Source of the DNA: Trifolium pratense
Taxonomy: Eukaryota > Streptophyta > Magnoliopsida > Fabales > Fabaceae
Direction of reading: 5' to 3'
Assembly: GCF_020283565.1 (NCBI RefSeq)
Contig: NC_060065.1
Coordinates: 27,888,409 to 27,952,408 of the forward strand
DNA: 64,000 bases
Each line of letters starts with the position of its first letter. Position 1 is the first letter of the stretch. A program made the position numbers and the translations under genes. The notes beneath the pieces are model-generated. The model was not told the origin of the DNA. It saw only the letters and a list, made by a program, of their open reading frames with translations, and made no database searches. Positions 1 through 64,000 of this stretch are shown in pieces.

Positions 1-39
1 AACACATAAAAATAATAATATGAAAATTGGGTCGTTACA
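1..39 (-). repeat. 3' LTR of E-outer, last 39 bp visible
   Basis: The first 39 bases match the end of the E-inner LTR at 2590-2628 (…AAATTGGGTCGTTACA on the plus strand). Directly after it lies the polypurine tract complement CTCTCCCCTA, marking the LTR/interior boundary. The rest of this LTR lies outside the window. Confidence 0.9.
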
Positions 40-265
40 ACTCTCCCCTACTTAAAGGATTTTCACCCTCGAAAATTACGCTACTAAAACAACTCCGGAT
101 AACTCCTGTATCCGACCCTCCAATGAAACGTTCAAACACTGCACATTACCAAGTTTGACAAAATTAATTTATCCCATCCAACACAATTTTTGTCCATTTA
201 TCAACAAGAGATCAAGGACGGCCAGTTCCTCAATTTGTCGATAAATATTCAACAATCATGATATC
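40..265 (-). other. E-outer interior, polypurine-tract side
   Basis: This non-coding interior matches 2629-2853 of E-inner closely. On the minus strand it ends in a purine-rich run (GGGGAGAG) directly before the LTR, the expected plus-strand priming site. The stretch just upstream resembles the 3' end of element A, where GAGGGCGAAA also precedes the polypurine tract, supporting common Tekay-like ancestry. It stops at the ATATC duplication where E-inner is inserted. Confidence 0.85.
261..265. repeat. Target-site duplication ATATC of E-inner, left copy
   Basis: ATATC directly precedes the E-inner LTR (TGTAACACCC) and is repeated at 49218-49222 directly after the other LTR end (CGTTACA). The uninterrupted site is seen in E-inner itself near 2851 (CATGATATCGGCA). 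Confidence 0.95.
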
Positions 266-845
266 TGTAACACCCAAACCCATTATTTATATATTTCTAC
301 CTTTAGTAAAATCTTTTTCAAAATACGCAACGGAAAATCACATTTAATTTATTGAATATTGGTTCGAGTATTACACTCCTCTATCAAAATAATACTAATG
401 TAATTAATTAGTAAAAACAGTGTTTATACAAAATAATCATTTCTCAAAATGTATAGTTTTACAAATAAATATCGAAAGTCATAAAGACCCTATAGTCTAA
501 ATACAACCCTTTCCCGTGTCACAATCAGAGCGGAGCTTCATCGACGACTCGACATCGAATACCACAAAATCCTGTAAAATCTGGACCCCCAACGATCCAG
601 CACATAACACATAAAAGAGAGTTAGATAACATACTCAAAATATACAAGTGTAAGTAAATGGTACTTAAACACTTCTTCATAAAAACATGCATAATCATAC
701 ATTATACATATACATCACCATCATTCATGCATATTCATATATCATGCATATACTTCATTTATCACCTAATCAATCATCCACAAAATACACCTAACATATA
801 GTTTCACGTCGTCTCGGACAATACCAAAACATCAACAAATACATT

Positions 846-941
846 GTTCAGATTATGGTCATGACGGACCCTGCGTTGTTCATTTTATAGTCATGACGGA
901 CTCTGCGTTGTTCATTTTATAGTCATGACGGACTCTGCTCC
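846..941. repeat. Tandem repeat, 3 units of 32 bp
   Basis: Units begin GTTCATTTTATAGTCATGAC and end near GGACTCTGCGTT; the first unit differs slightly. Three units occur here and at 6659-6754, but only two in E-outer (62998-63061). Confidence 0.9.
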
Positions 942-1052
942 TCACGTACCGATTAACAATCAACATTTACCAAGTATGTGTCAAACATCATTTATCATAA
1001 ATGCACACATAATCCCTAATGCAATCTAATGCTTCACATTCATGCTATGTCC

Positions 1053-1080
1053 TCTAGACACCTCTAATGCATGTGGTACC
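1053..1080 (-). promoter_or_regulatory. LTR block conserved across three Tekay-like families
   Basis: On the minus strand this reads GGTACCACATGCATTAG followed by GTGTCTAG. The same block occurs at 9506-9533 and 48031-48058 in element A and at 32303-32330 in D, although the surrounding LTR sequence has diverged strongly. Its function is unknown; preservation suggests a cis-acting role. Confidence 0.7.
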
Positions 1081-1090
1081 ATCTTCTTTA

Positions 1091-1395
1091 TCAGGGTATT
1101 TCACCTCCGATATCCTTCTTTATCAAACAATATAGTTCGATATCCTTCTTTATTGGACAAGCCAATATCCCTAAATATTCATGATGCATGCACTCAACAC
1201 TCATGAATATATTCATCAACAATTTTGGCATATAGCCCGTCAACAATAACGTGGAACACTATCCAACGTCCGTCTTTATTAAGATAATCAATACCTTAAT
1301 ATCCGTCTTTATCGAATAACATAATTCGATATACTTCTTTATTAGAATAACATAATTCTAATATCCTTCTTTATTAAGTTGATTAACACCTTAAT
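1091..1395 (-). repeat. Array of seven short hairpins with a constant linker
   Basis: Hairpins lie at about 1091-1110, 1123-1140, 1152-1166, 1278-1300, 1311-1330, 1341-1362 and 1373-1395. Stems differ: ATTGG/CCAAT, ATTAAG/CTTAAT, ATCGAAT/ATTCGAT, ATTAGAAT/ATTCTAAT. The linker between them, ATATCCTTCTTTAT on the plus strand, is nearly constant. One stem has A-C opposition on the plus strand, which is a U-G wobble in the sense RNA. Larger inverted repeats lie between units three and four (around 1175-1213 and 1250-1268). Confidence 0.8.
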
Positions 1396-1437
1396 ATACT
1401 TCATTTATTCTTCATACATGATTAACAATCATTATAA

Positions 1438-1497
1438 GCATCAACAAGCATCAACAAGCATCAACAAGCATCAACAATCATCAACAATCATCAACAA
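1438..1497. repeat. Tandem repeat, 10-bp unit GCATCAACAA / TCATCAACAA
   Basis: There are six units here and five in the right LTR (7251-7300), which accounts for the whole LTR length difference. E-outer carries a variant array near 63549-63602. Confidence 0.9.
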
Positions 1498-1569
1498 TCA
1501 TGTAAGAATAAGACACTGATTCAAAACTACATGCAAAGGAAGATCACAGATGAAAAACTGGTGCAAACT

Positions 1570-1690
1570 GCAGTATTTACGCCCGGGGCGGAAATATTTA
1601 CGCCTGAGGCGGAAATGTTTACGCCTGGGGCGGAAAAACATCTGAAAGGCTGGCTGCTCACTGCTCTGCCGTTTCAGGCGGAAATTACTG
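1570..1690. repeat. Cluster of imperfect palindromes of the type CGCCTGAGGCGGAAA
   Basis: CGCC...GGCGG words separated by AAATATTTA or AAATGTTTA recur about four times. The homologous region of E-outer (about 63670-63830) has more copies, and some CGCC there have become CGTT, as expected from cytosine deamination. Confidence 0.75.
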
Positions 1691-4600
1691 GACAGCCTCT
1701 CATTGCAACGATCATAACTTGGGCTACGAAAGTCCAATGGAGACGCACATATACTCGTTGGAAAGCTAACAAACAGGGCTACAACTTTTATGTTGACCAC
1801 TAAAACCAGTTCACAACGAAAAGAGGTCAAAATTGCACGTAAAGGTTCAGACCTCATAGATAACAATTTTCTACATTTCTCATTTCAAACTCTAAACTCT
1901 CAAGATTCTCACATAAACCATTTTTCATGTTATAAACCCCAAATAAGTTCATATTCAAGCAAAACAAACATATCTAAACACAAAAGGACGGTTCATTTCT
2001 CAGATCTACGCCATAAACATCGAAAAAGTAAAGATTGACACTTTTTCATCAAAACTCTCAAGAACACAAAGTTCTTGAGTTTAATCCATTAGAAAGCTCG
2101 TTTTAACCATTATTTCCGTTCATTAATCATGTTACAAGCATGTTAAACATATCAAGAACCTTAGGAACGATTTCCATCAAGAAAATCCGTTCTAAGCTAA
2201 AACGAAAATGGGGTGGAGGAAGTTCGGGTGAGGAGAAATCGACATTCTCCCCTTCCTCGAGTCACCCACGAATATGAAATCTACTCTCTTACCTGGATTC
2301 GAAGAAAACACGACGAAGATCTCGAATCCCTAGCTCTCCCTTGCTCTAGCTCCCAAGCTCTCCTCTTCTCCTCTCAAGAACACAAGAACCATGAGAAATG
2401 AATTTCTCTCTCTCTTCCTTGCCCTTAATGGGCGCCCCCTCACACACACTCAAGGCCCATTGGGCCTCAAGCCCAATTGGCTTGGCCCAATAACGCGTTA
2501 ACTCACTCTACTCGCTTAATAACTAAAGTATTCGATAAATAACTCAAGTTATTAACTTAATTAAAATGCCACGTTAAATAAAATATTTTAACACATAAAA
2601 ATAATAATATGAAAATTGGGTCGTTACAACTCTCCCCCACTTAAAAGATTTTCGCCCTCGAAAATTACGCTACTAAAACAACTCTGGATAACTCCTGTAT
2701 CCGACCCTCCAATGAAACGTTCAAAACACTGCACATTACCAAGTTTGACAAAATTAATTTATCCCATCCAACACAATTTTTGTCCATTTATCAACAAGAG
2801 ATCAAGGACGGCCAGTTCCTCAATTTGTCGATAAATATTCAACAATCATGATATCGGCATAAACCATTTTTATCAAACCGCTAAAACGTCCACTCCGCAC
2901 GAAACATCCATAGATTCATATTCTACGGTACTCACAACTCTACCCCAAAACAGGTATAACCAATCGAACTCTCTGAAAGATACTTCCGTGGAATACTTCC
3001 ACAACTCCATAATTCTCTGATTCCCTCATGAATCACTTAACCGTGTTACATCACTTATTCATATTCGAATCTTATTCCAAACATATCACTCGATAATTCA
3101 ATTCCAACAATCACTTGACGACCACATTCTCAAACTTCATTGATACATGCTAAAAACTACCGTCTCTAACCGTCAAATTCCTTTTCTCACATTGAGTCGA
3201 ATCCAATACGACTACTCTATTCCCAAGTAATCTCTTAACCAACATTTGCATTCCTTAACGCAACATTTTCCAATACCACTTCTCCTTAATCCCTTAGCAA
3301 TTCGCTACTTCCAAATTAGACCACTGCCTAAAATTGGTTCTCCAAACAATCATAACCTCTATCTCGTTGATTCCAACAACATCTTCAATTCTCTCACACT
3401 CCATCTATCCATGTTCCTCATCATCTTGTATTGCAACAAGCACACTCTTCTCCGTTTATTCACTCATCGAATTAAATCCACAAAGCTCCAAATACTCGTC
3501 ATACGATCTAATCCCATCCATTAAATTCTAATCGACCTTTGTCTTAGTATTCTTACTCATGACTCCTTGTCTAATCCCAATATGACATCTCTAGAAAATT
3601 TCCAAAATTCTCGTCCAAATACATTTTAAGTTATGCACCAAGTCACTACCGTTTCATCATCCATGATGAAACAATTTAAAATCTTTTACTTCATTGTCAC
3701 CGATTGTGACCATACCACATCAACATCCACGATGCATCTAACAACACTAGTCTCCACCGACTTTCGTATTCCATAAATCCAAATTTCCTTAGCAAATACT
3801 TACTCACTCTTATCTTGTGGGCACTACCAAATGCTCTCTGACACTTACCTTAGGCATCACCTTCAACTCCTTACTATATGTGCTCAAACACAACATCTAC
3901 TCATATGTGCGGTAATCCTTTTCGCAAACTCTCACCTAACACAAGTCACTTCCAACATGACCTCCTATTACTCACTCTCAACACGTTCTCCAACGGCTAA
4001 CTTTCTTATTTCCAATCATTCTAAGACGTTACTACTCACTTAGCTTCATCTCAAACTCCAAGACTCTACGTTCTCATTCAACATCGACACAATTTGCCCT
4101 GTCATTATCCAAATCCAATTACCCTTTCTTCGGCAAGCCTCTCACAAAATCTTTCGAATTGTTATCCTACTTCCATCTTCGAATAAACTCGACTACTCAT
4201 ACAATCCTCACTTCCAACGATTCAACAAACATACCAATCCTATTATGATATTTCTCAATTCCATTCTCATCTACTTTAAAACCTACTTCCCTTCATCAAT
4301 TAATTAACACCAACAGTTCACTAATCTTCACATCTCTTATGAAAATTACTTCACACACTAGACTTAGAAGTCCAAACTGTTCAACCAATTCAACCTACTA
4401 CCATATGCACGACTCACGTAGAACTTCTTACTCCAACATCCGGTACAACATCTGATCCCCTTGGATGACAACTTACTTCAAAATCATCACCTCTCAAGAA
4501 TCCTAATCACTTCCACTTCTACATATTCAACTTCTTCCGATCAAACAGGTACTTCAACCTTGGTCCACAAAAATGATGCCTTCAAACTTTTAGTGCAACA

Positions 4601-5162
4601 CACGATCTCCAACCGTCTCGAATTCTCTTCATCTCACTTAACCAATCTCACTAACGCCCCACGATGAAACACTTGGTCCGACAACTTCTCTTCTAGTAGT
4701 TTCTCACAACTTGTTGCTCCCATCCATTCCACTTCGAACAACGTCACCACTTCCTGAATATTCCGCTTCAAGAACATCTCTACTCATCTCATCTTCTCAC
4801 GTTCGAAACATCTCGGAGGGATATAACCTTCTCCCCCACTTATCTCAAACTCACTCCTACTCTTCCACTAGAACTTCCAGTGCTCACACCTAACTGTTCT
4901 ATCGTCTCTAAACATATTCTTCCTAAGAAGAAACTAGTATCGACATCGTTTACACGCATGTCGCATACAGGGGACAAAACCTAACCCACGATACCTAAAC
5001 ACTAACACAAATTCATGCAAGCATTCAAGTAACCTATACTTCCCTCACTTCTCAAAGTTAGGAAATCAAAACAACACAAGAAAAATGAACATTGCATAGC
5101 AATAATTCATACTCACATTCAATCAACTCAGAACAAGACGTCAACAAAATAAATTTCTTGTC

Positions 5163-5281
5163 TGGCTCCCTCGCTTAGCAAAAGTTAGCGAGCTCCCGGC
5201 GAGACAAGTCAAAAACATTCACAGGATTTAGCAAGACTTAGCGAGACTCAGCGAGGTTCATTCTTCGCCTAGCGAGCACAT
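5163..5281. repeat. Cluster of TTAGCGAG / CTCGCTTAGC palindromic words
   Basis: Repeated CTCGCTTAGC, TTAGCGAG, CTCAGCGAG and CTAGCGAG words form several small inverted repeats. The core resembles the TTCGCTTAGCGAA words in the LTRs of A and D. A matching cluster lies in E-outer at about 51423-51536. Confidence 0.7.
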
Positions 5282-5674
5282 CCAAAAATCTGGGTGCTCT
5301 GCTACGGTTTTGAACTTACGCTCACTAAACTCTCGTTTTCTCGACTCACTAATCCACAAAATCCAAAACATCAAGCATATAACATCATTATAGACTTGAA
5401 AGCACAATTAGAATCATGCATCACAATTACAACATAGGATTATGAGATCTTCATGTTTTTACTCATAAAACGCATAGCAATTCAAATGCCTAGTAATCAT
5501 CTAGCACATGTTATAAACAAACATATAACAAACACATATCAGGACACATTAATATCCTACTCTTCTCACCATTTTGAAAATTAATTTTCACTCACTCAAA
5601 AGAAAATAACTCTATATTTTCACCAAAATCTTCAAGAAATAATATTAGTTTTTAAAATTATTTCAAATCATTAC

Positions 5675-5764
5675 CACATGCAGTTTTATATCATGCCGGA
5701 TCGTCACATGCAGTTTTACATCATGCCGGATCATCACATACAGTTTTACATCATGCCGGATCAT
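5675..5764. repeat. Tandem repeat, 3 units of 30 bp
   Basis: The unit begins CACATGCAGTTTTA and ends ATGCCGGATCRT. E-outer has two units (51932-51991). The reverse complement (ATCCGGCATGATGTAAAACTG) resembles a repeated segment in the LTR of element A near 9460 (ATCCGGCAAGATGTAAAACT). Confidence 0.85.
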
Positions 5765-6064
5765 CAACAATTAGCAAATAAGCATCAATCAACCAAGTTT
5801 AAACTACACAAAGGTTAAACACTAAGCATATACAACTATTATAAACATAGAAGTATAATACTCACACATCTACTCACAAGAAGAATGGATAATCTAATCC
5901 AATTCACACCACTCATAGTTCCTAAATGAACAACATGAATGATTTCACAAAACAAACAACACAAAATTGTTAGACAAACACGACTGACACACAATACTCA
6001 CTTGGTCTGACTGCACAGACCTGCTCTGATCGACACATAACCCACACAGTCCGAAGACAACGGG

Positions 6065-6076
6065 GCTCTGATACCA
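6065..6076 (-). other. Primer-binding site of E-inner (initiator methionine tRNA type)
   Basis: The minus strand reads TGGTATCAGAGC, complementary to the 3' end of plant initiator tRNA-Met, three bases inside the LTR boundary. The E-outer equivalent is at 62447-62458. Confidence 0.92.
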
Positions 6077-6078
6077 AT

Positions 6079-7977
6079 TGTAACACCCAAACCCATTATT
6101 TATATATTTCTACCTTTAGTAAAATCTTTTTCAAAATACGCAACGGAAAATCACATTTAATTTATTGAATATTGGTTCGAGTATTACACTCCTCTATCAA
6201 AATAATACTAATGTAATTAATTAGTAAAAACAGTGTTTATACAAAATAATCATTTCTCAAAATGTATAGTTTTACAAATAAATATCGAAAGTCATAAAGA
6301 CCCTATAGTCTAAATACAACCCTTTCCCGTGTCACAATCAGAGCGGAGCTTCATCGACGACTCGACATCGAATACCACAAAATCCTGTAAAATCTGGACC
6401 CCCAACGATCCAGCACATAACACATAAAAGAGAGTTAGATAACATACTCAAAATATACAAGTGTAAGTAAATGGTACTTAAACACTTCTTCATAAAAACA
6501 TGCATAATCATACATTATACATATACATCACCATCATTCATGCATATTCATATATCATGCATATACTTCATTTATCACCTAATCAATCATCCACAAAATA
6601 CACCTAACATATAGTTTCACGTCGTCTCGGACAATACCAAAACATCAACAAATACATTGTTCAGATTATGGTCATGACGGACCCTGCGTTGTTCATTTTA
6701 TAGTCATGACGGACTCTGCGTTGTTCATTTTATAGTCATGACGGACTCTGCTCCTCACGTACCGATTAACAATCAACATTTACCAAGTATGTGTCAAACA
6801 TCATTTATCATAAATGCACACATAATCCCTAATGCAATCTAATGCTTCACATTCATGCTATGTCCTCTAGACACCTCTAATGCATGTGGTACCATCTTCT
6901 TTATCAGGGTATTTCACCTCCGATATCCTTCTTTATCAAACAATATAGTTCGATATCCTTCTTTATTGGACAAGCCAATATCCCTAAATATTCATGATGC
7001 ATGCACTCAACACTCATGAATATATTCATCAACAATTTTGGCATATAGCCCGTCAACAATAACGTGGAACACTATCCAACGTCCGTCTTTATTAAGATAA
7101 TCAATACCTTAATATCCGTCTTTATCGAATAACATAATTCGATATACTTCTTTATTAGAATAACATAATTCTAATATCCTTCTTTATTAAGTTGATTAAC
7201 ACCTTAATATACTTCATTTATTCTTCATACATGATTAACAATCATTATAAGCATCAACAAGCATCAACAAGCATCAACAATCATCAACAATCATCAACAA
7301 TCATGTAAGAATAAGACACTGATTCAAAACTACATGCAAAGGAAGATCACAGATGAAAAACTGGTGCAAACTGCAGTATTTACGCCCGGGGCAGAAATAT
7401 TTACGCCTGAGGCGGAAATGTTTACGCCTGGGGCGGAAAAACATCTGAAAGGCTGGCTGCTCACTGCTCTGCCGTTTCAGGCGGAAATTACTGGACAACC
7501 TCTCATTGCAACGATCATAACTTGGGCTACGAAAGTCCAATGGAGACGCACATATACTCGTTGGAAAGCTAACAAACAGGGCTACAACTTTTATGTTGAC
7601 CACTAAAACCAGTTCACAACGAAAAGAGGTCAAAATTGCACGTAAAGGTTCAGACCTCATAGATAACAATTTTCTACATTTCTCATTTCAAACTCTAAAC
7701 TCTCAAGATTCTCACATAAACCATTTTTCATGTTATAAACCCCAAATAAGTTCATATTCAAGCAAAACAAACATATCTAAACACAAAAGGACGGTTCATT
7801 TCTCAGATCTACGCCATAAACATCGAAAAAGTAAAGATTGACACTTTTTCATCAAAACTCTCAAGAACACAAAGTTCTTGAGTTTAATCCATTAGAAAGC
7901 TCGTTTTAACCATTATTTCCGTTCATTAATCATGTTACAAGCATGTTAAACATATCAAGAACCTTAGGAACGATTTC
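6079..7977 (-). repeat. E-inner right LTR (5' LTR), first segment
   Basis: Matches 266-2176 of the left LTR apart from one missing 10-bp unit and rare substitutions. It carries the same 32-bp repeat (6659-6754), hairpin array (6904-7208) and GC-rich palindrome cluster. It is interrupted at 7977 by element A and resumes at 48764. Confidence 0.93.
7973..7977. repeat. Target-site duplication ATTTC of element A, left copy
   Basis: ATTTC at 7973-7977 is repeated at 48759-48763. The uninterrupted site is seen in the left LTR of E-inner near 2170 (ACGATTTCCATC). Confidence 0.95.
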
Positions 7978-8180
7978 TGTAACGACCCATTTTTCGTATT
8001 CGTATATTTTAATAAATGTATTTTTATTTATTAAATGGCTTTTATTATTTTAGTGAGCGACGAATAATTATTTAGCCGAACGTAAGTTATTAGACGCGAG
8101 AACACTCGTTTTGGGCTTAATGGGCGTGAGAGGCTTTGGGCCTAAGCCAATTGGGCTTGGTCCATGACTTTAGGGATTGG

Positions 8181-8188
8181 TATAAGTA
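8181..8188 (+). promoter_or_regulatory. TATA-like box of the element A LTR
   Basis: TATAAGTA lies about 200 bp into the LTR, followed by a purine-rich leader. The same sequence occurs at 26221-26228 in the 3' LTR and at 31223-31230 in D, at equivalent distances from the LTR start. Transcription would be expected to begin about 30 bp downstream. Confidence 0.65.
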
Positions 8189-8750
8189 GCAATATCAACA
8201 TGAATAGTATTACAATTCATTTCTTTGAGTTTTGAGTGAGTAGAGCAAGAGCAAAACCATAGAGCTAAGCTAGGGTTTGATCAAGAGAGAAAGCTTGAGC
8301 AAGAGAAGGCTTGGATCATCATCTTTTCTTAAGGTAAGAGATTAGAATTCATGATTCTTGAGTGACAAGGAGGGGGGAGATTGTCTATGTCTCCGTTCCC
8401 GAACTCTCCCACTCAATTTCTTTTAGACTTTTGATAAGCTTTTGTATGTGAGTGTGATGTTCTTCATCATCACTTTGTATGTGTTAATCACTAGCTTGAT
8501 TTCATGATAAATATGTATGTGTTTGGATCATTTTTGTTAAGTTTATGAAAGTTACTTAAAACCCAAGAAATTGGCTTGATTTTGATTGTTAGAGGTATTT
8601 GGATGTTTGGAAGGGATGATTAATGTTCCTTGATACCATATATGTTTGAAATGGCTGTTTATATGAATTTATAACATGTTTGGATGAATTTTTGAGTGGA
8701 ATCAATGTTAAACCGCCTTAGACAACTCAAGAACAGATATTTCTGGTGTA

Positions 8751-8970
8751 GTTCGCTACGGATTCGCTACGGATTCGCTTAGCGAATGAGTTCGCTACCT
8801 GTTCGCTACGGATTCGCTTAGCGAATAAGTTCGCTACGGGTTCGCTATCTGTTCGCCATGTACCTGTAACCCTCTGATGTAGTTCGCTACCTGTTCGCTA
8901 CAGCGAACGTGTTCGCTACGTGTTCGCTACGTGTTCGCTACGGGTTCGCTACGGATTCGCTCAGCGAACA
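8751..8970. repeat. TTCGCTACGGATTCGCTTAGCGAA palindrome cluster in the A LTR
   Basis: GTTCGCTAC words are repeated about 15 times, mixed with inverted TTAGCGAA words. The 3' LTR copy (47265-47495) has one extra 11-bp GTGTTCGCTAC unit, which explains the whole LTR length difference. D has a diverged cluster at the homologous place. Confidence 0.85.
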
Positions 8971-9289
8971 GCACTGTGACAGCAACTTTTTGATAATTGT
9001 TTTAAGTGCAATTAGGCACTTGTAACATGGTTTAGGAGTATCCTTACATGATTGTTGATACATGTTGATACTGTTAATGCTTATTGTTAATCGTTATATG
9101 ATTGATAAACGTGTATGCAATAAGTTGTAGCTTAATGTGAGCAATGTTATGTTTTGGCATTAATTTGCAATGTTAAGTGAATGTGTTAGGATTGTGTTCC
9201 CGCATTCATAAAAGAGTAGCTTCGAGCTAGAGAAATATCATATTGATGATATGTGTAAACATACATGCATTCATGTATATATATGTTGA

Positions 9290-9392
9290 ATTGGAAACTA
9301 GGGTTCCAATAGATTTAAATGGATTTTTGAGTCCATAAGGAAGCCGAGGATCGGATTAGATGAATCCATAAGATCTAGAGCTGCTATCCAGC
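9290..9392 (+). repeat. Degenerate hairpin array in the A LTR
   Basis: ATTGGAA/TTCCAAT (9290-9310), ATGGAT/GTCCAT with a terminal wobble (9319-9336), GGATT/AATCC (9353-9367) and GCTG/CAGC (9380-9392). Linkers include ATAAGGAAG and ATAAGATC, resembling the ATAAAGAAGG linker of E and D. The 3' LTR copy is at about 47815-47917. Confidence 0.55.
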
Positions 9393-10237
9393 AGGATATA
9401 AAACTGTTTAACTTATCCATGAGGGATATGAAGGTTTGGTAAGTTCCGAACAATCCGGCAAGATGTAAAACTGTTTAACTTATCCATGAGGGGTAAAAGG
9501 CAATTGGTACCACATGCATTAGTCGTGTCTAGGGATGGCATGACATAGAATGATTGGCATTAGATACATTAGGGTAAATGCGCATATATTTGATAAATGG
9601 TATGTGACATTATCTGGTTGAACTGTGCTAAACTTTATTAATTGATAACTGTTTGGTGCGATGTTTTGACGTGAGTTAGAATATGTATGATGTAGTTCGA
9701 AAGTGTAAGACCTTTCTTATACTCGTATGATATGCGATTATGTTTTCTAACTCTCTGCTTTGTGTTATTTGCTGGACCTTTGGGGGTTCAGATATTCAGG
9801 CTGAGGATTGTGCCGACGTTTAGACTGCTGTTCTAGCGTGGTGTTGAAGTACCTTTTGGTGAGGAGACTTAGCATAGATTACTCCTCTTAGTACTAGCTT
9901 TTGACTAGAGTTTGTAAATAGTAAATGCTCTGGTAATGTAACATCGAGTCGGGGATTACGCTTGGATTTCATCGTATATCGGTGTTACCTTTTGTTATGC
10001 TAGTTCTTGTATAAGTGGCATCCTTAGGGATGAATTTGGCTTATGTATATATATATATGTACATATATGCATGCTTGGTTTGATTAAATCCGCTGTTGCT
10101 TTTCATGTTAAATTCATGATGCTCTGTGTGTGTATGCTTGTGTGTTTTAATTACCGCGTGGCACTCTGCCTTTACACTTGTTAAAAAGTTTTTAAAATTA
10201 CGTTTTAAGGGTAGTATGGGTTAGGGTGTTACAATAG

Positions 10238-10249
10238 TGGTATCAGAGC
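10238..10249 (+). other. Primer-binding site of element A (initiator methionine tRNA)
   Basis: TGGTATCAGAGC starts four bases after the 5' LTR end and is complementary to the initiator tRNA-Met 3' end, as in most plant gypsy and Copia elements. Confidence 0.93.
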
Positions 10250-10356
10250 AGGTCGGTTCGTGTGAACCAATTAGGACTTTTCTTTTCCCCGTATGAGCAT
10301 GTGTAGGGGACACTGTTAGTACTTTCTAACGTCTAGTTGTGATTCGTTCAGGAATC

Positions 10357-13300
10357 ATGGCTGCTGCGAGAACGAATGCTCAGATTGCGGAGGCTTTGGC
10401 CGCACTCACCAACATAGTGGTTAGAGATCATCAACCTGGAAGAGAGGTGGAGATGAGGTTGGAACGGTTCATGAAGCAGAAACCGCCAACATTTACCGGA
10501 GGTTACAACCCGGATGGAGCTCACAAGTGGCTGGAGGAACTTGAAATAATTTTTGAAGCAATGGATTGTTCCGAGGAAGGGAAGACAACCCTTGGGACAT
10601 ATGTGTTGCGCGAGGAAGCGAACGTGTGGTGGAAGAATGCCAAGTTGAGGCTAGGACCCGGTGGTATGGCTATACCATGGGCAATGTTTAAAAGAGAATT
10701 TTTGGTTAAGTATTTTCCTGTTGATGTGAAGAATAAGAAAGTGGTGGAATTCATGGAGTTGAAACAGGGGAATATGACGGTAGCTGACTATGCCGTCAAG
10801 TTTGAGACTTTGTGTGCGTTTAGTCCGCATTACAACACTTTGGAAGCGGAGGACGACAAGTGTGTGAAGTTTGAAAGTGGTCTACGTCCAGACATTAAGC
10901 ATATGATTGGATTTTCGCAGATAAGGGATTTTGCAACCCTTGTGAACAAGAGTAGGATTTGTGATGAAGATGGTAGGGCAAAGGTGAACTACTATAAAGC
11001 TGTGAACGACCGAAAAGGGAAAGGGCAAGAGCGCGGAAAACCTTATGATAACCGCGGTAGGGGTAATACAAGTGGTGGTAGGAAGCCGGTGAATGGAAGT
11101 TGTTACAAATGTGGAGAGCGGGGTCATATGTCGTATGATTGCCAGAAGAAATTGGACAAGTGTTTGAATTGTGGGAAGTTAGGCCACAAAACTGAAGTGT
11201 GTAGGACAAGAGTGTTTTGTTTCAACTGTGGTGAGGAGGGCCACAAGAGTATAATCTGCAAGAAGCCCAAGAAGGTGATGGGCAAGGTGTTTGCTTTGAG
11301 TGGAGAGGATGCTAGCCTTGAGGACAATCTCATTAGAGGTACGTGTTTCATCTATGACACTCCTTTAATTGCGATTATAGATACGGGAGCGACGCATTCT
11401 TTTATTTCTTTGGATTGTGCGAAGCGTCTTAGTATTCCTTTAACGGATATGACGGGTAGGATGGAAATAGAAACTCCTGCTAATGGTTCAGTGATTACCC
11501 GACAAGTATGTCGTAATTGCCCCGTAACCATTTTTGATAAGCACTTTGGTATGGATTTAGTGTGTATTCCACTTAGTGGTATGGATGTAATTTTTGGTAT
11601 GAATTGGTTAATCTTCAACCGGATTCATATCAACTGTCGTGAGAAGGCCGTTGTTTTTCCGAAGCCGGAGGAGAACTTGCATTTGATGAGCAGGAAGGAA
11701 GTATCGGAAGCGTTGAAAGAACATGCCGAGATGTTCATGATGTTGGCATCATTGAAACTCGAAGGAGGAGTTAAGATAGAAGAGTTACCGATCGTTTGTG
11801 AATTCCCAGATGTGTTTCCGGATGATATATCTGACGTGCCTCCAAAGCGAGAGGTAGAGTTTTCTATCGACCTAGTACCTGGAACTAGCCCGATATCGAT
11901 GGCGCCGTATCGAATGTCAGCGTCAGAGTTGAATGAGTTGAAGAAGCAACTTGAAGAGCTGCTTGAGAAGAGGTTTGTTCGACCGAGTGTTTCGCCATGG
12001 GGAGCGCCGGTATTGCTTGTGAAGAAGAAAGATGGAAGCATGAGATTATGTATAGACTATCGTCAGTTGAACAAAGTGACGATCAAGAATAAATATCCAC
12101 TTCCGAGGATAGATGATTTGATGGATCAACTAGTTGGAGCTTGTGTGTTTAGTAAGATCGATTTGAGATCTGGATACCATCAGATTAGAGTGAAGACGGA
12201 AGACATACCTAAGACTGCATTTAGGACGAGGTATGGGCACTACGAGTATTCAGTTATGCCGTTTGGTGTGACCAATGCACCTGGAGTTTTCATGGAGTAT
12301 ATGAACCGAATTTTCCATTCATTTTTGGATAGATTCGTGGTGGTGTTCATCGACGACATTTTGATTTACTCAAAATCCGAGGAAGAGCACGAGGAGCACT
12401 TGAGGATTGTTTTGCAAGTCTTGAAGGAGAAGAAGTTGTATGCCAAGTTGTCTAAGTGTGAATTTTGGATGAAAGAGGTGAGTTTCCTAGGGCATATAAT
12501 TTCAAGTGGAGGAATCGCGGTAGATCCTGCGAAGGTTGACGCTGTGTCACAGTGGGGAACGCCGGAATCTGTTTCAGAGATTAGAAGTTTCCTTGGTTTA
12601 GCCGGTTATTATAGAAGATTCATCGAAGGTTTTTCGAAGTTGGCTTTGCCGTTAACCAAGTTGACGAGGAAAGATCAAGCGTTTGTTTGGGATGGTATTT
12701 GTGAGAAGAGTTTCCAAGAGCTCAAGAGAAGATTGACTACTGCACCCGTGTTGATTTTACCTGATGCCAAAGAGTCGTTCGTCGTGTATTGCGATGCTTC
12801 GAAGTTAGGACTTGGTGGAGTGCTTATGCAAGGGGGTAATGTGGTAGCATATGCTTCGAGACAACTGAAGGTTCACGAGAGGAACTATCCAACGCATGAT
12901 TTGGAGTTAGCCGCAGTGGTGTTTGCTTTGAAAGTGTGGAGACATTACTTGTATGGATCGAGGTTTGAAGTTTTCAGTGATCACAAGAGTCTGAAATACT
13001 TATTCGACCAGAAGGAGTTGAATATGAGGCAACGAAGATGGCTCGAATTCTTAAAGGACTACGATTTTGAATTGAGTTATCACCCCGGAAAAGCCAATGT
13101 GGTGGCCGATGCATTAAGTAGGAAAACTTTGCATATGTCATCATTGATGGTGAAAGAGTTGGAGTTGATTGAAGAATTCCGAGACTTGAGTCTTGTGTGT
13201 GAGGTTACTTCTTCAAGTGTGAAGCTTGGGATGTTAAGATTGACGAATCCTTTTCTTGAAGATATTAAAGAACGTCAGAAATCGGATAAGAGATTGATGG

Positions 13301-13618
13301 AGAAGATGGTACTCATCAATGAAGGTAAGGAGACCAATATCAAGATTGACGAAGGTGGAGTCATGAGATTTCACGGAAGAGTTTGTGTACCGGATGTACC
13401 CGAATTAAAGAGAATGATCATGGAAGAAGGTCACAGAAGTGGTTTGAGTATTCATCCTGGAGTAACCAAGATGTATCAGGATTTGAGGAAGTTGTTTTGG
13501 TGGCCGGGAATGAAGAGGCAAATTTCTGAATTTGTTTATTCATGCTTAACTTGTCAGAAATCGAAGATTGAACATCAGAAGCCGTTTGGTTTGTTACAAC
13601 CAATGTTTATACCCGAAT
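10357..13618 (+). CDS. Element A gag-pol polyprotein, N-terminal part (Gag, protease, RT, RNase H, start of integrase)
   Basis: Starts at the ATG 10357 (MAAARTNAQ); the upstream in-frame extension begins with GTG and is not a plausible plant start. Gag is followed by three CCHC zinc knuckles (about aa 248-305: [14 protein letters not shown] and two more), protease [10 protein letters not shown] (about aa 340), RT with LCIDYRQLN (about 563) and FIDDILIYS (about 664), RNase [12 protein letters not shown] (about 810) and the integrase HHCC zinc module ending CLTCQKSK (about 1025-1070). Integrase is cut by element F after ...PMFIPE. The left and right parts are in the same frame when F and one CGAAT copy are discounted, giving about 1454 codons in all. 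No other stop or shift is seen. Confidence 0.93.
13614..13618. repeat. Target-site duplication CGAAT of element F, left copy
   Basis: CGAAT directly before the F LTR (TGTTGAGGC) is repeated at 24915-24919 directly after the other LTR end (CTACTTCA). Confidence 0.95.
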
Positions 13619-15297
13619 TGTTGAGGCAAAATCCACTTTTGATGTTTTAAAGATTACAAACATCTTTAATTATATTTTAAATGATTCTGATCATTTTGTT
13701 ATCTAACAAGTGCTTTTGAGTGGCATAAGATTAATAGATTCTAACAAACCATTTGCAAAGTAAAAATCCTGCAAAGCTGTTTCAAGACCATTCTAAGAAC
13801 ATTCTCAGCAGACAGACTGCAGCTTTTGTCAAATAAGCACGTTTTGGTATAAGTGCTTTTTAGGTTTTAAAGTCAACTAAGAACAAAACAAATAAGCACT
13901 TTACAATGGATTTATGGACCAAATCACTACAGGAAATAATCTCTTTTGGGATCAACAACATGTGATGGACTTTAAGATATATGCTTTTCTAGTCACTTGT
14001 CTTGGAGGAAACTATGAGCTTTGATCAAACATAGTATTGGCCATCCAATAAGCTCATCTGATAAGAGATCATGGACCAATCACAATGGAACAACCAGAAT
14101 TATTCTATGAGTTGTAATGGTACTTGCAAAAGGACCATCTTGGAACATTCTTCAATGTGGTGTCATAGAAGTACATTTTGTCTCATTTGCTCATGTACTA
14201 TTCCAGCTGGTTTTCTGCTCATGCTAAAGGCTACCTCTGATCATCTCTTAAGCTATTAAACAGCTGCACACCACAAAGGAAGGAAGGATGAAGGTTCATC
14301 ACCTTGGCTGTTGCAGGCAAGACAGTTTCAAGACTGTTCTAAGACCAATGCAAGACTGATCTGCACACAGTTTTTTCAAAACCATCTCCAACTGTCATAA
14401 GCCTTTTTCTGAGCATACAAACGGCTATATCTGATACATGACAGTGGAAGGATGTAAGAAACAACTCATATACACTTGGCAACAGCTCATACTTATTTGG
14501 ATCTTATGGATCAAAGCTAAAAGGAAATCAAGACTGTTCCAAGACTGAACAGAGAATCTGCACATTATGCAGAAATTGTCTGCTGCATATAGAGCACTGA
14601 GTAACAGCTCTATTTTACTCTCTAACTGATATACTTGAAGGCCAAGCTTCAAACTCAAGCAAGCATCTATAAAAGGCAATCAAGTCCAAGGGAAAGAGCA
14701 AGAGTTTCCAAGCAATTCAAGCAATACATATCTCACTAAACCTCTTTAGCTCAAAGTCCTTTTATAGTCACTCTTTTGTAAATCTGAGTTCAAATCTCTT
14801 TAGAGTGCTTTTCATCTAAGCTTCTCTTTTATAGTGAGTTTGATATTAAGCTTAGAAACAAATCATTCATATTGTAATTGCTCAAGTCAATACGTGACTA
14901 TTGATTGAGTGTAGATTGGTCAAGTTGACTAGGAAAGTTCAAAGCTCTAGGAGCTTTGGTAAGTTGTTGATCTTAGGTCAAGATCAAGGTGATTGTGTAA
15001 GTTTTGGATCTGTAACATTCAAGTGATTCTAGTGGACAAACTCACAGGAGGTGGGGACTGGACGTAACCCAAAGATTAAGGGTGAACCAGGATAACTCTT
15101 TGTGTTTATTCTCTTTCCCTTAAACTTTTATTTTCTGCATCTGTTTTTCTTTACACAGCACAGATCATTCTTAGAACGATCTCACTGAGCACAAAATTAA
15201 TTTTATTACTAACCTTTTAATTTTGTGACTTAAGTTTAAATTTAAAAAGGTTCACAATTCAAACCCCCCCTTTCTTGTGAAAAACTTTGCTACTTCA
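13619..15297 (+). repeat. 5' LTR of element F
   Basis: 1679 bp, TGTTGAGGC...CTACTTCA. TATAAAAG at 14668-14675 is a likely TATA box. Repeats of the F-specific word (TTCTAAGAAC-like) occur at about 13786-13812, 14319-14372, 14530-14560 and 15161-15190. Short open frames at 14071-14259 and 14425-14679 recur unchanged in the 3' LTR and look non-coding. Confidence 0.95.
14668..14675 (+). promoter_or_regulatory. TATA box of the F LTR
   Basis: TATAAAAG in the context ATCTATAAAAGGC, repeated at 24285-24292 in the 3' LTR. Confidence 0.7.
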
Positions 15298-15299
15298 AT

Positions 15300-15311
15300 T
15301 GGCATCAGAGC
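15300..15311 (+). other. Primer-binding site of element F
   Basis: TGGCATCAGAGC two bases after the LTR matches the initiator tRNA-Met complement with one difference (C for T), the same form as in B and G. Confidence 0.92.
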
Positions 15312-15371
15312 ACTGCCTCTAAAGGTTGAGCATCTAACAAGTGCTTAGAGGAAAAGATTCAGGAAGGAAGT

Positions 15372-17204
15372 ATGTCAAAACCTGCAAAGTTTATTTCAGA
15401 AGGTGGATCATCAACTAGGCCACCACTATTTGAAGGAAATGACTACTACTACTGGAAAGATAAAATGGAGCTATTCCTAAGATCACAAGATAACTACATG
15501 TGGTCAGTCATTGAAAATGGAGAATACACACCTTTGGCAAAAGATTCTACCACTCCAAAGCCTCAAGCTGAATGGACAACCACTGAAGCAGACAGGGTAC
15601 TCTTAAATACTAAAGCTCAATTATTTATTAAAAGTGCTTTGTGCAGGGAAGAATATGACAGGATTATGCAATGCAAAAATGCTAAAGAAATGTGGGATAC
15701 TCTCAAAACTCATCATGAAGGAACCAGTCGTGTCAAAGAAACAAGAATTGATATTGGTGTAAGAAAGTTTGAGTTATTTGAGATGAAGGAAGATGAATCC
15801 ATTGATCAGATGTATGGAAGATTCACCATCATCATAAATGAGCTCAACTCTCTTGGAAAAACATACACCACACATGAAAGAGTAAGAAAAATACTAAGAT
15901 GTCTACCTAAAGAATGGAGACATATAGTAACAGCCATCACAGAGTCAAAAACTCTCTCTGAAGTTAAAATGGAGGACTTGATTGGCTCTTTAAAAGCTCA
16001 TGAAGCAATACTTCAAGAGGATAAATCTCCAAAGAAAAAGATGATTGCATTAGACTCTCAATCAGAAGAATGCCTTCAACAAAATGAAATCTTCTCTAAC
16101 AAAGATCTGATTGATGAAGACAATGAGGAAGAATTTGCACTTCTGTCAAGAAGAATTCAAAGACTCATGATGAGAAGGAATCAAATGAGGAGAACATTTC
16201 CAAATAAAAGAAATGGTGCAAAACCTGAAGTTGACATGAGCAAAATCCAATGTTATGGATGCAACCAATTTGGACACTACAAGAGTGATTGTCCAAAACT
16301 TAGAAAACCTCCTGTCAAGAAATCAATGATGGCAACCTGGGATGAGCTAGATGAACTACCAGAAGAAGAAGAGCAAGAAGCAAATGTATGTCTTATGACA
16401 AGATCAGAAACACAAGAGGTAAACCCTGAAACTTGCTCTTCATGTCAAAAAACTGAATATTTATTTGATAATCTTTTTCATGATAGCTTAAAATTAAATG
16501 AAAAATATGATCAACTTCAGGAAGTTGTAATCAAAATTTCAAAAGAAAAAGAGGAATATAAAACTGAGAATGAATTATTAAAAGACATAATTAAAAACAT
16601 GGAAATTGCTCATAAAAGAAAATTAGAAGAACTTAAAGAAAATCAACAAACTAATTCTAACATACAAGAAGAAAACAAAATACTAAAAAGGAATGTTTTA
16701 AAACTTGAAAATGATATAACCAAATTTGTAAAGTCTACTAAAACCCTTGAAAACATTTTAGGATCTCAGAAAAATAGTTTTAGTAAAACTGGCCTAGGTT
16801 TTGAAACTTACAATAATCAAAGAATTTACAATAAATTTTTTGTTCCTAATAAACCTATATACAAATGTTCTTACTGTCATAAGGAAGGACATCTTGAACC
16901 TTTTTGTTACAGAAAATCTAGACAACAAAAATATCATAAGAGAAATTTTTCAGAACGTTCTCAGAACAATCTTAACTCTTCAGAATGTTCTCAGAACAAT
17001 CTTAAAAAACAGACTTCTAAACATATATATAGGACCTCTTCTTATCAACATAAGAAAAGTCATTATAACACTAACCATCAAGGACCCAAAAAGATATGGG
17101 TACCTAAAAGCATGCTAAAAACATATGCAGGAATGTCTTCTCACAGTCAAGAAGAAGCCATGGTACTTGGACAGTGGCTGCTCCAGACATATGACTGGAG
17201 ATAG
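15372..17204 (+). CDS. Element F Gag
   Basis: A 610-aa nucleocapsid polyprotein starting [12 protein letters not shown]. The N-terminal part carries the Copia Gag fold signature ([32 protein letters not shown]). The first CCHC knuckle [14 protein letters not shown] is at about aa 294, followed by an acidic stretch, a long Lys/Glu-rich predicted coiled coil (about aa 370-463) and a second knuckle [14 protein letters not shown] at about aa 499. Just after it, two 30-bp units (16951-17010) encode [17 protein letters not shown] and contain the F-specific AGAACGTTCT word. The frame runs 80 nt into the pol frame, which lies at +1; a mutation or frameshifting could explain this. It would assemble virus-like particles in the cytoplasm. 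Confidence 0.93.
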
Positions 17205-20157
17205 ACAAAGCTTTCTTTCCTTTGAAAAGAAAGAAGGAGGATCAGTTACCTTTGGCAATAATGAGACAGCCATCATCAAAGGTAAAGGTACAATTGGTAA
17301 GATAAACTCTGCTAAAATTGAAAATGTTCATTATGTAGAAGGCCTTAAACATAACTTAATAAGCATTAGTCAATTGTGTGACAATGGTTTTGAAGTTATA
17401 TTTAAACCTGATACATGTGAAATCAAACACTCATCTTCTGACAAAAGTCTTTTCAATGGATCAAGAAAGAAAAATGTTTATATCATATACTTAGATGAAC
17501 TACCTGATGAATCATGTTTTGTGTCTCTTGAAAAGGACAAATGGATTTGGCACAAAAGGGCAGGACATATAAGTATGAAAACCATTTCAAAACTTTCTAA
17601 ACTTGATCTAGTAAGAGGATTACCAAAGATAAGTTTTGATAATGATAAGTTATGTGAATCATGTGCAAGAGGAAAACAAGTAAAAAGTAGTTTTAAACCA
17701 AAAGAATCTATTTCAACCAAAAGACCTCTTGAACTACTTCACATAGACTTGTTTGGGCCAGTCAGAACTACAAGCCTTGGAGGTAAGAATTATGGTTTTG
17801 TTATTGTAGATGATTATTCCAGATTTACATGGGTGTTATTTTTAAAACATAAAGATGAATCTTTTGAAGCTTTCAAACATTTTTGCCTAAAAGTTCAAAA
17901 TGAAAAAGAAACAAGGATCATCTCCATTAGAAGTGATCATGGAGGTGAATTTGAAAATTCTTTATTTGAAACATTTTTTGATGAGAATGGTATATCTCAT
18001 AATTTCTCTTGTCCTAGAACTCCACAACAAAATGGAGTTGTAGAAAGAAAAAATAGGACTTTACAAGAAATGGCAAGAACTATGATCAATGAATCAAATG
18101 TGGAAAAGTATTTTTGGGCTGAGGCCATAAACACTGCTTGCTATATTTTGAATAGAGTAACTATTAGAAAAGTTTTGAATAAAACACCTTATGAAATCTG
18201 GAAGAACAAAAAACCTAACATATCATACTTTCATATCTTTGGCTGTTACTGTTATATTCTTAACATTAGAGATAATCTAGGAAAGTTTGATTCAAAATCA
18301 GATAAAGGAATATTCTTAGGATATTCTTTAACTTCAAAAGCATATAGAATCTATAACTTAAGAATTCAAACCATAGAAGAAAGCATGCATGTAAAATTTG
18401 ATGAATTTGAAGAACAAACAAGCATAATTGTTGATGAGGAAGAAGAAACCACAAATAAGAAAAAGAAAACTGATGAACTAGAAGAATCCTCACAAGCTCC
18501 TCCAAGAACATGGAAAATGGTAAATTATCATCCACAAGATCAAATCATAGGAAGTACAGCAGATGGTGTAAGAACAAGAAGAGCTACTCAAAGCAAAGAA
18601 AACAATTTAGCTATGATTTCTCAAATTGAACCAAAATCCATAAATGAAGCAATCACAGATGAATCATGGATTGAAGCCATGAAAGAAGAGCTTCTGCAAT
18701 TTGAGAGAAATGAAGTTTGGAAGCTAGTACCTAAACCTCAAGAGAACACAATCATTGGTACTAAATGGGTCTTTAGGAATAAACTTGATGAAGAAGGAAA
18801 AGTTATAAGGAACAAAGCAAGACTTGTGGCTCAAGGATATAATCAACAAGAAGGTATTGATTATGATGAAACCTTTGCACCAGTGGCCAGGTTAGAAGCA
18901 ATTAGAATACTACTTGCATATGCATCTCATAAATGTTTAAAACTTTTTCAAATGGATGTCAAAAGTGCTTTTCTAAATGGATTTTTAAATGAAGAAGTCT
19001 ATGTTCATCAACCACCTGGTTTTATTGATCAACATAGACCAGATCATGTTTTTAAGCTAACTAAAGCTCTTTATGGGCTTAAGCAAGCTCCAAGAGCATG
19101 GTATGAAAGATTAAGCACTTTCCTTTTAAACAATGGTTTTTCTAGAGGAAAAATAGATACCACACTTTTTAGAAAGGAAAACCAAAATGATCTTTTAGTA
19201 GTTCAAGTTTATGTTGATGATATCATCTTTGGAGCTACAAATGAAACAATGTGTGAAGAATTCTCAACCCTCATGCAAAGTGAATTTGAGATGAGTATGA
19301 TGGGAGAACTTAGATTCTTTTTGGGTCTTCAAATCAAACAACTTGAAGAAGGAATCTTTATAAGTCAAGAAAAATATGTCAAAGATCTCCTCAAAAAGTT
19401 TAAGATGAATGAGGCTAAAATTATGCCTACACCAATGCATCCATCAACAAGTCTAGACAAAGATGAAAAAGGAAAGGATGTATCTGAAAAGGAATATAGA
19501 GGAATGATTGGATCACTCCTTTATTTGACTGCAAGTAGACCAGACATTGTCTTCTCAGTAGGGTTATGTGCAAGGTTTCAATCATCTCCAAAAGAATCAC
19601 ATCTCACTGCTGTCAAAAGAATTTTTAGATACTTGGTGGGAACACCAGATACTGGTCTATGGTACAAAAAGGGTTCACATTTTGATCTTATAGCATATTG
19701 TGATGCTGACTATGCTGGGGATAAATTGGAAAGAAAAAGCACAAGTGGAGCATGTCAATTTCTTGGAGAAGCACTTGTAAGTTGGTGTTGCAGAAAACAA
19801 AATACCATAGCACTTTCAACAACTGAAGCAGAATATGTGTCTGCTGCAAATTGTTGCTCTCAAGTGATTTGGATCAAAAACCAACTTGAAGACTTCTCAT
19901 TAAGGTACACAAATATTAAAATTTTATGTGATAATACTAGTGCTATCAATTTATCAAAAAACCCTATTCAGCATTCAAGATCAAAACATATTGAAATAAA
20001 ACACCATTTCATTAGAGATCATGTTAATAAAAAGGAAGTTGAATTAACCTTTGTGGATACTCATAATCAACTCGCAGATATTTTTACTAAGCCTTTAGTA
20101 GAAGAACGTTTTAATTTTATTAAAGAAAAATTAAAAATAATAAGGAACCCTGTTTAA
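17125..20157 (+). CDS. Element F Pol (protease, integrase, RT, RNase H)
   Basis: Open frame of 1010 codons from an internal ATG; the true N-terminus depends on how the +1 shift from gag is bridged. Protease [13 protein letters not shown] (about aa 13-25), integrase zinc module HKRAGH...CESCARGKQ (about 143-185), integrase core D-D-E at [18 protein letters not shown] and [11 protein letters not shown] with [16 protein letters not shown] and YVDDIIFGA (about 695), RNase H ending ADIFTKPL. All catalytic residues I can check are present. It stops at TAA (20155-20157), not a readthrough-type UAG, unlike B and G. Confidence 0.93.
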
Positions 20158-20488
20158 AGAACAGTCTTAGAACGTTCTTGAAACCAGTCAGGAGTCACGA
20201 ACTTCTCTCTACTCAAAAACATTTTTTTTTCAAAAAACTAAGTAGTCTTAAATAAGTTGTCTATTCTTTTAGGCCTAGGTTATTATGCATATATTAAATA
20301 GCTAAGTACTTTTAAAATAGATTAAGTAAGATATAGTGTAGAGTTCCAAGACAAATAGTACATTCAAGTACACCTACTTCTTTTTCATTGGACAAAACTC
20401 TTCTTATCTTCCCTCTTTAAATCAAATCAATAACTGCTCCTTTTCTCTCATCCTTCCTCCCAAAACCGTCGATCTCCCTTCATTCTCA
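20158..20488 (+). other. Spacer between F pol and ORF2
   Basis: 331 non-coding bases. It begins with a copy of the F word (20158-20184) that contains GAACGTTCTTGAA, a perfect three-unit heat-shock-element pattern. The last 100 bases before the ORF2 ATG are pyrimidine-rich (CTCCTTTTCTCTCATCC), compatible with a spliced subgenomic ORF2 message or a separate promoter; neither is proven. Confidence 0.6.
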
Positions 20489-22738
20489 ATGGCAAGAACC
20501 AAGAACACCGGCCGTATTCCAGCTCCCATTCCTCCTCAAACTGCTGATAATGAATCACCATCTCAACCGCCTGTTCCACCGCCTTCTCCCATCTCTGAAA
20601 CTATCTCTGAAACTCTCGCAACCGCTCCTAACTCTGATACAGAAATTTTTCAACAAAACCCATCAAATCCCTTGGTGGAATTAGGAAACACTGAGAAAAT
20701 CATTGCTGAGACTATCATGAAACTATCTCAAGAAGATATTTCTAAATCAATTTCTCAATCCTCTAACCCTCCTCCAAAACCTCTCATTGTTTACACAAAA
20801 TCCAAATCCAAATCAACCAAAATCCCTCAAGTAAGAAGATCAGCTAGATTGTTATCTGGTAGTGGATCTAAGAAACCTGTCATAGACAACACCATTTATG
20901 AAGTCAATGACAGTGACTCTGAAGAAATGGAAACCACCTCTCTCACTCGTCACACCAAACCCTTATCCCAAATTGTTGAACCGTCCAAATCAACTCAAAC
21001 CACCAAATCTGCTCCTGTCAAAACAAGAACTCCAAGCAAAGCTTTCCTTGATCATTTGGAAAAGTATGTTGCTGAAAAAGGAAAAACTTCAAGCTCTGAA
21101 GAAGAAGAAGCTGAGAAAAACTCAGATGATAATGGAGAAAAAGGGAAATCTCCAGAAATTGAAGAACCAACTTTGACTCAACTACTGCCCAAGAACATGG
21201 TAATTCCTCTCATTCACTACTCTGAAAGAGAAGACTTTGATTTATTCTGGAATGGGAAACCTGTTCCTAGCTGTAGGTATTATGACTTTGCAAACCTAGC
21301 TAGTGGGGGTATTGATGTGATGAAGCTTACTGAATCACAGGGTTGGACTCACCTGTTTAGAATGAGAGAAACTGTATACCCTAGAGTAGTTCAAGCCTTC
21401 TATTTCAATGCCAAAGTTGATCCTGAGAATGATCAAATTAAGTCAACCCTCAGAAATGTTGAGATCATTCTAACCCCTGAGATTTTAGGAAATTATCTCA
21501 ATTTACCCACGGATGGAGCCAAGTTGAATGGAGATACTTGGTACTCTGCAGCTCAAGTTAACAAGAAGGATTTAATCCAAGAAATGTTTGTTGCTGAAGG
21601 AGCAAAACTACCTCAACCCCCTGCCTCCTACCTCAAAACTGAATACAAAGTGTTGTTCAATATGGTTCAAAACCACATCTTTCCAAGGATAGGAACTAGA
21701 GAGAAAGTTTATGATGGGGATTTAATGGTTATGCATCATCTGGGAACTGGGAAAAAGCTGAATTTACCCTATGTCATCATCCATAACATGATTGAAGCTG
21801 CATCTTCTGGTTCTAAGAAAATTACCCTACCTTATGGAATGCATCTGACCAAGGTGTTTAGAGAATGCAATGTAGAGCTGAGAAAGGAAAAGAGTTTTAA
21901 CAACTCTAAAGTTTTTGATCTGAAAAACTTATCTCATATGAAGAAAGCTGCTGATGCACCTACTGTAGGAGAGAAGAGGAAAAGAGAAGTTTTTGAAGCT
22001 GACAGACTTTTATCTGCAACTGGTACTGCAGAACAGTCTGAGAACGTTCTCAACTTTGCTCCACCAGAAAATTCTAGCTTGGAACCTACTCCAACAATCT
22101 CTGTTCCATTTGTTAATCTTGATGTCTCACTTGGTTTTGATTCCAGCTTTGGATTAAACCTCCAACCCACTCTTTCTCAAAATGCTGCACATGTCCTTGA
22201 AGGATTGTCCACAAATCCAAGGTTTACCAACAAAGCCCTATTTTCTCCACCATTTTATGATTCTCAATCCAGCTCTGAATTTCTTAAGAGTTTGCTCAAA
22301 ATTCCAAGTCCTGAACCCTCACAACTTCCAATTCCATTGTACTCTGCTGATGGTTCCTTACCTTCCTTTCCACCTCTGTTTGGTTCATTGAAATCCTTCT
22401 GCTCTTCTGGTCAAAACATTGAAGATGCTGCTCCACCTGCTGATAATCCTGCTGCTGCTGGTCCTAGCACCAGACCTAAGAAAACCAAAATGGAAAAGGA
22501 TGTTTCCAAAACCAAGAGAGAAACCACCAAGATTTTGGAAGCTATGATGCAGCAGAACAATCTGCTTATGCATATCATGCTTGAACAACAAAACTATCGC
22601 ACCTGGCTCTGTGATCATGTTTGTCCTCTTCTCAATATCCCTCATCCTCCAGCTCATCCTCCTCCACACATTCCTGAATTTCCTCAGCCAGAAAATGATC
22701 CATCATCTGATGCTTCCAGCCCTACTGTGTCTCCTTAA
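20489..22738 (+). CDS. Element F ORF2 (historically 'env-like') with plant-transposon-type domain
   Basis: 749 aa from MARTKNTGR. The N-terminal 200 residues are Ser/Pro/Lys-rich with basic patches (KSKSKSTKIPQVRRSARL) and an acidic run. A folded middle part (about aa 238-470) contains FDLFW, YPRVVQAFYFNAKV, LTPEILGNYLNLP and MHHLGTGKKLNLPYVIIHNMI, resembling the domain annotated as 'putative plant transposon protein'. The C-terminal part is low complexity with a Pro-rich tail. I see no signal peptide or membrane segment, so a membrane envelope role is not supported; the basic N-terminus suits a nuclear or nucleic-acid role. It carries one F word at 22031-22054. Function unknown. Confidence 0.85.
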   Translation: MARTKNTGRIPAPIPPQTADNESPSQPPVPPPSPISETISETLATAPNSDTEIFQQNPSNPLVELGNTEKIIAETIMKLSQEDISKSISQSSNPPPKPLIVYTKSKSKSTKIPQVRRSARLLSGSGSKKPVIDNTIYEVNDSDSEEMETTSLTRHTKPLSQIVEPSKSTQTTKSAPVKTRTPSKAFLDHLEKYVAEKGKTSSSEEEEAEKNSDDNGEKGKSPEIEEPTLTQLLPKNMVIPLIHYSEREDFDLFWNGKPVPSCRYYDFANLASGGIDVMKLTESQGWTHLFRMRETVYPRVVQAFYFNAKVDPENDQIKSTLRNVEIILTPEILGNYLNLPTDGAKLNGDTWYSAAQVNKKDLIQEMFVAEGAKLPQPPASYLKTEYKVLFNMVQNHIFPRIGTREKVYDGDLMVMHHLGTGKKLNLPYVIIHNMIEAASSGSKKITLPYGMHLTKVFRECNVELRKEKSFNNSKVFDLKNLSHMKKAADAPTVGEKRKREVFEADRLLSATGTAEQSENVLNFAPPENSSLEPTPTISVPFVNLDVSLGFDSSFGLNLQPTLSQNAAHVLEGLSTNPRFTNKALFSPPFYDSQSSSEFLKSLLKIPSPEPSQLPIPLYSADGSLPSFPPLFGSLKSFCSSGQNIEDAAPPADNPAAAGPSTRPKKTKMEKDVSKTKRETTKILEAMMQQNNLLMHIMLEQQNYRTWLCDHVCPLLNIPHPPAHPPPHIPEFPQPENDPSSDASSPTVSP

Positions 22739-23235
22739 TAACCTTTGCAGTCCCTCCACTTTTTGTGATGACAAAAGGGGGAGAAAAAGAAGAAGAAGCT
22801 TGTTTCAAGAATGCTAGGATTTTTAAATATTTCTGCTTATGTATTGTGTTTGTTTTGTGTACTGTGTTTATATTTTGAAAACTTTTGATGACTAGATATT
22901 GTAGGAAGTTTTAATCTTAGGATAGAACTTCTAGCATTATGTAATCTAAGTCTTAAGCATCTGTCTTTAAAATGTTCTGAATCATCTTTTGATCCTAATC
23001 CTGCTGAACACATGATTTGTAATGCTTATTTGAAGTTTGAATGATTAAGGATGTGTTATGATTCAGATTTTTTTATCTTGCTCAATTTTATCTTGATAAT
23101 TTGAAATTGAATGCATAAATTGAGGGGGAGTTTTTTTTTTGATAAAAACACTAGTACATTTATCATTTGATTAAATCAGAAATCATTTTTAAAATCTAAA
23201 TTAAAGAAGTTTGTCATCATCAAAAAGGGGGAGAT
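22739..23235 (+). other. 3' untranslated region of F with repeated polypurine tracts
   Basis: Non-coding. AAAAGGGGGAG at 22773-22783, TGAGGGGGAG at 23121-23130 and the LTR-proximal AAAAAGGGGGAGAT at 23222-23235 are three polypurine-tract-like runs; the last is the expected plus-strand primer. No TTTATTT-loop hairpins of the B/G type were found. Confidence 0.75.
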
Positions 23236-24914
23236 TGTTGAGGCAAAATCCACTTTTGATGTTTTAAAGATTACAAACATCTTTAATTATATTTTAAATG
23301 ATTCTGATCATTTTGTTATCTAACAAGTGCTTTTGAGTGGCATAAGATTAATAGATTCTAACAAACCATTTGCAAAGTAAAAATCCTGCAAAGCTGTTTC
23401 AAGACCATTCTAAGAACATTCTCAGCAGACAGACTGCAGCTTTTGTCAAATAAGCACGTTTTGGTATAAGTGCTTTTTAGGTTTTAAAGTCAACTAAGAA
23501 CAAAACAAATAAGCACTTTACAATGGATTTATGGACCAAATCACTACAGGAAATAATCTCTTTTGGGATCAACAACATGTGATGGACTTTAAGATATATG
23601 CTTTTCTAGTCACTTGTCTTGGAGGAAACTATGAGCTTTGATCAAACATAGTATTGGCCATCCAATAAGCTCATCTGATAAGAGATCATGGACCAATCAC
23701 AATGGAACAACCAGAATTATTCTATGAGTTGTAATGGTACTTGCAAAAGGACCATCTTGGAACATTCTTCAATGTGGTGTCATAGAAGTACATTTTGTCT
23801 CATTTGCTCATGTACTATTCCAGCTGGTTTTCTGCTCATGCTAAAGGCTACCTCTGATCATCTCTTAAGCTATTAAACAGCTGCACACCACAAAGGAAGG
23901 AAGGATGAAGGTTCATCACCTTGGCTGTTGCAGGCAAGACAGTTTCAAGACTGTTCTAAGACCAATGCAAGACTGATCTGCACACAGTTTTTTCAAAACC
24001 ATCTCCAACTGTCATAAGCCTTTTTCTGAGCATACAAACGGCTATATCTGATACATGACAGTGGAAGGATGTAAGAAACAACTCATATACACTTGGCAAC
24101 AGCTCATACTTATTTGGATCTTATGGATCAAAGCTAAAAGGAAATCAAGACTGTTCCAAGACTGAACAGAGAATCTGCACATTATGCAGAAATTGTCTGC
24201 TGCATATAGAGCACTGAGTAACAGCTCTATTTTACTCTCTAACTGATATACTTGAAGGCCAAGCTTCAAACTCAAGCAAGCATCTATAAAAGGCAATCAA
24301 GTCCAAGGGAAAGAGCAAGAGTTTCCAAGCAATTCAAGCAATACATATCTCACTAAACCTCTTTAGCTCAAAGTCCTTTTATAGTCACTCTTTTGTAAAT
24401 CTGAGTTCAAATCTCTTTAGAGTGCTTTTCATCTAAGCTTCTCTTTTATAGTGAGTTTGATATTAAGCTTAGAAACAAATCATTCATATTGTAATTGCTC
24501 AAGTCAATACGTGACTATTGATTGAGTGTAGATTGGTCAAGTTGACTAGGAAAGTTCAAAGCTCTAGGAGCTTTGGTAAGTTGTTGATCTTAGGTCAAGA
24601 TCAAGGTGATTGTGTAAGTTTTGGATCTGTAACATTCAAGTGATTCTAGTGGACAAACTCACAGGAGGTGGGGACTGGACGTAACCCAAAGATTAAGGGT
24701 GAACCAGGATAACTCTTTGTGTTTATTCTCTTTCCCTTAAACTTTTATTTTCTGCATCTGTTTTTCTTTACACAGCACAGATCATTCTTAGAACGATCTC
24801 ACTGAGCACAAAATTAATTTTATTACTAACCTTTTAATTTTGTGACTTAAGTTTAAATTTAAAAAGGTTCACAATTCAAACCCCCCCTTTCTTGTGAAAA
24901 ACTTTGCTACTTCA
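23236..24914 (+). repeat. 3' LTR of element F
   Basis: 1679 bp, apparently identical to 13619-15297 line by line. It ends CTACTTCA followed by the CGAAT duplication and the resumed integrase frame of element A. Confidence 0.95.
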
Positions 24915-24919
24915 CGAAT

Positions 24920-26022
24920 GGAAATGGGATAGCATTGCAATGGATTTTGTGGGAGGTTTACCGAAGACCAAGAAAAGTAACGAGGTGATTTGGGTAGTGG
25001 TAGATCGTCTGACGAAGTGTGCTCACTTCATTGCTATTAGGAAAGGTACTTTGGTGCCTAAGTTGGCCGAGATTTATGTGAAGCAGATTGTGAAGCTACA
25101 TGGTATTCCAACAAGTATTATTTCGGATAGAGATCCGAGATTTACTTCTAGATTTTGGGAAAGCTTGCAAGAAGCTTTAGGAACGAAGTTGAGGTTGAGT
25201 TCAGCGTATCACCCTCAGACAGATGGTCAGTCGGAGAGGACGATACAATCCTTAGAGGATTTGTTGAGGGCTTGTGTTTTGGAGCAAAACGTGAATTGGG
25301 ATTCTTGTTTGCCATTGGTAGAGTTTACATACAACAACAGTTACCATTCTAGTATCGGAATGGCACCGTTTGAGGCTTTGTATGGGAGAAGGTGTAGGAC
25401 ACCTCTGTGTTGGTATGAAACTGGAGAAGGTGCAATTCTTGGACCAGAGATTGTACAAGAAACAACAGAGAAGATTCGGATGATTCGTGAGAAGATGAAA
25501 ACGTCTCAGAGTCGACAGAAGAGTTATCATGATAAGAGGAGGAAGGACATTGAATTCCAAGAAGGGGATCATGTATTCCTACGAGTTACATCGACTACTG
25601 GAGTAGGACGTGCGTTGAAGTCGCGGAAGTTGACATCGAGGTTTATTGGACCATTTGAGATTTTGAAGCGAGTTGGGAAAGTTGCGTATAGGATTGCATT
25701 ACCGCCATCATTGGCGAATTTGCACAATGTTTTCCATGTATCACAGTTGCGCAAGTATGTGTCTGATCCGACACACGTGATTGAATCGGACGATGTTCAA
25801 GTGAGGGATGACTTGACCATCGAGACTGTGCCTTTGAGAATCGAAGGGAGAGAAGTGAAGAGGTTGAGAAACAAAGAGATTGCATCCGTGAAAGTCGTGT
25901 GGGGAGGACCGGCTGGTGAGAATGCAACGTGGGAGTTGGAAAGCAAGATGAGAGATTCTTATCCCGATCTGTTTCTAGGTAATTTCGAGGGCGAAATTCT
26001 TTTAAGGGGGGTAGGATTGTAA
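24920..26022 (+). CDS. Element A gag-pol, C-terminal part (integrase core and chromodomain)
   Basis: Continues the A polyprotein in frame after F. The integrase D-D-E core is complete: SIAMDF (about 24940), ISDRDPRF (about 25122) and DGQSERTIQ with its Glu (about 25234). A GPF/Y-like segment SRFIGPFEILKRVGKVAYRIALP follows. The end, about 25840-25970 (VKRLRNKEIASVKVVWGG...ATWELES), has the layout of a chromodomain, which in chromoviruses steers integration towards particular chromatin. The stop lies inside the start of the 3' LTR (TAA in TGTAACG). Upstream in-frame codons from 24904 belong to the F LTR. Confidence 0.93.
26004..26011 (+). other. Polypurine tract of element A
   Basis: AAGGGGGG in CTTTTAAGGGGGGTAGGAT, six bases before the 3' LTR. 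It overlaps the last codons of pol. Confidence 0.85.
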
Positions 26023-26472
26023 CGACCCATTTTTCGTATTCGTATATTTTAATAAATGTATTTTTATTTATTAAATGGCTTTTATTATTTTAGTGAGCGA
26101 CGAATAATTATTTAGCCGAACGTAAGTTATTAGACGCGAGAACACTCGTTTTGGGCTTAATGGGCGTGAGAGGCTTTGGGCCTAAGCCAATTGGGCTTGG
26201 TCCATGACTTTAGGGATTGGTATAAGTAGCAATATCAACATGAATAGTATTACAATTCATTTCTTTGAGTTTTGAGTGAGTAGAGCAAGAGCAAAACCAT
26301 AGAGCTAAGCTAGGGTTTGATCAAGAGAGAAAGCTTGAGCAAGAGAAGGCTTGGATCATCATCTTTTCTTAAGGTAAGAGATTAGAATTCATGATTCTTG
26401 AGTGACAAGGAGGGGGGAGATTGTCTATGTCTCCGTTCCCGAACTCTCCCACTCAATTTCTTTTAGACTTTT
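26018..26472 (+). repeat. 3' LTR of element A, first segment
   Basis: 455 bp matching the start of the 5' LTR, including TATAAGTA at 26221 and the AAGGTAAGAG donor-like site. It is interrupted by element B after ACTTTT. Confidence 0.95.
26468..26472. repeat. Target-site duplication CTTTT of element B, left copy
   Basis: CTTTT at 26468-26472 and 46942-46946; the uninterrupted site in the 5' LTR of A reads AGACTTTTGATAAG. Confidence 0.95.
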
Positions 26473-27453
26473 TGTTGGGTTTTGTGTTTGGCTACATTTT
26501 GTAAAAGCCAACTTTGCCAGATGCTGGACAAAGATGCTGCAGCATCCTCGTACAGCATCCTGATGCTCTGTTTTAAGTGCAGAATTTTTTCTGTCAATCT
26601 CGTTCAAGATTTGCTTCAAATATTAATTCCAGCACGTGTGTATATGCAAGACGAGACTTACTGCACAAGAATTGTCCAAGTCGGCCTAAGGAAAGTTATT
26701 AAAAACAAAAATATAATTATATTATATTTTTGTTCGCTTTTTTTTGTTTGGTACAACACAAAACATATTTTCAATTTTAATCTAGGTTTGGCCGCAGCTG
26801 TTGCAAGGGTTTCTGTCTGCAACCCTAGCTTGCCCATCAAGACATTGAAGACTATAAATATGTGAAGCCTCAAGCTATTATTTTCATGTATTCTAAACCG
26901 TGTTTTTACAAAGTGTGAATTTTTAAGGTTTAGAGTTTGTGTCTTTTGTCAGCCTTTCTTGTGTCACTCTGATACAAGTTTAGGACTGTGTTTTTATTGT
27001 TAATTGTAAGCTACTCCTAAGCTTTGAAGCACAGAGTTAGTGTGTGTGATTCACTCATAAGCTTTTAAGCAAGAGTGTGGTCTAGTTTCTAGGAGAGTGT
27101 CTCCATCTTGATCGTTATTATTGACAGCAACATGGTACGTGTTGTTAGAGGGAATTTGGGACGGGGTCTCATTATCTAAGAGGTTCTTAGATAGGATTGC
27201 ACGGGTAGTGTCTAGGCGATAAGTCAAGTACCGGGTGTTGGTCGAGGGCTTTGAACTAGAGCTATTATAGTGGATTCATTCCTGGATTGGTATCCCCCAG
27301 AGTAGGTGACGTTGCACTGAACTGGGTTAACAAACGATCTGTGTTATTTATTATTCTGCTATTTATCGCTTTATTTTATTCAGCGTTTGTGATGCTACAC
27401 CACATGCTGTAGCATCATCTGTAGCATTGTGTCCACTGCGTGCCGGAATTTCA
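26473..27453 (+). repeat. 5' LTR of element B
   Basis: 981 bp, TGTTGGGTTTTG...GGAATTTCA. TATAAATA at 26853-26860 is a likely TATA box. The B word (GATGCTGCAGCATC and variants) lies near both ends, at 26519-26570 and 27390-27430. Confidence 0.95.
26853..26860 (+). promoter_or_regulatory. TATA box of the B LTR
   Basis: TATAAATA in GACTATAAATATG; repeated at 46341-46348 in the 3' LTR. Confidence 0.7.
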
Positions 27454-27455
27454 AT

Positions 27456-27467
27456 TGGCATCAGAGC
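27456..27467 (+). other. Primer-binding site of element B
   Basis: TGGCATCAGAGC, initiator tRNA-Met type, two bases after the LTR end. Confidence 0.92.
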
Positions 27468-27519
27468 AGGCACCCTGCTCTATTTTGGGTGAGCTCCAGG
27501 GAAGATACTTTCTGGCAAT

Positions 27520-29355
27520 ATGGACAAGGAAGGAGGATTTGTCACCAGACCACCTCTTCTAGATGGTTCCAATTATGATTATTGGAAATCACGAATGATG
27601 GCTTTCTTGAAATCCATGGATAGCAAAACTTGGAAAGCTGTTCTGAAAGGATGGGACCCCCCTGTGATTGTAGACAAAGAAGGAAAGTCAACACTTGAAT
27701 TGAAACCTGTGGAGGAATGGTCTAAAGAAGAAGATGCGCTTGCTCTAGCAAACTCAAGAGCATTGTATGCATTATACAATGGGGTGGACAAACACATCTT
27801 TAGACTCATAAAAAAATGTGTCTCTGCAAAAGAAGCTTGGAAGATTCTCGAAACTGTTCATGAAGGTACCTCTAAGGTAAAAATGTCTAGATTACAAATT
27901 CTCACTACTCAGTTTGAAAATCTTAGAATGAGGGATTATGAAACCATTCAGGAGTTTCACATGACTATACTTGACTATGATAATCAATTTGATGCCTTGG
28001 GAGAAAAGATATCTGAAGAGAAATTAGTAAGAAAAATGCTTAGGTCTCTTCCTAAGAAATTTGATATCAAAGTTACTGCAATAGAAGAAGCCAAAGATAT
28101 CTCTGAGATGAAGTTGGATGAGCTGGTTGGATCATTGCAAACATACGAAGTGGCTACAAATGAAAGAACTAAAAAGAAGAACAAGAACATTGCTTTTGTC
28201 TCCAATGCTGATGATGAAGAAGTGCAGAGTGACATGGAGACTGATGAAAGTATTTTAGATGCAATTGTGCGTCTTGGTAGGGAATTCAACAAAGTCTTGA
28301 AGATGATGGACAGAAATTCAAGACCAAACAAAGGCAAAGGAGTTCAATGTCATGATTGTGAGGGTTATGGTCATGTCAAAGATGAGTGTCCTACGTTTTT
28401 AAAAATTAAAAAAGAGGGAATGTCACCCACTTATTCTGATAAAAATTCTGAAAGAGAATGTGATGACGATACAGCAAAACGGGTGATGGCCTTTACAGGG
28501 AAGTATGACTGTGATAATGATTCTTGTGATGGAGAGGTAACCTACGAAGAACTTGCTGATTCCTACAGAGAACTCTATTTCAAGAGTGAAGAAATATGCA
28601 GAGTTATCGAGAAACAAAAGGTAACCATCAATCAAATGAAGGCAGAGAAAATTGAAAATATGTCAAAGATGGATGAACTCCAGAAGAAGGTAAATTATTT
28701 AACCTCTGATCTTGATGAAGCTAAGGAAGTCATAGAAAAATTAAATGCTGACATTTGGCGTTTAAGAAAATTCTCTGATATGTTGTATAAAGATGATGAT
28801 CACCTTGATAAACTTCATAAAGCTGATGGTCAACTAGAAGAAATTTTAGAGAAAAATGTTCGAAAGCCTAAACATATTGGGCTTAGCTATGAAAATGTCA
28901 ACAAGCACAGAGGCTATAATCCCGATCTCATGTATACACATCCAAAAGAAACACAAAGTACAAGGATGCTTAGAAAGACGCTGCAGCATCCTAAGCAGCA
29001 TCATGGAACCAGGTATAAGGGTAAACGACGCTCTTGGATATGTCATCACTGTGGAAGAAAAGGGCACATAAGACCTTTCTGTTACAAACTATATGGGTAT
29101 CCTGACATAAACTCTCAACCTAAACCACCTCCTATGACTATTCCAACTCGGAAAGAATGGAAACCTAAAAGTATGGATATGAAGACTAGTGATGTAATTC
29201 TACCCGAGAATAAGGTAGCCAGCTTAATTGCTCACACATCATTTAGAGCATCATCAAGAGAAAACTGGTATTTTGATAGTGGCTGTTCTAGACATATGAC
29301 TGGCATTAGCAAATTTCTAGTTGACTTGAAATCCTACCCGACTACCTTTGCAACC
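27520..29355 (+). CDS. Element B Gag and first residues of protease
   Basis: Starts [14 protein letters not shown]. It has the Copia Gag core ([26 protein letters not shown]), a first knuckle CHDCEGYGHVKDEC (about aa 277), a Lys/Glu-rich predicted coiled coil (about aa 340-430), the B word encoding RMLRKTLQHPKQHH (28963-29004), a second knuckle CHHCGRKGHIRPFC (about aa 508) and the protease start [13 protein letters not shown]. Element C interrupts it at the CAACC duplication; the frame resumes correctly at 43159. The visible stop at 29356-29358 comes from the C LTR. Particle formation could survive in the uninterrupted form of this element. Confidence 0.9.
29351..29355. repeat. Target-site duplication CAACC of element C, left copy
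   Basis: CAACC at 29351-29355 and 43154-43158, flanking TGATAACACC...ATCGCATCA. Confidence 0.95.
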
Positions 29356-31001
29356 TGATAACACCGAAAAATGCACTATTTATTTAATAAAATTAGCTTA
29401 GTATTTTACTATTTCTCTGCATTTTTCGTAGTATTATTACTATTATTTTTATGTATTTCAGGAATGTCCGGAAGCTACCAAAATAAATGCTAATAAAGAA
29501 TTGGATCGGAGCAGGAAGTAAAAAGGGGGTGCATGCCAAGGAAAACAACTAAAGCAAAGAAAGAAAGGCCCAAGGCCCAAACACCAAACATATGGCGCAT
29601 GCCATAAGTGATGGCCACACGTGTGCTTTTTCATAGGCACTTACTAACAAACATTCACGGTGGTCCCCACATGATTTCAAGGCAAAAGCAGATATGTTAA
29701 CAACAGCTCATCATCACGTGATGCTATCTTCAAGCAACTATCGTTTCCAATTTTCACGCAGCTCTATCCCTTCCTATTCTCACGCCAACAACCCACTACT
29801 CAGGAACAAAAAAATCTGTTTTCTCAGCCTATAAATAGATGGCTTTAGTTAGATTATTTTTCACGCAAAAAATTTAGAGAATTAAGAGAAAAGCAATTTA
29901 CTTCTTTTGCATTCTGTTCAACTCTGTATTGCAGCAACTTGTTCCGGTTCCTGTTTCCTGTTCAATTCCAGTTTCGGTTTTGTAAGTTACATTAATCAAT
30001 ATATTTAGTTTCATTTTCCAAATTTCAGTTACTGCTTACTTTAATTATTTTAATTCCTGTCTTGTTTTATTTGCTACTGTTATTGCATGTTCTTTAATTT
30101 TCCAGCACCAATAAATATATTGCAGTATCCATATCTATGTTTTCTTCTTCCCGTAACTATTATTATTATTTCATGCCTTTATTTGTAATTATGTCCAACT
30201 AATTTAATATAACTGGCATGTGAAATAGGAGTCTGATATGAGTTCGGTAATTAAACTGTGAACTAAATTTTCAAGTCTAGTTTTCTGTTTCAGTTTTTTA
30301 AATAAACAATAGATTATAATTTTGCACGATCAGTGAAAATTAATTAAAGTATGAATTAACAGAACGATTGTTTGAAATTTATACTAGATAGTAAAAACTG
30401 AACATTAACTTTAATATCGCGACAGCTCTTTAAGGTTAATTAAATTATATTAGTTTTCAAAAAGTATTTTATGAATTAATGATTGAGCGACAGCAAAACA
30501 TCTTATTTATATAATATAATATAAGTCCAACAGTGCTATGGCATGAGTTCTATATTTTTAAACTAGTATCGTTTTGTGAAAACTAGACCCTTTTAGTAAA
30601 TTTAATTGATTTCCAAACAATATTTTTTATAAGTAAATGTTAGAGCGAAAGTGATACATTTATTTTATCATTATATAATATAACTCAACAGCGCGAAAGT
30701 GTGAGATGAATATTTTTAAATCAATTTAAAAGACTAAACTTTTCAAAACACAGTGTTTATTACCGAACCCATTGAAGTACCTAAAGTAACATTCCAGTTA
30801 GTTAAATCCAATTTATTTAAAACAAATTTTTAATAGTCAGTATTGTTTAATTTATTTTACAAACCCCTTTTAATCATTATTAAGCCTTAACCTTACATTA
30901 TATTAAAAACATAAGCGAAATTTTAACAAATAGTCCCTGTGGGATCGATAATCTTTTATAACTACACGATAAGTCTGTGCACTTGCAGAAATATCGCATC
31001 A
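29356..31001 (+). repeat. 5' LTR of element C
   Basis: 1646 bp, TGATAACACCG...ATCGCATCA. TATAAATA is at 29830-29837. The second half is AT-rich with no ORF. Confidence 0.95.
29830..29837 (+). promoter_or_regulatory. TATA box of the C LTR
   Basis: TATAAATA in CAGCCTATAAATAGATGG, a strong plant TATA context; repeated at 41982-41989. Confidence 0.75.
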
Positions 31002-31007
31002 AGTTTT

Positions 31008-31013
31008 TGGCGC
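31008..31013 (+). other. Primer-binding site of C, 5' fragment, split by D
   Basis: TGGCGC lies here and continues as CGTTGCCGGGGA from 33020, after the solo LTR. Together they give the tRNA-Asp-type site. GGCGC is the duplicated target of D. Confidence 0.9.
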
Positions 31014-31791
31014 TGTAACGACCCGATTTTTAGTAAATCGATATTTTATATATTTGCTTATATTTTGGGTTAGTGTTAAATATTTATTTACGCGACCTAT
31101 AATTATTTATCGCGAACATAAGTTTGTGAGCGAAACCTTTGTCGTGTTAGTGGGCTTGGGCGTGTGATAGAAGCTTAATGGGCTTAGGCTATTGGGCTTG
31201 GTTCATGACCATTGGAGAGTAGTATAAGTAACCAAGTCAAAACCATGAATAGTATCACAATTCATTTTTTCATGAGAAGTTGAGGTTTGTAAGCTTAGAA
31301 GCAAAGCAAGAACCCTAGGAGAGCAAGTAGAAGAACTCGAGCAAGGAGAAGAGTTTAGAGGCCAAGAATCATCGTTCAATCTAAGGTGAGAGTGGTTAAG
31401 CATAAGCTTGGGTGATCCAAGAGAGGGGAGGTGTCTAGCCTCCATTCCTGAACTCTCTCATCCAATTTCTTTGGGGTTTGGGTGAAGTTTCTTTATCATA
31501 AACATGTCTTTTCATCTTAGTATGCTTAATGAACATCTAGGAGGGAATATGTATATGTTTGATGATGGTTTTGCATGTTTATGCAACTTTGCTTATTTTG
31601 CAAGAAATTGACATGATTTTGTATGTGTGATGTGTTTTGGTGTTTTTGATTGTTAATTCATGTATATATGTATGGTATATACATGATTGATCACTTGTTA
31701 TGCATTTATAACATGTTTTGATGTATTTTTGAGTTGATTTGAGGTTAAACCGCCTTAGATAACTCAAGAACAGATATTCTGTTCTGGTGTG

Positions 31792-31916
31792 GTTCGCTAA
31801 GCGACCAAGAGTTCGCTGCAGCGAACAGGTTCGCTGAAGCTCGCCAAAGCTCGCCATGAGCAGGTGACTTACTGGTGTGGTTCGCCAAGTCTCGCTAAGC
31901 CCTCGCTTAGCGAAGG
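31792..31916. repeat. TTCGCT / AGCGAA palindrome cluster in D
   Basis: GTTCGCTGCAGCGAAC, TTCGCTAAGCGA and CTCGCTTAGCGAAGG words. The cluster follows the same flanking phrase (AACTCAAGAACAGATAT) as in the A LTR, so the position is homologous but the repeat units have diverged. Confidence 0.75.
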
Positions 31917-32066
31917 CCTCTGTGACAGCAATTTTTGCTGATGTTTGTAAAGTGTGTGTATCCATGTATTTGGTTTCGTTTTGGTTTGGAATTATTATAT
32001 GTTTAATAATTGTGTTGTGTGATGGCATTTATATAAAATGTCAAAGAAGTATATGTATGTTTATAT

Positions 32067-32293
32067 ATCGGATTGTCCGATAAAGAAGAATATCAGTTTG
32101 TCTGATAAAGAAGTTTAATGGATTATGTTATCCATGTAGTGAGCAGTAGCTTCGTGCTAAGTGATTATCATATGTTTGGTAAATGCATGACATTCATAAA
32201 TTCATGCATTATTTAGGGATATCAGATTCGTCTGATAAAGAAGGATATTGGACTTGTCCAATAAAGAAGGATATCAATGGTAAGTTCCTTGAT
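32067..32293 (+). repeat. Hairpin array in D with constant linker
   Basis: Stems ATCGGA/TCCGAT (32067-32081), ATCAG/CTGAT (32092-32106), ATGGAT/ATCCAT (32118-32135), AATGCATGA/TCATGCATT (32182-32210), ATCAGA/TCTGAT with loop TTCG (32221-32236), ATTGGA/TCCAAT (32247-32262) and ATCAA/TTGAT (32273-32293). Most are followed by AAAGAAG or AAAGAAGGATAT. Confidence 0.8.
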
Positions 32294-33019
32294 AAAGAAG
32301 ATGGTACCACATGCATTAGTCGTGTCTAGGTTGGCATGACATTGAATGTTTGGCATTAGTCGCATTTGAGTAAATGTGCAATTATGTGTTATGTGTTATG
32401 TGAGTTCTTTGTGTTGTCCGAAACGACGTGAAACTATCTGGTTGTGTATTTGTGAGTATGTGTTATTTGGTGTATTGCTTATTGAGGCATGTGTGTGAGT
32501 TAGTATTACGTGATAGGTTGAATATAGGTGCGTTTCTATATTCGTATGTATGTGATTATGTTTACTAACTCTCTACCTAATTGTTATGTGCTGGACCTTT
32601 GGGGGTTCAGGTATTCAGGTCGTGGTTTCGATCGAGCTTTAGCTGTAGATCGTTTTGGTGTGGAGCACTTTTGGTGAGGAGCTAGTGTAGGCTACCTTTG
32701 TATAGTTTTGTTAAGTTAGTTTGGTTGTGATGTATATTAGTGCTCTGGTATGTTGTAACATCGAGTCGGGGATCGTTTGTATTCCGTCGTATATCGATGT
32801 GAACATCTTAACTTATGTTTTATGTAAATGAAATATCTTTTGAACTACTTTGTTCATTGCTTTGAAAATCCTTTATTTAATGTTTTCCGCTGCGACGTTT
32901 CGTGTCATGTGCACGGTCGTTTTATAAAAATGTTTTCCCGTAGCGCTCCGGCTACTTATCTTTAAAAAGTTTTTAAGATCACGTTTTTAAGGGTAGTTAG
33001 TTCGGGGTGTTACAGGCGC

Positions 33020-33031
33020 CGTTGCCGGGGA
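33020..33031 (+). other. Primer-binding site of C, 3' fragment
   Basis: CGTTGCCGGGGA continues the tRNA-Asp-type site after D. Confidence 0.85.
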
Positions 33032-33102
33032 CTAATTTAGTAAATTTTCGCTAATTAGTTTTTAATTTGTGACGATTAAGGCAACCCTTTTCCTTAGGTT
33101 GT

Positions 33103-36100
33103 ATGCCCAATACTCGTAACTCCGAGGAACCATTACAACAACCTATACCCGAAATAGAACGTTTTATTCATTTTAAACGTCGAATCCGCGAACTTCAAAA
33201 CCTCTTACCCATGGCTAACAACGCACGTCCTCTTAGGGACTACGCCGTTCCTTCCGAAGAAGAACCGCATTCGAGCATCGCGCCCCCTAACATCGAAGCA
33301 AGAAACTTCGAGTTGAAACCCGCTTTGTTGCAAATCGTGCAACAAAACCAGTTCTCTGGTTCCCCTACGGAGGATCCTAACCTCCATTTATCAGTGTTTG
33401 TGCAGTACGCAGACACAATCAAAGCCAATGGTGTCGAACCCGAAGCTATATGACTCCGTCTTTTCCCGTTTTCTTTAAGAGATAGAGCTAGAGCTTGGCT
33501 CCAAGCTCTACCTTCGAACTCCATCACTACATGGAACGAATTGAAGAAACAATTCTTGGCTAGATACTTCCCGCCAAGTAAGACAGCTATGCTAAGAGCC
33601 CAAATCAACGGATTTAGGCAAAAAGAAGGTGAATCACTTTTCGAAGCATGGGAAAGATACAAGGACATGATGAGACTCTGTCCACACCACGGTCTAGAAC
33701 AATGGCTCATAATCCATACCTTCTATAATGGGCTGCTTTATAACACAAGACTAACCATAGATGCAGCCGCCGGTGGAGCACTGATGGATAAACCATACCA
33801 AGAAGCCACCCAGCTTATAGAAAACATGGCCCAAAACCATTATCAATGGGGAAGCGAACGCGCTGCTATAGAGAAATTCCAAACAAAAGGTGGTATATAC
33901 GAAGTAAGTGGCATAGACCATGTCAACGCCAAAGTAGAAGCCCTTACTCAAAAGTTGGAGAGTTTAACCCTGCCAACCACATCCACCGTAGCTGCAATCC
34001 AACCAAATTGCGAAGTATGTGGAATCCCTGGTCACGTACCATCTGATTGTTCTATATTAGCCGGACTCGACCAAGTGCATTATGCCGCTCTGTCCAATAA
34101 CTATAATCCTGGCTATAAGAACCATCCTAACTTATCTTATAGGAACAATAATACACTCAATCCTACTCAAGCCCCTCCAGGTTACCAAAAGCAAGGAGCA
34201 CAACCAGCCGCACCTTATCCACCAAGGAAGTCTAACTTCGATATTATGATGGAAAAATTCTTAAACCAAAACATTCACACTAATGAATTGGTAAAACAAT
34301 TAGCAACTAAGGTAGATGCCCTAGCTACCCATAACAAAATGCTAGAAACACAGATTTCCCAGGTGGCACAACAACAAGCAACTATTGCCGCCCCAGCCGG
34401 CACATTCCCAGGACAACCCGAGCCTAACCCAAAAGGGCATGCGAATGCCATACATGCTATAATCACAAGAAGTGGAAAGGAGTTGCAAGGACCACCAGAT
34501 TCTGGAGTAAAAAACTCAGAAAGCGCTAAGATAACCAACAAGGAAGCCGAGAGTAGTGAACCACCAAAAGAGCCTGAGAGAGAATCCGAAAATCCCCAAT
34601 TAGGAGATAAGGAGGGGACAACTAAAAAGCTTACGCCTGCTGCACCACCTGTTTACAAAACACCTATCCCTTTTCCTCAAAGATTAGCTAAGACTAAAAC
34701 TGAAGGACATTTTAAGAAATTTGTAGAACTTCTGAAGCAACTAAACATAACCATACCTTTCTCAGAAGCAATAACACAAATGCCTACATACTCAAAATTT
34801 CTTAAAGAAATTCTATCAAACAAAAGGAAATTAGATGAGGATAGTACAGTCGCACTTACCGAAGAATGCAGTGCCATATTCCAAAACAAAATGCCACCTA
34901 AACTTAAGGACCCAGGAAGTTTTTCAATTCCCTGCGTAATAGGCAACTACGTAATAGATAAGGCACTATGCGACTTAGGAGCAAGTGTTAGTCTCATGCC
35001 CCTCTCAATCAGCAAAAAGTTAAAATTGAGTGATCTAAAACCTACTAGGATGTCGCTTCAACTAGCAGACCGTTCAGTTAAATACCCTGTAGGTATCCTA
35101 GAAAATATTCCAGTAAAAATCGGCCAACTCTATATCCCTACCGACTTTGTAGTAATGGACATTACGGAAGATTCATGTATTCCAATCCTTTTAGGAAGAC
35201 CATTCCTAGCCACTGCAGGAGCAATAATAGACGTTAAGCGAGGAAAACTTACACTAGAAGTAGGCGAAGAGAAAATTGAATTTATTCTTTCTAAATTCAT
35301 GCAAACACCAGCTGTCGAAGACACTTGCTATGCCATAGACATAATTGATGAGTGTGTTAAGGAAATAGAGAAAGAACTACCTCAAGAAATAGAAATTCTA
35401 GAACCTCCTATAGATGAAGGCCAAGCTTCACTAAAACTTAGTGTAGAAGATAACTTGAGAGAGGAACCTCCATTCGAACCCAATCTCACGCCGGAACCTA
35501 AACAATCTTCGCTAGAACTCAAACCGCTACCCAAGAACCTTAGGTACGAATATCTAGACGAAAATCTGAGTCGCCCAGTCATAGTGAACGCTGACCTAGA
35601 CCCGATAGAAACAGAAAAATTATTAGATGTCTTAAGAAAATATCCTTCTGCCTTAGGTTACAACATCTCAGACTTAAAGGGAATTAGTCCCTCTGTGTGC
35701 ATGCACCGAATCTTATTAGAGGAAGATGCAAAGGCTTCGAGAGAACACCAAAGAAGGATAAACCCTATCTTAAGCGAAGTAGTTAAGAAAGAAGTGCTGA
35801 AACTCTTAGACGCAGGCATAATATATCAAATATCTGATAGCAAGTGGGTCAGCCCTGTTCATGTAGTACCAAAGAAGGGAGGACTAACAGTTGTCAAAAA
35901 CGAGAAGGGAGAATCTGTACCTAAGCGAGTGGAATCAGGATATAGAATGTGCATCGACTATAGAAAATTAAACAAAGTCACTCGGAAAGATCATTTTCCT
36001 TTACCGTTCATTGACCAAATGCTCGAGCGTCTAGCTAAACACTCATATTTTTGTTATTTAGACGGATACTCTGGATTTTTCCAAATCCCGATACACCCCG

Positions 36101-38472
36101 ACGACCAAGAAAAGACCACCTTCACATGCCCTGTAGGTACCTTTGCCTATAGACGTATGCCTTTTGGATTGTGTAACGCCCCTGCAACCTTCCAACGATG
36201 TATGATGGCGATATTCGCAGATTTTATAAACAATATCATGGAAGTATTCATGGATGATTTTTCTGTGTATGGGGAAAGTTTTGAAGGATGTCTCGCTAAT
36301 TTAGAATTGGTATTACAAAGATGTGTTAAAGTCAACCTAGTACTCAATTGGGAGAAATGTCATTTCATGGTTCGTGAAGGACTAGTATTAGGACATATAG
36401 TTTCTAATAGAGGAATAGAAGTGGACAAAGCTAAAATTGAAGTAATAGAAAACCTTCAACCTCCAAAAACCATTAGGGACATAAGAAGTTTTTTAGGACA
36501 CGCAGGTTTTTATCGTAGATTCATAAAAGACTTCTCTAAAATAACTAAACCCTTAACAGGCCTTTTAATGAAAGACGCCGAATTCATCTTCGACGACAAA
36601 TGTATGGAAGCATTCCAACTCCTCAAGCAAGCCTTGATTTCCGCACCTATAATGCAACCTCCTGATTGGAGTGAACCTTTCGAAATCATGTGTGACGCCA
36701 GCGATTACGCCGTAGGAGCCGTTCTAGGACAAAGAAAGGATAAAAAGCTACACGCTATCTATTATGCAAGTAGAACCCTAGACGCGGCACAACTAAACTA
36801 TGCTACCACCGAAAAAGAACTCTTAGCTGTCGTATTTGCAATCGACAAATTCCGCTCATATTTGGTGGGATCTAAAATCATCATTTACACCGATCACGCA
36901 GCAATCCGATATCTTATGAGTAAAAAAGATGCAAAACCAAGACTGCTAAGATGGATACTGCTGTTACAAGAGTTCGACCTAGAAATCAAAGATAAGAAAG
37001 GCATAGAAAATACGGTAGCAGACCACCTATCTAGACTAGATAATATTAGGAAAGAACATATCCCAATTAACGATGACTTCCCTTGTGATAGACTGATCGC
37101 TCAGTTAGATCTCTCCTTCGGCGAAGAAAAAGCTGGCAAGGAAGAAACAGAAACCGCTCTAGTCCAAACTACAGCCCCCTGGTATGCTGATTATGTTAAC
37201 TACATAGCTGCCGGAATAATACCTCCTGAATTATCTTATCAACAAAAGAAGAAATTCTTCCATAATGTTAAACAATTCTATTGGGACGAACCCCTTTTAT
37301 TTAAAAGAGGCGTCGACGGAATTTTTCGTCGATGCATCCCCGAAGAAGAAATGGAGAGTGTCATTACCCATTGTCATTCCTCACCTTATGGAGGGCACGC
37401 AAGCACTTCTAAAACCGCTTATAAAATTCTACAAGCCGGCCTCTATTGGCCTAACCTTTTTAAAGATGTTCACACGTTTATTGCAAAATGTGACCAATGT
37501 CAGCGTACGGGAAACATCTCAAGAAGAAACGAAATGCCACTCACAAACATCCTTGAAGTAGAAATCTTCGACGTTTGGGGTATAGATTTTATGGGACCCT
37601 TTCCATCCTCCATGGGTAACAAGTTCATACTCGTAGCAGTAGACTATGTGTCAAAATGGATAGAGGCAATCGCCTCTCCCACTAATGATACACGAGTAGT
37701 CGTTAAGTTGTTTAAGAAAATTATTTTCCCTAGATTTGGAGTCCCCCGGTTAGTCATAAGCGACGGCGGCTCTCACTTTATATCCAAACAGTTAGAAAAC
37801 CTATTAAAAAAATATGGAGTGAGACATAGAATTGCAACCCCATATCACCCACAAACAAGTGGCCAAGTAGAGATCTCTAATAGAGAAATCAAAACAATCC
37901 TAGAAAAAACCGTATCCACTTCTAGAAAGGATTGGGCCACCAAACTGGATGATGCACTTTGGGCATATCGAACCGCCTATAAAACACCCATAGGGACAAC
38001 TCCATTTAAACTCATCTACGGAAAATCTTGCCATTTGCCGGTAGAATTAGAACATAAGGCCTATTGGGCAGTTAAAGCCCTTAATATGGATTACCAAGCT
38101 GCCGGAAGAAAAAGGATTTTAGAATTACATGAACTAGAGGAACTTAGACTAGATGCTTACGAAAATGCCAAGATTTACAAAGAAAGAACTAAAAAATGGC
38201 ATGACGGGCATATATTGAGAAAAGAATTCAAGGAAGGGGAACTTGTACTTCTCTTCAACTCTAGGCTAAGATTATTTCCTGGAAAACTACGTTCCAGATG
38301 GTCAGGACCATTTAAAATAACTAGAGTTTTTAAAAATGGGGCCGTAGAAGTCAAGAACGGATCAAACGAGACATTCATTGTTAATGGGCAACGTTTAAAA
38401 CATTACTATTTCCCTAACGATAGAGATCACTACTCAAGTTTAAAGTTAGATGATCTCCCACTTGAAACCTAA
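33103..38472 (+). pseudogene. Element C gag-pol polyprotein with one in-frame stop
   Basis: Starts MPNTRNSEEPLQQ. A TGA at 33451-33453 interrupts Gag; the same frame is open on both sides (1789 codons plus stop in all). Related elements have Arg here, and CGA to TGA is the change expected from methylated-C deamination. Domains: Gag ([16 protein letters not shown]), CCHC knuckle [14 protein letters not shown] (about aa 302), protease [11 protein letters not shown] (about 622), [12 protein letters not shown] (about 950) and FMDDFSVYG (about 1049), RNase [14 protein letters not shown] (about 1196), integrase zinc module [10 protein letters not shown]...CDQCQRTG (about 1422-1465), core [17 protein letters not shown] and [11 protein letters not shown] (about 1493-1590). 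Otherwise the frame is intact; a residual ORF could start at 33541. Confidence 0.93.
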
Positions 38473-38579
38473 ACGTTGACCGGATTACTGTCGAGCTACC
38501 GACATTAAACGAAGCGCTGCATGGGAGGCAACCCATATTTGTATTTTCCATTTTTCATATACTTTATTTTTATTTTTAG

Positions 38580-39872
38580 ATGATCAGCACTAACTTGTAT
38601 GATTGTTTTCTCTTACTGAAAATAGCAGATACTGAATTAATTTTAAACGAAATGGAGGACAAAATGATAGTTAAGTTCAGAAGCGCCACACAGAAGCAGC
38701 GTTACGAAGACCTTTCCCACCGAGTGACATCATTCCATGCTTTTCCAGACAGTTACGCCTTAGTAGCTTTAGGAATTTCTGAGAGCGTGAGATTCTTGAT
38801 TAACCAACTAGGTTGGGACCGCTTCACTTTTTCCAACCCACCCACCTACCGAAATCTGACTCTGGAATTCCTGAGTGCATTTAGGTATGAGCCGACACGT
38901 GGAAATCCCATACATGGAGGTCTTGTCAGTTTTAGATTGTTCGGAAAATCCTACCATCTTACCACCCGAGAAATAGCTGAATACCTAGGAGTGCCTTGTG
39001 GCCCAGATGCTTTCACTAAGATACAAGAAGATACTTTTATGGAAAGTGAGCTTCAACGCTTCTGGGGCAGCATTTCGGGCAACCCTAACTCACCCCCCGA
39101 TGAAAGACTAAGCACAGCAATCCATAACCCGGCAATAAGATACTTCCACATGATTATTGCCCACACTTTCTTTGGAAAACCCTCCAACGTCACAACCGTC
39201 AGTAGGGAAGAACTGTTCATAATGTTTTGTGGATCACAAAGTCGACCACTCAATGCTGCATCCTTCCTACTTGACAGCTTAGCCAAATTCACCAAAGACC
39301 CAACTCGCCACATAGGCATTGGTGGTTTTGTCACCATCATAGCTAGAGCCTTAGACCTCTACACCCCCCTGTCACAGATTGACCTCTCTATAGGAGTAGA
39401 ACCCATGGGAATTGAATATTGCTTCAACAACCACCTGATTGGAAACCTTGGCCCTGATACCTTCCAGTTATTGATCAACCTTGAGCCTGTTCATGAATTC
39501 ACTCTGCCGTACAATACCAAAACTAGTGTACACGATAAAAAGAACTGGCTCTATAACTTGGAGGGACTAGATGAAACTGACCCCGAAACACCACCATTTT
39601 ACTACATTCTTAATGACCCAGAACCACCACTTTTCTTTTACACACCTGCACCTCCATCACCTACCCCTACAGCTGCTTCTACCTCACCACCTGACTGTGG
39701 AGTTGCCATTGCCGGCATGCAGAAAGAACTCGTTGCTCTTCGTACGGATCTTGCAACTTTAAAAGAAGACTTCCATAGATTCATGGACTTGGTCATAGAA
39801 CAGTTCGATCAATGCTCGAACCAGATACGCGCCATTCAACTGCCTCCCGCTGCGCCACAACCAAGTGGCTGA
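38580..39872 (+). CDS. Element C ORF2, Athila-type second ORF
   Basis: 430 aa, 107 bp after the gag-pol stop, preceded by GGGAGGCAACCCA. The body (about aa 50-290) contains LGWDRFTFSNPPTYRNLTLEF, VSFRLFGKSYHLTTREIAEYLGVP and PAIRYFHMIIAHTFFGK, the domain called Athila ORF-1 / putative plant transposon protein. The tail is Pro/Thr-rich and then helical (ALRTDLATLKEDFHRFMDL). No signal peptide or clear membrane helix is visible, so the old label 'envelope-like' is not supported by this copy. It shares an overall pattern with ORF2 of Sireviruses F and G. An alternative ATG lies near 38649. Confidence 0.85.
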   Translation: MISTNLYDCFLLLKIADTELILNEMEDKMIVKFRSATQKQRYEDLSHRVTSFHAFPDSYALVALGISESVRFLINQLGWDRFTFSNPPTYRNLTLEFLSAFRYEPTRGNPIHGGLVSFRLFGKSYHLTTREIAEYLGVPCGPDAFTKIQEDTFMESELQRFWGSISGNPNSPPDERLSTAIHNPAIRYFHMIIAHTFFGKPSNVTTVSREELFIMFCGSQSRPLNAASFLLDSLAKFTKDPTRHIGIGGFVTIIARALDLYTPLSQIDLSIGVEPMGIEYCFNNHLIGNLGPDTFQLLINLEPVHEFTLPYNTKTSVHDKKNWLYNLEGLDETDPETPPFYYILNDPEPPLFFYTPAPPSPTPTAASTSPPDCGVAIAGMQKELVALRTDLATLKEDFHRFMDLVIEQFDQCSNQIRAIQLPPAAPQPSG

Positions 39873-41507
39873 CGACAAGCATCTGTCTATTTTCTTCTTT
39901 CGCGCCGAAACACCTCTTTGAATAAATTTGCGCGAAAGAAAACATTTATTTCCCGCTTTCAGTATTTTATTTTTTATGCATCCAAACTATTTAATTTTCC
40001 TGCATAAATTTCTCAATTAGATACAATTACTTTATTCTGGTATTAATAAAGTATGCACGTATTTTCATATTAGATTTCCTTTTTCTGCATGTTTCTTCTA
40101 TATATATATACTTTTCAACTTAGTTAAATTTTTCTTACGATACTGCTTTGCTACTACTACTATGGTCAACAAGCTACACTTAATTTTCTGCAAAAGTATC
40201 ATCTCCTTTACACTGTTTTGGATAACTTGGTAAAAATAACCGGTATTTATTTATTCCTATATGTTTAAAAAAAAAAAAAAAAAAAAAAAATTTTATCTTG
40301 ATCAAAAATATAATTATTATGAACATGCAAACTCATGTGACCTGCAAGGCTATATAAAGATTCCTTCATTGTTTCACTACTACACGCCATGCATTCCCCT
40401 ATATAATTTAATACTATTTGAGTCCCATGCACGACAACAGCAGCAACTCGATCGCGTCATTTATGACATAAGCGATTTGAGATTGCAATTTGACAACTTT
40501 CAGAGATACCCGCAGCCTCCTCCATGATTCACCATTTTTCAGGTTACACGTTCCTTTCCTTTCTTTAAGTCACAACATTGGGGACAATGTTAGATTTAAG
40601 TTTAGGGGAGGACTTTACTGTTTTTATTTTCTACTTTTCAGTCTAATTTTATTTTAGTCTAATTTTCCTTTTTGCAAATAAATTTTTTCGGGTTATTTTA
40701 AACTTTTTTCCAAAATCTTGAGCCATAACAAAAAAATAATAATTTGAGAAGCAATACAATTTTGATTTTCCAAAAGTCACTGACAAAATTAAGTTATGAG
40801 CATATTTTCATACTAGCTATATCATTTTAACACCATAAATTTCTTAATTATGTAGATCAATTCTGATATTTGCCTTACCCGAGCTTAAATTTCTTGACTT
40901 TACTAATCCTTGAGTAAACCATTAGGTAGTCGGCACCATCTAAGATCACTATCTAAGTGGTAGAGTCGACGAATATAAGTGAATGATTTCGAAAAAAAAA
41001 AAAAATGATGATGATAAATAATAACAAAGGTAGTATAAATCTGAAAAGAGGGACTACGCATTCTAAGTCAGGTGACCCTCACCCGGTCATTTAGCCCAAC
41101 TGCGAATCACCTCCAAGATATAAAGCTATCCTATGTCAAAAAGGGCAATAAATAATATGAAAAAGAATCGGATCATAATCACTAACAGACTCACTACCAT
41201 GTGTGTGTGAATAGATAACGGGCTTAATGTGATTACCAAAGGTTTAAAAGGGATGAAGAAAGATGAGATTAAAGTTAAGTTCGGGATTGGCAAAATAGTT
41301 CGGAACGGTCTATATAAGGAAGAAATTCATGATCATATGTGATTTGTGTTTTTATGATATCTTTAGTGTGATGAATGAACTTGCTTGTTTTATTTGGTCA
41401 ACATTAAAATAGGTGACTAAAGGGACGTCTTATGTCATGTTTTCTCTATCACTAAATGATATATCTTTTTGCTTGAGGACAAGCAATGGTTCAAGTTTAG
41501 GGGAGTT
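39873..41507 (+). other. Long 3' non-coding region of element C
   Basis: 1.6 kb with no convincing gene. It has a run of 24 A (40267-40290) and a second A run near 40993-41005. A short frame at 40261-40527 ends QQQQLDRVIYDISDLRLQFDNFQRY and may be a remnant of a helical protein tail; confidence is low. GGGGACAATGTT...AAGTTTAGGGGAGG (about 40574-40613) is an internal near-copy of the true polypurine tract CAAGTTTAGGGGAGTT at 41492-41507, which directly precedes the LTR. Confidence 0.75.
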
Positions 41508-43153
41508 TGATAACACCGAAAAATGCACTATTTATTTAATAAAATTAGCTTAGTATTTTACTATTTCTCTGCATTTTTCGTAGTATTATTACTATTATTT
41601 TTATGTATTTCAGGAATGTCCGGAAGCTACCAAAATAAATGCTAATAAAGAATTGGATCGGAGCAGGAAGTAAAAAGGGGGTGCATGCCAAGGAAAACAA
41701 CTAAAGCAAAGAAAGAAAGGCCCAAGGCCCAAACACCAAACATATGGCGCATGCCATAAGTGATGGCCACACGTGTGCTTTTTCATAGGCACTTACTAAC
41801 AAACATTCACGGTGGTCCCCACATGATTTCAAGGCAAAAGCAGATATGTTAACAACAACTCATCATCACGTGATGCTATCTTCAAGCAACTATCGTTTCC
41901 AATTTTCACGCAGCTCTATCCCTTCCTATTCTCACGCCAACAACCCACTACTCAGGAACAAAAAAATCTGTTTTCTCAGCCTATAAATAGATGGCTTTAG
42001 TTAGATTATTTTTCACGCAAAAAATTTAGAGAATTAAGAGAAAAGCAATTTACTTCTTTTGCATTCTGTTCAACTCTGTATTGCAGCAACTTGTTCCGGT
42101 TCCTGTTTCCTGTTCAATTCCAGTTTCGGTTTTGTAAGTTACATTAATCAATATATTTAGTTTCATTTTCCAAATTTCAGTTACTGCTTACTTTAATTAT
42201 TTTAATTCCTGTCTTGTTTTATTTGCTACTGTTATTGCATGTTCTTTAATTTTCCAGCACCAATAAATATATTGCAGTATCCATATCTATGTTTTCTTCT
42301 TCCCGTAACTATTATTATTATTTCATGCCTTTATTTGTAATTATGTCCAACTAATTTAATATAACTGGCATGTGAAATAGGAGTCTGATATGAGTTCGGT
42401 AATTAAACTGTGAACTAAATTTTCAAGTCTAGTTTTCTGTTTCAGTTTTTTAAATAAACAATAGATTATAATTTTGCACGATCAGTGAAAATTAATTAAA
42501 GTATGAATTAACAGAACGATTGTTTGAAATTTATACTAGATAGTAAAAACTGAACATTAACTTTAATATCGCGACAGCTCTTTAAGGTTAATTAAATTAT
42601 ATTAGTTTTCAAAAAGTATTTTATGAATTAATGATTGAGCGACAGCAAAACATCTTATTTATATAATATAATATAAGTCCAACAGTGCTATGGCATGAGT
42701 TCTATATTTTTAAACTAGTATCGTTTTGTGAAAACTAGACCCTTTTAGTAAATTTAATTGATTTCCAAACAATATTTTTTATAAGTAAATGTTAGAGCGA
42801 AAGTGATACATTTATTTTATCATTATATAATATAACTCAACAGCGCGAAAGTGTGAGATGAATATTTTTAAATCAATTTAAAAGACTAAACTTTTCAAAA
42901 CACAGTGTTTATTACCGAACCCATTGAAGTACCTAAAGTAACATTCCAGTTAGTTAAATCCAATTTATTTAAAACAAATTTTTAATAGTCAGTATTGTTT
43001 AATTTATTTTACAAACCCCTTTTAATCATTATTAAGCCTTAACCTTACATTATATTAAAAACATAAGCGAAATTTTAACAAATAGTCCCTGTGGGATCGA
43101 TAATCTTTTATAACTACACGATAAGTCTGTGCACTTGCAGAAATATCGCATCA
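41508..43153 (+). repeat. 3' LTR of element C
   Basis: 1646 bp, one difference from the 5' LTR seen by eye (A at 41858). It is followed by the CAACC duplication and the resumed protease frame of B. The start of the open frame at 43129 lies in this LTR and is not part of B. Confidence 0.95.
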
Positions 43154-43158
43154 CAACC

Positions 43159-43689
43159 TTTGGTGATGGAGCAAAAGGAGAGATTGTGGGTATAGGAAAG
43201 CTAAGCAACAATAGCTTGCCTAAACTTGATAATGTTTTATTAGTAAAAGGATTGACTGCTAATCTGATCAGCATCAGTCAATTATGTGATCAAGGCATGA
43301 AGGTAAAATTCACTAAGTCTGAATGTTTAGTTACAAATGACAAGGGTGACTTGTTAATGAAAGGTGTTAGATCAAAGGACAATTGTTATTTGTGGGTTCC
43401 TCAAGAAGAAGCTAATGTGTCAACCTGCTTGATAACCAAATCTATGATGAAATCAATAAATGTGGTAATAAATGATACACTAGAAGGAATTGTGCTAGAT
43501 GCTGCAGATGTTGCTACAACATCTCTCCCACATGATGATGCTCCTGAGATAGTTGAAGAAGGCATTGTGACTCTTGAGAATATTGCTACTAAAGAAAAAT
43601 TTGCTGATAATTTTACTAAGGCTCTATATGCAGTTCAATTTGAAAAATTACGAGGCAAACTTGGTGTTTGTCTATTTGAAGAGTTATAG
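43159..43689 (+). pseudogene. Element B remnant pol with large in-frame deletions
   Basis: Continues the B frame: protease/integrase spacer ([16 protein letters not shown]...[14 protein letters not shown]), ending at about CLITK (43438). There it jumps to a segment equivalent to the late integrase region (MMKSINVVINDT), then a B word (43495-43526), then to the extreme C-terminus of RNase H (EEGIVTLENIATKEKFADNFTKAL). Compared with G, the integrase zinc module and core, all RT motifs and the RNase H catalytic residues are missing, yet the frame is kept. It ends LFEEL then TAG. It cannot supply enzymes for transposition. Confidence 0.9.
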
Positions 43690-43695
43690 CAATTA
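43687..43695 (+). promoter_or_regulatory. Leaky stop codon context UAG CAA UUA after B pol
   Basis: TAG CAA TTA matches the known UAG-CAR-YYA readthrough motif. The frame after the stop stays open into the ORF2 remnant (to 44646), as in G. Confidence 0.75.
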
Positions 43696-45117
43696 TTGCA
43701 AGTGTGGCGTGCAGTTTTCTCTTCAATTTATTTAGTAATGCACGCTGTTATGGGTAATGTTGAAACATCTGAAGATTTGGTAAGAATTGTGTGTTTGTTG
43801 ATGATAAGGATGTTTCTTGTGGTGAGAAAGTATTTGTCAGAGAAAGTTATATGGTGTTCTCCCCTGCTGTGTTTAACATTTATTGGTAATGATATTAGCG
43901 CTCTAACTGAGGTCAAAGATGACTTTGTGTTGGAACATGTCAAGAAGAGTGTTCCTGAGAAAGATGCTGCACATGATGCTACAACATCTGCAGCACGAGA
44001 AAATTTGGAAAACATCGTGATACCCGAGTCTCCAGACGATGTTATTGTTCCTGACAAAGAAAAGGGTTCTGAAGCAACTACTACTGATAATATTTTTGTT
44101 CATGATATCTATGTGATCCCTTATGTTGATGATAGTGGTAAAACTATGTTTGTTCCTTTGAATGTTGATGAATCTGCTGAGAAAGATTCAAATGTTATTT
44201 ATGTGGACAATCTCAACCTTACTGAGAGGACTCCTGCTTCTAGTACTAGGAGGTTAAGATGCAATGCTGGTAAGAGTGTGCCTGTTTCTAATGTTCCTGT
44301 CAAGACTGCCAAGGAAAAGAAAATCTATGGTCTTAAAAGACAGTGGAGTAAGATTACCAGGCCCTCTGAGCCAAAGAAGAAGCTTTTGAGGAGGAAGATT
44401 ATTTCCTCTAGTGATTCAGAGTTTGAGGAAGACCAACATGCTACTACATCGCCTGCAGCATCCTCAAAGAAGTCTGTGAAGAAAAAGAGGATCCCTCAAG
44501 ATGTATCCCCTGTACCCATTGACAACATTTCCTTTCATCATGTTGAAAATGTTGACAGGTGGAAATTTGTGATGAAAAGAAGGCTTGCTGTGGAAAGGAA
44601 TTTAAGTGAAGTTTTTTTTTACAATGCCAAAAGCTTGTTGATTTGATTAATGCAGCTGGATTGATGAAAACTGCAACTGGGCTCCAACTACTCATTCCAA
44701 TACTGTGGCTACAGGTTTGGCTAGATTTATATATGTTGTAGGGACCAGATCACCTTTTGCCTTTGGTTCTTATATTCTTGATGAAACTGTTCTGCATGGT
44801 AAGTCATGTACTGTGAAGATGCCTATAGTCTTTCCTACATTGATGTGTGATATTGTTCTGGCACAACATCCTGGCATCTGTACTGAGGCTGATAAGAGAG
44901 GTTGTGATTTGTCTTTTGATTTTAGACTGTTTGAGTAACACATGCTGTAGACTGTGCTGCATCATCTGTCAATCAGTCAACTGATGTTTTGCCTATAAAG
45001 CAAATGATTGTTGACCTCAAGGTGTTCTCCAATGTCAGTCCTGGTGTTCTTGATGGTAATGCAGGTGGTGATACTGAGGTAGAGGAGGAGGACTCTGACG
45101 CAAGTCCTTCTATGTGA
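43690..45117 (+). pseudogene. Element B ORF2 remnant
   Basis: Homologous in pieces to ORF2 of G. Piece one, in frame after the UAG, runs to about 44610 and includes a Lys-rich part (KKKLLRRKIISSSDSEFEE) and NVDRWKFVMKRRLAVERNL. A shift at a run of nine T (44612-44620) moves the matching frame, then a deletion of roughly 100 codons precedes the PTTHSNTVATGLARFIYVVGT part (about 44676). The 44705-44938 stretch (FGSYILDETVLHG...FPTLMCDIVLAQHPGI) matches G. Another shift follows near 44936, and the tail EVEEEDSDASPSM ends at TGA 45115-45117. It contains B words at 43961-43996, 44434-44464 and 44938-44970. Confidence 0.8.
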
Positions 45118-45960
45118 CCTGCTTATGCTTTATTTGCATATCCTTTTGGATTTTAATTTGTAGGGCTACGCCCTGATGACTCTCTGGGTTGTAACACGTA
45201 CAATCCATGTCTTTTGGCTCCGATACTCCAGGTTTTCTATGCCCTGATGGTCTGTCATATGCACTTTATGAGTTCCTATGCTCTGATTCTCTCTGCACTC
45301 TATGTTTCTCTATGATCTGATAACTCTGTGGAAGTTCTGCTCCTACTGTGTGATACTGACTTTATTTGTCAGAATTTATGGCTAAAAAGGGGGAGTAATA
45401 TCTGTTGTGCATAATGTGATGAAGAATGCTAATGATGTGATGAAGAATGCTATAGCATCTAGTATAGCATGTTGTTGGTTTTATGTGATATGCATGTTTT
45501 GAGGGGGAGTGAAGTTTATGCATATATTGAGGGGGAGTAGGTAGAATTTACTTTTCTACTACTTATGATATGCATGCTTATATAGGAATTTATTTTTCCT
45601 ATTATTTTTCCTATTATCTGTGGCGCTGCTTAAATTTTAAGGAGTTTATTTCTCCTATCTTGAATCCACTATGTGAGAGTTTATTTCTCTCTGTCTGTAC
45701 TTTGAGGCTAAGATGTGTTATGTTCCGCTGTTGCATGCCTCTGATGCTTACGTGCTAGCTATCTTTTCATCTGATGAATTTCCTACTTTCTTTCTTAGTT
45801 GTGTGCTTATGTTGACTCGAAGGAAAGTTCAAATAGCTTAGCATCGTTCTACTTTCTTTCCTAGTTGTGTGTTTATGTTGACTCGAAGGAAAGTCTAGAC
45901 AGTATCTCTCCATGCACTGGGCCAAAGTTGTTTTAGCCAAAATTTGCCAAAGGGGGAGAT
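45118..45960 (+). other. 3' untranslated region of element B
   Basis: Contains GGGGGAG tracts at 45384-45395, 45501-45510 and 45529-45537 plus the LTR-proximal tract 45948-45960; B words at 45425-45475; four short hairpins (45541-45691); and two copies of a roughly 45-bp segment ending ACTCGAAGGAAAG (45815-45827 and 45881-45893), a phrase also present in G. No ORF. Confidence 0.8.
45541..45691 (+). repeat. Four hairpins with constant TTTATTT loop in the B 3' UTR
   Basis: GTAGAA-TTTACTT-TTCTAC (45541-45559), ATAGGAA-TTTATTT-TTCCTAT (45582-45602), AGGAG-TTTATTT-CTCCT (45640-45656) and GAGAG-TTTATTT-CTCTC (45675-45691). Stems differ but each is perfectly paired; the loop is constant except for one T-to-C. 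Confidence 0.85.
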
Positions 45961-46941
45961 TGTTGGGTTTTGTGTTTGGCTACATTTTGTAAAAGCCAAC
46001 TTTGCCAGATGCTGGACAAAGATGCTGCAGCATCCTCGTACAGCATCCTGATGCTCTGTTTTAAGTGCAGAATTTTTTCTGTCAATCTCGTTCAAGATTT
46101 GCTTCAAATATTAATTCCAGCACGTGTGTATATGCAAGACGAGACTTACTGCACAAGAATTGTCCAAGTCGGCCTAAGGAAAGTTATTAAAAACAAAAAT
46201 ATAATTATATTATATTTTTGTTCGCTTTTTTTTGTTTGGTACAACACAAAACATATTTTCAATTTTAATCTAGGTTTGGCCGCAGCTGTTGCAAGGGTTT
46301 CTGTCTGCAACCCTAGCTTGCCCATCAAGACATTGAAGACTATAAATATGTGAAGCCTCAAGCTATTATTTTCATGTATTCTAAACCGTGTTTTTACAAA
46401 GTGTGAATTTTTAAGGTTTAGAGTTTGTGTCTTTTGTCAGCCTTTCTTGTGTCACTCTGATACAAGTTTAGGACTGTGTTTTTATTGTTAATTGTAAGCT
46501 ACTCCTAAGCTTTGAAGCACAGAGTTAGTGTGTGTGATTCACTCATAAGCTTTTAAGCAAGAGTGTGGTCTAGTTTCTAGGAGAGTGTCTCCATCTTGAT
46601 CGTTATTATTGACAGCAACATGGTACGTGTTGTTAGAGGGAATTTGGGACGGGGTCTCATTATCTAAGAGGTTCTTAGATAGGATTGCACGGGTAGTGTC
46701 TAGGCGATAAGTCAAGTACCGGGTGTTGGTCGAGGGCTTTGAACTAGAGCTATTATAGTGGATTCATTCCTGGATTGGTATCCCCCAGAGTAGGTGACGT
46801 TGCACTGAACTGGGTTAACAAACGATCTGTGTTATTTATTATTCTGCTATTTATCGCTTTATTTTATTCAGCGTTTGTGATGCTACACCACATGCTGTAG
46901 CATCATCTGTAGCATTGTGTCCACTGCGTGCCGGAATTTCA
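45961..46941 (+). repeat. 3' LTR of element B
   Basis: 981 bp, apparently identical to 26473-27453; ends GGAATTTCA followed by the CTTTT duplication. Confidence 0.95.
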
Positions 46942-46946
46942 CTTTT

Positions 46947-48758
46947 GATAAGCTTTTGTATGTGAGTGTGATGTTCTTCATCATCACTTTGTATGTGTTA
47001 ATCACTAGCTTGATTTCATGATAAATATGTATGTGTTTGGATCATTTTTGTTAAGTTTATGAAAGTTACTTAAAACCCAAGAAATTGGCTTGATTTTGAT
47101 TGTTAGAGGTATTTGGATGTTTGGAAGGGATGATTAATGTTCCTTGATACCATATATGTTTGAAATGGCTGTTTATATGAATTTATAACATGTTTGGATG
47201 AATTTTTGAGTGGAATCAATGTTAAACCGCCTTAGACAACTCAAGAACAGATATTTCTGGTGTAGTTCGCTACGGATTCGCTACGGATTCGCTTAGCGAA
47301 TGAGTTCGCTACCTGTTCGCTACGGATTCGCTTAGCGAATAAGTTCGCTACGGGTTCGCTATCTGTTCGCCATGTACCTGTAACCCTCTGATGTAGTTCG
47401 CTACCTGTTCGCTACAGCGAACGTGTTCGCTACGTGTTCGCTACGTGTTCGCTACGTGTTCGCTACGGGTTCGCTACGGATTCGCTCAGCGAACAGCACT
47501 GTGACAGCAACTTTTTGATAATTGTTTTAAGTGCAATTAGGCACTTGTAACATGGTTTAGGAGTATCCTTACATGATTGTTGATACATGTTGATACTGTT
47601 AATGCTTATTGTTAATCGTTATATGATTGATAAACGTGTATGCAATAAGTTGTAGCTTAATGTGAGCAATGTTATGTTTTGGCATTAATTTGCAATGTTA
47701 AGTGAATGTGTTAGGATTGTGTTCCCGCATTCATAAAAGAGTAGCTTCGAGCTAGAGAAATATCATATTGATGATATGTGTAAACATACATGCATTCATG
47801 TATATATATGTTGAATTGGAAACTAGGGTTCCAATAGATTTAAATGGATTTTTGAGTCCATAAGGAAGCCGAGGATCGGATTAGATGAATCCATAAGATC
47901 TAGAGCTGCTATCCAGCAGGATATAAAACTGTTTAACTTATCCATGAGGGATATGAAGGTTTGGTAAGTTCCGAACAATCCGGCAAGATGTAAAACTGTT
48001 TAACTTATCCATGAGGGGTAAAAGGCAATTGGTACCACATGCATTAGTCGTGTCTAGGGATGGCATGACATAGAATGATTGGCATTAGATACATTAGGGT
48101 AAATGCGCATATATTTGATAAATGGTATGTGACATTATCTGGTTGAACTGTGCTAAACTTTATTAATTGATAACTGTTTGGTGCGATGTTTTGACGTGAG
48201 TTAGAATATGTATGATGTAGTTCGAAAGTGTAAGACCTTTCTTATACTCGTATGATATGCGATTATGTTTTCTAACTCTCTGCTTTGTGTTATTTGCTGG
48301 ACCTTTGGGGGTTCAGATATTCAGGCTGAGGATTGTGCCGACGTTTAGACTGCTGTTCTAGCGTGGTGTTGAAGTACCTTTTGGTGAGGAGACTTAGCAT
48401 AGATTACTCCTCTTAGTACTAGCTTTTGACTAGAGTTTGTAAATAGTAAATGCTCTGGTAATGTAACATCGAGTCGGGGATTACGCTTGGATTTCATCGT
48501 ATATCGGTGTTACCTTTTGTTATGCTAGTTCTTGTATAAGTGGCATCCTTAGGGATGAATTTGGCTTATGTATATATATATATGTACATATATGCATGCT
48601 TGGTTTGATTAAATCCGCTGTTGCTTTTCATGTTAAATTCATGATGCTCTGTGTGTGTATGCTTGTGTGTTTTAATTACCGCGTGGCACTCTGCCTTTAC
48701 ACTTGTTAAAAAGTTTTTAAAATTACGTTTTAAGGGTAGTATGGGTTAGGGTGTTACA
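46947..48758 (+). repeat. 3' LTR of element A, second segment
   Basis: Continues the A LTR from TTGATAAGC to GGTGTTACA (46942-46946 is the duplicated CTTTT). It carries the TTCGCT cluster with one extra unit (47265-47495), the hairpin-like region (47815-47917) and the conserved block at 48031-48058. It is followed by ATTTC and the resumed E-inner LTR. Confidence 0.95.
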
Positions 48759-48763
48759 ATTTC

Positions 48764-49217
48764 CATCAAGAAAATCCGTTCTAAGCTAAAACGAAAATGA
48801 GGTGGAGGAAGTTCGGGTGAGGAGAAATCGACATTCTCCCCTTCCTCGAGTCACCCACGAATATGAAATCTACTCTCTTACCTGGATTCGAAGAAAACAC
48901 GACGAAGATCTCGAATCCCTAGCTCTCCCTTGCTCTAGCTCCCAAGCTCTCCTCTTCTCCTCTCAAGAACACAAGAACCATGAGAAATGAATTTCTCTCT
49001 CTCTTCCTTGCCCTTAATGGGCGCCCCCTCACACACACTCAAGGCCCATTGGGCCTCAAGCCCAATTGGCTTGGCCCAATAACGCGTTAACTCACTCTAC
49101 TCGCTTAATAACTAAAGTATTCGATAAATAACTCAAGTTATTAACTTAATTAAAATGCCACGTTAAATAAAATATTTTAACACATAAAAATAATAATATG
49201 AAAATTGGGTCGTTACA
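48764..49217 (-). repeat. E-inner right LTR, second segment
   Basis: 454 bp matching 2175-2628 of the left LTR with one substitution noticed (A at 48800 against G at 2211). It contains the minus-strand AGGTAAGAG donor-like site and ends CGTTACA before the ATATC duplication. Confidence 0.93.
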
Positions 49218-49222
49218 ATATC

Positions 49223-52069
49223 GGCACAAAACATTCTTATCAAACCGCTAAAACGTCCACTCCGCACGAAACATCCATAGATTCACATTCTACGACCTCA
49301 CAACGTTACCCTAAAACTGGTACAACCAATTGAACACACTCCGAAAGGTACTCCCGTGGAATACTCCACAACTCCACAAATCCTATAAGTCTCTGATTCC
49401 CTCATGAATCACTTAACCGTGGTACACCACTTATTCATATTCGAATCTTATTCCAACATATCACTCGATAATTCAATTCCAACAATCACTTGATGACCAA
49501 CATTCTCAAATCTTCCTCGACACATGCTAAAAACTACCGTCTCTAACCGTCAAATTCCTTTTCTCACATATCTCCAATCATTGAGTCGAATCTCGTTACG
49601 ACTATTCTATTCCCAAGTAATCTCTTAACCAACCTTTGCATTCCTTAACACAAACAATTTCCAATACCACTTCTTAATCTTTTAGTAATTCGCTACTTCC
49701 AAATTAGACCACTGCCTAAAATTGGTTCTCCAAACGACATCTTCAATTCGCCCATAATCCATCTATCGATGTTCCTCATCATCTTGCATTGCAACAAGCA
49801 TACTCTTCTCTGTTTATTCACCCATCGGTTTCTTATTCACCAAATCACTACCGTCTCATCATCCATGATGAAACAATTTAAAATCTTTTACTTCATTGTC
49901 ACCGATTGTGACCATACCACATCAACGTCCACGATGCATCTAACAACACTAGTCTCCACCGACTTTCGTATTCCATAAATCCAAATTTCCTTAGCAAATA
50001 CTTACTCACTCTTATCTTTTGGGCACTACAAAATGCTCTCCGATACTTACCTTAGGCATCACCTTCAACTCCTTACTATATGTGCTCAAACACAACATCT
50101 ACTCATATGTGCGGTAATCCTTTTCGCAAACTCTCACCTAACACAAGTCACTTCCAACATGACCTCCTATTACTCACTCTCAACACGTTCTCCAACGGCT
50201 AACTTTCTTATTCTTCATCATTCAAAAATAATACCTCTCTTTTAGCTTCATCTCCACTTCTAGGATCTCATTCAACTTCGACACAAATTGCCCTGTCATT
50301 ATCCAAATCCAATTACCCTTTCTTCGGCAAGCCTCTCACAAAATCTTTCGAATTGTTATCCTACTTCCATCTTCGAATAAACTTGACTACTCATACAATC
50401 CTCACTTCCAACGATTCAACAAACATACCAATCCTATTATGATATTTCTCAATTCCATTCTCATCTACTTTAAAACTTACTTCCCTTCCTTGATTAATTA
50501 ACACCAACAGTTCACTAATCTTCACATCTCTTTCTCTAAGCTTCTCAAACCTCTTCTAGAAATCACCTCGCATACTAGACTTAGAACTCCGACTTGTTCA
50601 ACCAATTCAACCTACTACCATATGCATGACTCACATAAAGCTTCTTACTCAAGAATCCGGTACAACATCCGATCCACTTGGATGACAACTGACTTCAAAA
50701 TCATCACCTCCTCAAAATCTTAATCACTCCCTCTTCTTCATATTCGACTCATTTCGATCAAACAGATACTTCAACCTTGGTCCACAAAAACACGCCTCCA
50801 TACTTTTAGTGCAACACACGATCTCCAACCGTTCCGAATACTCTTCATCTCACTTAACCAATCTCACCAACTCCCTACGGCGAAACACTTAGTCTGACAA
50901 CTTCTCTTCTAGTAGTTTCTCACAACTCGTTGCTCCCATTCATTCCACTTCGAACAACATCACCACTTCCTGAATATTCCGCTTCAAGAACATCTCTACT
51001 GATCTCATCTTCTCACGTTCGAAACATCTCGGAGGGACATAACCTTCTCCCCCACTTATCTCAAACCCGCCTACACTCTTCCACTAGAACTTCTGGTGCT
51101 CACACCTAACGGTTCTATCGTCTCTAAACATATTCTTCCTGAGAAGAAACTAGTATCGACATCGTTTATACGCATGTCGCATACAAGGGACAAAACCTAA
51201 CCCACGATACCTAAACACTCACACAAAATCATGCAAGCATCCAAGTAACCTATACTTCCCTCACTTCTCAAAGTTAGGAAATCAAAACAACAAAAGAAAA
51301 ATGAACATTGCATAGCAATAATTCATATTCACATTTATTTCCGTCCTAACAAACACAAGACAAAAATTTCACATTCAATCAACTTAGGACAAGACATCAA
51401 CAAAATAAAATTCTTGTCTGGCTCCCTCGCTTAGCAAAAGCTAGCGAGTTCCCGGCGAGACAAGTCAAAAACATTCACAGGATTTAGCAAGACTTAGCGA
51501 GACTCAGCGAGGTTCATTCTTCGCCTAGCGAGCACATCCAAAAATCTGGGTGCTCTGCTACGGTTTTGAACTTACGCTCACTAAACTCTCGTTTTCTCGA
51601 CTCACTAATCCACAAAATCCAAAACATCAAGCATATAACATCATTATATACTTGAAAGTACAAATTAGAATCATGCATCACAATTACAACATAGGATTAT
51701 GAGATCTTCATGTTTTTACTCATAAAACGCATAGCAATTCAAATGTCTAGTAATCATCTAGCACATGTTATAAACAAACATATAACAAACACATACTAGG
51801 ACACATTAATATCCTACTCTTCTCACCATTTTGAAAATTAATTTTCACTCACCCAAAAGAAAATAACTCTATATTTTCACCAACATCTTCAAGAAATAAT
51901 ATTAGTTTTTAAAATTATTTCAAATCATTACCACATGCAGTTTTATATCATGCCGGATCGTCACATGCAGTTTTATATCATGCCGGATCGTCAACAATTA
52001 GCAAATAAGCGTCAACCAACCAAGTTTAAACTACACAAAGGTTAAACACTAAGCATATACAACTATTAT
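49223..52069 (-). other. E-outer interior, middle part
   Basis: Non-coding, roughly 90% similar to 2854-5846 of E-inner by eye with several small indels. It shares the strong plus-strand excess of C over G up to about 51100, the CTCGCTTAGC palindrome cluster (about 51423-51536) and the 30-bp repeat, here two units (51932-51991). No gag or pol motif in any frame. Confidence 0.85.
52065..52069. repeat. Target-site duplication ATTAT of element G, left copy
   Basis: ATTAT at 52065-52069 and 62220-62224; the uninterrupted site in E-inner reads CAACTATTATAAACATAG near 5843. Confidence 0.95.
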
Positions 52070-53109
52070 TGAAATTCCTGGCACACAGTGGACAGGTGTT
52101 GCTCAAGGTGTAGCAACACTTGTCTGTTGTAGACAGATGTTGTTACTAGTGCGCCAACACTTGTCTATAAACAGAGCAAATAACATAAAACAATACAAAC
52201 AGCAAAGTAAATAACACACGAGAGTTGTTAACCCAGTTCAGCCTAAAGCCTACTCTGGGGGATACCAATCCAGGAATGAAGTCCACTATCAGCAGTATTA
52301 CTTCGAAGCTAAACTCACCCGTTTACAACTTCTCACTTAATCACTACCCAATGACCCTTCTACCTAGGAACTCCTAGATATGAGACCCCGTCCCAATTCC
52401 CACCTTAGCAACACAGACAGCGCTGCTATTCAACTCAGACGATTACAACGATTGGAGACACACTCCTACAAACTAGGATTCACTCTTGCTTAAAAGCTTG
52501 CGAGTAAACCACACAACACAATAGAACAATCTCCGTACTTCAAAGCTTAGGAGAAGTTCACACTTACAACTCAATAACACTCAGGTCCTAAGCTTGCATC
52601 AATGAGACACAAGATAGGCTCACAATTAACACTCTAAAATCCCTAAAAACACACGCTTTGTAAGACTCGATTTTAGATGCTTGAAACCATATGCTTGCCT
52701 TCGTATTTATAGTAGTTGAACGACTTGGGCTTCAAGAAAAATTAGGGCTTCTAGAATTGCGGCAGCAGTGATATATTTTTGAAAACAATAGTTATATTTT
52801 TGAAACCGCAAAAATATATTTTCCAAAAATATAATTCTTTTGGAAAATAAAACTAGGGTTTAGCTGCCTCATGAAACACATTAAACACGTGCGCCTTCCT
52901 CTGTAAGAAACCTTGACATAATTCTTCAAACAGATCTTCAAAAGATTGAGTAGAAAATAATAACATCCAGCTGGCGCGCGCAGAACAGAGTCAGGTGTTG
53001 TTCCAAAGTGTCACAACATTTGTCACAACACTTGGGGTCAGCACACTTGTCTCAACACTTGGCTAAAATATGTTTTTGCAAAATGTAGCCAATATACAAA
53101 AACCCAACA
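52070..53109 (-). repeat. 3' LTR of element G
   Basis: 1040 bp; in element orientation TGTTGGGTTTTTGTAT...GGAATTTCA. TATAAATA on the minus strand at 52704-52711. The G word clusters near both ends (52090-52168 and 52990-53065). Confidence 0.95.
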
Positions 53110-53891
53110 ATCTCCCCCTTTGGCAAATTTTGGCTAAAACAATATTAGACCAGTATATAGAGAGATACAGTATTACCTTTCCTTCGAGTAACACATAATA
53201 AACAATACTTCCAAGATAGTCAAGTAGCATCAGAGGCAATGCAACAGCGGAATAAAACACAACTAGCCTCATGGAACAACACAAGGGAGAAATAAACTCC
53301 CATAGTAGATGCTAAGTAGTAGGAGAAATAAACTCCTAATAGTGTAAAGCGCATTTCTTCAACATAAGAACAACAGGGAAAAATAAATTCCCATAGACAT
53401 CTGAGAAAAATAAATTCTCAGTCATAATAGATAGTGGACTCAATAGTCAGGTGCCATAACACTTGGCACAACATTTTGTCATCAAATATATTCAGGCGAT
53501 CAAGAGATAATATCACTCACACTCCCCCTGAATTCATGCATACACACACCAGATAGAGAAAGAATATTTACTACTCCCCCTCAGTACATGCATATTACTC
53601 ACACTCCCCCTCAATACGAGCATACGAACAATTCATGCAAAAACAGTCAACAGTGAACATCTGTCTTCACACTTGTCACACACACTGTCACACACACACA
53701 CTACTCCCCCTTTTTAGCCATAATTTTGACAAACATCATGCATAGGAAATAGTAGTGTACCAGAGCATAGACAAACATCAGTGTGCAGTTATTACAGACC
53801 ATCTAGAAATCCAGGGCCTTGCCCATAAAGGAACAACAAAAGAAAAACAACAAAAGTACATCAGAAACAAATATAAGGAAAACATCAGAAA
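53110..53891 (-). other. 3' untranslated region of element G
   Basis: Holds five polypurine runs (CTCCCCC on plus) at 53110-53121, 53521-53530, 53573-53583, 53601-53612 and 53704-53715, often beside ATGCAT. It also has the ACTCGAAGGAAAG phrase (53177-53189), four TTTATTT-loop hairpins (53285-53421) and G words at 53448-53480 and 53657-53690. No ORF. Confidence 0.82.
53285..53421 (-). repeat. Four hairpins with constant TTTATTT loop in the G 3' UTR
   Basis: On plus: GGGAG-AAATAAA-CTCCC (53285-53301), AGGAG-AAATAAA-CTCCT (53321-53337), GGGAA-AAATAAA-TTCCC (53376-53392) and CTGAGAA-AAATAAA-TTCTCAG (53401-53421). In the sense RNA the loop is UUUAUUU in all four, while every stem differs and pairs perfectly. 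Confidence 0.88.
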
Positions 53892-56150
53892 TTATATTGA
53901 AGAACTTTCATCAGAGTCCTCCATCACATCCTCAGAACCATCCTCAGACTCACTAGCCTCTTCTTCTTCGTGTCCATTTGGCTCACCCTCAGCCATCTCA
54001 GCAGCTTCCTCAGCCTTGAGTGCCTCAATCACACGGTCTATTTTCAGCTTCCTGGCCTCAAGAGCTCTGCTGGTCTCAGTCAAGTCTGCAATCATCTGTT
54101 TCCTTGAAAGTACACCACTCTGGACAGATGTGCCAACACCTGCTGCAGCATTTGTCCCATCCAGCAGCCTCTGCTCAATCACCAACACCCCTTTCCTTTT
54201 GCAAGGAACATCAGAACTTCTTAGTATATCAGGGTGTTGTTCAAGTATAATATTGCATAGCAGAGTGGGGAGAGCAACTGGCTTCTCAACAGCATATGTT
54301 AAAGCATGACTTAAAGTTTCTTGAAAGAAATATGACCCATAATCAAATTTTGCCTTTGTACCCACAGCATATATGAACTTTCCCAATCCTCTGGCCACAT
54401 CACCTGAATGGGTTGTAGGGACCCAGTTGTGTGCAGCTATCCTATTCAAAACAGCATAAAATGGAGAGAGGGAAGTTGCAGACAACTTAGCCTTGCTTGG
54501 CCATACTTTAACTCTTCCTCCAGTGAGGACCTTGCAGATTTCATTATCTGTGGCTTTCAGAGGAGCCACTTCTTCAGAATCCCTTTGCAAATATTGGTTG
54601 ATCACAGTTGGAGAGAATTGAACACACTTTCCTCGTACAAAAACTTGCCTATATTCAGGGCTTTTTGGATCATTACAGTCTGCAGCCACATTAATCAAAA
54701 ATTCCTTCACAAGCCTGTCATAGCACTTGTCCAAACCAACCACAGTTTTCATCAAACCTGCATACTCAAGAGCTTCTACAACACTAGGACATTCAAGAAT
54801 ATCAGCCTTCAAATTTCTTTCCAGAGCTAACCTTCTATGATATACAAACTTCCACCTTGCAGACCCATTTTCCAGATGAAATGAAACATTATCTAATGGG
54901 GCAGATGGAACAGATTGAGGAACCTTCTTCCTTCCTACACTTTTCCTAGATGTGCTGCCAGATGCAGCAACATCTGTCTCTGGTTCAAAATCAGAATCAC
55001 TAGTTGGAGGAGCTTTTCTTTTCTTGGTCTCTGACCTAGGGACCACTTTACTGACAGGTTTTGGAGGTCCATACACAGGCTTTTTACCAGTAGCCTTTCC
55101 AGTCTTAGAGGGTTTGGGAGTTTGGACAGGTGTGTTAGTAGTCTCTACAGCTTTACCAGCCCTACTTCTAGTCCTCCTAGCCACACTAGCTTCAGAATGT
55201 GCAGGAACAGCCTTATCACTAACAGTAGTTTCATTTTCATTAACAATTATCACCTCAGGAGTTTCATTCACAACTTTATCAGAACCAGCTTCTTTATCAG
55301 TATCCTTTGGTGGGGGACTCTCATCAGACTCAGAATAGTCCACAAGGTTTTCTTGTGCCAAAGATGTGGTAACATCTGGCACCATATTTGGCGCAGCGCC
55401 ATGTGTTGCAACATTCGGCGCAACATGTGTCTCAGGAGCAGTTTTCTTAATGGACTCATTAGCAACAGGATTATTGGTCTCAGTAGAAGCACCAATATTA
55501 TCATCATCAGCAACAGGGGAGTTAGGAACACTTTTCCCCAAATTTTCAGACACAGTAGGTTTCTCTAAACCTAGGTTTTCAACAGAATTTGGAGCATCAG
55601 AGTTTTGATTAAGTGAGTTCTTACCAGATGTGTCAACATTAACCTCTGCAGCTTTTACGACAGGAGTAGCAACACCACTCGATGGAAGTGGATCAACATG
55701 CAGTTCAGACATTGTAAAACTTCTTCTCGATTCAGTTCGCGATTTCTTGCCCTTCTTCTTCGTTTTCTTAATTGAAGAGGAGGGAGATGAAGGATTTATG
55801 CTCGTTCGTGATAATTTTTCCTTTTTCGCAACTGATTTTCTCCTCATCGTTGGACTTGTGGAAGGTATGGTGGTTAGAGGAACAGCATCGATTACCACCT
55901 TTTGTAGTGATGGAGTAGCATCTGACTTTGTTGGTGAAGATTTGACAGAGTTCGACATGATTTGGAATTGAAGTTTTCTGAGAAAAGACAAGGGTGGAGA
56001 AATGTTGATGCGGAAGATGGATAGTTTTTGAGCGTGAGAGAGAGAATGAATGAGCAGTAATGATTGTGGTTGAAGGAGGTTGTGGGAAGTTGAATGAGAA
56101 CTTCCTTGATTTGCGTGTAACTTAAAGTGATGAGAGGTAGTTACACGCAT
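53892..56150 (-). CDS. Element G ORF2 (plant-transposon-type domain), in frame after a leaky stop
   Basis: 752 aa from the ATG at 56150; MSNSVKSSPTKSD at 55958 could also start it. It lies in the gag-pol frame five codons after the UAG, so it is probably made as a readthrough extension. The N-terminus is Ser/Lys-rich with nuclear-localisation-like runs (KKTKKKGKKSR, KKRKAPP). A folded part (about aa 430-650) has SARWKFVYHRRLALERNL, VRGKCVQFSPTVINQYL, PTTHSGDVARGLGKFIYAVGT and LPTLLCNIILEQHPDI. The C-terminus is a helical, then acidic tail. No membrane segment or signal peptide seen. G words fall in linker parts (54122-54158, 54948-54979, 55353-55433). Function unknown; a nuclear role is more plausible than an envelope. 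Confidence 0.85.
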   Translation of the reverse strand: MRVTTSHHFKLHANQGSSHSTSHNLLQPQSLLLIHSLSHAQKLSIFRINISPPLSFLRKLQFQIMSNSVKSSPTKSDATPSLQKVVIDAVPLTTIPSTSPTMRRKSVAKKEKLSRTSINPSSPSSSIKKTKKKGKKSRTESRRSFTMSELHVDPLPSSGVATPVVKAAEVNVDTSGKNSLNQNSDAPNSVENLGLEKPTVSENLGKSVPNSPVADDDNIGASTETNNPVANESIKKTAPETHVAPNVATHGAAPNMVPDVTTSLAQENLVDYSESDESPPPKDTDKEAGSDKVVNETPEVIIVNENETTVSDKAVPAHSEASVARRTRSRAGKAVETTNTPVQTPKPSKTGKATGKKPVYGPPKPVSKVVPRSETKKRKAPPTSDSDFEPETDVAASGSTSRKSVGRKKVPQSVPSAPLDNVSFHLENGSARWKFVYHRRLALERNLKADILECPSVVEALEYAGLMKTVVGLDKCYDRLVKEFLINVAADCNDPKSPEYRQVFVRGKCVQFSPTVINQYLQRDSEEVAPLKATDNEICKVLTGGRVKVWPSKAKLSATSLSPFYAVLNRIAAHNWVPTTHSGDVARGLGKFIYAVGTKAKFDYGSYFFQETLSHALTYAVEKPVALPTLLCNIILEQHPDILRSSDVPCKRKGVLVIEQRLLDGTNAAAGVGTSVQSGVLSRKQMIADLTETSRALEARKLKIDRVIEALKAEEAAEMAEGEPNGHEEEEASESEDGSEDVMEDSDESSSI

Positions 56151-56156
56151 TGCCTG

Positions 56157-56168
56157 CTGTAACTGCTA
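56157..56168 (-). promoter_or_regulatory. Leaky stop codon context UAG CAG UUA between G pol and ORF2
   Basis: The minus strand reads TAG CAG TTA CAG, matching the UAG-CAR-YYA readthrough motif known from tobamoviruses and reported for the Sirevirus SIRE1. The downstream frame is open to the end of ORF2. Confidence 0.8.
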
Positions 56169-59100
56169 TTTGTCTTCAAAAAGGCAAATTCCAAGTTTGC
56201 CTCTTAAATTTTCAAATTGACTTGCATCCAACGCTTTAGTAAAAATGTCTGCTAATTGTTCTTCCGATGCAATGTGCTCAAGTGTAACAATTTTTTCTTC
56301 TACAAGCTCCCTTATAAAATGATGACGTATATCAATGTGCTTAGTCCTACTATGTTGAATAGGATTTTTAGAAATGTTTATAGCACTAAGATTGTCACAG
56401 TAAAGTGTCATGACATCTTGCTCCACACTATATTCCTTCAACATTTGTCTCATCCATAACAATTGAGAGCAACTACTCCCAGCTGCTATATATTCTGCCT
56501 CAGCTGTTGATAGAGACACACTATTTTGCTTCTTACTAAACCAAGATACTAGATTGTTTCCTAAGAAGAAACATGCACCGGAGGTGCTCTTTCTATCATC
56601 AGCACTTCCAGCCCAATCTGCATCACAATATCCAATTAAGGTAGAATCATTACCATGAGAGTATAGAATTCCATAGCCACATGTGCCATTGACATATTTG
56701 AAGATCCTCTTTACTTGAGTCAGATGACTCATCTTGGGTTCAGATTGGTATCTAGCACAAACTCCAACTGCAAACATGATATCCGGCCTGCTAGCTGTGA
56801 GATATAGTAGGCTTCCAATCATACTTCTATAGAGACTTTGATCCACATCAACCCCTTTCTCATCTTTGGTAAGCTTCAAGTGTGTAGGTGCAGGTGTCCT
56901 TTTGTGACTACCACCTTCCATACCAAATTTCTTCACAATGTTTCTTGCATATTTTTCTTGAGAGATAAATATGGTGTCTTCCATTTGTTTGACCTGAAGA
57001 CCTAAAAAATAAGTTAGCTCACCTACAAGACTCATTTCAAATTCAGATTGCATTTGATGCACAAAATGTTCCACCATTTGTCGCGACATTCCACCAAATA
57101 CAATATCATCTACATATATCTGAGCTATCATTAGCTTCCCTTTCTCTTCTCTTACAAATAGGGTTTTATCATTACCACCCTTCTTGTATCCATGGCTGAC
57201 AAGAAATTCAGTCAACCTTTCATACCATGCTCTAGGGGCTTGTTTCAATCCATAAAGTGCTTTCTTTAGTTTGTAAACATGGTTAGGAAAGCTTGGATCT
57301 ACAAACCCTTTTGGTTGCTCAACATATACCTCTTCATTTAGATAGCCATTTAGGAATGCACTTTTTACATCCATTTGATATAGCTTGAATTTTAAAATGC
57401 ATGCCACAGCCAAGAGTAATCTTATGGACTCCAAGCGAGCAACTGGAGCAAAAGTCTCATCAAAATCTACTCCTTCTATCTGGGTGTATCCTTGTGCTAC
57501 AAGTCTGGCTTTATTTCTAGTAATATCACCATTTTCATCAGTTTTGTTCTTGTACACCCACTTTGTACCAATAACATTTATACCATCTGGTCTAGGTACC
57601 AGATCCCATACCTCACTTCTTTTGAACTGAGTTAGTTCCTCCTGCATAGCATTGATCCAGTATTCATCAGTCAAAGCTTCTTTAACATTCTTTGGTTCAA
57701 TCTTTGATATGAAACATGAATTGGAGATTGCTTCTTTTGATCTTCTTGTTGCAATTCCTTGATTTGGATTTCCAATGACAAGTTCCAGAGGATGATTCTT
57801 CTGTGTTCTAGTAGATGGTCCCTTGTTTGGTCTAGGAACCTTTGTAGTAGACTCAGAATGTTGATCAGGTTCAGGTTCAGTTTGATCATCATCAGGTGTT
57901 GGGACAGGTGTTATGACATCTGTCTCTTCAGCTGGATCTGCACTTGTTGTATCACTGTCATCAACAACAACATTAATTGATTCCATCATCGTTCTTGTTC
58001 TGGAGTTAAAAACCCTGTACGCTCTGCTGTTGGTTGAGTAACCTAAAAATATCCCCTCATCACTTTTGGGATCCAATTTTCTCCTAGGTTCTCTATCTGC
58101 CAGGATATAACATTTTGACCCAAACACATGGAAGTACTTCACAGTAGGCTTCCTATTCTTCCATAGTTCATACAACGTTGTAGCAGTACCTTTCCTTAAT
58201 GTTACTCTATTGTGAATGTAACATGCTGTATTCATGGCTTCAGCCCAGAACTTGTAAGGAACATTTTTGGCATGCAACATTACTCTAGCAGATTCTTGTA
58301 AGGTTCTATTCTTTCTTTCAACCACACCATTTTGTTGAGGTGTAATTGGTGAAGAGAATTCATGAATTATTCCTTCAGCAGCACAAAAATCAGCAAATTT
58401 AGAGTTTTCAAACTCCTTACCATGGTCACTTCTGATTCTTACAATACCACAGTCTTTCTCCTTTTGAAGTTGTACACAAAGATTTTTGAATTCCTCAAAA
58501 GTCTCAGATTTTTCCCTAATGAAATTCACCCAAGTATATCTAGAGAAGTCATCAACAATAACAAGAACATATTTCTTACCTCCAAGACTCTCAACTTGTA
58601 TGGGCCCCATCAGATCCATATGTAGTAATTCAAGAACTCTAGAGGTGGACAAGTGTTGCAACTTTTGGTGCGACACTTTGGTTTGCTTTCCAATCTGACA
58701 TTCACCACAGATATTGCCTTCCTGTATCTGTAAGCTAGGTAGTCCTCTGACAGCTTCTTCTGATATGACTCTCTTCATGCTCTTCAGGTTAAGGTGTCCT
58801 AATTTTTGATGCCACAGCTTAACCTCTTCATTTTTAGTTAAGAGACATGTAGATACATTACCTTCTTCAAGAGGAACCCACAAGTAACAATTATCCTTCG
58901 ATCTAACACCCTTCATCAGGATGTCACCTTCATTATTGGTAACAAGACATTCATTTTTTGTAAAGTTGACTTGCATGCCTTGATCACATAGTTGGCTTAT
59001 ACTGATTAGATTGGCAGTTAGTCCTTTTACAAGGAGAACATTTTCAAGTTTTGGTAGACCATGGTCAATAAGTCTTCCAATACCTTTGATTTCCCCCTTT

Positions 59101-61109
59101 GCTCCATCTCCAAATGTCACAAAACTTGTGGCATAAGATTTTACTTCCTTTAAATATTTTTCAACACCAGTCATGTGTCTGGAACAGCCACTATCAAAGT
59201 ACCAATCTTCTTTTGATGATGCTCTGAGAGATGTATGGGCAATCAGACTTTTCCCACTGCTTTCAGCTGTATACTCCTTGGTATTGGTTGCATCATCTTT
59301 TTGCTTCCATTCCATCTTTGTTTTAGTGATGGACTGATCAGGTTCTTGTGGAGTTTCACTTGGATAACCATACAGTTTGTAGCAATAAGGCCTTATGTGC
59401 CCCTTTTTTCCACAGTGATGACATCTCCATGAATGGTACCTGCTTCTTGGTCTAGGTATAAACCTAGGTCTCTGCCATCTTTGCTGATGTGGTGCCACAT
59501 GTGGCAACACTTGTCTCTGCTGTCTAGGAGACAGGTGTGGCGACATCCTGTCATGCATTTTTGGAGGTGGTTGTTTCCTTATCTCAGGCATATATTTCCC
59601 CTCTTTGTTGTAATCCATAATCCTATTAATATTTTTGTATTCATACCCAATACCAGTTTTGGATTTGCTAGGAACTGGCAGAGTTTCCAGGATTTCATCT
59701 AGATCACTTCCTTTGAATAGCCTAAGAACATGTTTCTTTAAATTCTCAAGATGAGAGTTTAATTCAGTTACCTCTTCATTTAGATGGGCTATTTCAGTCA
59801 GTTGTTTGATCTTGTCAGCTTCTAAGTTGATGATGGTAGCCTTCTGTTCCTCAATGATCTTTAAACTATCTTCCCATTTAGTACTAAATTCAGAGATTCT
59901 TGACATATTAGCAGCTCTCTCAGTTTGCAACTTAGTGATTGTTTCTTTTTGTTCTTCAGAGACTCTGCAGACTTCTGCACTCTTTAGACACAGCTTTTTA
60001 TATGATTCAGCCAGTTCATCAAAGGTCAGTTCTTCTTCACATGATTCAGTGTCAGATGTGCAAACACTTGTCAATGCATGTATAGCCTTTGCAGTATCAG
60101 TTTCTCCTTCAGAATCTTCATCTGACCAAGTTACAGTTAACCCCTTCTTTTGTTTCTTCAGAAAGGTACCACATTCACTTCTAATGTGACCAAACCCCTC
60201 ACATTCATGGCATTGAACACCCTTATTTGGAGCTGATTTTTCATCTGTTACAGGTTTTCTGAAGTTCCTGTAAGTGTTGCGCCCAATGTCAGCTGCACCT
60301 GTCTTAGGGCGTTTGTCCATTCTCTTCAGTACTTTATTAAATTGTTTTCCCAAAAGAACCATTGCATCAGAGATGCTTTGTTCAGACTCTGTGTCACTCA
60401 GTTGATCTTCTTCCTCAGCATTTGAAACAAAGGCAATACTTTTGTTTTTCTTATCCATCTTTTCATTTGCAGCTACCTCATAGGTTTGTAGTGAACCAAC
60501 CAGTTCATCTAGCTTCATATCTGTGATATCCTTTGCTTCTTCTATAGCTGTGACTTTCATGTCAAACTTCTTAGGTAGAGACCTGAGCATTTTTCTTACC
60601 AGCTTTTCTTCAGGTATCTTTTCACCCAAGGCATCAAATTGATTGTCAAAGTCAAGTATGGTCATGTGAAAATCCTGAATGGTTTCATCATCATTCATTC
60701 TAAGATTCTCAAACTTAGTTGTTAGGAGTTGTAGCTTAGACAACTTCACTTTAGAGGTACCTTCATGAACAGTCTCAAGAATTGTCCAAGCTTCCTTAGC
60801 ACAAACACACTTTTTGATGAGTCTGAATATGTGTTTGTCAACACCATTATATAGTGCATATAATGCTTTTGAGTTTGCAAGAGCAAGCTCATCCTCTTCT
60901 TTGGACCATTCTTCAGCAGATTTCAACTCAAGAGTTGGTTTGCCATCTTTGTCCATCTTCACAGGTGGAGTCCACCCTCTCAGAACTGCCTTCCAAGTCT
61001 TGCTATCAATTTGTTTTAGAAAGGCCATCATGCGGGACTTCCAATAGTCATAGTTTGAAGCACCAACCAGAAGAGGTGGTCTGGTAACAAAACCTCCTTC
61101 TTTGTCCAT
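56166..61109 (-). CDS. Element G gag-pol polyprotein, intact
   Basis: 1647 aa from [14 protein letters not shown], 70 bp after the LTR. Gag core ([13 protein letters not shown]), knuckle [14 protein letters not shown] (about aa 302), coiled coil (about 380-490), a G-word-encoded segment [13 protein letters not shown] (59484-59552), knuckle [14 protein letters not shown] (about 565), protease [13 protein letters not shown] (about 632), integrase zinc module HQKLGH...CGECQIGKQ (about 765-805), D-D-E at HMDLMGP (about 831), [11 protein letters not shown] (about 895) and NGVVERKNR (about 931), [18 protein letters not shown] and YVDDIVFGG (about 1333), RNase [10 protein letters not shown] (about 1497) and STAEAEYIA, ending ADIFTKAL...LFEDK. 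No stop, shift or missing catalytic residue was found. Gag and Pol share one frame, unlike F. Confidence 0.96.
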
Positions 61110-61165
61110 CCTTGCCAGAAAAAGTTTCCCTGGAGCTCACCCTAAAAATTCAGAACAGGGTGCCT

Positions 61166-61177
61166 GCTCTGATGCCA
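61166..61177 (-). other. Primer-binding site of element G
   Basis: Minus strand TGGCATCAGAGC two bases after the 5' LTR, initiator tRNA-Met type, the same variant as in F and B. Confidence 0.92.
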
Positions 61178-61179
61178 AT

Positions 61180-62219
61180 TGAAATTCCTGGCACACAGTG
61201 GACAGGTGTTGCTCAAGGTGTAGCAACACTTGTCTGTTGTAGACAGATGTTGTTACTAGTGCGCCAACACTTGTCTATAAACAGAGCAAATAACATAAAA
61301 CAATACAAACAGCAAAGTAAATAACACACGAGAGTTGTTAACCCAGTTCAGCCTAAAGCCTACTCTGGGGGATACCAATCCAGGAATGAAGTCCACTATC
61401 AGCAGTATTACTTCGAAGCTAAACTCACCCGTTTACAACTTCTCACTTAATCACTACCCAATGACCCTTCTACCTAGGAACTCCTAGATATGAGACCCCG
61501 TCCCAATTCCCACCTTAGCAACACAGACAGCGCTGCTATTCAACTCAGACGATTACAACGATTGGAGACACACTCCTACAAACTAGGATTCACTCTTGCT
61601 TAAAAGCTTGCGAGTAAACCACACAACACAATAGAACAATCTCCGTACTTCAAAGCTTAGGAGAAGTTCACACTTACAACTCAATAACACTCAGGTCCTA
61701 AGCTTGCATCAATGAGACACAAGATAGGCTCACAATTAACACTCTAAAATCCCTAAAAACACACGCTTTGTAAGACTCGATTTTAGATGCTTGAAACCAT
61801 ATGCTTGCCTTCGTATTTATAGTAGTTGAACGACTTGGGCTTCAAGAAAAATTAGGGCTTCTAGAATTGCGGCAGCAGTGATATATTTTTGAAAACAATA
61901 GTTATATTTTTGAAACCGCAAAAATATATTTTCCAAAAATATAATTCTTTTGGAAAATAAAACTAGGGTTTAGCTGCCTCATGAAACACATTAAACACGT
62001 GCGCCTTCCTCTGTAAGAAACCTTGACATAATTCTTCAAACAGATCTTCAAAAGATTGAGTAGAAAATAATAACATCCAGCTGGCGCGCGCAGAACAGAG
62101 TCAGGTGTTGTTCCAAAGTGTCACAACATTTGTCACAACACTTGGGGTCAGCACACTTGTCTCAACACTTGGCTAAAATATGTTTTTGCAAAATGTAGCC
62201 AATATACAAAAACCCAACA
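61180..62219 (-). repeat. 5' LTR of element G
   Basis: 1040 bp, apparently identical to the 3' LTR. TATAAATA (minus strand) at 61814-61821 is the likely promoter element. Confidence 0.95.
61814..61821 (-). promoter_or_regulatory. TATA box of the G 5' LTR
   Basis: Minus-strand TATAAATA in CTACTATAAATACG, about 400 bp into the 1040-bp LTR. Confidence 0.7.
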
Positions 62220-62224
62220 ATTAT

Positions 62225-62460
62225 AAACATAGAAGTATAATACTCACACATCTACTCACAAGAAGAATGGATAATCTAATCCAATTCACATCACTCATAG
62301 TCCCTAAACGAACAACATGAATGATTTCACAAAACAAACACAACAAAATTGTTAGACAAACACGACTGACACACAATACTCACTTGGTCTGACTGCACAG
62401 ACCTGCTCTGATCGACACATAACCCACACAGTCCGAAGACAACGGGGCTCTGATACCAAT
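62225..62460 (-). other. E-outer interior, PBS side
   Basis: Matches 5847-6078 of E-inner with few differences. It ends with the PBS (62447-62458, minus strand TGGTATCAGAGC). Non-coding. Confidence 0.88.
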
Positions 62461-63210
62461 TGTAACACCCAAACCCATTATTTATATATTTCTACCTTTA
62501 GTAAAATCTTTTTCAAAATACGCAACGGAAATCACATTTAATTTATTGAATATCGGTTCGAGTATTACACTCCTCTACCAAAATAATACTAATGTAGTTA
62601 ATTAGTAAAAATAGTGTTTATACAAATCTTTGAATCAAATAATGTATTTATTGATTATACAAAACAACCTAGACAATAGACTTTATATACAATATAAAAC
62701 CCTTTCCCGTGTCACAATCAGAGCGGAGCTTCACCGACGACTCGACATCGAATACCACAAAATCCTGTAAAATCTGGACCCCCAACGGTCCAGTACATAA
62801 CACATAAAAGAGAGTTAGATAACATACTCAAAATATACAAGTGTAAGTAAAGGGTACTTAAACACTTCTTCATAAAACATGCATAATCATACATTATACA
62901 TATACTTCATTTATCACATAATCAATCATCCACAAAATACACCAAACATATAGTTTCACGTCGTCTCGGACAATACCAAAACATCGACAAATACATTGTT
63001 CAGATTATGGTCATGACGGACCCTGCGTTGTTCATTTTATAGTCATGACGGACTCTGCTCCTCACATACGGATTAACAATCAACATTTACCAAGTATGTG
63101 TCAAACATCATTTATTATAAAATGCACACATAATCCCTAATGCAATCTAATGCTTCACATTCATGTTATGTCCTCTAGACACCTCTAATGCATGTGGTAC
63201 CATCGTCTTT

Positions 63211-63487
63211 ATCAGAGTATTTCACCTCCGATATCCGTCTTTATCAAACAAATATAGTTCGATATCCTTCTTTATTGGACAAGCCAATATCCCTAAATAT
63301 TCATGATGCATGCACTCAAAACTCATGAATATATTCATCAACAATTTTGGCATATAGCCCGTCAACAATAACGTGGAACACTATCCAACGTCCGTCTTTA
63401 TTAAGATAATCAATACCTTAATATCCGTCTTTATTAGAATAACATAATTCTAATATCCTTCTTTATTAAGTTGATTAACACCTTAAT
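63211..63487 (-). repeat. Hairpin array of the E-outer LTR
   Basis: Same architecture as 1091-1395 but without the ATCGAAT/ATTCGAT hairpin. The first hairpin, ATCAGAG...CTCCGAT on plus, pairs over seven positions with one wobble in the sense RNA, better than its E-inner counterpart. Confidence 0.78.
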
Positions 63488-63669
63488 ATACTTCATTTAT
63501 ACTTCATACATGATTAACAATCAATTAACGATTAGCAATGAGCATTATAAGCATCAACAATCATCAACAAGCATCAACAATCATCAACAAGCATCAACAA
63601 TCATGTAAGAATAAGACACTAATTGAAAATACATGCAAAGGAAGATAGCAGATCAAAAATTGGTGAAAT

Positions 63670-63830
63670 CTGCAGTATTTCCGCCTGGGGCGGAAATATT
63701 TACGTTTGGGGCGGAAGTTTACGTTTGAGGCGGAAATGTTTACGCCTGAGGCGTAAAAACTTCTGAAAGGTTGGCTGCTCACTGTTCTGCCGTTTCAGGC
63801 GGAAATTATTGTGCCTGAGGCGGAAAAACA
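63670..63830. repeat. GC-rich palindrome cluster of the E-outer LTR
   Basis: CCGCCTGGGGCGGAAAT, TTTGGGGCGG, TTTGAGGCGG, GCCTGAGGCG and GCCTGAGGCGG words, more numerous than at 1570-1690. Some first arms read CGTTT instead of CGCCT. Confidence 0.75.
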
Positions 63831-64000
63831 TGTGTTTTCTACACAAAAACGCCCAAAAATCCCATTTTTCATGTTATAAATCCCAAAAGAGTTTGTATTC
63901 AAGCATAACAAACATAGATAGACACAAAAGGACAGTCCATTTCTCAGATCTACATCATAAACATCGAAAAAGTAAAGATTGAACACTTTTTCATCAAAAC

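Follow-up and report, generated by a model that had tools for sequence, protein, structure and literature searches.

The long terminal repeat (LTR) of a non-coding retrotransposon of Trifolium pratense, here called E, carries an array of short hairpins whose stems change in sequence and keep their pairing, and which are joined by a nearly constant purine linker. Conserved pairing in this array is well supported by comparison of three LTR families, E, F and G. From the sequence we infer, with a probability of roughly 0.4, that the array functions as a multivalent recognition domain of the packaging type, present only in unspliced RNA. It offers a clear instance of covariation within an LTR, usually seen as promoter and terminator only.

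The window, i.e. the whole stretch of 64,000 nucleotides that was analysed, contains the 3' LTR of E at 266-2628, with TGTAAC/GTTACA ends, and a matching second LTR at 6079-7977, which is the 5' LTR and is split by a Gag-Pol element, P. The PBS-like sequence TGGTATCAGAGC (6065-6076, minus strand), which we take to be a primer binding site of the tRNA-iMet type, follows the 5' LTR in the sense direction and a purine tract adjoins the 3' LTR upstream, and therefore the minus strand is the sense strand of E. Its LTR of 2363 bp and its interior of about 3.4 kb, in which an ORF scan found no reading frame of at least 150 aa, are the long LTRs and the several kilobases of non-coding interior of a LARD-like element. 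The array recurs in the second LTR at 6902-7209 and in a related E copy at 63.4 kb (63210-63488), both on the minus strand, the latter without the hairpin e2 described below. The genome searched has 90 contigs and 413.6 Mb. Of 40 scored matches to the 63.4-kb copy, 17 are identical to it across 392 bases, that copy counted, and young copies are thus possible.

Seven hairpins of one kind, which we call class I, lie at 1089-1396 on the minus strand in groups of four and three. The first-pass annotation had described seven inverted repeats following one another; all seven are present, but the row is broken by a gap of about 110 nt between the first four and the last three. The arms that it quoted (ATTGG/CCAAT, ATTAAG/CTTAAT and ATCGAAT/ATTCGAT among them) are correct, and the linker is ATAAAGAAGGATAT or one of its near variants AAAGACGG, AAAGAAGTA and AAAGAAGAT. 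In sense order, and all on the minus strand, the first group consists of e0 (1372-1396; TATTAAG/CTTAATA), e1 (1340-1363; TATTAGAAT/ATTCTAATA), e2 (1310-1331; TATCGAAT/ATTCGATA) and e3 (1277-1301; TATTAAG/CTTAATA with further pairs, including one G.U). The gap contains a different hairpin, e4 (1249-1269), with a bulged T and the arms ACGT-GGA/TCC-ACGT, which in F read ATGT-GGA/TCC-ACAT. The second group follows with e5 (1151-1167; TATTGG/CCAATA), e6 (1121-1142; TATCGAAC/GTTTGATA, with one G.U in the sense RNA) and e7 (1089-1112; TATCGG/CTGATA, with one G.U in the sense RNA and an A.C one position further in). Directly 3' of the array stands the anchor GGTACCACATGCATTAG (1064-1080, minus), whose 17 letters are shared without change by E, F and G and by the LTR families P and Q, and after it a hairpin with the arms GTGTC/GACAT (1047-1061, minus), which in F and G pairs with other letters. 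The single mismatch read earlier as a U-G wobble proves to be more than one, as a mid-stem G.U occurs in two of the seven hairpins (1121-1142 and 1089-1112) and 1277-1301 has one further in.

Arrays of the same kind were found in the LTR families F and G, so that the array is confined neither to the E family nor to these coordinates. The G array in the window (32024-32340, plus strand) has other stems and loops with the same linker, anchor and post-anchor hairpin. Family F came to light adjoining a G copy in a search with the G array, and is represented by the 40 best-scored matches of 1703 candidates. The arrays of E, F and G all end in the same 17-letter anchor, the last hairpins before the anchor and the one after it correspond, and seven linker letters are invariant or nearly so across 16 hairpin units of the three families. 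These three are a sample of the class-I families; further ones may exist, because each genome search scored the best 40 candidates. The set of 97 arrays includes overlapping loci and the window copies entered twice (also as L001 and L002). A hairpin model, R1, was built from the hairpins of E, F and G, so that its matches in these families are circular and only its absence elsewhere is informative; it had no match at an E-value of 1 or better in ten random 5-kb stretches or in three P loci. A single anchor-bearing LTR (L202, family Q) was present in the ten random stretches, and it has no class-I hairpin. A scan of viral_contigs with the linker gave single matches, which were taken for chance, and these loci (L078-L197) were excluded from all counts.

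The evidence for selection on pairing comes from three class-I families of one genome, with hairpins related by duplication. Across the 16 hairpins the three variable pairs are C-G in eight and U-A in eight; A-U in eight, G-C in six and G.U in two; and G-C in ten and A-U in six. None of these is unpaired in any hairpin, and the next pair inwards is unpaired in 4 of the 16. Paired cells make up 96.4% of the alignment, against 84.9% after shuffling and at most 52.7% when the arms are slid; cells changed on both sides number 23 against 8.8, and the covariation score is 0.525 against 0.283, neither of which was reached by any of 500 shuffles. The number of pairs with any both-sided change showed no excess in the 16 hairpins (4 against 3.1; reached by 165 of 500), and the pair types were fewer than in the shuffles (6 against 8.7). 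Aligning the hairpins with their loops gave the same result, with 99.1% of cells paired and five gapped cells set aside. At pairs 4-6, seven of the eight possible stem words are present, each with its own partner, so the agreement between the arms cannot be put down to a small number of old divergences. Each hairpin's own arms pair in 16 of 16 cases (14 of them with Watson-Crick pairs throughout), which none of 200,000 permutations reached; arms taken from different hairpins pair in 109 of 240 combinations when G.U is allowed and in 24 of 240 when it is not.

Comparison of matching hairpins between families points in the same direction. Between E and F, 11 stem letters differ and 4 pairs have changed on both arms (equalled by 111 of 20,000 random placements); between E and G, 13 letters and 5 pairs (98 of 20,000); and between F and G, 14 letters and 6 pairs (51 of 20,000). 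No pair lost its pairing in these pairwise comparisons, which were made on hand-drawn stems excluding the inner pair of e7, an A.C in part of the E copies. The changing stems with preserved pairing noted at the outset are therefore real, beyond what shared descent or base composition would give, and neither independent evolution of the arms nor a lack of covariation, the results named beforehand as speaking against the claim, was seen in E, F and G. Conserved stem-loops, a mark of packaging signals, are thus found as covariation over three families, and RNA as the selected form is suggested.

The array also holds more perfect stems than its composition predicts. At 1086-1400 of E there are 5 Watson-Crick stems of at least 6 bp, against 1.03 expected from dinucleotide shuffles; F has 5 against 1.04 and G 7 against 0.84, and 0 of 300 shuffles reached the count in each family. 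When G.U pairs are allowed the contrast shrinks, to 9 against 5.8 in E (reached by 8 of 300 shuffles), with 13 of 300 in F and 26 of 300 in G. No excess of Watson-Crick stems of at least 6 bp was observed in P (1 against 0.61 in shuffles) or Q (2 against 1.04). Folding energy is moderately low, with sense z-values of -1.5 to -2.9 in six 120-nt windows covering LTR nt 1201-1620 of E, and it does not favour the sense strand, as antisense folding gives lower values in two of the six (-4.6 and -3.2). The excess in the E array is one of pairing pattern and not of stability.

The mismatches within the stems bear on whether RNA or DNA is the molecule under selection. In 29 forms typed by hand, and counting consensus or shared forms, the internal pairs that are not Watson-Crick comprise 11 G.U, 1 A.C and 5 others; with related forms merged there are 8 distinct G.U sites against 1 A.C (one-sided binomial about 0.02, uncorrected), where the sites were chosen by us and the merging to eight is our own reading. 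Single-copy variants show no lean (about 4 G.U against about 3 A.C), as is expected of changes after insertion. The first-pass proposal of RNA rather than DNA therefore holds in part: shared forms lean to G.U, but no such lean is seen in single-copy variants and the sense strand has no advantage in folding energy. The lean in shared forms does no more than suggest that selection acts on the sense RNA.

Class-I hairpins accompany different kinds of element. Most G arrays are 3.1-3.2 kb apart and the G LTR is 2.1 kb, which leaves an interior of about 1 kb, and some F arrays are 4.3 kb apart. One F pair, 6.6 kb apart (L218), flanks two ORFs with a stop between them that encode Gag with zinc knuckles, protease, reverse transcriptase, RNase H and integrase, and this coding part is identical to that of P at 678 of 803 residues (84%) over the part compared. 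Both P and L218 have a zinc-knuckle Gag, protease, reverse transcriptase and RNase H followed by integrase, as in Ty3/gypsy elements, in separate ORFs. At an E-value of 0.001, Pfam gave SH3_Tf2-1 with no chromodomain match at 24898-26019 of the window and in the 567-aa ORF of L218; we presume that these elements are what is called Tekay. The array thus occurs beside coding as well as non-coding interiors. P itself lies inside the 5' LTR of E (7978-48755, with ATTTC on both sides), is broken by further elements and, as an LTR stretch, has 23 identical copies among 40 scored. It is without class-I hairpins, having neither a stem excess nor a match to the hairpin model, and the same is true of Q (40 scored genome matches), in which repeats of GATGTAAAACTG at L202:1380-1900 take the place that class-I hairpins occupy in E. 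Diverged class-I hairpins in P or Q were considered and rejected, as both lack the excess stems and the model matches. Because the autonomous P, with its 23 identical copies among 40 scored, does without them, not every Tekay-like element here needs class-I hairpins in order to be packaged.

The LTRs of E, F, G and P are best conserved in four blocks: the LTR start; a donor-like motif around nt 335-375, which reads AGGTRAGAG or AGGTATGAG; the anchor and the hairpin after it; and CTAACTCTC ... TTGGGGGTYCAG. Their mean identity is 0.60-0.74, against 0.2-0.5 in most other windows. In E, the sequence resembling a 5' splice site is CAGGTAAGAG (2286-2295, minus; about LTR nt 335), with similar sequences at about nt 337 in F, 375 in G and 354 in P, and a block resembling a branch point and 3' splice site, CTAACTCTC ... 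GGGGGTCCAG, lies at 581-625 on the minus strand. In each of the four LTR families aligned, the array position therefore has a donor-like motif on one side and a branch/acceptor-like one on the other. The Q stretch that was fetched contains the branch-like string; the donor-like motif and the exact acceptor string were not found in it. The array stands about 0.7-0.8 kb upstream of the PBS. If these blocks are splice sites, the array would be part of a leader intron and present only in unspliced RNA.

We propose that the array forms a domain of several hairpins within the portion of the LTR that is transcribed, and that the hairpins serve as scaffolds whose stem letters are free provided that they pair. 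The hairpins would keep the purine linkers (AAAGAAGGA) unpaired and at regular intervals, so that the linkers form a multivalent protein site. Given stems that vary and yet pair, and linkers of fixed purine sequence, it is simplest to suppose that a protein reads the linkers and that the hairpins space and expose them. The likely reader would be the zinc-knuckle Gag of Tekay-like Gag-Pol elements, choosing unspliced genomic RNA for packaging. Non-coding E, and with it G and most F copies, which to judge by size would be non-coding too, would retain the array because a Gag made elsewhere has to pick them; Gag is a natural candidate because E keeps the array. Selection on RNA, a position between a working donor and a working acceptor, and binding by Gag are the three steps that we infer here. 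More doubtful is the wider proposal that plant Ty3/gypsy elements have a packaging signal which is both modular and multivalent: hairpin-plus-purine-linker units in the LTR, gained and lost whole, whose stems drift and thereby let adjacent hairpins fold locally, and which are common to coding elements and to non-coding ones that compete for the same Gag.

The main rival to packaging is a control of splicing. On this view the array is part of a leader intron, and its linkers, exposed by the hairpins on either side, are bound by SR-type proteins, which thereby adjust how much RNA is spliced mRNA and how much stays unspliced as genomic RNA. AAGAAG-type purine words are known splicing enhancers. 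The donor-like and branch/acceptor-like blocks are conserved around the array position in E, F, G and P, and this reading fits the layout equally well. Non-coding E, which has no evident need of a spliced mRNA, still keeps the array, however, and P has the sites without class-I hairpins, and we consider control of splicing on its own rather unlikely; packaging and splicing control could be one system. It is improbable to a greater degree that the hairpins are a polyadenylation or small-RNA element. Some linkers read AATAAA, a polyadenylation signal, at the hairpin ends, but its first letter is A or G according to the stem partner, which indicates that the pairing and not the signal is kept. 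For small-RNA precursors cut by Dicer, the stems, at 6-11 bp, are short, and the weak MIR2593 match at 1155-1242 (minus; 21.2 bits against a cut-off of 96.2) is at chance level; very little speaks for either role.

The two remaining alternatives dispense with a function of the RNA. Short tandem inverted repeats are prone to templated correction, and strand switching during reverse transcription or DNA replication might match the arms as repeats are duplicated, with no selection on structure; the differing unit number among copies, as with e2 at 63.4 kb, is in keeping with this. Such a process should leave Watson-Crick arms or unbiased mismatches, whereas among the internal mismatches that are shared G.U prevails in the sense RNA (8 sites to 1), and it would not account for linkers conserved as sequence; we regard it as unlikely. 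A function at the level of DNA, through cruciforms or a protein reading inverted repeats in the LTR, appears less probable again. The pairing exists in DNA too, and in two windows the antisense strand folds no less strongly than the sense strand. The lean to G.U opposes such a function, and if a protein read paired half-sites one would expect constant stem letters, whereas here the stems vary freely and the spacers are fixed.

Plant Ty3/gypsy LTRs and untranslated regions carry tandem repeats, and the array resembles these as short tandem units inside a plant LTR; it differs in conserving the pairing of the arms and a fixed linker and not the sequence of the whole unit. To our knowledge, little has been established about the marks by which the RNA of plant LTR retrotransposons is chosen for packaging, or about the way in which non-coding elements make use of the proteins of others. 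A repeated and easily recognised RNA unit, found in non-coding elements and beside a Gag-Pol gene, would make the question testable. Rfam 15 has no family at gathering score over either array, literal sequence strings were not found in the open full-text literature, and the earlier view that no element of this kind has been described agrees with that literature, subscription journals lying outside its scope. The closest likeness, by anatomy only, is to the retroviral Psi leader with its hairpins and single-stranded purine stretches: in the passages covered, purine stretches near a stem-loop are redundant Gag sites in MPMV (PMC7674771), and the packaging sequences of HIV-1 and MoMuLV lie between a splice site and gag (PMC7599994). 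Unlike Psi, the array, known here from its sequence alone, consists of many near-equal repeated units with differing stem letters, and it lies in the LTR, about 0.7-0.8 kb before the PBS and hence farther away than in the retroviruses compared. In barley, the passages covered describe BARE2 as Gag-less, retaining packaging signals and packaged in particles (PMC3735527), a partnership with BARE1 similar to the one proposed for E; these elements belong to the Copia superfamily, and an array of this kind does not appear in those passages.

Several other repeats in the window were recorded. A second short hairpin unit occurs in the E LTR at 844-938 (minus), AGTC CGTCAT GACT or GGTC CGTCAT GACC with a TATAAAATGAAC-like linker, and about 300 nt past the PBS, at 5675-5766 (minus), ATC CGGCAT GAT followed by GTAAAACTG is present three times; the stems of both are only 3-4 bp, and P and Q carry units resembling these CGTCAT/CGGCAT hairpins. 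At 1574-1636 there are three 21-nt repeats with CGCC..GGCG inverted repeats whose middle letters vary, and folding windows around them gave z = -3.3 in sense and down to -4.7 in antisense. Two other LTRs contain TTCGCTACGG-type tandem repeats with TTCGCT..AGCGAA inverted repeats (8750-8961 and 31780-31910). Finally, an Rfam match to snoR71 (47.4 bits against a cut-off of 40) lies at 33589-33695 (minus), inside a Gag-Pol ORF of the opposite strand (33454-38469).
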